From NCBI GenBank assembly GCA_937951485.1, contig CALEDJ010000012.1:1-36176 (forward strand): a DNA stretch of 36,176 nucleotides. The letters are read 5' to 3'. The notes beneath the pieces were generated by a model. The model did not search any database and was not told the origin of the DNA. It saw only the letters and a program-made list of their open reading frames with translations. The position numbers and the translations under genes are program-made. Shown piece by piece: positions 1 through 36,176 of the stretch (position 1 is the stretch's first letter; every line of letters begins with the position of its first letter). The stretch comes from an uncultured bacterium. GTDB lineage: Bacteria > Hydrogenedentota > Hydrogenedentia > Hydrogenedentales > CAILVY01.

Positions 1-448
1 GCTGGGAGCCGAAGGGCCAGTCGCTGAGGCGGTAGATGGGGATGTAGCGCGCGCCGAGGAAGGGGGCGGTGTAGCCTTCGCCTTCTTTTTCGATGCTGAC
101 AAGGACATGCGGCGGGGCCAGCGGGTCGCTGGGATTGACCTGCGGAACGGTATAGGGGTTGTCCATGACAATGACGGGCGCCGCCAGGCGCAACACATTG
201 TCCTGAACCACCCCTTCGAGATCCGGCCGCTGCAGATTGCGCCACAGCCGCATATGCGTCTTGCGCACCGCGATGGATTCCTGCAACGTCCGCGCCACCT
301 CCGTCAACAGCACCGAGCCCGACGCCTGAATCCCGTAAATCATCTCCGCCACGAAACGTTGCGCCACCACGCCCAATCCCGCCGAAACATCCCCCGAAAA
401 TCGTCCGATGCGTGCTCGCAATCGTCGCGCCGTCGTGCTACCATACAT
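1..448 (-). CDS. Transposase, N-terminal part (runs off the window)
   Basis: The frame is open from an ATG at 448 to the window edge, about 149 codons, so only the N-terminal part is visible. A good AGGAG lies 8 nt upstream of the ATG (rc of 457-462). The protein starts MYGSTTARRL, followed by segments such as FVAEMIYGIQASGSVLLTEV and RKTHMRLWRNL. This resembles the N-terminal helical region of IS4-superfamily DDE transposases, which typically reads like 'FV..M.YGI.AS.SV.LT.IAR.L.E.I.LKKT..RLSRNL'. The first catalytic Asp would be expected near residue 95-100, where VIVMDNPY is seen; this is not a textbook match. The family call is from memory of the pattern. The catalytic half, the downstream inverted repeat and any target duplication are outside the window. 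An alternative is a domesticated or unrelated DNA-binding protein. Confidence 0.5.
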   Translation of the reverse strand, partial: MYGSTTARRLRARIGRFSGDVSAGLGVVAQRFVAEMIYGIQASGSVLLTEVARTLQESIAVRKTHMRLWRNLQRPDLEGVVQDNVLRLAAPVIVMDNPYTVPQVNPSDPLAPPHVLVSIEKEGEGYTAPFLGARYIPIYRLSDWPFGSQ

Positions 449-912
449 GAGGGGGACTCCTTGATGTGGTTGAGGTTAGGTTTACTTCTGACCCCCATCT
501 TGACCCGTCAAGGAGCCCCGTTCAACCCCCTGAATATCCCCAAGACATCCCCCAAAAAATCACCCGAGACACTTTCACGCAATGATAAACTATTGACCCC
601 AAATAACTTACCCCACTCTGCCCGAAATTTCTGGGGGAACTCCTGGTTTTTTCAGATTGCTCCAGTCACGAATTCGGATTGTTGCGCCGCAGGAGCGGTG
701 CAACGAGGCTGTAACGAGGGACAAGAAAGCAAAAGCACAAGCGTGGCTTGCGCATTCCAAATGATGATGCGGCAAGAGGCCTCATCTGCATTGACGAAAA
801 AGTGGACGCGGCATCGTGCCGCGTTCCGTATGTGCGGACTTGGGTCCAATGGATGCGGTTGCGGCCATGCTGCGTCAGGGAATATCATGGGAGAAACGGG
901 AGGGTTCCGAAC
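449..912. other. Intergenic spacer with a repeat hairpin
   Basis: These 464 bases lie between the divergent transposase and sugar isomerase genes. Open frames here are shadows or upstream extensions of the isomerase gene without a ribosome binding site. The left part, 480-640, is pyrimidine-rich with several GACCCC/CCCC runs and could hold the end of the insertion sequence, but I could not define a terminal inverted repeat. A hairpin of the dispersed family described at 681-704 lies in the middle. No convincing promoter was picked out. Confidence 0.5.
681..704. repeat. Short hairpin repeat, copy 1
   Basis: GTTGCGCCGC, loop AGGA, GCGGTGCAAC: a 10-bp stem with one G-T wobble and a 4-nt loop, followed by GAGG and then a partial echo, GTAACGAGG. 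The same hairpin with variations recurs at 6406, 10269 and 14737 in this window, always between genes. It looks like a REP-like dispersed repeat. Confidence 0.6.
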
Positions 913-1728
913 ATGAAGACGGGTATCAATCAGTGGGCGTTTCCGGCGGAGATGCCGGCGGCGCAGGCTCTGGCGACAGCGAAAGAGATTGGCTTCGAGA
1001 CTTTCGAGGTCTGCGTCGGCGACAAGGGGCCGGTATCGCTGGACATCTCGGAGAAGGAGGCGACCGCGCTCCGCGTGCACGCGGAGAAACTGGGTATCGC
1101 GATTACCAGCGTGGCGTCGGGCATGGGCTGGCAGTATCCCCTGAGCGCGTCCGACGCGGCGGTGCGCGAAAAGGGCAAGGATGCGGTGCGGCAATCCCTG
1201 CGGATTGCGCGGTGGCTCGGCGCGGATGCGGTGCTCGTGGTGCCGGGCGTGGTGACGCCCGACACGCCCTATGACATCGCGCTGGAAAACGCCCTGGCAT
1301 CGGTGCAGGACCTGGTTCCGGAGGCCGAACAGTTGCAGGTCGCCATCGGGATTGAAAACGTGTGGAACAAGTTCCTGCTCAGTCCCGTGGAGATGCGCGA
1401 TTTCATTGACCAGTGCGAGAGCGATTGCGTCGGCGCATTCTTCGACATCGGCAACATCATTCTCATGGGCTACCCGGAGCAATGGATTCGGATTCTGGGA
1501 CGGCGCATCCGGAAGATTCACGCCAAGGATTTCCGCGCGCCGGTCGGCACCCTCGACGGATTTGTCATGCTGATGGAGGGGGATGTCAACTGGCCGGCGG
1601 TGATGGCCGCGCTCCGCGAAGCGGGCTACGAAGGACCGCTTACCGCGGAATACGGGCCGTACAAGCACTCGTTGGAGACCACCCTTCAACATTGCCTGGC
1701 AAGCCTTCAGGCCATTCTCGTTCTGTAA
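913..1728 (+). CDS. Sugar phosphate isomerase/epimerase (xylose isomerase-like TIM barrel)
   Basis: A 271-residue protein of the AP-endonuclease-2 / xylose-isomerase-like TIM-barrel superfamily (COG1082), which includes hexulose epimerases, inosose isomerases/dehydratases and related sugar enzymes. The expected divalent-metal ligands are visible: Glu148 (GIENVW), Asp178 (FFDIGN), His203 (KIHAKD) and Glu246 (LTAEYGPY). The length is typical. The frame stays open to 748, but the ATG at 913 is preferred because GGGAGG lies about 9 nt before it and the protein then begins on the first barrel strand (MKTGINQWAF). There is no signal peptide, so it is cytoplasmic. It faces the oxidoreductase gene tail to tail; together they suggest sugar oxidation and isomerisation, but the exact substrate cannot be read from sequence. 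Confidence 0.9.
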   Translation: MKTGINQWAFPAEMPAAQALATAKEIGFETFEVCVGDKGPVSLDISEKEATALRVHAEKLGIAITSVASGMGWQYPLSASDAAVREKGKDAVRQSLRIARWLGADAVLVVPGVVTPDTPYDIALENALASVQDLVPEAEQLQVAIGIENVWNKFLLSPVEMRDFIDQCESDCVGAFFDIGNIILMGYPEQWIRILGRRIRKIHAKDFRAPVGTLDGFVMLMEGDVNWPAVMAALREAGYEGPLTAEYGPYKHSLETTLQHCLASLQAILVL

Positions 1729-1819
1729 GCGGCTGTCACAACGATACACAAACCCTGCGGACAGCGGGAGGCGCGTCTGCAACGCCGTATTCCATGCACG
1801 CGCTTGCGAGTATCGGGTC

Positions 1820-3115
1820 TTAAACGTTGACTTCCCATCCCTGTTTGAAGACCGGCCTGACCAATGCCTGCGCTCCCGGTGCACCCTTGCAGGTCATTGT
1901 TTCATGGTCCCAATCAAATTCCTCCCCGGCGCGAAAAGCGTTGTTCGCGAGCAGGACCGCCTCCGCCATGGGGCCGGTGTATCCGAAATGACAGGTGGGC
2001 GGGGTGGGATCGCCTTTGCAGGCGTTGACGAATTCCTGACGGAACCCTGGAGATTCCGGGATGAACGGGTCCGGGGCTTTGAAATCAGCGAACTGGTCCT
2101 CCGGCAGGAGTTTGTGGTCGTTGAAACCGCAGATCAGCATGCCCTTGGAGCCGATGAACAGCGTGTTGCCGTTGGTGGGCAGATTGCGGTCTTTCAGGGA
2201 TTTCGGGCCGCCCTTCTCCTGATACCAGTGCAGTTTCACGGCAGGCCGGCTTCCCTTTGCCGGGAACTCCAGCGTGGAATGAAATACCTTCGGCGTCATG
2301 ACGGGATGCGGTTCCTGGCCGCCGGCGCCGACATGGGTGGGATAGTCGAGGTTCAGCGCCCAGAAGGGGATATCAAGGATGTGGCATCCCCAGTTCCCGG
2401 TCTCGCCGGTGCCGAAATCCCAGAAGAACCGCCACCCATAGGGAGTGATGTCCGGGTCATAGGGGCGATATTCCACAGGCCCCAGCCAGAGGTCGTAATC
2501 CAACGTCGGTGGAATGGGGGGTTCTTCTTCTTTTCGCGGGACCATGCCCCGGTCGCTGTCAATCCAACTGTGCACTTCAGTGACCTCCCCGATAGCGCCG
2601 GTCTGGACCAGTTCGACGATGCGACGCATGTTGGGGTTCGCGTGGCGCTGCGCGCCCAGTTGCGTGACGAGGCCCTTGCGCCGGGCGAGTTCGGTGAGCA
2701 CGCGCGTTTCCCACACCGAATGCGCCAGCGGCTTTTCCAGATACACATGCTTGTCCATTTCCATGGCCATGTATGCGGGGTGGAAATGCGTGTGGTCGGG
2801 CGTGCTGACCACCACCGCGTCAATGGATTTGTGCATCTTGTCGAGCATGCGGCGGAAATCGGTGAATTGCGCCGACTTCTCAAACTGGCGGTAGGCCGGG
2901 CCGGCGCGTTCCAAATCCACGTCGCACACGGCGACCATGTTCTCCTTTCGCAAATCCTTGTAGTTGTCAAAACCCTGGCCGCCGATGCCGACCATCGCGA
3001 TGTTGAGTTTCTCATTGGCGGAAAGGGTCCGGGCGATGGCGGGGCCTGTCTTCATCGCCGCCACGCCAAAGGCGGCCGATTGAATGAAAGAACGCCGTGT
3101 GACCCTCTTATTCAT
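1820..3115 (-). CDS. Tat-exported Gfo/Idh/MocA family oxidoreductase
   Basis: A 431-residue protein. It begins with a twin-arginine signal (TRRSFIQSAAFGVAA, residues 6-20), so it is predicted to be folded with its cofactor and then exported. The Rossmann nucleotide-binding segment follows (MVGIGGQGFD, residues 41-50; AVCDVD, 62-67), then the family signature EKPLAHSVWE with Glu-Lys-Pro at 127-129. The rest matches the C-terminal alpha/beta domain of planctomycete-type members. Such enzymes use NAD(P) for oxidation, reduction or redox-neutral glycoside chemistry on sugars. The ATG at 3115 has GAGGAG about 8 nt upstream. It is the last gene of a - strand run that includes the sulfatase and the hydrolase-like gene, separated by a gap with a pseudogene fragment. 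The substrate is unknown. Confidence 0.92.
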   Translation of the reverse strand: MNKRVTRRSFIQSAAFGVAAMKTGPAIARTLSANEKLNIAMVGIGGQGFDNYKDLRKENMVAVCDVDLERAGPAYRQFEKSAQFTDFRRMLDKMHKSIDAVVVSTPDHTHFHPAYMAMEMDKHVYLEKPLAHSVWETRVLTELARRKGLVTQLGAQRHANPNMRRIVELVQTGAIGEVTEVHSWIDSDRGMVPRKEEEPPIPPTLDYDLWLGPVEYRPYDPDITPYGWRFFWDFGTGETGNWGCHILDIPFWALNLDYPTHVGAGGQEPHPVMTPKVFHSTLEFPAKGSRPAVKLHWYQEKGGPKSLKDRNLPTNGNTLFIGSKGMLICGFNDHKLLPEDQFADFKAPDPFIPESPGFRQEFVNACKGDPTPPTCHFGYTGPMAEAVLLANNAFRAGEEFDWDHETMTCKGAPGAQALVRPVFKQGWEVNV

Positions 3116-3277
3116 GGCAGAACTCCTCTGTTTGCGACAAGAAAAAATCAGACATTCTCACCTTCGATGGAAAACGATCCCATCCTCGTGTTGCGCCTGA
3201 AAACCGTGAAAGAGTATATCAAATCCGCTGGGTGTTTGTGGAAACATGGATCATTTTGATACGAATTTCAGATTTGT

Positions 3278-3547
3278 TCATTCGGCCCATTGCGCGAGGG
3301 GACGCAGGGGCGGGAGCGCGCTGATTGATTCGTGAATGCTGCCGGGGGCAAGGAGCACGGCGACGGTTGTTGCGGTGCCAGGCTCCAGGTCCATGTGAAA
3401 TCCGACTTGCCGGGTGTCAGGATTGGGGTCGTCCCATTCGTTGGGCGGGCCCGTGGAAAACTCTTCGATGGGGATCTGTTCAGGCGCCATTACTTCGAAA
3501 AAGAGTCTTTTGTCGCCTTGTTTCAACACAGCAACGTCATTCTCTGT
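3278..3547 (-). pseudogene. Fragment of a heparinase II/III-like protein C-terminus
   Basis: About 88 codons are open from around 3547 to a stop at 3278, in a different frame from the gene ending at 3537. The peptide has the look of a secreted beta-sandwich end: DVAVLKQGDKRLFFEVMAP, then FSTGPPNEWDDPNPDTRQ, an alternating strand ending VAVLLAPGS, and LRPLAQW before the stop. This pattern (L-x-Q-x-G-K-x-L-x-x-x-x-x-S-P followed by STGPP and an N-P-x-T turn) is what I know from the C-terminal sandwich of heparinase II/III-like lyases. No start codon or ribosome binding site precedes it, and farther upstream the frame is only a shadow of the hydrolase gene. I read it as a leftover of a deleted lyase gene; a short real protein is less likely. 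Confidence 0.5.
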
Positions 3548-4622
3548 TGAACGCTGCGCGCATAGCGGCGATGTTTCGGGCGTTGCCGGAGCCGTCGTCG
3601 GGGGGCAACGTGTTTTCGAGGTCGGGCCTGGCGAAACCATAGAGGCCGATCTCATCGAATGCCGGATCGTTGATGATTTTCTCCGCATTATGCTGATCGC
3701 CCCAACCACAGATGCACTGAATGATTTGGGTGTGTGGGCCGATGGCCGCGCGGACTGCGGCGAGTTTCTCCGGATCAGGGTGCTCGTTCATCAACCAGTC
3801 TGCCTCGCGAAGCATCCGCGAATCTTTGAGCATGGGGTGTTGCAGGTCATAGCAGGTCAGCCAGATGATGCAGTTGGGATTGGCCGTCTTGGCCGCCGTG
3901 CGAATCCGGTCCCAGCAGCGTTCCGTGGCGCGTTTATTGAACTCATTGATGCGGTCCGCGTCCATGGCGGCCTCGCCGGGAAAATCCTCTCCGAACAATT
4001 CCCGGTACATTTCCTTCTCGCATTCCAGCCACGTGTATTGGCGGTCGGGGTAGAGATGGGAGGCGTTGTAAACCCAGTCAATCATGAATCCGTCAACAGC
4101 GGTGTCGCGGACCGCTTCGCCGATGACCGCTTCGAGGTAGTCCAGGTATTTCGTGGTGAAGGGGATGGCGATGGCATTGGGGAATCGGTGGCTCAGGTCG
4201 GGGTGTTGTTTGTCCCAGTAGGCGTTTGCGCCGATGCAGAAGTAGCCCATGACCCGCATGCCCGCCGCGTGGCCGAGTTGCACGAGTTCCTTCAGGAATT
4301 CCCCCTTCATGCCGGGCTGTACCGGCGCGACCTTGCTGTTGTACCAGGCATATCCGGGACAACTCACGCAGAAAGTCTGGATGGTGTTTACACCGAGGTC
4401 GCGATACCACTCAAAATGTTCCCTGGCCGATGCGTGCGCATACATGCCCGGCGGCGCGAAGCCGTCCGGTCCCCAATTGAAGTCCACACAGAACGCCTTG
4501 ATGCGATCCGTTTGGGGCTTCGGGGTCGCCGGTGGCTCCGTATTGTCCGCCTGCGCGGATGCGCCGCCGTATAACATCACAATGGTCGCGATGAGAAGCC
4601 GGCCGATTCGAACGTGAAACAT
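3537..4622 (-). CDS. Secreted TIM-barrel glycoside-hydrolase-like protein
   Basis: A 361-residue protein. The start chosen is the ATG at 4622 with GGAG 8 nt upstream; the longer frame adds 13 residues before the signal sequence. The N-terminus is a signal peptide (MFHVRIGRLLIATIVMLYGG, then ASAQA). The mature part alternates strands and helices as in a TIM barrel, with motifs typical of putative family-10-like or GHL6-type hydrolases: GMRVMGYFCIGANAYWDKQ, the acid-containing strand VDGFMIDWVYN and a late segment IIQCICGWGDQ. The probable catalytic acid is in IDWVYN, but this is not proven. It lies 68 bases downstream of the sulfatase gene on the same strand, suggesting joint action on a sulfated glycan. 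An uncharacterised carbohydrate-binding role is the alternative. Confidence 0.7.
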   Translation of the reverse strand: MFHVRIGRLLIATIVMLYGGASAQADNTEPPATPKPQTDRIKAFCVDFNWGPDGFAPPGMYAHASAREHFEWYRDLGVNTIQTFCVSCPGYAWYNSKVAPVQPGMKGEFLKELVQLGHAAGMRVMGYFCIGANAYWDKQHPDLSHRFPNAIAIPFTTKYLDYLEAVIGEAVRDTAVDGFMIDWVYNASHLYPDRQYTWLECEKEMYRELFGEDFPGEAAMDADRINEFNKRATERCWDRIRTAAKTANPNCIIWLTCYDLQHPMLKDSRMLREADWLMNEHPDPEKLAAVRAAIGPHTQIIQCICGWGDQHNAEKIINDPAFDEIGLYGFARPDLENTLPPDDGSGNARNIAAMRAAFNRE

Positions 4623-4690
4623 TACAATGTCTCCTTTTGCTTCAATGTATGCTCTCGACACAGTCTTTGCGCGTCGTGATTAAGCAATCA

Positions 4691-6160
4691 TCAATATTCC
4701 CGGAAGCCTTCGTAGAGGGGGGAATCGGAGCCGGCGCTGCCTGGGAGGGGTTCGCGGTTGATTTCGGGCAGCCACTTGTGGTGTTCGGCGATGATTTCCC
4801 GGTATTCCTCGCGGCCTGCGAGGTTGGCGCGTTCGCCGGGGTCGGCGTCGTGATCGTAGAGTTCTTCGGAGCCGTCGGCGTAGCGGGTGTAGCGGTAGCG
4901 CTCGGAACGCAGCGAGTGGTTGTTGGGTCCGAAGGTGGTGAGCGCAGGGCGGTCCCAGGCGGCGTTCGGGTTATCAAGGAGCGGGCGCAGGCTTTTTCCC
5001 TCCAGCACGGAGCGCGGCGGCAGGCCGCAGAGGTCCACCAGCGTCGGGTACAGGTCAATCATGGCGACGGAGCGGCGGCAGCGCTGTCCTTTCGGCGACC
5101 AGGGCGTAGCGATGATCAGGGGCGCGCGGGTCGCTTCTTCCCAAAGCGACCGCTTCCCCCATCGCAGTTTATCACCGAGATGGAAACCGTGGTCGCTCCA
5201 CAGGACGATAATGGTGTTGTCGGCGTGGGGGCTGTTGCGCAAGGCATCCAGGACGACGCCGACGCAATGGTCCACGAAGGTCGTGCAGGCGAGATAGGCC
5301 TGCACGCCGTGGTCCCATTCGTTCAACGACACGACGTAGTCGTGGCGGGGGGCGGCGGCCGCATAGGTGAGTTGGAAGGCGTAGGGCGGGATGTCTTCGA
5401 GGTCTTCGCGGGCGGCCTGTGGCAGGATGATGCGGTCGCGGGGGTGCATGTCGAACCATTTCTGCGGGGCGTACATGGGCACGTGCGGCCGGTAGAATCC
5501 AACGGAGAGGAAGAAAGGCACGTCATAATCCTGTTTCAGTTTCTCCGCCGCCCAGTGCGCGATTTTGTAGTCCGGCATGTCCTCGTCGCGGTCGGGGTAG
5601 GCGCCCCAGTCCCAAAGGGGATGTCCCTTCGGCAGGCTGATTTTCTCCGCTGGACGCGGACCGAAACCGCCCATGTTCCCCCCAAATTCGTGAAAAGAAT
5701 AGGGATCATCGTCGGTATGAAAAATCTTGCCCGCGCCCAGAGAACGGTATCCATGATCCATGAAATACTGCGGCAACGTCGTTATCTCGCGGAGCGTCTC
5801 TGCTTCGCGGTATTGCGGCGCGAGGAAATACAAGCCGGTGGTGGAAGGATACAGCCCGGAGAGCAGGCTGGCCCGCGACGGTGTACATATCGGCGCCTGG
5901 CAGTGGGCGTTCTCGAACAGCATCCCTTCCGCCGCCAGCCGGTCCATGTTGGGCGTAATCGCCTGGGGATGGCCGCCCATACACCCGACCCAGTCATTGA
6001 GATCGTCAATCGCGATGAACAGCACATTGGGCCGGCCATACCGTCCCGATGTTTCGCTTGCTGCACGAACTGACGACGATAATGACGCGCCCAGAGCGCC
6101 CGCGCCCACGGCATGCAGGAATTGTCTTCTGCTCCACTGCCTGGGTCTCGGCGTGACCAT
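4691..6160 (-). CDS. Exported sulfatase (iduronate-2-sulfatase-like)
   Basis: A 489-residue formylglycine-dependent sulfatase. The start is the ATG at 6160 with GGAG 8 nt upstream, giving an N-terminus with a Tat-like signal (WSRRQFLHAVGAGALGASLS). Metal ligands Asp52-Asp53 lie in IAIDDLNDW. The modification motif is CTPSRASLLSG with Cys92, the canonical C-x-P-S-R whose Cys is converted to formylglycine. A second metal/active-site cluster is in VLWSDHGFHLGD followed by KLRWGK. The family hydrolyses sulfate esters; the DDLNDWVG and SDHGFHLGD context is most like the iduronate-2-sulfatase/choline sulfatase branch. The protein is expected in the periplasm. A formylglycine-generating or anaerobic maturase enzyme must be encoded elsewhere. 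The neighbouring hydrolase and lyase fragment point to sulfated polysaccharide use. Confidence 0.93.
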   Translation of the reverse strand: MVTPRPRQWSRRQFLHAVGAGALGASLSSSVRAASETSGRYGRPNVLFIAIDDLNDWVGCMGGHPQAITPNMDRLAAEGMLFENAHCQAPICTPSRASLLSGLYPSTTGLYFLAPQYREAETLREITTLPQYFMDHGYRSLGAGKIFHTDDDPYSFHEFGGNMGGFGPRPAEKISLPKGHPLWDWGAYPDRDEDMPDYKIAHWAAEKLKQDYDVPFFLSVGFYRPHVPMYAPQKWFDMHPRDRIILPQAAREDLEDIPPYAFQLTYAAAAPRHDYVVSLNEWDHGVQAYLACTTFVDHCVGVVLDALRNSPHADNTIIVLWSDHGFHLGDKLRWGKRSLWEEATRAPLIIATPWSPKGQRCRRSVAMIDLYPTLVDLCGLPPRSVLEGKSLRPLLDNPNAAWDRPALTTFGPNNHSLRSERYRYTRYADGSEELYDHDADPGERANLAGREEYREIIAEHHKWLPEINREPLPGSAGSDSPLYEGFREY

Positions 6161-6253
6161 GGCTTGTTCTCCTACACGCGGCACGGCCAGCAACACGGGT
6201 CATCGTTCTGACTGGTTCAAAGCATAGCATATTCATGGGCGGGAACTGTTCAA

Positions 6254-6408
6254 TGCGGAATGCGGAATGCGGAATAAAAACCGGAGAAAAAGCGCCAAAG
6301 GCGCCAAAGAATCCAGCCCAGGGCGAAGCCCTGGGAAAAGGGAATTGTCGAAATAAAAGCGCTGAAAGCGCGGAACAAAAGGCGAATGCGAAGGACTGTT
6401 CTTTTCGT
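6254..6408 (+). repeat. Dispersed intergenic repeat element, copy A
   Basis: In order: GCGGAAT heptamers, ACCGGAGAAAAAGCGCC, the palindrome GGCGCCAAAG, the hairpin CCCAGGGCGAAGCCCTGGG, ATTGTCG and GCGCTGAAAGCGC, then ACAAAAGGCG and CTGTTCTTT. The same order of blocks occurs in inverse orientation at 14812-14988; by eye about 80% of aligned bases are identical over some 125 bp. Confidence 0.8.
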
Positions 6409-6431
6409 TGCAGCGTTCCCGCAGTGCAACG
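6406..6431. repeat. Short hairpin repeat, copy 2 (diverged)
   Basis: CGTTGCA at 6406 pairs perfectly with TGCAACG at 6425, enclosing GCGTTCCCGCAG, part of which (GC...GC) can extend the stem. It abuts the end of repeat element copy A, just as the hairpin at 14737 lies beside copy B, so the two repeat types may belong to one larger unit. Confidence 0.5.
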
Positions 6432-6588
6432 TGAGGATAATCCGACCCTTTGTATTGTTTGTTTGCGCTGTTCTCGTAGTGTAGAATGACTCCGGTGTTT
6501 TGAACGCCAATGGGATTTCAGGCGGGATTTCAACGGGAGGGGTACGGCAGGGCGCGCCGTCCGCTCTTTGTGACTGGAGGGGACGAAC

Positions 6589-8331
6589 ATGCTGGATTTG
6601 CTGCTGCACGGGGGAACGGTGGTTGACGGCACCGGCGCGAAGGGTTTCCGGGCGAATGTCGGGGTGGAGGGAGACCGCGTCGTCTTTGTCGGCGCGGAGG
6701 ACGCGCCTGCAAAGGAGCGCCGCGACGTGACGGGCCGCATCGTGTGTCCCGGCTTCATTGATCCCCATTCCCACGCGGATTTGTCGGTGTTCCGGGAAAA
6801 TCATGCGTCGCTGCTGGAGCCATTGGTACGCCAGGGGATCACCACGTTCATCGGCGGCAATTGCGGCATGGCGATGGCGCCCATCCAGGAGAAACACCGA
6901 GACGCCATCGAAGCCTATGTGAAAGTCTTCACGCAAGTGGACTTGGACCGCGATATCTCCTGGAAAAGCATGGGCGAGTTTTTCGATTTCATTGAAAATC
7001 AGGGCCTTCTGCTTAATGCGGCCATTCTTGCCCCGCATGGATTGTTGCGTCTGAACGAAATTGGACTGGAAATGCGCCTGGCGACCGACGAGGAAATGGA
7101 GAACATGGCCCGCGCGTTGGAAACGGCGTTGGACGAAGGCGCGATAGGGTTGTCCACCGGCCTGCAATACGTTCCCGGAAGCCAGAGTGACACGCGCGAA
7201 CTGCTGCACTTGGGCAGGGTGCTTCGCAAGCATGACGCCATCTTCACCAGTCATTTGCGCAGTTATTCCAGTACCTTGGACAAGGCCATCGCGGAAGTCG
7301 CCGGAGTGGGTGAGCAGTGCGGCATTCGCGCACAGATTTCACATCTGTTCTGGGTGCCGGATTTGGGCTGGGCAGCCCCTCTGCTCCAAAGCATTACCCG
7401 CCTCTTGGCCCGGTTGTCGAAATGGTGGAATGTGCCGATCCCGCTGGACCGTCCCATGCAGGAACGGCTTGACCAGATGATGGCCGCGCGCGCGCGCGGC
7501 GTGGACATTCGTGTGGATTGCATGCCCACCACGACGGGCTTTACGCATGCGCTCGCATTCTTCCCGCCGTGGGCGCTGGAAGGCGGCGGCGAAGCCGTGC
7601 TCAATCGTTTGAAAGACCCGGAAGAGCGCCGCCGCATCCGGCACAGCATCGAGCACGGAAAAATGACCTGGCCGCACACAGGGCCGGATGCCTGGACACT
7701 GAACCTCTTCCGTCTCATGGGCTGGGGCTGCGCCCACATCATGTCCGTCGCGACGGAACGAAACCAGCGTCTCGTGGGCATGAACCTGGTGCAAATCGCG
7801 CGCGAGCGCGGCGTGCATCCCTTCGACGCCATCTGCGATTTGCTTCTGGAGGAAGAGGGTCATGTGCTGGTCTTTGAAAGCATGGCCGAACCCGGCGACG
7901 CCTTCACCGAACGGTCCATTTATGCGGGCATCAAGCATCCGGAGGCCATGGTCTCCACCGACGCAATCCTGATGGGGGAGGGCAAACCATCCACCCTTTT
8001 CTACGGGTGTCACCCGCATTTTATCGCCCGCTATGTGCGCGAAATGCGCCTGCTCCCGATGGAGGCGGCCATCCGGAAGATGACCGGCCTCGTAGCGGAA
8101 CATTTCCGCTTGAAAAACCGGGGCGTCGTGCGCGAAGGCGCCTTTGCCGACCTGGTCGTTTTCGACCCGGACACCATCGCCTCGCGCGCAACGTTCTATG
8201 ACCCCTGTCAATATCCCGAAGGCATTGACTATGTCTTCATCAACGGTCGTTGCGTGGTGGACCGGGGGGCATTTCAGCCGGAGCCGTTGCCGGGCCGCCT
8301 GATGCGCGGCGGCGCATCGGCCTCGTCATAG
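6589..8331 (+). CDS. N-acyl-D-amino-acid deacylase (D-aminoacylase family)
   Basis: A 580-residue amidohydrolase-superfamily enzyme that would release D-amino acids from N-acylated forms, or open a related cyclic amide. The N-terminal beta-sandwich begins LDLLLHGGTVVDGTG. The metal motif is DPHSHAD (His60, His62). Cys92 in GGNCGM, His222 in TSHLRSY and His252 in QISHLFW correspond to the Cys and His metal ligands known from Alcaligenes D-aminoacylase. STDAILMGEG supplies the late Asp. The ATG at 6589 has GGAGG about 9 nt upstream. It has no signal peptide, so it is cytoplasmic. The length is in the upper range of the family, partly because of an insertion around residues 260-300. It is followed by serC on the same strand after about 110 bases, probably a separate unit. 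Specificity (D-aminoacylase, D-glutamate deacylase or hydantoinase-like) is not decided. Confidence 0.88.
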   Translation: MLDLLLHGGTVVDGTGAKGFRANVGVEGDRVVFVGAEDAPAKERRDVTGRIVCPGFIDPHSHADLSVFRENHASLLEPLVRQGITTFIGGNCGMAMAPIQEKHRDAIEAYVKVFTQVDLDRDISWKSMGEFFDFIENQGLLLNAAILAPHGLLRLNEIGLEMRLATDEEMENMARALETALDEGAIGLSTGLQYVPGSQSDTRELLHLGRVLRKHDAIFTSHLRSYSSTLDKAIAEVAGVGEQCGIRAQISHLFWVPDLGWAAPLLQSITRLLARLSKWWNVPIPLDRPMQERLDQMMAARARGVDIRVDCMPTTTGFTHALAFFPPWALEGGGEAVLNRLKDPEERRRIRHSIEHGKMTWPHTGPDAWTLNLFRLMGWGCAHIMSVATERNQRLVGMNLVQIARERGVHPFDAICDLLLEEEGHVLVFESMAEPGDAFTERSIYAGIKHPEAMVSTDAILMGEGKPSTLFYGCHPHFIARYVREMRLLPMEAAIRKMTGLVAEHFRLKNRGVVREGAFADLVVFDPDTIASRATFYDPCQYPEGIDYVFINGRCVVDRGAFQPEPLPGRLMRGGASASS

Positions 8332-8340
8332 CCGATGCGG

Positions 8341-8358
8341 TAGCACAGATAAGTGCTA
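8341..8358 (+). other. Small hairpin after the deacylase gene
   Basis: TAGCAC and GTGCTA form a 6-bp perfect stem with loop AGATAA, 9 bases after the stop codon. No T-run follows, so it is at best a weak or factor-assisted terminator, or a 3'-end stabiliser. Confidence 0.25.
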
Positions 8359-8444
8359 TGGATGGGCGAAGTTTCCTGTTGATAGAATAAAATCATTTCA
8401 AAGCAATTGCAGCATATTTGTTTGTCGAATAAGGGAGAATGGTC

Positions 8445-9533
8445 GTGGAAGAGCGCATTTACAACTTTTCAGCGGGGCCGGCGACATTGCCGTTGCCGGT
8501 GTTGCAGAAAGCACAGGAAGAACTGCTGGCATATCCCGGGGCCGGCGCATCGGTGATGGAGATCAGCCACCGATCCAAAGCCTTTGCGGGTATTCTGGAA
8601 CGGGCGAAGGCCGACATCAAGGACCTGCTGCAACTGCCGGACACCCATCGCATTCTCTTTGCGCCCGGGGGCGCCACAATGCAGTTTTCGATGCTTGCGA
8701 TGAATTTTCTGCGTGGGGCGTCGGCGGATTACATCATGACCGGCTCGTGGGCCTCGAAGGCGATGAACGAGGCGAAAAAGCACGGCGCGCCGCGCGCCGC
8801 CTGGAGCGGCAAGGACGAAAACTACGTGCGCATGCCCAAGAACAGCGAATTGGACCTGGACCCCAAGGCGGCCTATGTCCATTTCACATCAAATGAGACC
8901 ATCCAGGGAACGGAGTTTTTCGAGGAGCCGGAGGTCGGCGATGTGCCGCTGTTCTGCGACGCCTCGTCCGATTTCATGTCGCGCCCCATTCCCATCGAAA
9001 AGTATGCGCTGCTCTACGCAGGCGCGCAGAAGAATGTCGGGCCGTCGGGCATGGCGGTGGTCATTATTCGCGAAGACCTGCTGGAACGCGTTCCCGAGGG
9101 GCTGCCCTCGCTTCTGGACTACAAGGTGATGGTGGAGAATGACTCGCTCTACAACACCCCCTCGACCTTCACCATCTACATCATCGGCCTTGTGATGCGC
9201 TGGCTGCGCGAGGATATCGGCGGGCTGGAGAAGATGGCCGAGATCAACCGTGCCAAGGCGCAACTGATCTACGATGTCATTGACAGCAGCGGCGGATTCT
9301 ATCGTGGACATGCCGTCCCCGAGAGCCGCTCGCTGATGAACGTCACCTTCCGTCTGCCAAGCGAAGACATCGAGAAGGAATTCATCGCCCAGGCGGCCAA
9401 AGCGGGGCTGGACGGATTGAAAGGCCACCGGAGCGTCGGCGGATGCCGCGCCTCCATCTACAACGCCATGCCCGTCGCCGGCTGCGAAGCCCTGCGCGAT
9501 TTCATGATCGAATTCCAGCGCGCCAAGGGATAA
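8445..9533 (+). CDS. serC: Phosphoserine aminotransferase
   Basis: This enzyme transfers an amino group from glutamate to 3-phosphohydroxypyruvate in serine biosynthesis (and acts in some pyridoxal phosphate pathways). The protein begins with the family hallmark RIYNFSAGPATLP and continues with GASVMEISHR and LFAPGGATMQFSM. The PLP-binding lysine is in LLYAGAQKNVGPSG (Lys198 counting from the ATG at 8439). The C-terminus has the SerC-type GHRSVGGCRASIYNA. Length, about 362 residues, is standard. Two starts are possible: ATG at 8439, which touches the Shine-Dalgarno sequence AGGGAG (8432-8437), and GTG at 8445, with a better 7-nt spacing; I chose the GTG. No other serine-pathway gene is adjacent. 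Confidence 0.95.
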   Translation: MEERIYNFSAGPATLPLPVLQKAQEELLAYPGAGASVMEISHRSKAFAGILERAKADIKDLLQLPDTHRILFAPGGATMQFSMLAMNFLRGASADYIMTGSWASKAMNEAKKHGAPRAAWSGKDENYVRMPKNSELDLDPKAAYVHFTSNETIQGTEFFEEPEVGDVPLFCDASSDFMSRPIPIEKYALLYAGAQKNVGPSGMAVVIIREDLLERVPEGLPSLLDYKVMVENDSLYNTPSTFTIYIIGLVMRWLREDIGGLEKMAEINRAKAQLIYDVIDSSGGFYRGHAVPESRSLMNVTFRLPSEDIEKEFIAQAAKAGLDGLKGHRSVGGCRASIYNAMPVAGCEALRDFMIEFQRAKG

Positions 9534-9818
9534 GCGGCCGAAAAGCCAACAGGAGACAGCCGACCCGGCAATCAGGGCGGCTTTTTCTGCACGCTCCAGC
9601 CTGTGATTTGTCCGCCTTGCCAACGCCGAAAAACCACCATTCCGAACTCAGCGGTGAATCTGTTTTCTTGGCCCCATGACGCCACAGTTTCCGCATTGAG
9701 GAAACGAACCCACCTCATCCGCAATCCTTTGCAGGTTTGTCCAGCGCGGCGTGGTGGGTTAAAACACTACTTGGAAGCAAGGAATGCCGTCGGCCTTGAC
9801 AGAAGGAATCTCCTGGAC

Positions 9819-10070
9819 ATGAACGAAGTTACGGTTACATTGCATGTAGAACCTCTCGAAGCGGGCGGATACGACCCCACCAGTCCGGACGTCCCAAGGC
9901 TTGTCACGCAGGGCAGCAGTATGACCGAAACGGTCGAGACAGCCCAAGGACTCGCGCGTAAGATCGCGGAATCCTGCATCGAACACGGCGATCCGCTTCC
10001 GCCCGCGCTCGCGCGGCTGCGCCCTTCGATCTCTCCGGTTGATTTGTTCGTTCCCGTTGGAATGCCGTGA
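9819..10070 (+). CDS. hicB: HicB-family antitoxin-like protein
   Basis: An 83-residue protein starting at the ATG at 9819, with AAGGA about 12 nt upstream. It has the compact HicB fold signature: strand TVTLHVEPLEAGGYDPTSP, then DVPRLVTQGSSMTETVETAQ and helix LARKIAESCIEHGDPLP, matching the 'Y-x-x-x-x-P-D-x-P-G-x-x-T-Q-G-x-T-x-x-E-A' pattern. HicB proteins neutralise the HicA mRNA interferase and often repress their own operon. The hicA gene that should follow directly at 10071 is broken, so this antitoxin is probably an orphan. The frame remains open upstream to 9603, but that part has no family resemblance. Confidence 0.8.
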   Translation: MNEVTVTLHVEPLEAGGYDPTSPDVPRLVTQGSSMTETVETAQGLARKIAESCIEHGDPLPPALARLRPSISPVDLFVPVGMP

Positions 10071-10145
10071 ATGGGCCGGCTGACGGGCTTCAAGTAGGCC
10101 GAAGTGGCGCATAAACTGCGCGCATGTGGTTACGTTTTCGACCGG
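10071..10145 (+). pseudogene. hicA: Truncated and stop-interrupted hicA
   Basis: The ATG follows the hicB stop codon directly. The reading frame gives MGRLTGFK, a TAG stop at 10095-10097, then AEVAHKLRACGYVFDR. This is the HicA N-terminus (typical MGRLPGFKYREV..KLRAFGYEFDR), with the stop replacing the usual Tyr and Arg/Ala following. After Asp-Arg the similarity ends. The catalytic His region (GSH) and the rest of HicA are absent, and an inverted-repeat element starts 8 bases later. The toxin cannot be made. Confidence 0.75.
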
Positions 10146-10153
10146 TCTACTTC

Positions 10154-10297
10154 CCTCGTTACACCGATCGCGCGGCGCAACGCTTGACCGAGGCGCTTTG
10201 TGCGCGGGAACGACGCACTCCCATGAACGCGCTATCGCATCCTGTGACGCGGGAGCGTCGCGGTGGTGCGTTGCACCGCAGGCGTGGTGTAACGAGG
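10154..10297. mobile_element. Small inverted-repeat element truncating hicA
   Basis: A 144-bp stretch is bounded by perfect 12-bp inverted ends, CCTCGTTACACC (10154-10165) and GGTGTAACGAGG (10286-10297). Its right half, 10230-10298, is about 85% identical by eye to the reverse complement of 14732-14803. It contains the hairpin GTTGCACC / GGTGTAAC (10270-10293), copy 3 of the short family. It encodes nothing convincing and so resembles a MITE or REP cluster. No target duplication was identified. Confidence 0.5.
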
Positions 10298-10336
10298 AGA
10301 ATATGAAACAACAGGCTGTTACGGAAATGTCGTCTC

Positions 10337-13300
10337 TTATACTTCAAATCCGCAGCGTTGCGCCACGTATTCCCGGCTGCCGTCGTTGGCCCATGCGTCA
10401 AGTTGGTTGAGGTCCTTGAGTTGCTGGCCGCGCATGCGCGGGACAACCAGGTAGCCGCACTGGATTTCGGGCAGGGCGCTCATGTCGGTCCAGAGTTTCT
10501 CGCATTGCGCCACAGGATAGACATCTTCCTGGCCGTGGCCCCAGCGCCGCTTGACCTCCTTGATGGTGACATAGGTGGGCATGCGCCGGGCCATGCGGCG
10601 CACGGCGTCGGCGATTTTGCCTTCCGACCCTTTCAGGTCGTTGCGGCACAGGCCGAACAGCGCCAGCATCGCGTCCACCTGCACCCAGGTGGTGTTGGAG
10701 TTGTAGTACCGGAGCCGGAGTTCGTCTTCTTCGCGCGGCTGGGCGAGTCCTTCGAGCATGCGCGGGCGCCCGTTGACGCGGGCGAGGCCGCCGCCCCGGT
10801 CCGCAATGCGCCGGGGAACCACCTCGAAGGTCAGCGTGTTTTCCGCGGCGAGATGCGCGCCGACCGCTTCCGGCGAGACATCCGCGCCCAGCGTGTCAAT
10901 GTTGTGGAGCATCAGGGTGTTGACTTGGGGATATTCGTCAAGCAATCTCGCCAATACACCGTTGCGCAGGAGATTCGGCAGTTCGTACCAATGGCCGGGC
11001 GGGTTGAAGCGCTGGATGGGCACATTGTCCACATAATCGGAGCCTTCGCCCCTGGCGCGCGCCCAATCCATCAGCGCGCCGCGCACCGCTTCGCGCACCT
11101 TCTGTTTTTGTTCGTCGAGGGTTTCCTGCGGCATCTCCTCCCACAGGAAGACGAGGTCGCGCACCATGGGGATGAAGCGCTGGCTGATGGATCTGCCCGG
11201 CGAGAGATAAAGCGGGCCGTCGTAGCCGTAGCGGTCGTTGAGGTCGAGGTGCTTCTCGATGGGCTGATGCGTGAGGAAACTGGTGGAAACGATGTGCGGA
11301 ATGGGCGCATCGAAGCGGCGGGCCGTTTCGCGGGTCTTGGCCAGATGCAGTTCGAGGAAGCAGCGGTGGCGGCCCGCCAGGAAGATGAAGGGGTTGATCG
11401 CCTTGATCACACCCGCGCCGGTGGTCCATCGCGATCCGACGCCGGCCGCAAGGCTCAACACCGCCACGCGGCCCTCGCGAATCGCCGCTTCGCCCAAATC
11501 GCGATACGGCGCATCTTGGCGCAACATCATAACATCATCGTCGGCCACATCCTGAATGTCGGTATCCACCGGCAGGCGGTTGCGGGCGAGACCGATGCGC
11601 CCGGCGCGCAAATCCTCGCGGATTTGCTCGTGCTGGATGGGGTCGAAGCCGTTTTCCTGCTTGATTTTCTCCGCCGCCTCGTCCCAGGCGCGGCGCTCGC
11701 CCTGCGTCGCCGGATCGGCGACGCGGAAGAGGTTGCCAATAAGCGTGCGCAGTATCCGATAACGTTCGGTCGGTTGGTCGCATTGCGCGGTGAACAGGTC
11801 CAGTTCCAGCCGCCGCAGATACGGCACTTCCTCCGGGTTGCGCCGCACCAGTTCCGGCACCTGCAACGCATAGTAGCGTCCCGGCATCAACGCCTCGTCG
11901 CCACGCCGCAGCGCGGCTTCGGCCCCCCGCATGTTGATGCTGAAGTCATAGACCACCGGGTCCATGGCAAAGGGCAGCGCGTCTTCCAGTTCCCGCTTCG
12001 CATTGCGCATGATTTCAAGGATTTCATCGCGGAATGTGGTGCGGCGCCGTGGGTCCACCATCATGCACATGCCGCCGCCGGACATGCCACCGAGCATGAG
12101 AAATCCCCAGAAATCCCCCCCCAGGCGCTCGCGCGCCCGCGTGATGATGGTCTCCGTGAAGCGGTTGGTCACCCACGGGATGATGGTTTTCAGCGGACCG
12201 TTCCAATTGCGCGTGGTGCAGTCGGCAATCGCCTTGACATCGCCCGCTTTCAGTGCGTCGAGAATTCCATCGAAGATGGCGCGCATGGACAGCCGCGCGT
12301 CCCACTCCGGCTGCACGCGCAACAGGTACTTTTCCGTAACCATTTCGAGGATTGGGCCGACGTTCTGCGCCATGCCGCCATGAATGAGCACGAGCGAGTT
12401 GGCAAGCCGTTCGGTGATCTCCGGGTGCAAGTCTTCCGCGCCCAGAATGCGGTGACGGGGCAACAGACAGCCCTTGCTCACGCCGAACTCCGGGTCTCCT
12501 TCCTGGGCCAGCGCGCCTTCGATAACTTTCAGGCCGGGCCAGATGCCGCCCGAATCCTGCCAGCCGCCGCCCGATCCGCCCAGCCATTCGCCGAGAATCG
12601 CGCGCGAGGCGATCAAACGGCGTTCCTGTTCGGTCAATCCGCCTTCCAGACTCGTGGTCTGGCGCGTGGCGCGCATCAGTACGCCGATGATGCACGCCAG
12701 AAGATTGGTGGAAACCGCGAGGCGCGAGCCTTTCGGGATGTCATTGACCTTCGTCACCAGTTCCAGCCCCATGCCCGGCCCGACGACCTGCGCGAGAATG
12801 TCGCCCAGGGAATGATCCGTTCCTTCAAAAGACGGCGGAATGAAGCCCGACGCGATGACGCCCGCCTTGAGCAGGCTAAGGTAGTCGTTGCCGAAATTGA
12901 AGAGGTCGCGCAGTGCCGTCACGTCCTTGGTGGCGTCGAGGTCCACGCTGGTCAGCCGGATCAGCGGCTCAGGGATCACGCGGATGTACGCCTCGACCGG
13001 CGGCTGCGTTTCGCTGTCGCGCCCATACACGCCGAGGTCCACGGAAATGTTGAGCACGCGCGCGCCTTCGGGATAGTCCATGCCCAGGAAGAAGATGTCC
13101 GACCAGCCGCTGTGGCTCAGATCGAGCCGCACCGGCGTGCGTGCAAAGAGGATGGGATACAGGCGCTCGCTGGATTCGCGTCGCAACAGGGCCGGATGTA
13201 TGCGCAGGGGATGGTCCGCTGCGTGGCCCACACGGAACATCCACTGATTGCCCCGGCTGGCGCGCACACTGCGCCGCACCTGGTCGCTCAGGTTCTGGAA

Positions 13301-13681
13301 GCAAAGGAGGTGATAGGCTTCGGCGAGGGCGCTGCTCAGCGAACCGGTCGGCCCTTCGCGCCGCATTGCGTCCAGAAAGCATGTGATGGCTTCCTCGAAG
13401 CGCCGCTCCAGCAGGTCGGCGAAACCGGAATACGGGATGGGGCCTGTTGCCGCGAATGCGTCACATTCGCTCAGATGAAAGCGATGGGCGGCGTAGAGGA
13501 ACAGTGTGGCCCGCACCCGTTCATAGAGATTGGTCGCACTCCGGCGGAAATCCTCAAGTTCCTCGCATGCGCGGAGCAGTTCCTGCAGGCGCAGCGCCGC
13601 GCAGATGTCATTGAACGACCGATTGCGAACGGCCGGGTCCTGGCTGACGATGGTCTCGATAAATGGATTCATCGCGGCCAT
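10337..13681 (-). CDS. Fusion: GHMP (fucokinase-like) kinase + UDPGP-family sugar pyrophosphorylase
   Basis: A 1114-residue protein from the ATG at 13681 (GAGGG about 9 nt upstream; the next ATG, 13672, overlaps the preceding stop as ATGA). The long frame continues to 14164, but that part is a shadow of the upstream gene. Residues ~180-570 look like a GHMP sugar kinase: SGWSDIFFLG with NISVDLGVYG (sugar-binding end), the phosphate loop IPKGSRLAVSTNL, GGGWQDSGG and GGMSGGGMCMMVDP. The loop departs from P-x-G-S-G-L-G-T-S-S, so activity is uncertain. Residues ~700-1010 resemble UDP-sugar pyrophosphorylases: VLSLAAGVGSRW...VIKAINPF (nucleotide loop), FNPPGHWYELP and MLHNIDTLGADV. It would phosphorylate a sugar at C1 and couple it to a nucleotide in one chain. 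Bacteroides Fkp and plant FKGP have the opposite domain order. The substrate is not known; L-fucose- or UDP-sugar-type is a guess. Confidence 0.75.
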   Translation of the reverse strand: MAAMNPFIETIVSQDPAVRNRSFNDICAALRLQELLRACEELEDFRRSATNLYERVRATLFLYAAHRFHLSECDAFAATGPIPYSGFADLLERRFEEAITCFLDAMRREGPTGSLSSALAEAYHLLCFQNLSDQVRRSVRASRGNQWMFRVGHAADHPLRIHPALLRRESSERLYPILFARTPVRLDLSHSGWSDIFFLGMDYPEGARVLNISVDLGVYGRDSETQPPVEAYIRVIPEPLIRLTSVDLDATKDVTALRDLFNFGNDYLSLLKAGVIASGFIPPSFEGTDHSLGDILAQVVGPGMGLELVTKVNDIPKGSRLAVSTNLLACIIGVLMRATRQTTSLEGGLTEQERRLIASRAILGEWLGGSGGGWQDSGGIWPGLKVIEGALAQEGDPEFGVSKGCLLPRHRILGAEDLHPEITERLANSLVLIHGGMAQNVGPILEMVTEKYLLRVQPEWDARLSMRAIFDGILDALKAGDVKAIADCTTRNWNGPLKTIIPWVTNRFTETIITRARERLGGDFWGFLMLGGMSGGGMCMMVDPRRRTTFRDEILEIMRNAKRELEDALPFAMDPVVYDFSINMRGAEAALRRGDEALMPGRYYALQVPELVRRNPEEVPYLRRLELDLFTAQCDQPTERYRILRTLIGNLFRVADPATQGERRAWDEAAEKIKQENGFDPIQHEQIREDLRAGRIGLARNRLPVDTDIQDVADDDVMMLRQDAPYRDLGEAAIREGRVAVLSLAAGVGSRWTTGAGVIKAINPFIFLAGRHRCFLELHLAKTRETARRFDAPIPHIVSTSFLTHQPIEKHLDLNDRYGYDGPLYLSPGRSISQRFIPMVRDLVFLWEEMPQETLDEQKQKVREAVRGALMDWARARGEGSDYVDNVPIQRFNPPGHWYELPNLLRNGVLARLLDEYPQVNTLMLHNIDTLGADVSPEAVGAHLAAENTLTFEVVPRRIADRGGGLARVNGRPRMLEGLAQPREEDELRLRYYNSNTTWVQVDAMLALFGLCRNDLKGSEGKIADAVRRMARRMPTYVTIKEVKRRWGHGQEDVYPVAQCEKLWTDMSALPEIQCGYLVVPRMRGQQLKDLNQLDAWANDGSREYVAQRCGFEV

Positions 13682-14646
13682 TCGGTCATGCCCTCGCGCG
13701 TACGCGCGGACTCCGCCATCAACGCCACGATTTCCGCCAGCATCGCGTCGCGGTCGCGCCCGGCCATGCCCAGCGCGATTTGCGCCAGCAACAGGCCGTA
13801 GCGCGATCCGATGTCGTAGCGTGCGCCCCGCAATTCCGCGGCGAGATACTTCTCGCGTCGGGCCAGTTCCTGCAGCGCAGGCGTCAACTGGATTTCCTGT
13901 CCCGCTTCGCCGCCGCTTTTCATGTTTTCCTCGATCAACGAAAAAATGCGTGGCGACATCACATGCATGCCGAAAAGACAGAGATAATGCCCCGTGCGCA
14001 GCCCCGGCGTTTGCAGTTCCGTCTCCGCGAGGCTGATGCTGGGTTTTTCGATAATCTTCTCGATCTGATACACGCCGGGCAAATCGGGAATCCGTTTGCC
14101 GCTCAGGGTGCCGTAACCGCCCACAAGATGTTCCCGCGTGGGATTCACCGCCGCCACGGCGCATTGTTCCTGTGTCGCCAGGTGAATCAACTGCTGTGCG
14201 CAGCGCTGTCCCGGCATGTGCGACAGATACAGGTGGTCGCCCAGCAACAGCAGGAAGAAATCATCCCCCGCGAACTCGCGCGCGCACCATACCGCGTGCC
14301 CATAGCCCAGCGGCTCCTGCTGCTCGGCGAAAGACAAGTGCCGCAGGATGGTGTCAATCCGGCCCGCCTGCACCTTCGCCCACTCCTCGCCCGTGTAGCC
14401 CTCCAGCAGGTTGTCACGAAGGCCCGACAGTTGCGCCCGGTAGCGATTCTCGTCGCCCGGCGCGCAGACAATGCACACCTCTTCTATGCCGCTTTCCAGC
14501 GCCTCCTCAAGGATGACCTGAATGACCGGTTTCGTCAGTCCGTCACGGTCCATCAGGGGCAGCATTTCCTTCTGCACCGTATCCGCCACCGGATACAACC
14601 GCACCCCGCGACCCGCTGCCGTTATCACCGCTTTGCGTACCACCAC
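13669..14646 (-). CDS. GalU-like UTP-glucose-1-phosphate uridylyltransferase
   Basis: A 325-residue nucleotidyltransferase that would make UDP-glucose from UTP and glucose 1-phosphate. Visible motifs: the nucleotide loop VITAAGRGVRLYP, QKEMLPLMD (the conserved Lys-Glu-Met-Leu-Pro of GalU), EPLGYGHAVWCARE, the metal-binding LLGDHLYLS, EKPS and the C-terminal GARYDIGSRYGLLLAQ, close to GalU's G-x-x-x-D-x-G-x-x-x-G-Y-x-x-A. The start is a GTG at 14646 with AAGGAG 8 nt upstream. Its stop overlaps the next gene, indicating translational coupling. A GalU-like enzyme next to a second pyrophosphorylase suggests a dedicated nucleotide-sugar route rather than housekeeping GalU. It could instead use dTTP or another sugar phosphate. 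Confidence 0.85.
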   Translation of the reverse strand: MVVRKAVITAAGRGVRLYPVADTVQKEMLPLMDRDGLTKPVIQVILEEALESGIEEVCIVCAPGDENRYRAQLSGLRDNLLEGYTGEEWAKVQAGRIDTILRHLSFAEQQEPLGYGHAVWCAREFAGDDFFLLLLGDHLYLSHMPGQRCAQQLIHLATQEQCAVAAVNPTREHLVGGYGTLSGKRIPDLPGVYQIEKIIEKPSISLAETELQTPGLRTGHYLCLFGMHVMSPRIFSLIEENMKSGGEAGQEIQLTPALQELARREKYLAAELRGARYDIGSRYGLLLAQIALGMAGRDRDAMLAEIVALMAESARTREGMTEWPR

Positions 14647-14731
14647 GGTATGTTCTCCTTCGCTGCGATAAAAAGAGTATCGGAGAGCGCCCCGAAATTA
14701 CAAACCTTTTCAGATGGGACAGGTTCCCGCG

Positions 14732-14803
14732 TTCCTCGTTACACCGCTTCTGCGGTGTAACGCACCCCCCCGCCACGCTCCGGCGTCGCGGGATGCGGCA
14801 GCG
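14732..14803 (-). repeat. Hairpin repeat, copy 4, with GC-rich tail
   Basis: The core 14737-14762 is CGTTACACCGC, loop TTCT, GCGGTGTAACG: an 11-bp perfect stem with a 4-nt loop. The following ~40 bases match, in reverse complement, 10230-10298 (CGCATCCCGCGACGC, GGAGCGTGGCG, GGTGCGTTACACCGC). No T-run is present, so it is not a classical terminator. Confidence 0.75.
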
Positions 14804-14811
14804 CGTTTCAA

Positions 14812-14988
14812 AGAACAATCCCAAACATGCGCCTTTTGTCTCGCGCTTTCAGCGCCAATATTCCGACAATCGTCTTTTTCCAGGGCTTCGCCCTGGGCCG
14901 AATTCTTTCGCGCCTTCGGCGCTTTTTCTCCGGTTCCTATTCCGCACTCCGCATGCCGCATCACACATGCCGCATCCCGCATGCCGCA
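14812..14988 (-). repeat. Dispersed intergenic repeat element, copy B
   Basis: Inverse of the element at 6254-6408. Reading on the - strand: degenerate GCGGCAT/GCGGGAT heptamers, ACCGGAGAAAAAGCGCC, GAAGGCGC, GGCCCAGGGCGAAGCCCTGG, GATTGTCGG, GGCGCTGAAAGCGC, ACAAAAGGCG and ATTGTTCTTT. The strong stems AGGGC/GCCCT and GCGCC/GGCGC are kept in both copies. Confidence 0.8.
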
Positions 14989-15010
14989 TTCAGTCCCCCC
15001 GGCGTCTGCC

Positions 15011-16999
15011 TCAACTGTGCTGTTTTCCCTTTTCCAGCGGCGCGATGCGCCATGTGGCGTCGGGGCCGAATCGCTTGTGCATGCCGGAATGCCCGGCGTG
15101 GTTATCGCCGTAGACGGCGCGGACCGTGACCGTCATGAGTCCGGTGGAGGCCACAGCGACCAGACCAGCGACAAGTATCCGGATGAAAGCAGGACGCATG
15201 TCCGAAATTTCGTTATCCGGTTTGTCCGCCGTCGGTCCTGGCCACACAAGAATCATCCAGGTGACAAGGACGGCATTGACAAAAATGACCCCTTCGGTGA
15301 TGATTCGTCCCTCGGAGAACTGGGGCAGCGCACGCTCGAAATTGGCCACGACGACCATCCATAGAAAGACCAGATAGAGCATCTGCCCTTTGCCCACCCA
15401 GGATTCCGGCATGCATGCCAGGGGTCGGCGGAAATGCCTCACCAGCAGGTAGATGCCCGTCGCCGACATGAGGACCCACACCAGGACAAACCATGTCATC
15501 GCTGATAACTCGATGGACGCGAAAAGCGGCGCTTTCATGACCGCCGGCACTGCTTTTGCGTTGACCCAGTGCGGCACATTCTTCCGGATGTTCAGGAAAG
15601 TCACCAGAAACAGCACGAAACTGACGGCGAAGACCTCCGTCCAGCGCCGCTGTCCGGCATCGCCCTGCACTTCACCGGTGCGGCGCGCGAGCAGGCCCAT
15701 GGCCACGGCAACGCCGATACCGTTGATAAAGCCATAGGTCTGCTCCAGGATACTGTGCCAGTTCGCGCTGTGCCAGTGTTTCCAAGATTCCACCACCGCC
15801 GGATCCGCGACAATCGCCGGGTTGCCGGGTGCGAGCAGCAGCAGTTTGATCCAGGCTGCGCCGGAAAAGCCCAGACCGCCGATGATGGCGCAAACCAGCG
15901 AGGAGTAGATCACCGGCGTCATTTTGTTGCGATAGAGCCACAGGCATGCGCCGAGATAGACGCCGAGAATGCCGGCCCAGTCGTCGCCGCGCGGCGGCGT
16001 CATGCGGAATCCCGCCCCGCCGAAGTTTAACAAGGTGGGGAAGATGATAAAGCAAACAAGCCAGCCGACAGCCATGTACAGGAACAGCGATGCCCCGGAC
16101 CGGAATTGACCGAAAAACAGGAAATAGAGGCTGATGCCGATAATCAGACCGAAAATCCAGCCCAGATGCTGCGGAATCAGGAGGAACCCCTGCGGCCAGT
16201 TTATGAGCAACCCTTCAATGACTTCTTCATACGGTACACCCCGTTCCTGCGCCACCTGCGCCATGTGGGCCAGATCGCCCTGAGGATGTACAAAAAGGCC
16301 CGCCACCAGTCCGTTCAGGCCGGCCATGCGGATTATCTGTTGAAGCATCCAGCCCGCCGCCGCTCCGCCAACACCGAGAACAACCAGCCAATGCACCGCT
16401 TTGAACCGGCGGTCCCACAGATCAAATAAAAACAATGCGAGAATCGCCGTGCTCGCCTGGAGCCAGTCCGCATCGAACCAGTACAGCGGGCTTTCGTGGC
16501 GACGCCAGGTCTGCATATACGCGCTTTCCCATTGTTCATACCAGGGCAGGACAAAAGCCGTGAGCACGAACCAGACTGCGAAAATCCAACACAAAGGGAC
16601 GATGACGCCCGTCAGGCGTTCGCGATCCGCCACAGCGGGGAATGCGGTGCCTGCGCCGCCCAGTCCAGCCCAAAGAAACCCGATGACAAAGAGACAGAAA
16701 AAACCATAGAACTGGCTGGATGCGTGGCCGGAATGCGTATAGGAGATCACCTGCATGTAGGAGATGGACCCGCCGAAGGCCCAGCCCAGCGCACCAGACA
16801 TGGCGAAATACGGCACGCGCGCCCGCCAATCCCTTCGGCCGGACATCAGGCATACCGCAATGGCCGTGAGCGCGCCTGGAATCATCGCACCGTATTCGTG
16901 GCCGAAATTACCCCGGATGCCCCAGCCAATGGACAGCGAGAGCGCCGCCAGGAGGATGGTGGTCCAGTGGAGACCACGAAGCGCCGATGATGATCTCAT
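15011..16999 (-). CDS. Large polytopic membrane protein of unknown function
   Basis: A 662-residue protein from the ATG at 16999, with GGAA about 7 nt upstream. It has many hydrophobic segments, roughly 13-15, beginning with WTTILLAALSLSIGWGIRG. Conserved-looking features near the front are SIGWGIRGNFGHEYGAMIPG and a further Gly-rich helix GALGWAFGGSISYMQ. In the middle it has GWIFGLIIGISLYFLFFG, and FGGAGFRMTPPRGDDW lies in a loop. The C-terminus is short and soluble with several His (DNHAGHSGMHKRFG). I recognise the N-terminal motif as belonging to uncharacterised membrane proteins in planctomycete- or Verrucomicrobia-like genomes, but know no function. No transporter or enzyme signature was seen. 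It may be co-transcribed with the small protein gene at 17119 upstream, despite a 119-base gap containing a tandem repeat. Confidence 0.85.
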   Translation of the reverse strand: MRSSSALRGLHWTTILLAALSLSIGWGIRGNFGHEYGAMIPGALTAIAVCLMSGRRDWRARVPYFAMSGALGWAFGGSISYMQVISYTHSGHASSQFYGFFCLFVIGFLWAGLGGAGTAFPAVADRERLTGVIVPLCWIFAVWFVLTAFVLPWYEQWESAYMQTWRRHESPLYWFDADWLQASTAILALFLFDLWDRRFKAVHWLVVLGVGGAAAGWMLQQIIRMAGLNGLVAGLFVHPQGDLAHMAQVAQERGVPYEEVIEGLLINWPQGFLLIPQHLGWIFGLIIGISLYFLFFGQFRSGASLFLYMAVGWLVCFIIFPTLLNFGGAGFRMTPPRGDDWAGILGVYLGACLWLYRNKMTPVIYSSLVCAIIGGLGFSGAAWIKLLLLAPGNPAIVADPAVVESWKHWHSANWHSILEQTYGFINGIGVAVAMGLLARRTGEVQGDAGQRRWTEVFAVSFVLFLVTFLNIRKNVPHWVNAKAVPAVMKAPLFASIELSAMTWFVLVWVLMSATGIYLLVRHFRRPLACMPESWVGKGQMLYLVFLWMVVVANFERALPQFSEGRIITEGVIFVNAVLVTWMILVWPGPTADKPDNEISDMRPAFIRILVAGLVAVASTGLMTVTVRAVYGDNHAGHSGMHKRFGPDATWRIAPLEKGKQHS

Positions 17000-17022
17000 G
17001 ATGATTTCCTTTTCTCGATGGG

Positions 17023-17085
17023 CAGTGGACAGGACCTATGGGACCTATGGGACCAGTGGGACGAACAGGACCACGAGGTGATACC
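17023..17085. repeat. 9-bp-period tandem repeat
   Basis: Units GGACCTATG, GGACCTATG, GGACCAGTG, GGACGAACA and GGACCACGA follow each other from 17032 to 17076, with weaker units on either side. In translation the array would give Gly-Pro-X collagen-like peptides, but it lies between two - strand genes and no gene uses it. It separates the membrane-protein start from the upstream gene's stop. Confidence 0.7.
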
Positions 17086-17118
17086 GGGACATTGGAATTC
17101 TTCATCCTTCATCTTTTT

Positions 17119-17565
17119 TCAGTCCCGCCACGCTTTCAGACGTTCGCGCAGGGACTGTGCGCGGTCGAGGGCTGCCCGCAATTCCGCGATTCGTCGTTCT
17201 TCCATGCCCTTCCCGGCCTTTGCCAGTGCGACAGTCAATACCTCAATCAGGTTTTGAAGATGCTGGTCCATGGTCTGCATCATTTCATGCGCACCGGGGA
17301 TGCGCATCTTGAGAATGATGCGCGGACCGGTCTCAATACCGGCCGCAGAAAGCATATCCGCCTGGAATTCCCCTGGCATATCGGGCGCATCCACCACCTG
17401 CACCAGCGGATGGGGCCGCAAAAAATCAAGCAGTTGCTTCTCCGATAAGTCGGCGAAGGCGGCGTCCCGACGGCAATGATCCAGCAGGGCGCCTAGCGGC
17501 ACGATTGGATTGGCCGTCGCGCCAAGGTATTTCAGACACCGATCTTCCAGTTGTTCGAGTTGCAT
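17119..17565 (-). CDS. Conserved-looking hypothetical protein
   Basis: A 148-residue soluble protein from the ATG at 17565, with GGAGAG about 9 nt upstream. Its first half could be a winged-helix-like fold: a Pro-rich start GATANPIVPLGALLDHCRRD followed by LSEKQLLDFLRPHPLVQV. The second half (about 100-148) is a long charged helix (AGKGMEERRIAELRAALDRA) likely to form a coiled coil. It has no signal peptide and no transmembrane segment. I do not recognise a family. It precedes the unknown membrane protein on the same strand, which may mean a functional link. Confidence 0.65.
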   Translation of the reverse strand: MQLEQLEDRCLKYLGATANPIVPLGALLDHCRRDAAFADLSEKQLLDFLRPHPLVQVVDAPDMPGEFQADMLSAAGIETGPRIILKMRIPGAHEMMQTMDQHLQNLIEVLTVALAKAGKGMEERRIAELRAALDRAQSLRERLKAWRD

Positions 17566-17827
17566 GACTGGTTGCTCTCCGTTTATTAGACCGGTGAATT
17601 GAAAATTTCGCAGCGAATCAACCGATCCCTGCAGATAACGCCGTCATTGCGAGCGAAGCGTAGCGAAGCGCGGCAATCTGGATATACCGTGCGTCTGATA
17701 CTGCTTTGCTCACCGGCGCTGTGCGCCGCACCGCTTGCAATGAGGAAAAGAAAACATTCCGTGTGTTGATTCCAAAGGTTACGCCAGTCGGCTGAAATGT
17801 TACAAAACTTCACGGGACTTTTCCCGA
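17566..17827. other. Intergenic region with a repeat element
   Basis: The gap between the hypothetical gene and the mannosidase gene, mostly occupied by the inverted-ended repeat at 17642-17745. The open frame running through it on the - strand contains DCRASLRFARNDG, the tell-tale translation of this repeat type, and is not a gene. Confidence 0.55.
17642..17745. repeat. GTCATTGCGAGCG-type intergenic repeat
   Basis: The left end, CGTCATTGCGAGCGAAGCG, and the right end, CGCTTGCAATGAGG, are imperfect inverted repeats (12 of 14 outer positions). Between them lie GTAGCGAAGCGCGGCAATCT and a small hairpin GGCGC-TGT-GCGCC (17715-17727). Repeats with these ends are widespread between genes in many bacterial phyla; their function is not established. 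Confidence 0.75.
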
Positions 17828-20254
17828 TCATTCTTCAAGAAGGTTTGTCTCCCGCATGCTCCATGTGCGCGGGTCAATGCGGATCGTCTTGATTTCGCAG
17901 GGATTGAATTTAAGGTTGAAGGTCTGCTTGAAAAAAGGAATGTGAAGCGTTGTTTCTGCCGGTTGTCCCGAAAGTTCATGGCCCCGAATCACTAGATACC
18001 CGCCTTCTTCACTCTGTTTCACCACGCTGATCAGCACATTCTCCGCCTCGGTGCCCATAAGCGTCGCGCGCGCAGGACGTTTGCCAGGGTGTGCGGATTC
18101 CACATGGGGGATGACAGGGGCATTCAGTTCCCACGCCTGTTTCACAATGCGCGCCTCCTGCCAGGGACCGGCGTGCGGCGCCAGGCGCAGGTGTATCCGG
18201 TGCCGGCCTTGGTCCATGATGGGATGTCCGGCATTTGCCGCAAAGCGCGCCGGGTCATGGTGGGCGTAGGCCGGGCTGCGCAGCAGGGTCAATCTGAACA
18301 CATCTTCACGGAAATCCACGCTGTATTGGCCGTCATTGAGTATGGCAAAGCCGTAGGGCAGGCCGTCCAAAAGGCCGGTCCAATCCGTCCACTGCTGACA
18401 AGGCTCCTCGTGGCCATTGGCCGCGCGTTGGTGATGGCCATAAGGCGTTTCGACCGTCGCCGTCCCTTCCTCGATGCGTGTCGCAAAGCATGCCTTCAAC
18501 AGCCGGTGCGTTTCCTGCCAGTTGATGTGCAGTCGGCATTCGATGGTTTCCAGTTGACGATAGAGCGTATATTCCGTGAGTGCCGTGGATGCGCCGAAGC
18601 GCGAGACGGCGCGCACCGTCGCCAGAACTTCTCCATTCTCCGCCACCTCCATCCGCGCGTCGCCGAAGCGTCCCGCTTCCACCCGGTATTCCTTGACATC
18701 GTGGCTCCACGTGTCGGAGGGGTCATCCAAAACGGCGAGCGCCATCCCTTCGCGCAGCACTTCCAGTTTTCGGTGCTTGTCCAGGAGTCGGCGGATGGTT
18801 CCGTCACACGGGTCAAACTCCAGGCGCCACCAGTCGTTCTCAAGAAAGCAGGGGCCGGCATTCAACGCCTGCGTAATCCGGATTGGACGCGGGCCTGACC
18901 GCGCATGGTAGATGCGGTAACCCATGGCGGGCAGTTCCGCTGTAAAGGCATACCGATGGCCGCCGACTCGATCGCCGCGAATCTGCTGGAGCGGCGTCAC
19001 TGTTTCCTGTTCATCCACCAGATGGATGGGTGCCTCAAGATGACGACCAATGATCGGCGATGTCGTCACGGGCTGAGTCACAGGCCACGCCAGGGGATTG
19101 AATACAACAATCGTGTTGCCTTCGGCCGAGGTGTCAATGTCCCGCGCGATGGATTGAACCGACTGGTTGATGATGACATCGGCGCGGTGGCGCGCCGCGC
19201 CGAGTTGGTCCCGGGTATCCTCGTATGCGGCTTCAATGCTGGTACCCGCCAGGATGTCGTGAAACTGGTTGTAGAGCAGGTCCGTCCATGCCTTTTCAAA
19301 CTGGTCATGCGGGTACGGCTGGGCGTCGAGCAGCCATGCCGCCGTGGCGAAGCGTTCGGCGGTCATCAGCGCGTGCTCGACGCGCCTGTTCAGCCGTTTC
19401 ACCTCGGCATGTGCGCTGTAGCAGCCGCGGGCATGATGCTGCAAATCATGCGCCATAACGGCAATCGTGTCGGACGGCATGTGGGCAAGAAAAGCCTCAA
19501 AATATTCGCGCAAGGTGGAAAACCGTACATCCGGGCAATCATCACGCTGTTGCGCTTCCAGAATCTGCGCAATCGCGCGTTTCGTAGGCCCGCCGCCGTG
19601 ATTGCCCACGCCGTAGAATCCCAGGATGTGTTTCTGGCCGGGATTGAGATGCGGGTATTTCGGAAGACGACGAATCCGGTCCAACGTGTTCAAGTCCGCC
19701 CCGTAATCCTCCGGCAGATTGCAGGCCAGCACCCGCGACCCGTCGGGCGATTCCCACCAGAATGTCGTGCCGTCGGGATAGTCCATCTCACGCACAGGCG
19801 CCGGACGCATATAGACGTAGTAGTCCATGCCCAGTTTGCGCAAAATCTGGGGCAACGTGCCCGCGTGGCCGAAACTGTCGGGATTGAAGCCCACAGCGGC
19901 GCGGGTCCCGAATTCCCGCTGAAAAAAACGCTGGGAATACAACCCGTGCCGCACAAAAGACTCGCCGCAGGGAATGTTACAGTCAGGCTCCACCCAGAAG
20001 CCGCCCGCGAGTTCCCAGCGGCCTTCCTTCACCCGGTCGCGGATCGCCTCGAACATGGCCGGTTCGGCGTCCTTGACCCACCGGTAGAAGCACGCGCTGC
20101 TTGCCGTGAACCGGAATTCCGGTATCTCACGCATCCGGTCCAGGGCGCTGCGAAAGGTGGCGCGCACCTCCTCATAGCCTTCCGTCCATCGCCACAGCCA
20201 TGTGGGGTCTATGTGACCGTGGCCGACCATGTGCACCACGTGTTCCTTTGACAT
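17828..20254 (-). CDS. GH38 alpha-mannosidase
   Basis: An 808-residue glycoside hydrolase family 38 enzyme that removes alpha-linked mannose. The ATG at 20254 is chosen because GGGAG lies 7 nt upstream; the frame runs 11 codons further without support. The catalytic domain starts MSKEHVVHMVGHGHIDPTWL, with Zn ligands His14 and Asp16. The nucleophile is Asp126 in GFNPDSFGHAG, also a Zn ligand. Further on are GVGNHGGGPTK, typical of the branch, and HDILAGTSIEAAYEDTRDQL. The C-terminal half is the beta-sandwich region (from about residue 400). There is no signal peptide, so it is probably cytoplasmic and acts on imported oligosaccharides. It lies 63 bases downstream of the HAD phosphatase gene on the same strand. 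Confidence 0.93.
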   Translation of the reverse strand: MSKEHVVHMVGHGHIDPTWLWRWTEGYEEVRATFRSALDRMREIPEFRFTASSACFYRWVKDAEPAMFEAIRDRVKEGRWELAGGFWVEPDCNIPCGESFVRHGLYSQRFFQREFGTRAAVGFNPDSFGHAGTLPQILRKLGMDYYVYMRPAPVREMDYPDGTTFWWESPDGSRVLACNLPEDYGADLNTLDRIRRLPKYPHLNPGQKHILGFYGVGNHGGGPTKRAIAQILEAQQRDDCPDVRFSTLREYFEAFLAHMPSDTIAVMAHDLQHHARGCYSAHAEVKRLNRRVEHALMTAERFATAAWLLDAQPYPHDQFEKAWTDLLYNQFHDILAGTSIEAAYEDTRDQLGAARHRADVIINQSVQSIARDIDTSAEGNTIVVFNPLAWPVTQPVTTSPIIGRHLEAPIHLVDEQETVTPLQQIRGDRVGGHRYAFTAELPAMGYRIYHARSGPRPIRITQALNAGPCFLENDWWRLEFDPCDGTIRRLLDKHRKLEVLREGMALAVLDDPSDTWSHDVKEYRVEAGRFGDARMEVAENGEVLATVRAVSRFGASTALTEYTLYRQLETIECRLHINWQETHRLLKACFATRIEEGTATVETPYGHHQRAANGHEEPCQQWTDWTGLLDGLPYGFAILNDGQYSVDFREDVFRLTLLRSPAYAHHDPARFAANAGHPIMDQGRHRIHLRLAPHAGPWQEARIVKQAWELNAPVIPHVESAHPGKRPARATLMGTEAENVLISVVKQSEEGGYLVIRGHELSGQPAETTLHIPFFKQTFNLKFNPCEIKTIRIDPRTWSMRETNLLEE

Positions 20255-20317
20255 CCGCACACTCCCGCCCGCATCCGGGCAATGCACTGCAACGGTTATC
20301 CCGCGCCGGGTCCGGCA

Positions 20318-21154
20318 TCAACGGGGAAACAGATAGTCCACCAATGCCTGCGCTTCACCGAAATCGGGGACCAGAATATCCGCGCCCGCGCGGAGCAGCC
20401 GCTCGCGTTTGTGCATGTCCCAGCCGTGCCCGCGCTTTTCATCGGATGCGACGCCCAGCGCCACACCGCCGTGTTCCTTCACATTCCGGAGTTCCACCGG
20501 CCCATCGCCGATGGCGAGCACCTCCGTGCCGTGCAGGTCGTGGGCGGCGATAATCTCGCGAATCACCTTTTCCTTGGAATACTCTTCGATGCTGGGGACC
20601 GCGCCCCAAATCTCCTGAAAACAATCCGCCACACCGACCACGCCCGCCTCATTGCGCACATCATCGCGGTCCGTGCCGCTGAACACGTACATCGCCACCC
20701 CTTTTTCCGCCATCAGTCGGAGAAATTCGCGCACGCCGCGCACCGTCACGTCGTCCAGCGTCAACTCCCCTTTTTGCAGCCGCGCAATGCGGTCCCGCAC
20801 CGGCACCATGAGCCGGTCGTTGTAAATTTCCTTGTAGCCGGCAGCATCCTTGATCTGTTCTTCGGGAACCAGTCCATGTGCGCGGACCATCTCCACCAGC
20901 CGCTGCATCTGGAATATCGTCTGGATGCCGGTCGTTTCATCAATCATTTCCTCGACTTCGCGGACGATCTCCGGGGTGGGTGCATGTTGACCGCAGATCA
21001 TCTCCACGCAGACCGGTCCCATGATGCGCTGCCAGCCCTCGCGCAGCAGGCTGATCGTGCCGTCAAAATCAAACAGCACATGCTTGAAGCGGCCCCGCTC
21101 GATGTCATTGATGATCTCGATCTGCGTACCGGGCAGAAAATTACGTTCCATCAT
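20318..21154 (-). CDS. HAD-superfamily hydrolase (phosphatase)
   Basis: A 278-residue protein with the haloacid dehalogenase catalytic motif HVLFDFDGTISLL: Asp29 is the nucleophile and Asp31 the general acid/base. A helical cap follows (roughly 45-150), then motif II VAMYVFSGTDRDD, and the late acidic motif GTEVLAIGDGPVEL. The overall arrangement is like phosphoglycolate phosphatase or beta-phosphoglucomutase-like enzymes. The ATG at 21154 has AGGAG 6 nt upstream; a second ATG follows directly. The mannosidase gene starts 63 bases after its stop, so the two may be co-transcribed and the substrate may be a sugar phosphate, but that is inference from position. Confidence 0.87.
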   Translation of the reverse strand: MMERNFLPGTQIEIINDIERGRFKHVLFDFDGTISLLREGWQRIMGPVCVEMICGQHAPTPEIVREVEEMIDETTGIQTIFQMQRLVEMVRAHGLVPEEQIKDAAGYKEIYNDRLMVPVRDRIARLQKGELTLDDVTVRGVREFLRLMAEKGVAMYVFSGTDRDDVRNEAGVVGVADCFQEIWGAVPSIEEYSKEKVIREIIAAHDLHGTEVLAIGDGPVELRNVKEHGGVALGVASDEKRGHGWDMHKRERLLRAGADILVPDFGEAQALVDYLFPR

Positions 21155-21282
21155 CTCACACTCCTGGGTGATGCTGTTGGAAGTTGCTGTGGTTCTCCCT
21201 CTTCGGCGAACTTCTTGTTGCTGTTCTTCTGCGTGAATCTACTGCACGGGTGTTTGTCGTCGTCGCTTGGCTGGTCTTTTCG

Positions 21283-21309
21283 GTCGGACATGTCGCACTC
21301 GTCGGACGC
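21283..21309. repeat. Short 9-bp-period repeat
   Basis: GTCGGACAT, GTCGCACTC and GTCGGACGC stand in tandem in the gap between the apt and HAD genes. The period matches the array at 17.03 kb, though the unit differs. Too short to be sure it is not chance. Confidence 0.4.
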
Positions 21310-21373
21310 TTATTGTGTCGCGCACCTGGGCACTCTGCCTGAAACGGACACATCTTGGCAAAGAGGGACGCTT

Positions 21374-21895
21374 TTATTCGACCATGAATTCCACTTCGCA
21401 GTGAATGGGGATGCCAGCCAGTTTCTCGCGGCCCTTCAGCGGCGGCAACTCCACCACAAACAGCGCCAGCGCCACCTCGCCGCCCAGCCGTTGCACAAGC
21501 CGGGCCACCGCCGCCACGGTGCCGCCAGTTGCGAGCAGATCATCCACGATAACCACGCGCTGTCCTGATTTGATGGCGTCAACGTGTATTTCCACGGAAT
21601 CCACGCCATATTCCAACGAGAATTCCTCACCGATGGTCGCGGCGGGCAGTTTTCCCTTCTTGCGCGCGGGGACGAACGGCAACCCCATTGCGTGGGCCAG
21701 CGCCGCGCCGAAAATAAAACCACGCGCCTCCACGCCTACGATACAATCCGGAGGATTGTCCTCAAGTATTTTCTGCCATTTTTCTATGACATATCGAAAT
21801 GCCGCAGGCTCCAGCAGCAGCGTCGTGATGTCCTTGAACTGAATGCCCTGCTTGGGAAAATCGGGCACATTGCGAATCAAAGCGGCCAAGTCCAT
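21374..21895 (-). CDS. apt: Adenine phosphoribosyltransferase
   Basis: A 173-residue purine-salvage enzyme making AMP from adenine and PRPP. Features: N-terminal IRNVPDFPKQGIQFKDITTL (family-specific, with the PGI-FKDIT pattern), CIVGVEARGFIFGAALA (hood/base-binding part), KKGKLPA flexible loop and the PRPP-binding VVIVDDLLATGGT (residues ~118-130). Length is standard. The ATG at 21895 has GGAAAAGG upstream. It is cytoplasmic. It sits between the sigma factor gene and the HAD gene on the same strand, with gaps of 128 and 219 bases, so it is probably transcribed separately. Confidence 0.96.
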   Translation of the reverse strand: MDLAALIRNVPDFPKQGIQFKDITTLLLEPAAFRYVIEKWQKILEDNPPDCIVGVEARGFIFGAALAHAMGLPFVPARKKGKLPAATIGEEFSLEYGVDSVEIHVDAIKSGQRVVIVDDLLATGGTVAAVARLVQRLGGEVALALFVVELPPLKGREKLAGIPIHCEVEFMVE

Positions 21896-21991
21896 GGGTT
21901 ATGCCTTTTCCTGTGTCATGTTTCCGATAATACGACGCAGATTCCCATTATGTTGTGGCACGGCCTGGAGACCAGCCACCACGATAGGTTT

Positions 21992-22010
21992 CACAGGCGG
22001 GATGCCTGCG
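21992..22010 (-). terminator. Hairpin downstream of the sigma factor gene
   Basis: On the - strand CAGGC-ATCCC-GCCTG, extendable by one more outer pair, lies 14-30 bases after the sigma factor stop. A long T-run is lacking, so this may be an imperfect terminator or another dispersed palindrome of the type CACAGGCGGGATGCCTG. Confidence 0.3.
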
Positions 22011-22023
22011 CCAACCGCCGCCC

Positions 22024-22854
22024 TTACGCACGAAAGTCTTCCCTGTGATCCGTGACAAAATCCCGCAGGCGTTTCATAACATCTTTTTCGATCTGGCGGA
22101 TGCGCTCGCGGGTGAGGTTGTAGGCGCGGCCTGTCTCTTCCAGCGTATGCACTTTGCCGTCAATCAGGCCATAGCGATAGCGAATGATTTTCGCTTCGCG
22201 GTCAGTCAGTTGGCTCATGAGCGCTTCCATCTGCTGGTCCAGTTCAATCTGCTCGATGGCCCTGTTTACAAGCCTTGGTTCAACGGCCTCCGGAAGAGAT
22301 TGCTCTGCGCCTGCTTCGGTGGTCTGCAGGTTTTCCAAGGGCGCCACGGCGTCTACGAATTCCCGGAGTTTTTTCGCCTCTTTTACGCGCACACCCAGTT
22401 CGTTGGCAACGGTTTCTATGTCCGGATGCTTGCCGGTCTTGGCATAGAGGTCATCCACCACGCGCTTGTAACGCGCGATGTTGTCCGTGATGTACACCGG
22501 AATCCGGATGGTGCGGCCCTGATTGGACAGGGATCGCGTCACCGCCTGGCGAATCCACCAGGTGGCGTAGGTGGAAAACTTGCAACCCCGGTCCGGGTCG
22601 AAGCGGTCCACCGCCTTCATCAGCCCCAGGTTGCCTTCCTCAATCAGGTCCTGAAGCGGCAAGCCATAGTAAAGGTATTTCTTGGCGATACTCACAACGA
22701 GGCGCAGGTTGGAGACGATGAGTTTGCGCCGGGCTGCGGCGTCCCCTTTCTTGGCGCGGCGCGCCAGTTGGATTTCCTGACTCGGCGACAACAGCGGAAT
22801 TTTGGAAATTTCCGCGAGATACGTACTCAATCCATTCTCTCTCGCGTCCACCAT
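22024..22854 (-). CDS. Sigma-70 family RNA polymerase sigma factor (RpoD/SigA type)
   Basis: A 276-residue sigma factor with region 1.2 ([20 protein letters not shown]), region 2 ([39 protein letters not shown], and the -10 reader [19 protein letters not shown]), region 3 ([33 protein letters not shown]) and region 4 ([38 protein letters not shown]). The motifs match primary or near-primary group 1/2 sigma factors, but the long acidic region 1.1 is missing, so group 2 or a short primary factor is likely. I chose the ATG at 22854 (AGGA 5 nt upstream). ATG 22875 and GTG 22968 are also in frame and cannot be excluded, because the promoter lies farther upstream. Confidence 0.93.
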
Positions 22855-23041
22855 TGCATTCCTCGATTCGCTCATTGTCACCGCATCGGCCTTTTTGGCG
22901 ATTTGCCCCGCCGACACTCTATTGCCCGTTACGCCGCCAATCTTCGCGCCCGGACCGAACAGCGCCACTCACGTCATGGCGCGTCCGCCCATCGCATGGC
23001 GGGGATCCCATGCGCCCCATCTTACGGTACATGCAACATCT

Positions 23042-23070
23042 ATCATACCTAACTGCGAACAAGCGGTCAA
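23042..23070 (-). promoter_or_regulatory. Sigma-70-type promoter of the sigma factor gene
   Basis: On the - strand TTGACC (23070-23065), a 17-nt spacer, and TATGAT (23047-23042), five of six consensus bases in each box. Transcription would start near 23035, leaving a leader of about 180 bases to the ATG at 22854 or about 67 to the GTG at 22968. Confidence 0.65.
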
Positions 23071-23147
23071 GAATTCCCGATAAGCGCCGGAATTTGAGAT
23101 AAAACCTTTTGTCATAAGGCTTTAACAGATGTTGCAGATGATTCGAA

Positions 23148-24080
23148 TCAAGGCGAGACAAGGCACGCTACAAGGTGCTTTTCGAAGCCGTCGCGGTCTT
23201 TCCAATGCAATGCGCACCGCACAGGGCGCCCGTTTTTTTCATCCGGAACGGTCATGCCCTTGTCGTCAATACTCAGTTTGACGGTTTCCATCGCCACATG
23301 TGACTCGTCGTAGATCATGCCGATCGCCAATGTATCGAAGAGCACGCTGCTCTCATCTTGCGGATAATGGCGGCGATTGCGCCACGCAGCGTAGTTTTCC
23401 ATGACAACCCGCGCCCGCGCCGTCTGTGATTCGGCCACTTGGCGATAGCGTTCCCCCTTGAGGATCAGCGTGCCGCAGGTGTCGAGCGGGGCCATGCTGA
23501 TTTCCCACGGCGCGGCGAAGACTGCCTTGGCCGCCTCCAGGTCGCGCCGCACATTCCATTCGGGTTCGGGGGTTTCCTTGCCGCCATAGCCGATGTGCAC
23601 ACTGCCTGCCATCGTCACCACCCTGGTCTTCCCGGCGATGGACGGATCGCGTTGGAGCGCCTCGGCAAGGTTCGTCTGCGGACCGATGACGCACAACACC
23701 ACCTTGCCTTCCCCGGCGTGAATCGCGTCAATCAACGCCTGCACCCCGTCCTCATGCACGACACCGGGATAGTTGTCCAGCGTATAATCGCCGAGCCAGT
23801 CGGCCTGGTGAATGGGGCGGTCGCTATTCTTCTTGCCGGTGCCGATGGGAATGTCGGTGCGACCCATGCGCTCGAGCATCTTGGCGACGAGCCGGGTCTT
23901 GGTGGGCGTGTCGTCCGATGCGGTGACCACCAGTTTCAGGTCCGCATGAGGCGACCCAATCAGCATGCAAAGCGCCCAGGTGTCGTCAATGTCATCGCCG
24001 ATGTCCGTGTCCAGAATCACGGGCACGGCGGATATGTGAAGACTCAGGCACAGCAATCCGGTTGACAAAAAAACGCCCAT
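23148..24080 (-). CDS. Exported nucleoside hydrolase-like protein
   Basis: A 310-residue member of the inosine-uridine-preferring nucleoside hydrolase family, which cleaves the N-glycosidic bond of ribonucleosides. The calcium-binding motif VILDTDIGDDIDDTWAL (Asp24, Asp26, Asp29/30) is canonical. GPQTNLAEAL corresponds to the G-P-L-T-N-x-A segment. The terminal active-site H-D-P-x-A appears as LFDTLAIGM, without the His, so substrates may differ from classical nucleosides. A signal sequence (MGVFLSTGLLCLSLHISA) predicts export. The ATG at 24080 has AGGAG about 7 nt upstream. It is the last gene of a compact three-gene operon, 26 bases after the HEAT-repeat gene. Confidence 0.87.
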   Translation of the reverse strand: MGVFLSTGLLCLSLHISAVPVILDTDIGDDIDDTWALCMLIGSPHADLKLVVTASDDTPTKTRLVAKMLERMGRTDIPIGTGKKNSDRPIHQADWLGDYTLDNYPGVVHEDGVQALIDAIHAGEGKVVLCVIGPQTNLAEALQRDPSIAGKTRVVTMAGSVHIGYGGKETPEPEWNVRRDLEAAKAVFAAPWEISMAPLDTCGTLILKGERYRQVAESQTARARVVMENYAAWRNRRHYPQDESSVLFDTLAIGMIYDESHVAMETVKLSIDDKGMTVPDEKNGRPVRCALHWKDRDGFEKHLVACLVSP

Positions 24081-24106
24081 GACGATAACTCCTTCCGAAG
24101 ACTCCG

Positions 24107-25660
24107 TTAGTTCCTGTCAGTTGCCAGACCGTCTCTAATCCGCTGGATGGCCGCTTTCAGGTGCTCCTTTTTCGCGGTTTTCAGTGCCGCATCCAGCGCC
24201 GCATCGCGCGCTTCGGTGTTGCGTGTACGCGCGGCGGCGGCCGCCGCGAATTTTTCCGCTTCGGCGAAGCCGGCGTCCCTCTTTGCCGCATGCAAGAGGG
24301 ACAGCGCGACATTCAGATCACCATCGCCGGCCAGGTTGGTCAATGCGCGGTAAGCGGCGTTCCTCACCTCGACACGCCGGGCCTTCGCAGCGCGGTACAG
24401 TGCGGGTTTGGCGTCTTTAATGCCGCGCTCGGACGCGGCGCGGATATACTCGATTCGCAGCGCCGCCTTCTCCCGCCGAATGCCGCGGATGACAGTGGTA
24501 TCCACGCACAATGCCTGTACTGCATACAGGCTGTTCCGTGCGGCCTGTCGTTCTCGCCCTTCGCTTTGTGCGGCGGTCCTTGCCAGCAGATGTGCGGTTT
24601 GTCCATCACCCAGAGAACCGAGTGCCGTAAGCGCAGCAATGCGCACTTCCTGATTGTCGCTCCCAACCATTGCCACTACGGATTTCAGGGCTGCCCCGTC
24701 GCCGCGTTCCCCCAGCCCGTAGAGCAGCATTTCCTGGGCATCGGGCGCCATTTTGCCGAGACAGTGCGCGACGGCTTTGGTTGCATCCGTGTCCGGGAAA
24801 TAGGACAACGCCGCCACGGCGGGGCCATACAGTGCGGCATCTGCGCCGGTTAAAACATCAATCAACAGCATCAGTGCTGTATCCGGTCTTGATACGACCA
24901 ATCCCTGGAATGCCGCTATCCGTACCGTTGCCGGTTGCGCCGGATCGAAGAGCGATTCAAACACCGTCGCTGCGCGGTGTGTCTCACCGGCAATCGCCAA
25001 TTCTTCAGCGCAGAGGATCAGGGCGTCCGCCACGGCGCGCCGCAATACCGGAGCAACATGGGGTTGCACCGACAGAAGGGCGTCGAGTGCGGCAGTGTTT
25101 CCGATTTTTCCAAGCGCATGGATCGCCGCTTCCGCAAGCGCCGGGTCGGACGCCATCGCATAGGACGCCAGCATCGCGACCGATGCCGCGTCGCGGCGTT
25201 CGCCCAAGGAGTTGATGATTCCAATCTGGACCGGTTCGGCGACGCTTCCCAGCGCGTCCAACAATGCCTGGTTCGCCTCGGGGCACGGTATCGCCTGCAG
25301 TGCGTAACGCGCCATATCAGCGGTATCCGGGATGCGCAGCAGCGCCGCCAGCGCGGGGACCGCCGCCGGACCGCCAATGATCGCCAGTTGCCGGCAGGCG
25401 AAATCCTTGCTTTCATACGTTGCTTCGCTCCCCAGCAAATCCACCAGGGCCGCTGTCAACGCTTCGCGCAGCGCGTCATTCGAGAGCGCCTCACGGGCCA
25501 TATCTTCCACGACGGTCAGGGGTTCCCGGCTGTCGCCGAAACGGTACCCGGCAATCCGGGCCACGGCGTCATGTATCGGTTCCATTGCCGCAATCGCCGC
25601 CTGTGACGCCTGTGCGGTCAGCGCAAGCGCCATCATTGTCAACGTGAATCGCTTTTTCAT
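24107..25660 (-). CDS. Exported HEAT-repeat protein
   Basis: A 517-residue protein from the ATG at 25660, which follows the upstream stop by 10 bases. An N-terminal signal (MKKRFTLTMMALALTAQASQ) is followed by helix-pair repeats of 30-40 residues: examples are GPAAVPALAALLRIPDTADM, DPALAEAAIHALGKIGNTAA, NQEVRIAALTALGSLGDGQT and RRVEVRNAAYRALTNLAGDG. These are HEAT/PBS-lyase-type repeats forming a curved scaffold for protein contacts. No catalytic domain is seen. The C-terminus is Ala/Lys-rich and helical. It sits between the oxidoreductase and the nucleoside hydrolase in one operon, all exported, so it could be a partner or organiser of these enzymes; this is inference. Confidence 0.85.
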   Translation of the reverse strand: MKKRFTLTMMALALTAQASQAAIAAMEPIHDAVARIAGYRFGDSREPLTVVEDMAREALSNDALREALTAALVDLLGSEATYESKDFACRQLAIIGGPAAVPALAALLRIPDTADMARYALQAIPCPEANQALLDALGSVAEPVQIGIINSLGERRDAASVAMLASYAMASDPALAEAAIHALGKIGNTAALDALLSVQPHVAPVLRRAVADALILCAEELAIAGETHRAATVFESLFDPAQPATVRIAAFQGLVVSRPDTALMLLIDVLTGADAALYGPAVAALSYFPDTDATKAVAHCLGKMAPDAQEMLLYGLGERGDGAALKSVVAMVGSDNQEVRIAALTALGSLGDGQTAHLLARTAAQSEGRERQAARNSLYAVQALCVDTTVIRGIRREKAALRIEYIRAASERGIKDAKPALYRAAKARRVEVRNAAYRALTNLAGDGDLNVALSLLHAAKRDAGFAEAEKFAAAAAARTRNTEARDAALDAALKTAKKEHLKAAIQRIRDGLATDRN

Positions 25661-25670
25661 TCTCTTATCC

Positions 25671-27014
25671 TCATGCCTCCAGGCGCCATGGGGCGCGCAT
25701 CGCGCGAGACCGCATTCGGTCCGCTTCGGGGTCATCCACAAACTGTTCCGTTTCCGGATTCCACCGCACCTTGCGTTCCAGTTGCATGGCGATGTTGCCG
25801 AGATGCGCAATGGTGATGGCACGGTGCGCCGCCTCGATGGGCGTGATGGTCGCTGCGCGGGTCCGGACGCAGTCAAGGAAATTCCTCGCATGGTTTTTGC
25901 TCACGTAGAGGCGCGTTTCACGCGGTCCAATCACGGCGTCCTTGAGTGAGGGGGGATCAGTTTCCAGGTGACCACGGTCCACACTGACCCAGCCGTCCGC
26001 GCCGATGAACTTTGCGCCGCCGCGCAGGCCGTTGGAGACGATCATCGTGAAGCCGTCCGGCGCGACGGGGCTGGCCCCCTTGGGATAGATGCACTCAAAG
26101 CGGTAATTCGTGGCCGCGTTCCAGAGTCCGTCGCGCGGATATTCGCCGCGCCCCTCTACGGCAATCGGTCCGGTGTATTCCGTGCCCATGCCCCAGTTTG
26201 CGATGTCGCAATGATGCGCCGCCCAGTCCGTCAATTGTCCGCCGGAGTAGTCCAGAATCCACCGGAAATTCCAGTGGCATCGTTCTTTGGTGTACGGCGC
26301 CCAGGGAGCGGGCCCCAGCCAGAAGTCATAATCGAACCCATCCGGTACCGGCATCTCCGGCTGTGGGTCGCAGGTCGGCCCGGTCGGCAGGCCCACCTCG
26401 ACGGTGTGCACCGCCCCGATGCGCCCGTTGCGCACCAGTTCGCAGGCATGGCGGAAATGGTCTTGCGACCGCTGCCAACTGCCGGTTTGCCAGACCACCC
26501 CGCAACGCCGCACCATGTCAGACATCACCCGCCCCTCATGGATGGTGAGCGCCAGCGGCTTCTCGGCGTAGATGTCCAGCCCCTTTTTTGCCGCCGCAAT
26601 GGCGGGAATCGCGTGCCAGTGGTCCGGCAGCGCAATGGACACGGCGTCCAGATCGTCCCGCGCCAGCAGGGCGCGAAAATCGTTGTAAGGCGTGCAATCC
26701 TGGTTGCCATAGCGGGCGTTCACGATGTCCTTGGCCCTGTCTCGGTGCGCGCGGTCCACATCGCACACCGCCACCACCTGAACCTCCCTGAACCCCAGGA
26801 ATCCCTCCATGTTGCCGGTGCCTTGGCTGCCTGTGCCGATGCATCCCATCACAATGCGGTTGCTGGGGGCGACCGTTCCGTTTGTGCCCAGCGCCGATGC
26901 CGGCACGATGTACGGAAAACCTGTCGCCGCGCATGACGCCAGCCCTGCCCGCTTCAGAAACGTGCGTCGGCTGAGAGGCGTTGTGACGGATTTCCCCTTA
27001 CCATGCGTGTTCAT
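25671..27014 (-). CDS. Tat-exported Gfo/Idh/MocA family oxidoreductase
   Basis: A 447-residue protein. The start at ATG 27014 (GGGAAAAG upstream) puts a twin-arginine signal, PLSRRTFLKRAGLASCAATG, at residues 13-32; the longer frame would bury it behind 48 residues. The Rossmann loop is MGCIGTGSQGTGN (56-68), then VAVCDVD (81-87) and AEKPLALTIHE with Glu151-Lys152-Pro153. The second half has WFLGP-type features such as DFWLGPAPWAPY, LDYSGGQLTDWAAHHCDIAN and HARNFLDCVRTR, characteristic of the planctomycete-type branch also represented at 1820. It would oxidise or isomerise a sugar derivative with a tightly bound nicotinamide nucleotide in the periplasm. It heads the operon with the HEAT and nucleoside hydrolase genes. 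Confidence 0.93.
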   Translation of the reverse strand: MNTHGKGKSVTTPLSRRTFLKRAGLASCAATGFPYIVPASALGTNGTVAPSNRIVMGCIGTGSQGTGNMEGFLGFREVQVVAVCDVDRAHRDRAKDIVNARYGNQDCTPYNDFRALLARDDLDAVSIALPDHWHAIPAIAAAKKGLDIYAEKPLALTIHEGRVMSDMVRRCGVVWQTGSWQRSQDHFRHACELVRNGRIGAVHTVEVGLPTGPTCDPQPEMPVPDGFDYDFWLGPAPWAPYTKERCHWNFRWILDYSGGQLTDWAAHHCDIANWGMGTEYTGPIAVEGRGEYPRDGLWNAATNYRFECIYPKGASPVAPDGFTMIVSNGLRGGAKFIGADGWVSVDRGHLETDPPSLKDAVIGPRETRLYVSKNHARNFLDCVRTRAATITPIEAAHRAITIAHLGNIAMQLERKVRWNPETEQFVDDPEADRMRSRAMRAPWRLEA

Positions 27015-27055
27015 GTTTCTTTTCCCTCTCAAAACGCAACATCCGGTTCCATCGC

Positions 27056-27164
27056 AGGCATTTGCGAAATGAGCATTTTTGGCGACCCTGCGATCGAAAA
27101 CGCTTGCTGTTTCCGACAGAAATTTTTCTGATGTTCCGCGAAAAAGCCTGTTTCGCAAATGCCT
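27056..27164. promoter_or_regulatory. Inverted pair of 14-bp sites upstream of the oxidoreductase operon
   Basis: AGGCATTTGCGAAA (27056-27069) recurs perfectly in inverse orientation at 27151-27164, 81 bases apart. The first site is itself a palindrome, CATTT-GCG-AAATG (27059-27071). Both lie in the leader of the operon starting at 27014. Two equal palindrome-like sites are typical of a repressor or activator that loops DNA; the regulator is unknown. Confidence 0.45.
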
Positions 27165-27225
27165 CCATCGCGCATCCCCTTGATGCGCAGGATTAAGAGT
27201 ACTCCAACACGAGTGGCGGAATCGA

Positions 27226-27252
27226 GAAAAAAAACACGGAGAAAAACCGTGG
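27226..27252 (-). terminator. Intrinsic terminator of the phoBR operon
   Basis: On the - strand a stem CCGTG... reads C-CACGG-TTTTTCT-CCGTG followed by eight T residues (27234-27227). The 5-bp stem with 7-nt loop is short but the T-run is perfect. It begins about 30 bases after the phoR stop codon. Confidence 0.6.
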
Positions 27253-27282
27253 ATTTTGCCCGGCCCCTCGTGTTTATGTCAG

Positions 27283-29055
27283 TCACGCCGATGGCACGGA
27301 CATGAAAAATGTGCTGCCTTTTCCGGGCGCACTTTCCACCCAGACGCGGCCCCGGTGGACCTTGGCGATGTGCTTGACGATGGACAGCCCGAGGCCGGTG
27401 CCGCCCAGGTTGCGGCTGCGGGCCTTGTCCACACGGTAGAAACGCTCAAAGAGGCGGGGGAGGTGTTCCGGGGGAATACCGCAGCCGTGGTCCTGCACGC
27501 GGATGACGACTTCGCCGTTTTCCGTTGCGGCATACACGCGGACGGCGCTGCCGGGGTCGCTGTATTTGATGGCGTTGTCCACCAGGTTGGCCACGGCTTG
27601 TTCCAGCATCGAAGCATTGATGGAGGCCATGAGCGATTCGCCGCAAACGAGTTCGATGGCGACATGCTTGGCTTCCGCCTTTGAGGCGCATAATTGCACG
27701 GCGGCCGCGAGCGATTCGCGCACGGGGCGCACCTCCAACGGAATCCCGGCTTTCCGTTCGCCTTCTTCAATGCGCGAGAGCGTGAGCAGGTCGCCCAGAA
27801 TGGCGTTGAGCCGGTCGGACTGTTTCGCCACGATCTCCAGAAAACGCCGCGCATCATCGGGATTTGCCAGCGCGCCCTCCAGCAGTGTTTCCACGAAGCC
27901 CTTGATGGAGGTGATCGGCGTGCGCAATTCGTGCGAGACGTTCGCGACAAAGTCCCGGCGCACCTGTTCCAGTCTGCGCAGCCTCGTCACATCATTGAGC
28001 ACAACCACTGCGCCGATGCCCCGGCCCTGGGCATCCCGCAGCACCGTGCCGTGGGCCTGAAGTATCTGCTGATCATGTTCATGGAGCACAAATTCGTTCT
28101 CGATTGGCTCGACGCTGTCCAGCGCCTGCGCGACGAAATCTTTCAGCGCCGCATTGCGCACCACCTCGTGGAGCAGGCGGCCCTGCGCTTCCGCCGCGCG
28201 CACTCCCATCAGCCGCGCACATGCGCCGTTCAGGCTGAGGATTCGCTGCGCATTGTCCACGGCAAGCACACCCTCGACCATGCTGGACAACACAGCCTCC
28301 TGCTGGTTGCGCTGGTTCAACACCGCGCGGATGCGGTCGTCGAGATGTTGCGCCATCTGGTTCATCGCCTCGGCGAGATTGGCCATTTCCCGGGATTCCG
28401 GGAGGGGCAACTGGCGGCTGAAATCGCCCTGGGCAAAGCGGCGCGCGCCGCGTTTCATCTCATCCAGGGAACGGCTGATGCGGCGGGACACATGCCAACT
28501 GACCGCCCCCGCCAGCAGCACGACCAGCAAACCGGCCGCCGCGATCCGGGCATAGAGGCCCCAGATCGCATCGCGAACCTGCGTGACCGGCAGCGACACC
28601 CGAACCACTCCCGCTGGGCGGTCGTTGTCGTGCAGCGGCACTGCAACGTACATCATGTCGCGTCCCAGGGTATGACTGAAACGCACCGACGTGCCCAGCC
28701 CATCGTTCAGCGCCGCCGCCACCTCCGGGCGTGCGGCGTGGTTGTCCATGTCGGCGGGGTCCTCTTCGGAATCGCCGATAACGGCACCGTCGGCCTGAAT
28801 CACTGTAATGCGCGTGGCGATCTCCGGTCCCACATTGCGGCAGAGCGCGTGAACTGCTTCCGGGCCGTGCTTTTCCAATTGTTCTCGAACACGATCTTCC
28901 AGCACGCGCGCCCGCGCTTCGAGATCGGAAATCATCTGTTTCTCATGGAATTGTTGGATGGCGTGCGTCATGTAACCTGTCATCAGGAGCAGGGCTGCTC
29001 CGATAACGACCAGGTAGGGGGGAAATATCTGCCAAATGAGCGGTTTCTGCCGCAC
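27283..29055 (-). CDS. phoR: PhoR-type sensor histidine kinase
   Basis: A 590-residue membrane kinase of the phosphate-starvation type. Order: first membrane helix (PPYLVVIGAALLLMTGYM, ~12-29), a periplasmic sensor part (30-165), second helix (IAAAGLLVVLLAGAVSW, ~171-187), HAMP linker (~188-243), PAS domain (~250-360), HisKA with the phospho-acceptor His375 in FVANVSHELRTP, and HATPase_c with N-box NLVDNAIKYS, G1 DHGCGIP, F-box FERFYRV and G2 GGTGLGLSIV. The start is a GTG at 29055 with AGGAG about 11 nt upstream inside the preceding gene's end. It is 7 bases after phoB and co-transcribed. PhoR naming rests on domain architecture and pairing; another PhoR-like stimulus is possible because no phosphate transporter genes are nearby. 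Confidence 0.9.
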   Translation of the reverse strand: MRQKPLIWQIFPPYLVVIGAALLLMTGYMTHAIQQFHEKQMISDLEARARVLEDRVREQLEKHGPEAVHALCRNVGPEIATRITVIQADGAVIGDSEEDPADMDNHAARPEVAAALNDGLGTSVRFSHTLGRDMMYVAVPLHDNDRPAGVVRVSLPVTQVRDAIWGLYARIAAAGLLVVLLAGAVSWHVSRRISRSLDEMKRGARRFAQGDFSRQLPLPESREMANLAEAMNQMAQHLDDRIRAVLNQRNQQEAVLSSMVEGVLAVDNAQRILSLNGACARLMGVRAAEAQGRLLHEVVRNAALKDFVAQALDSVEPIENEFVLHEHDQQILQAHGTVLRDAQGRGIGAVVVLNDVTRLRRLEQVRRDFVANVSHELRTPITSIKGFVETLLEGALANPDDARRFLEIVAKQSDRLNAILGDLLTLSRIEEGERKAGIPLEVRPVRESLAAAVQLCASKAEAKHVAIELVCGESLMASINASMLEQAVANLVDNAIKYSDPGSAVRVYAATENGEVVIRVQDHGCGIPPEHLPRLFERFYRVDKARSRNLGGTGLGLSIVKHIAKVHRGRVWVESAPGKGSTFFMSVPSA

Positions 29056-29062
29056 GATGCGC

Positions 29063-29752
29063 TCACTCCTGAAACTTGTAGCCTACGCCGCGAACTGTCT
29101 TGATGTACGCGCCGGCGGCGCCCAGTTTCTTGCGCAAGCCTACGATCTGCACATCCACGGCGCGTTCCGTTACGGCATGGTGCTCGCCTCGGATGGCGTC
29201 AACAATCTGATAACGGGTAAAGACCCAGCCCGGACGCCGCGCCAGTAGATGCAGCACGCCGAATTCGGTGAATGTCAGGTCAAGCGGTTTTCCGTCCAGC
29301 AGCACTTCTCGGCGGCCCGGGTGAATCACCAGATCGTGGACGGCGATGATCTGCTCCGGGCCGATCTCCCCGCGCTGGCGGCGGCGCAGCACCGCGCGGA
29401 TACGCGCCATCAGCACCTTCGGGCTGAACGGCTTCGTCACATAGTCGTCCGCGCCCAATTCCAGCCCCGCCACGATATCCGATTCCTCGCCCTTCGCCGT
29501 CAACATCACGATCGGAATGTGCTGGGTCTGGGGGTCGCGTTTCAAGTAGCGGCACACCTCCAGCCCGTCCAATTCCGGGAGCATCAGGTCCAGAACGATG
29601 AGGTTCGGCATTTCCGCGCGTGTGATGTGCAACGCCTCTTCGCCCGTTTTCGCGCACGTCACCTGATATCCCTCTTTCCGCAGGTTGTAGGCTACGAGTT
29701 CCAGGATATCTTCTTCGTCTTCCACCACCAGTATGCTGTTTTTTTTCGACAT
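29063..29752 (-). CDS. phoB: PhoB-type response regulator
   Basis: A 229-residue OmpR/PhoB-family regulator. The receiver domain has acidic Glu11-Asp12-Glu13, phospho-acceptor Asp55 in LIVLDLMLPELDG, Thr in VMLTAKGEE and the lysine in DDYVTKPFSP. The C-terminal winged helix ends with RAVDVQIVGLRKKLG and IKTVRGVGYKF, the classical DNA-reading and wing segments. I chose ATG 29752, which starts MSKKNSILVVEDEEDI directly at the receiver; a 14-codon extension lacks support. It is the first gene of the operon with phoR. In Enterobacteria PhoB activates phosphate-uptake genes when phosphate is short; the same role is likely here but not shown. Confidence 0.92.
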   Translation of the reverse strand: MSKKNSILVVEDEEDILELVAYNLRKEGYQVTCAKTGEEALHITRAEMPNLIVLDLMLPELDGLEVCRYLKRDPQTQHIPIVMLTAKGEESDIVAGLELGADDYVTKPFSPKVLMARIRAVLRRRQRGEIGPEQIIAVHDLVIHPGRREVLLDGKPLDLTFTEFGVLHLLARRPGWVFTRYQIVDAIRGEHHAVTERAVDVQIVGLRKKLGAAGAYIKTVRGVGYKFQE

Positions 29753-29910
29753 GATTCGCGTTCCGCCAATCGTCGCGCCCCCCCGCGTATGCAACAGTAC
29801 GCATGTCGCTGGCGCGCGCGGGAGATACCGTGGGCCGATGTTGCTATTTTACAACGACTGCGTTAGAGATGTGTCAGAAAAATATGAGCACCGCGTTTAG
29901 CAAATGCCCA

Positions 29911-31080
29911 TCAACCGCCAAGTTCGACGCAACGCCGCCGGTAGTGCATATAATTTTCGAGGCTGACCTCTTCCGGGATCCCGTGGTCGCAGGTGGGGAT
30001 ATAGCCGCCGCGGGCGCGCATCGGCGGGATGATCCGCTCCACCATCCGGTCAATGGCGTCTTTTCCTTCGGCCAGCACCCGCTTGTCCATACCCCCGGTG
30101 ATCACCAGATCGGGGTATTTCCGGGCGATGCGCAAGACATCGCAGCCGGCGGCGACCTCAAAGGGCGACATCACGTCCATGCCGATCTCCCGGTAGATCG
30201 GGATGACAGGGTCCGCGAACCCGTCAGTGTCAATCTGGATGTAAAGATGGCGCGCTGGGTCAATCTGCCGCGCGCGGATGTTCCTGATGAGTTGGGCGTA
30301 ATACGGCAGGAGGAACTCCCGCATCATGTCCGGGGATATGAGCGCGCCATGCCGGTAACAGATGTCCTCCGCGAAAAACACCTCGTCCAGAGTCACATAT
30401 TGCTGATGGCGCGCGATAACCGCATCCGCGAGATCGAACCAGGCTTGCATGCAGGCATGAATCAGGGCCGGATTTTCGCAGAACATGTACAGCAATTCCG
30501 CGGGTCCAATAAGGCTGCGCAGATACATGTAACCGCCGATCAGGTTCTGCACGATCATCCTGCCTTCGGCGGCGGCGGCCCGGGCGTCTGTCATCAGGCA
30601 TTCGAGACTGGCATAACGCTGCGGCGCGGCGGGGTCCAGCCGCCAGCGAACGTTTTCCTCCCACGTCCGCCAATCCTTCACAGGATGGTCAACATATTCG
30701 GGCATGAATCCGTGACGGCGGCCCTTGAAATAGATCACATGACGCCCGGCGTGGTCCTGTTCGACCTCATGGTCGCCGCGTTCCTCCAGGATTTTCACCT
30801 CGAACGGCGGCATAAAGGCTGCTTCACACCAGCCCAGTTGTCCCAGCATGTGGTTGCCGGGAGGATCGTAGTCAAAAACCTCGTTGAAATCGGCGTTCGG
30901 CGGCAGCCCTTCCTCCAACCAACGCTCAAGACAGAAGTAGCCGAACTCGCGCCGCACCAACGGCGCGCCCGGCGTGATCGCATAGGTATCGCGGAGTTTG
31001 CGCGCCGCCGGACACATCCGCTCCCGCGCCACCATTCCGTGAACACCATCCTCCAATGCATTTGTCGCTGCAATATCCAT
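29911..31080 (-). CDS. Uroporphyrinogen decarboxylase (URO-D) family protein, methyltransferase-like
   Basis: A 389-residue URO-D-fold protein. It is more like the corrinoid-dependent methyltransferase branch (MtaA/CmuA-type) than heme-pathway HemE. There is no HemE N-terminal P-x-W-x-M-R-Q-A-G-R. It does have YMYLRSLIGPAELLYMFCEN, EDICYRHGALISPDMMREFL, LYIQIDTDGFADPVIP, MSPFEVAAGCDV, ITGGMDKRVLAEG, and the terminal GGYIPTCDHGIPEEVS whose Cys-x-His could bind zinc. Proteins of this branch are abundant in planctomycete-like genomes and mostly uncharacterised; methyl transfer, for instance from methoxy groups or methylated sugars, is a reasonable guess. The ATG at 31080 has AAAGG about 10 nt upstream. 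No corrinoid protein gene is next to it. Confidence 0.85.
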   Translation of the reverse strand: MDIAATNALEDGVHGMVARERMCPAARKLRDTYAITPGAPLVRREFGYFCLERWLEEGLPPNADFNEVFDYDPPGNHMLGQLGWCEAAFMPPFEVKILEERGDHEVEQDHAGRHVIYFKGRRHGFMPEYVDHPVKDWRTWEENVRWRLDPAAPQRYASLECLMTDARAAAAEGRMIVQNLIGGYMYLRSLIGPAELLYMFCENPALIHACMQAWFDLADAVIARHQQYVTLDEVFFAEDICYRHGALISPDMMREFLLPYYAQLIRNIRARQIDPARHLYIQIDTDGFADPVIPIYREIGMDVMSPFEVAAGCDVLRIARKYPDLVITGGMDKRVLAEGKDAIDRMVERIIPPMRARGGYIPTCDHGIPEEVSLENYMHYRRRCVELGG

Positions 31081-31170
31081 GCTTTTTCAACCTTTCAGGT
31101 TTAATACAAAGGGCTGTTCAGAAAGTACACAGATGCTATGTTCTGAAAAACCTTGCCGCATGCGACGCGG

Positions 31171-31830
31171 CTATGGTGCGGAAAGCGTGTTCAAAGCATG
31201 GCCTGAGTACGTCGGAACCTCATCCTTATAGATGAAACGGTTTTCATTCTCGGCATCTTCAAAGAGATTCTCCACAAAGACGCGCGCGTTGAGACCCCGG
31301 CTTCGGGTGTCCATCATGGTTTGCAGGTAATCGCGCCGCACATAGCAGCGGGTGGGCAGGTGGAAAACCAGAAGTGTCTTGGGATGCGTCGCGAACAGAT
31401 GCAGTACTTCAATATCCACAATCGGGTCCAACCCGCCGTAGGCGTCCCATTCCTCCATGTCCCGCAACGCTATGATTGCCGACCCGCCGGCAAGCGCATC
31501 ATTTGACAGTGGCATGAAAAGGTCATTCCTTCCATAGCGCATGACTGTCACGGAAGGCAACGCATCGCGGCTGACGTCGCCGGCATCCCGGCCCGCTTGA
31601 CGCGCGGATTCCCCGATGGCTCGTAATACCAGACCGGCAAAACGGTCTTGGCATGACGCGCCGAAATCCATCGCGTCCAGAATTGAGGCGGGCACCCTGT
31701 GTTTCAGATACTTCAAAAGATGCGAGACAGGGACCTTTTCCGCTTCCTGGAAAAACGACTCGGCCCTTTCCCTGACCTGTTCAGGCGTCAGGGCTTCTTT
31801 GCCTCCAAAAAGACGTTTCAAGAATGACAT
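31171..31830 (-). CDS. Hypothetical protein
   Basis: A 219-residue soluble protein from the ATG at 31830, with GGACT about 6 nt upstream. It opens with a basic MSFLKRLFGGKE, then a helical segment (TPEQVRERAESFFQEAEKV). The second half has alternating beta strands (SAIIALRDMEEWDAYGG, VDIEVLHLFATHPKTLLVFH, NARVFVENLFED). The order suggests an alpha/beta fold with a helical front. I do not recognise the family. It is upstream of the URO-D gene on the same strand with a 90-base gap that contains an inverted TTCAGAA/TTCTGAA pair (31115-31142). The divergent partner is the VCBS protein gene. Confidence 0.65.
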   Translation of the reverse strand: MSFLKRLFGGKEALTPEQVRERAESFFQEAEKVPVSHLLKYLKHRVPASILDAMDFGASCQDRFAGLVLRAIGESARQAGRDAGDVSRDALPSVTVMRYGRNDLFMPLSNDALAGGSAIIALRDMEEWDAYGGLDPIVDIEVLHLFATHPKTLLVFHLPTRCYVRRDYLQTMMDTRSRGLNARVFVENLFEDAENENRFIYKDEVPTYSGHALNTLSAP

Positions 31831-32085
31831 TGCCGAGTCCTTTCATTCCGTGCCAGAAAACCGCGTGGCTCCATCTTTCTCTACAGCAAACCGTTGCCAC
31901 CCTAGCACCCGGCCATGCAGGAAATCCATCTGCGCCGACAAGCGAAATTGGATGATTCTTCAACTTCTCGAAAATGCTGCGAGCAGTAACATCCCGTTTC
32001 TTGATATACTTGCTGTCAGGGCATTATTGGAGAGCGTTGCATTGGCCCGGCCAGTCAATCATTGAAGCGCATCGGATGACACACC

Positions 32086-34371
32086 ATGACGAATAAAGAG
32101 GGAAAACAGGTTTTCAGACGGAACGCGGCATTCATGCTCGCGGCACGGACGGCATTGGTGTTGAGTGCGGCGGCGTTGTTGCGTTGCGTGCCGGTGGACC
32201 CGGCGCCTGTGCCGGACCCGAATCCGTCGGTCCGGCTGTTCCAGGCGATGTTCAAATACCCGACAGGAAAGGAACCCTTCGCGCTGGCGGCGGTGGACCT
32301 CGACGGCGATGGGCGCGTGGATATCATCACGGCGAATCAGGCGGCGAACACGGTTTCCGTGCTGCCGGCCAGGTCTCAGGGGGGATTCTCCAGTCATGTG
32401 GAATACCCCGTGGGAGAAAGCCCGGGGGCCCTCGCAGTCGGCGACTTCAACGGTGACGGCATCCCGGACATCGCCGTGGCGAACCAGGTCTCGCACGACG
32501 TGTCCATCCTGATCGGCGGGGGCGAAGGGAAATTCGGCGTGGAGGAACGCTTCGCGCTGGCCGAGGGCGCGCGGCCGCTCGCGTTGGTCGCAGCGGATTT
32601 CAATGGCGACGGCGCATTGGATCTGGCGACGGCGGATTTCGGCCTGGACACGGTTTCGGTATTGTTGGGCGTGGGGGATGGCGCCTTCGGAGAAGCCGAA
32701 ACGCATCCCGTGGACGCCGCGCCGCGCTGGGTTATCACGGCAGACCTCGACGGCGACGGCATTCTGGACTTGGTGACGGCCAACCGCGACAGCAACAATC
32801 TGTCTGTGCTCACAGGCGTGGGGGATGGCGGGTTTCTGGACGCGGTGCATTGGCCCACGGGCGACGCGCCGCGCACGGTGGCGGTCGCGGACATCAACGG
32901 CGACGGCATTCCGGACCTCGTCACCAGCAATCCCGGCTCCGGCGACATCGCGTTGCTGCGCGGCATGGGCGGGGGACGCTTCGGCGTGGCGACGCGCTAT
33001 ACCGTGCCGCGCTATCTGCCCACCCGCTTTACGATGGCCGATTTCAACGGCGACGGTGTGTCCGACCTCGCCGTGCTGCTTTTTACAGGCGGCCCGGATG
33101 CATTCTCGCCGGGTTTGGTTGGCGTGTTTAATGGCGACCGCGTGGCGGGATTCACCGGCCCGCGCATTTTCGGTATCGGCACGCAGCCTTTTGACATCAT
33201 CGCCGCCCGGATTGATAGCGATGCCCGCCCGGACCTGGTCACCGCCGACGCGGGCGCGGACCAGATTTCGGTCGCCTATGGCAAGACCGGCGGAGGCTTC
33301 GAGACGGATGAGCGCTTTTTTGTGGGCGATACCCCCCGTGTGGCGGCGGCGGCAGACCTCAACAATGATAAACGTCTGGACCTGGTGGTCGTCAACCAGG
33401 GTTCGCGAGACTTCTCCGTTCTGCTGGGAAACGGCAATGGCGCTTTCCAGCCGGAACAGCGCACAAGGCTCCAGGACACCCCGCGCGCGCTTGCGATTGC
33501 GGACTTGAACAGTGATGGCAACCAGGACGTCGTTATCACCAACCTCTTCCTGAATCGCGTGTCGGTATTTCTTGGGCGAGGCGACGGCGCTTTCCAGCCG
33601 GAACAACGCTATTCGGTGCGGCCTCCCGGCGTCAGTGGCATGGCCCACCCGCGTTCCGTCGCCATTGCGGATTTGGATGGCGACGGCTATCCGGACATCG
33701 TTACCGGAAACGCCTACAGCGACGCCATCGCAGTATTGCGTGGTAGAGGCGACGGAACATTTGAAGACGCGACGGAGTTTTTCGCCGGCAATTTTCCCCT
33801 CGACGTACAATTGGTCGACCTGGACCGCGACGGTATCCTTGATGTGATCTTTGTCAGCACCAATGATCCGGATAACCCCTCCGACCGCGCCCTGCCGCGC
33901 GTCGTGCGGCGCTTCGGCATGGGCGACGGTACCTTCGATGAGAGCACCAACCAGCGCTATGAAACCGGAAACGGCCCGCGCGGGCTGGCCGTGGGCGACC
34001 TGAACCGCAACGGCTCGTTCGATGCCGTTACCGTCCATACCGGCGACAACAGCGTCTATGTGCTTGCAGGCCGCGCCGGCGGCAAATTCACCCGGGGTGA
34101 GCGCCGACGCATGGGTGACAGTCCCAACACTGTCTCCCTGGCCGACCTGAACCGCAATGGTCTTCTGGACATCGTCACCACCAACGATATCAACGTGGTA
34201 TCCGTTAGTCTCAACCGGGGAAACCTCATATTCTCCTCGTTCATGAACTTCCCGGCGGGTTCTCAGCCTATTGGGGGCATCCTCGCGGATGTCAACGGCG
34301 ATGGACGCCCCGACGCCATCCTTTGCAACAGACTTACCGGCGACATTTCAGTCCTTCTGGGCGCTTTCTGA
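32086..34371 (+). CDS. Exported VCBS/FG-GAP repeat protein
   Basis: A 761-residue surface or secreted protein. The N-terminus has a hydrophobic signal (AAFMLAARTALVLSAAALLR) followed by Cys34; this may be a lipoprotein anchor, but Arg before the Cys is unusual for a lipobox. From residue 71 I count 14 calcium-binding D-x-D/N-x-D-G loops (e.g. DLDGDGRVD, DFNGDGIPD, DINGDGIPD, DVNGDGRPD), each with a following strand, spaced about 45-55 residues. This is the VCBS/FG-GAP beta-propeller repeat, used in adhesion and carbohydrate binding. Three later repeats have degenerate loops (RIDSDARPD, DLNRNGSFD, DLNRNGLLD). The start has only a weak GGATG signal. No catalytic domain was seen. It is divergent from the hypothetical gene at 31171. 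Confidence 0.88.
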   Translation: MTNKEGKQVFRRNAAFMLAARTALVLSAAALLRCVPVDPAPVPDPNPSVRLFQAMFKYPTGKEPFALAAVDLDGDGRVDIITANQAANTVSVLPARSQGGFSSHVEYPVGESPGALAVGDFNGDGIPDIAVANQVSHDVSILIGGGEGKFGVEERFALAEGARPLALVAADFNGDGALDLATADFGLDTVSVLLGVGDGAFGEAETHPVDAAPRWVITADLDGDGILDLVTANRDSNNLSVLTGVGDGGFLDAVHWPTGDAPRTVAVADINGDGIPDLVTSNPGSGDIALLRGMGGGRFGVATRYTVPRYLPTRFTMADFNGDGVSDLAVLLFTGGPDAFSPGLVGVFNGDRVAGFTGPRIFGIGTQPFDIIAARIDSDARPDLVTADAGADQISVAYGKTGGGFETDERFFVGDTPRVAAAADLNNDKRLDLVVVNQGSRDFSVLLGNGNGAFQPEQRTRLQDTPRALAIADLNSDGNQDVVITNLFLNRVSVFLGRGDGAFQPEQRYSVRPPGVSGMAHPRSVAIADLDGDGYPDIVTGNAYSDAIAVLRGRGDGTFEDATEFFAGNFPLDVQLVDLDRDGILDVIFVSTNDPDNPSDRALPRVVRRFGMGDGTFDESTNQRYETGNGPRGLAVGDLNRNGSFDAVTVHTGDNSVYVLAGRAGGKFTRGERRRMGDSPNTVSLADLNRNGLLDIVTTNDINVVSVSLNRGNLIFSSFMNFPAGSQPIGGILADVNGDGRPDAILCNRLTGDISVLLGAF

Positions 34372-34574
34372 CATGCACTTTTTGCCGGCCCATGGTCAGC
34401 GCGCGTGAAAAAAGGCACTATAACAGCCCATGACTCAGTGCCCGCTGCAACCCGAACGTGTGCGGACGCAGGAAACAACGTTACATCATTGAACATAGTT
34501 TACAGGTATTTTGGTCTATTTTATCTTTTTTTATACATAATGACAAAATTATTTTATCAACTTTCGGTTGTTAC

Positions 34575-34604
34575 TTGACAGTAAGAGAAATATGATGGTA
34601 TTAT
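34575..34604 (+). promoter_or_regulatory. Strong sigma-70-type promoter
   Basis: TTGACA (34575-34580), an 18-nt spacer, and TATTAT (34599-34604). The -35 box is perfect and the -10 matches five of six. The upstream 80 bases are AT-rich with several A/T tracts, like an UP element. Transcription would start near 34611, about 277 bases before the lipoprotein start codon. Confidence 0.7.
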
Positions 34605-34610
34605 CTGATC

Positions 34611-34887
34611 AAGGGCTGTGGGGTAGGTACATTTTATTCAAAAGTGAAGGTGTTTGTAACTTACCCCGGAGGGGAATAACTTTTGTGGAGGAAAGGCTCC
34701 GATTCGCCGAAGGATATCCCCAATCCCGTTTTGTGAAGTGTGGGGTATATGTGGCGCACGTGACATCGGTATGTGTCACGGGTGCGTGATTGTACTTTTC
34801 GCATTATTGTAGTGCGAAAAGAGAGGGTTGAGGCTGTGTTTGAGGGTATTAACCCAGAGAACCAACTGTTTTAGGAGGGCTGTTCCC
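34611..34887 (+). ncRNA. Long structured 5' leader, possible riboregulator
   Basis: Stems visible in order: (1) GGGGTAGGTACA (34620-34631) with TGTAACTTACCCC (34655-34667), 11-12 pairs with one bulged A; (2) GGGGAATA (34671-34678) with TATCCCC (34715-34721), enclosing GGAG-GAAAGG-CTCC (34687-34700); (3) GTGACA (34760-34765) with TGTCAC (34774-34779), extendable outward; (4) CTTTTCGCA (34795-34803) with TGCGAAAAG (34813-34821), 9 perfect pairs. Stem 2 competes with ATATCCCC (34714-34721) pairing to GGGGTATAT (34742-34750). No known riboswitch class is recognised. No terminator U-run is seen, so control would be on translation or stability. The AGGAGG Shine-Dalgarno is at 34873-34878. Confidence 0.45.
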
Positions 34888-36176
34888 ATGTTTGTCCATT
34901 GTCGTTGGCTTGTGTTGTTGGCGCTTTCGGCTGTCTTGCTTACCGGTTGTCCGTTGCCGCCTGGATCGGGGGAAACCACTTGTGTGAATCCCAACGTGCT
35001 GAATTTCGGCAGTGATGCCACGCAGATGAGTTTCAAGATATGGAATTGCGGACCGGTTTGGCCACCCACATTGCTGATCTGGCACGCGGTTCCTCAGGAA
35101 CCGTGGATTACTGCGCTTCCCAAGAAGGGAATTAGCGGGACCTTATTCTTGAGATACCGCACGGTTACTGTAACTGTTGACAGGTCTCAACTGGCCCCCG
35201 GCCTTCACGAGGGGTATATCGCCACGGGAAATCAAGACCCTTATGGCGGCGTCAAAATGGTGAAGGTCATTGTTTCCGTCGAAGGCGGCGAAGGCGAGGG
35301 CGAAGGCGAGGGCGAGGGTGAAGGCGAGGGTGAAGGCGAGGGTGAAGGTGAGGGCGAGGGCGAAGGCGAGGGTGAAGGCGAGGGTGAACCCGAATGTCCC
35401 GTTCTGTGTGAACTGGAATGTGTCAGCGCAGGCATTATCGCCGGCACTGCCCCCGCTCTGAGCAATGTTTATGCATTGTTGGGTCTTGATCCGCTGACCA
35501 CGGATGCAGATGGAAACGACATGGTTGACCTGGCGCATATGCAATTGGTGGATGCCCTCCTTGCAAATCCGGATGTGTCCACCCATTGCTGTGTTCTTGC
35601 CGCATGGAATTTTAACCACAGCGTGGTGAATGCGCTGTTACCCCCATTCCATTTCCTGTATGGGATGGTGTCCGGCGGTCGCTCAACAGTGCTCAAGTTG
35701 CTCACCGGCCTTGTTACCATTGCCGAGCCGTCCGTCCTTGTCACTTTCGAGGATGCGATGGAAGAACTCATTGGTGTTGAGATTGACCTCGATGACTTCG
35801 ATTTGAGCGCCGGCCAGTACTTGGCCTCTGATGGCGACGCAGACATGGACGGTGTCTGTAATCTGGCCGAATACAACGCTATTGTGTCCGGTCCGGACGA
35901 TTTCGCTGCTTTCGTCTTTGCAGCCCTTGAACCCACCCTCGCTGTGAACGGTGGTGGCTGCTATCCGCCTTGCTTTGAGGCCGGCGAAGGTGAAGGCGAA
36001 GGCGAAGGTGAGGGTGAAGGCGAAGGCGAGGGCGAAGGCGAGGGCGAAGGCGAAGGCGAGGGCGAAGGCGAAGGTGAGGGTGAAGGCGAAGGTGAAGGCG
36101 AAGGCGAAGGTGAAGGCGAAGGCGAAGGCGAGGGCGAAGGCGAGGGCGAAGGCGAAGGCGAGGGCGAAGGCGAAGG
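34888..36176 (+). CDS. Lipoprotein with (Gly-Glu)n linkers (continues beyond window)
   Basis: Open from the ATG at 34888 to the window end, at least 429 residues; AGGAGG lies about 9 nt upstream. The signal ends in LLTG-Cys21, a perfect lipobox. Residues ~31-131 look like a BACON/Ig-like beta-sandwich domain: VNPNVLNFGS at the start, VTVTVDRSQLAPGLHEGYIA and VKMVKVIVSVEG at the end. A Gly-Glu block follows (~135-167). Then comes a Cys-containing helical domain (~168-365) with EF-hand/dockerin-like acidic loops TTDADGNDMVDL and SDGDADMDGVCNLAEY, and a second Gly-Glu block starts at ~366 and is still running at the end. (Gly-Glu)n linkers are known in Hydrogenedentota- and Lentisphaera-type surface proteins. 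Such linkers would be extended and strongly acidic. The function is unknown; cell-surface binding or scaffolding is inferred. Confidence 0.8.
   Translation, partial: MFVHCRWLVLLALSAVLLTGCPLPPGSGETTCVNPNVLNFGSDATQMSFKIWNCGPVWPPTLLIWHAVPQEPWITALPKKGISGTLFLRYRTVTVTVDRSQLAPGLHEGYIATGNQDPYGGVKMVKVIVSVEGGEGEGEGEGEGEGEGEGEGEGEGEGEGEGEGEGEPECPVLCELECVSAGIIAGTAPALSNVYALLGLDPLTTDADGNDMVDLAHMQLVDALLANPDVSTHCCVLAAWNFNHSVVNALLPPFHFLYGMVSGGRSTVLKLLTGLVTIAEPSVLVTFEDAMEELIGVEIDLDDFDLSAGQYLASDGDADMDGVCNLAEYNAIVSGPDDFAAFVFAALEPTLAVNGGGCYPPCFEAGEGEGEGEGEGEGEGEGEGEGEGEGEGEGEGEGEGEGEGEGEGEGEGEGEGEGEGEGEGEGEGE
35290..35388 (+). repeat. Gly-Glu-coding hexanucleotide array, block 1
   Basis: About 16 in-frame GAR-GGY units (GAAGGC, GAGGGC, GAGGGT mixed). 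Only the third codon positions vary, which suggests slippage expansion followed by synonymous drift. The reverse strand would encode Ser-Pro repeats; this is a shadow. Confidence 0.9.
35983..36176 (+). repeat. Gly-Glu-coding hexanucleotide array, block 2 (cut by window end)
   Basis: At least 32 GAR-GGY units continuing to the last base. Longer and more regular than block 1. Its true length is unknown because the window ends within it. Confidence 0.9.

Follow-up and report, generated by a model that had tools for sequence, protein, structure and literature searches.

What purpose is served by a long and heavily folded leader in front of the gene for a surface lipoprotein in an uncultured member of the Hydrogenedentota: does it sense a signal and switch the gene, or does it simply help the message to persist and to be translated? 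The question arises at one end of contig 12 of a 4.5 Mb genome assembled in 77 contigs. The window that we analyzed is this whole stretch of 36,176 nucleotides, and the features that concern us are collected in table 1. Our preferred reading, to which we give a probability of roughly 60%, is that the leader is an ordinary, lineage-specific, long structured 5' untranslated region (5' UTR) that would support the stability or the translation of the mRNA of an abundant surface lipoprotein.

The lipoprotein gene is interrupted because the contig ends, by an assembly break, within its (Gly-Glu)n coding repeat or linker (35284-36176), a repeat that is common to many proteins of the same genome. The 5' neighbor of the leader is the gene of an FG-GAP repeat protein, probably a lipoprotein, whose stop lies at 34371. 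The DNA immediately before the promoter is AT-rich (25-34% GC). The position of the promoter places the predicted start of transcription near 34608-34612. The first-pass annotation had proposed that a strong promoter defines a leader of ~277 nt, and this proposal stands: the promoter is close to the consensus and has the TG extension, the start being deduced from the sequence.

Table 1. Promoter, leader elements, candidate reading frames and gene at the lipoprotein locus (positions of the window; hairpins are predicted)
Feature	Position	Strand	Description
Sigma-70-like promoter	34575-34604	+	TTGACA-18-TATTAT, extended -10 (TG); 11/12 consensus positions
Predicted 5' untranslated leader	34611-34887	+	~277 nt; fold z -3.86
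Hairpin H1	34619-34668	+	GGGGUAGGUACA ... UGUAACUUACCCC; pair probability ~0.95; z -2.46 for 34611-34670
Hairpin H2	34671-34721	+	Preferred fold for the C4 at 34718; probability 0.84 at 37 C, coding start included
Weak hairpin H3	34723-34746	+	AUCCCG ... GUGUGGGGU; contains the G4 at 34742; predicted pairing
Hairpin H4	34755-34785	+	GUGACAUCGGUAUGUGUCAC core; z -2.06
Hairpin H5	34795-34821	+	12 bp, loop of 3; strongest single element; z -5.36 for 34790-34825
Hairpin H6	34825-34855	+	GGGUUGA ... UUAACCC; pairing 0.35 in longer context
Candidate frame 1	34685-34789	+	GTG start; behind GGAGGGG at 34668-34674; codon score z 1.19
Candidate frame 2	34773-34874	+	GTG start; 33 codons; TAG stop adjoins or overlaps the Shine-Dalgarno region
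Shine-Dalgarno	34874-34879	+	AGGAGG; followed by ATG 34888
Lipoprotein gene	34888-36176	+	ATG start; signal peptide, lipobox LTGC, two unnamed domains, (Gly-Glu)n linkers; truncated by contig end

Taken as a whole, the 277-nt leader is predicted to fold considerably better than its dinucleotide shuffles (-98.5 kcal/mol), and its z was the lowest among 118 segments of equal length drawn from the window (mean -0.26, sd 1.29). These values, like all the leader folds, pairing probabilities and accessibilities given here, are model energies. Most of the signal comes from H5, whose predicted pairing is 1.0 at every temperature computed; H1 and H4 also contribute, and the pairing of H4 falls to 0.14 once the model takes in 73 nt of coding sequence. 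In these models the excess signal is located in independent local hairpins and not in two competing folds. The earlier description, which had a long and structured leader precede a lipoprotein gene, is supported; the clean hairpins that it placed before the Shine-Dalgarno are present as well, although they number three (H4, H5 and H6) rather than two. Since some 7-10 nt between the predicted start and H1 should be single-stranded, the leader would lack a clean 5'-terminal stem-loop, which speaks against the preferred reading. The same sampling of stretches on the + strand also gave strongly negative values at 401-677 (z -4.21) and at 8001-8277 (z -3.96).

The opposite strand of the leader likewise folds above chance (z -4.10), and because of this a part of the fold signal reflects inverted-repeat DNA and is not proof of selection on an RNA. 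The next alternative after the structured 5' UTR is built on this observation: the inverted repeats at 34755-34785 and 34795-34821 would serve a regulator as binding sites on the DNA, or would be decayed remnants of mobile elements or repeats, and the folding of the RNA would be a by-product. H5 is indeed a near-perfect DNA palindrome; however, it is unique, no second copy having been found in its own genome, and it sits within the predicted transcript, over 180 bp from its start. Moreover, the abundant palindrome of this genome, GTTACACCGC-N4-GCGGTGTAAC, has no CCGC/GCGG core in common with H4 or H5. We consider this DNA-level explanation unlikely, but it is the first to which we would turn if the structured 5' UTR were abandoned.

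The abundant palindrome itself appears to be this lineage's version of a REP/BIME-type element. With at most three mismatches it has 69 matches per strand genome-wide, against 0 for a reversed control. Its copies in the window are at 681-704, 10158-10181, 10270-10293 and 14738-14761, and several copies are paired, with ~35-120 nt between them. An Acido-Lenti-1 RNA (RF01687; 41.4 bits, above gathering) is located at 14879-14923, ~120 nt from one of the palindromes.

The front of the leader had originally attracted attention by its alternating blocks of G and C, which were thought to form mutually exclusive pairings and so to give the RNA at least two folds. The positions assigned to the blocks are exact (GGGG at 34620, 34671 and 34742; CCCC at 34664 and 34718), but the two folds are not supported. 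At least three GGGG and at least two CCCC runs occur in 9% of the shuffles of this G-rich leader, and the region of the claimed alternative pairings (34669-34760) folds no better than chance (z +0.21). At 37 C, with the coding start included, the pairing maxima reach 1.0 for G34620:C34664 and 0.84 for G34671:C34718, as opposed to 0.04 for C34718:G34742; one fold therefore dominates. The alternation of G4 and C4 blocks in G-rich leaders should, as a caution, not be taken for a switch.

It is on such a pair of folds that a new riboswitch, or another ligand-sensing element, would depend, with the front part of the leader controlling access to the Shine-Dalgarno. The unusually stable overall fold is compatible with this idea, as is the behavior of the isolated leader, in which 34671-34684 may pair with 34875-34887, the region of the Shine-Dalgarno (probability 0.44-0.64), in what would be a plausible off state; however, the pairing of 34671-34678 with 34880-34887 drops to 0.0 when those 73 nt of the coding region are part of the model, and the front region and its block alternation are at chance level. 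Furthermore, the gene encodes a lipoprotein and is neither metabolic nor transport-related. The number of terminators found, 2, compares with 2.3 expected by chance.

A riboswitch might also be expected to have recognizable relatives, and here the searches were uniformly negative. The leader matches no Rfam 15 family at the gathering score, and a scan of 34400-35000 gave nothing meaningful even at E values up to 10, in agreement with the first-pass annotation, which had recognized no known riboswitch class. In DNA searches of 60 related genomes and of 68 genomes of the phylum, the leader was absent from the 67 of the larger set besides its host; there were only short, chance-like pieces, concentrated in 34682-34732, where the leader is GC-rich and most like the rest of the genome. 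A covariance search was run with one model for the front half (R2) and one for the back half (R1), each built from a single sequence, so that distant relatives could escape detection. Over the phylum genomes and over lipoprotein loci these models recovered the window itself and otherwise only R1 matches judged to be chance (19 bits with an E value of 0.07, and 6.7 bits). The leaders of more distant paralogs and homologs gave no match either, and the collections searched held no related leader to compare. Neither DNA searches nor the covariance models found the leader elsewhere in its own genome, a distant DNA search of plasmids and phages found no match to it, and an exact scan of viral contigs found no H5. 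A literature search for riboswitches in Hydrogenedentes gave no paper in the collection covered.

The protein, by contrast with its leader, does have a relative. A scan of the genome collection with its N-terminal domain revealed a single ortholog, 51% identical over that domain, in a Candidatus Hydrogenedentes MAG assigned to the same family, which places the host in that phylum. The ortholog's promoter (TTGACA-17-TAAAAT, 11/12) ends 99 nt before its ATG and is equally strong, which would fit constitutive high expression. Its leader of ~95 nt is not unusually structured (z +0.89), does not align with that of the window (shuffle chance 0.33) and lacks its stems. A common start after the -10, CTGAT...GGGCTG, was considered and rejected (shuffle chance 0.28). 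Since the ortholog's leader is unrelated and not unusually structured, the protein family as a whole can do without the leader. The case shows that an extended, folded leader may be confined to a single genome even when an ortholog shares the protein and the strength of its promoter. The lack of relatives in the phylum and in the host genome, of an Rfam match and of such a leader in the ortholog all weigh against the riboswitch, which we regard as improbable.

We give equally little credence to control of translation through a short upstream open reading frame. Both candidate frames are open, and the codon usage of the second (z 2.1) falls where genuine coding fragments do (mean 2.6, sd 1.2); nevertheless, several frames were tried, the first has only the modest score given in table 1, and the second has neither a Shine-Dalgarno of its own nor a relative in the phylum. 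The small leader frames are unconvincing. An orphan cis-regulatory RNA of an unsampled Hydrogenedentota genus, which would sense a signal and tune the (Gly-Glu)n surface lipoprotein, we rank below both of these, as a poor prospect. Least probable is an RNA thermometer that hides the Shine-Dalgarno at low temperature: this sequence is predicted to be partly paired at 37 C, but its accessibility of 0.24 is within the range of shuffles (mean 0.31, 5-95% range 0.12-0.57) and shifts little on warming (0.19 at 15 C, 0.34 at 60 C).

Among the three functions initially suggested for the leader, the stability element remains the best. The riboswitch and the thermometer find no support: one fold dominates, no relatives turned up in the 68 genomes of the phylum, and accessibility is nearly flat. 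As an ordinary structured 5' UTR, the leader would act in a simple manner. The strong promoter would yield an mRNA whose leader folds locally into one hairpin after another, the firmest of them H1 and H5; these hairpins would probably slow ribonuclease attack and probably keep the Shine-Dalgarno moderately accessible, and the outcome would be a steady high expression of the surface lipoprotein. The analysis establishes the promoter match, the surplus of predicted folding stability, the Shine-Dalgarno and, in the genomes searched, the absence of relatives; we infer the synthesis of the predicted RNA and a role for its hairpins, most likely through mRNA stability or basal translation. Among Hydrogenedentota the leader is a candidate signal for strong expression; its significance beyond this gene is small.

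How does such a leader compare with known systems? With RNA thermometers such as ROSE and fourU it shares a partly paired Shine-Dalgarno, but it matches neither in Rfam and is predicted to open only slightly between 15 and 60 C. Like the riboswitches of any Rfam 15 class it is a structured RNA between promoter and Shine-Dalgarno; unlike them it has no family match, no conserved relatives and no supported second fold. The nearest parallel is the ompA-type leader, which is long, carries hairpins and combines a strong promoter and a Shine-Dalgarno with an abundant surface protein; the same set is predicted here, in a leader about twice as long. Stable hairpins, as found in 5' UTR stabilizers of mRNAs, are predicted here in H1 and H5. 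In contrast to the ompA type, the first hairpin would begin only ~7-10 nt after the predicted start of transcription, and no sequence relation between the two is to be expected. Protective stem-loops and 5' UTRs of mRNAs, that of ompA included, have been well described (PMC7509114; primary work is listed in PMC3997798). It is the E. coli ompA-type stabilizer, with its hairpins, that the leader of this lipoprotein gene would most resemble.
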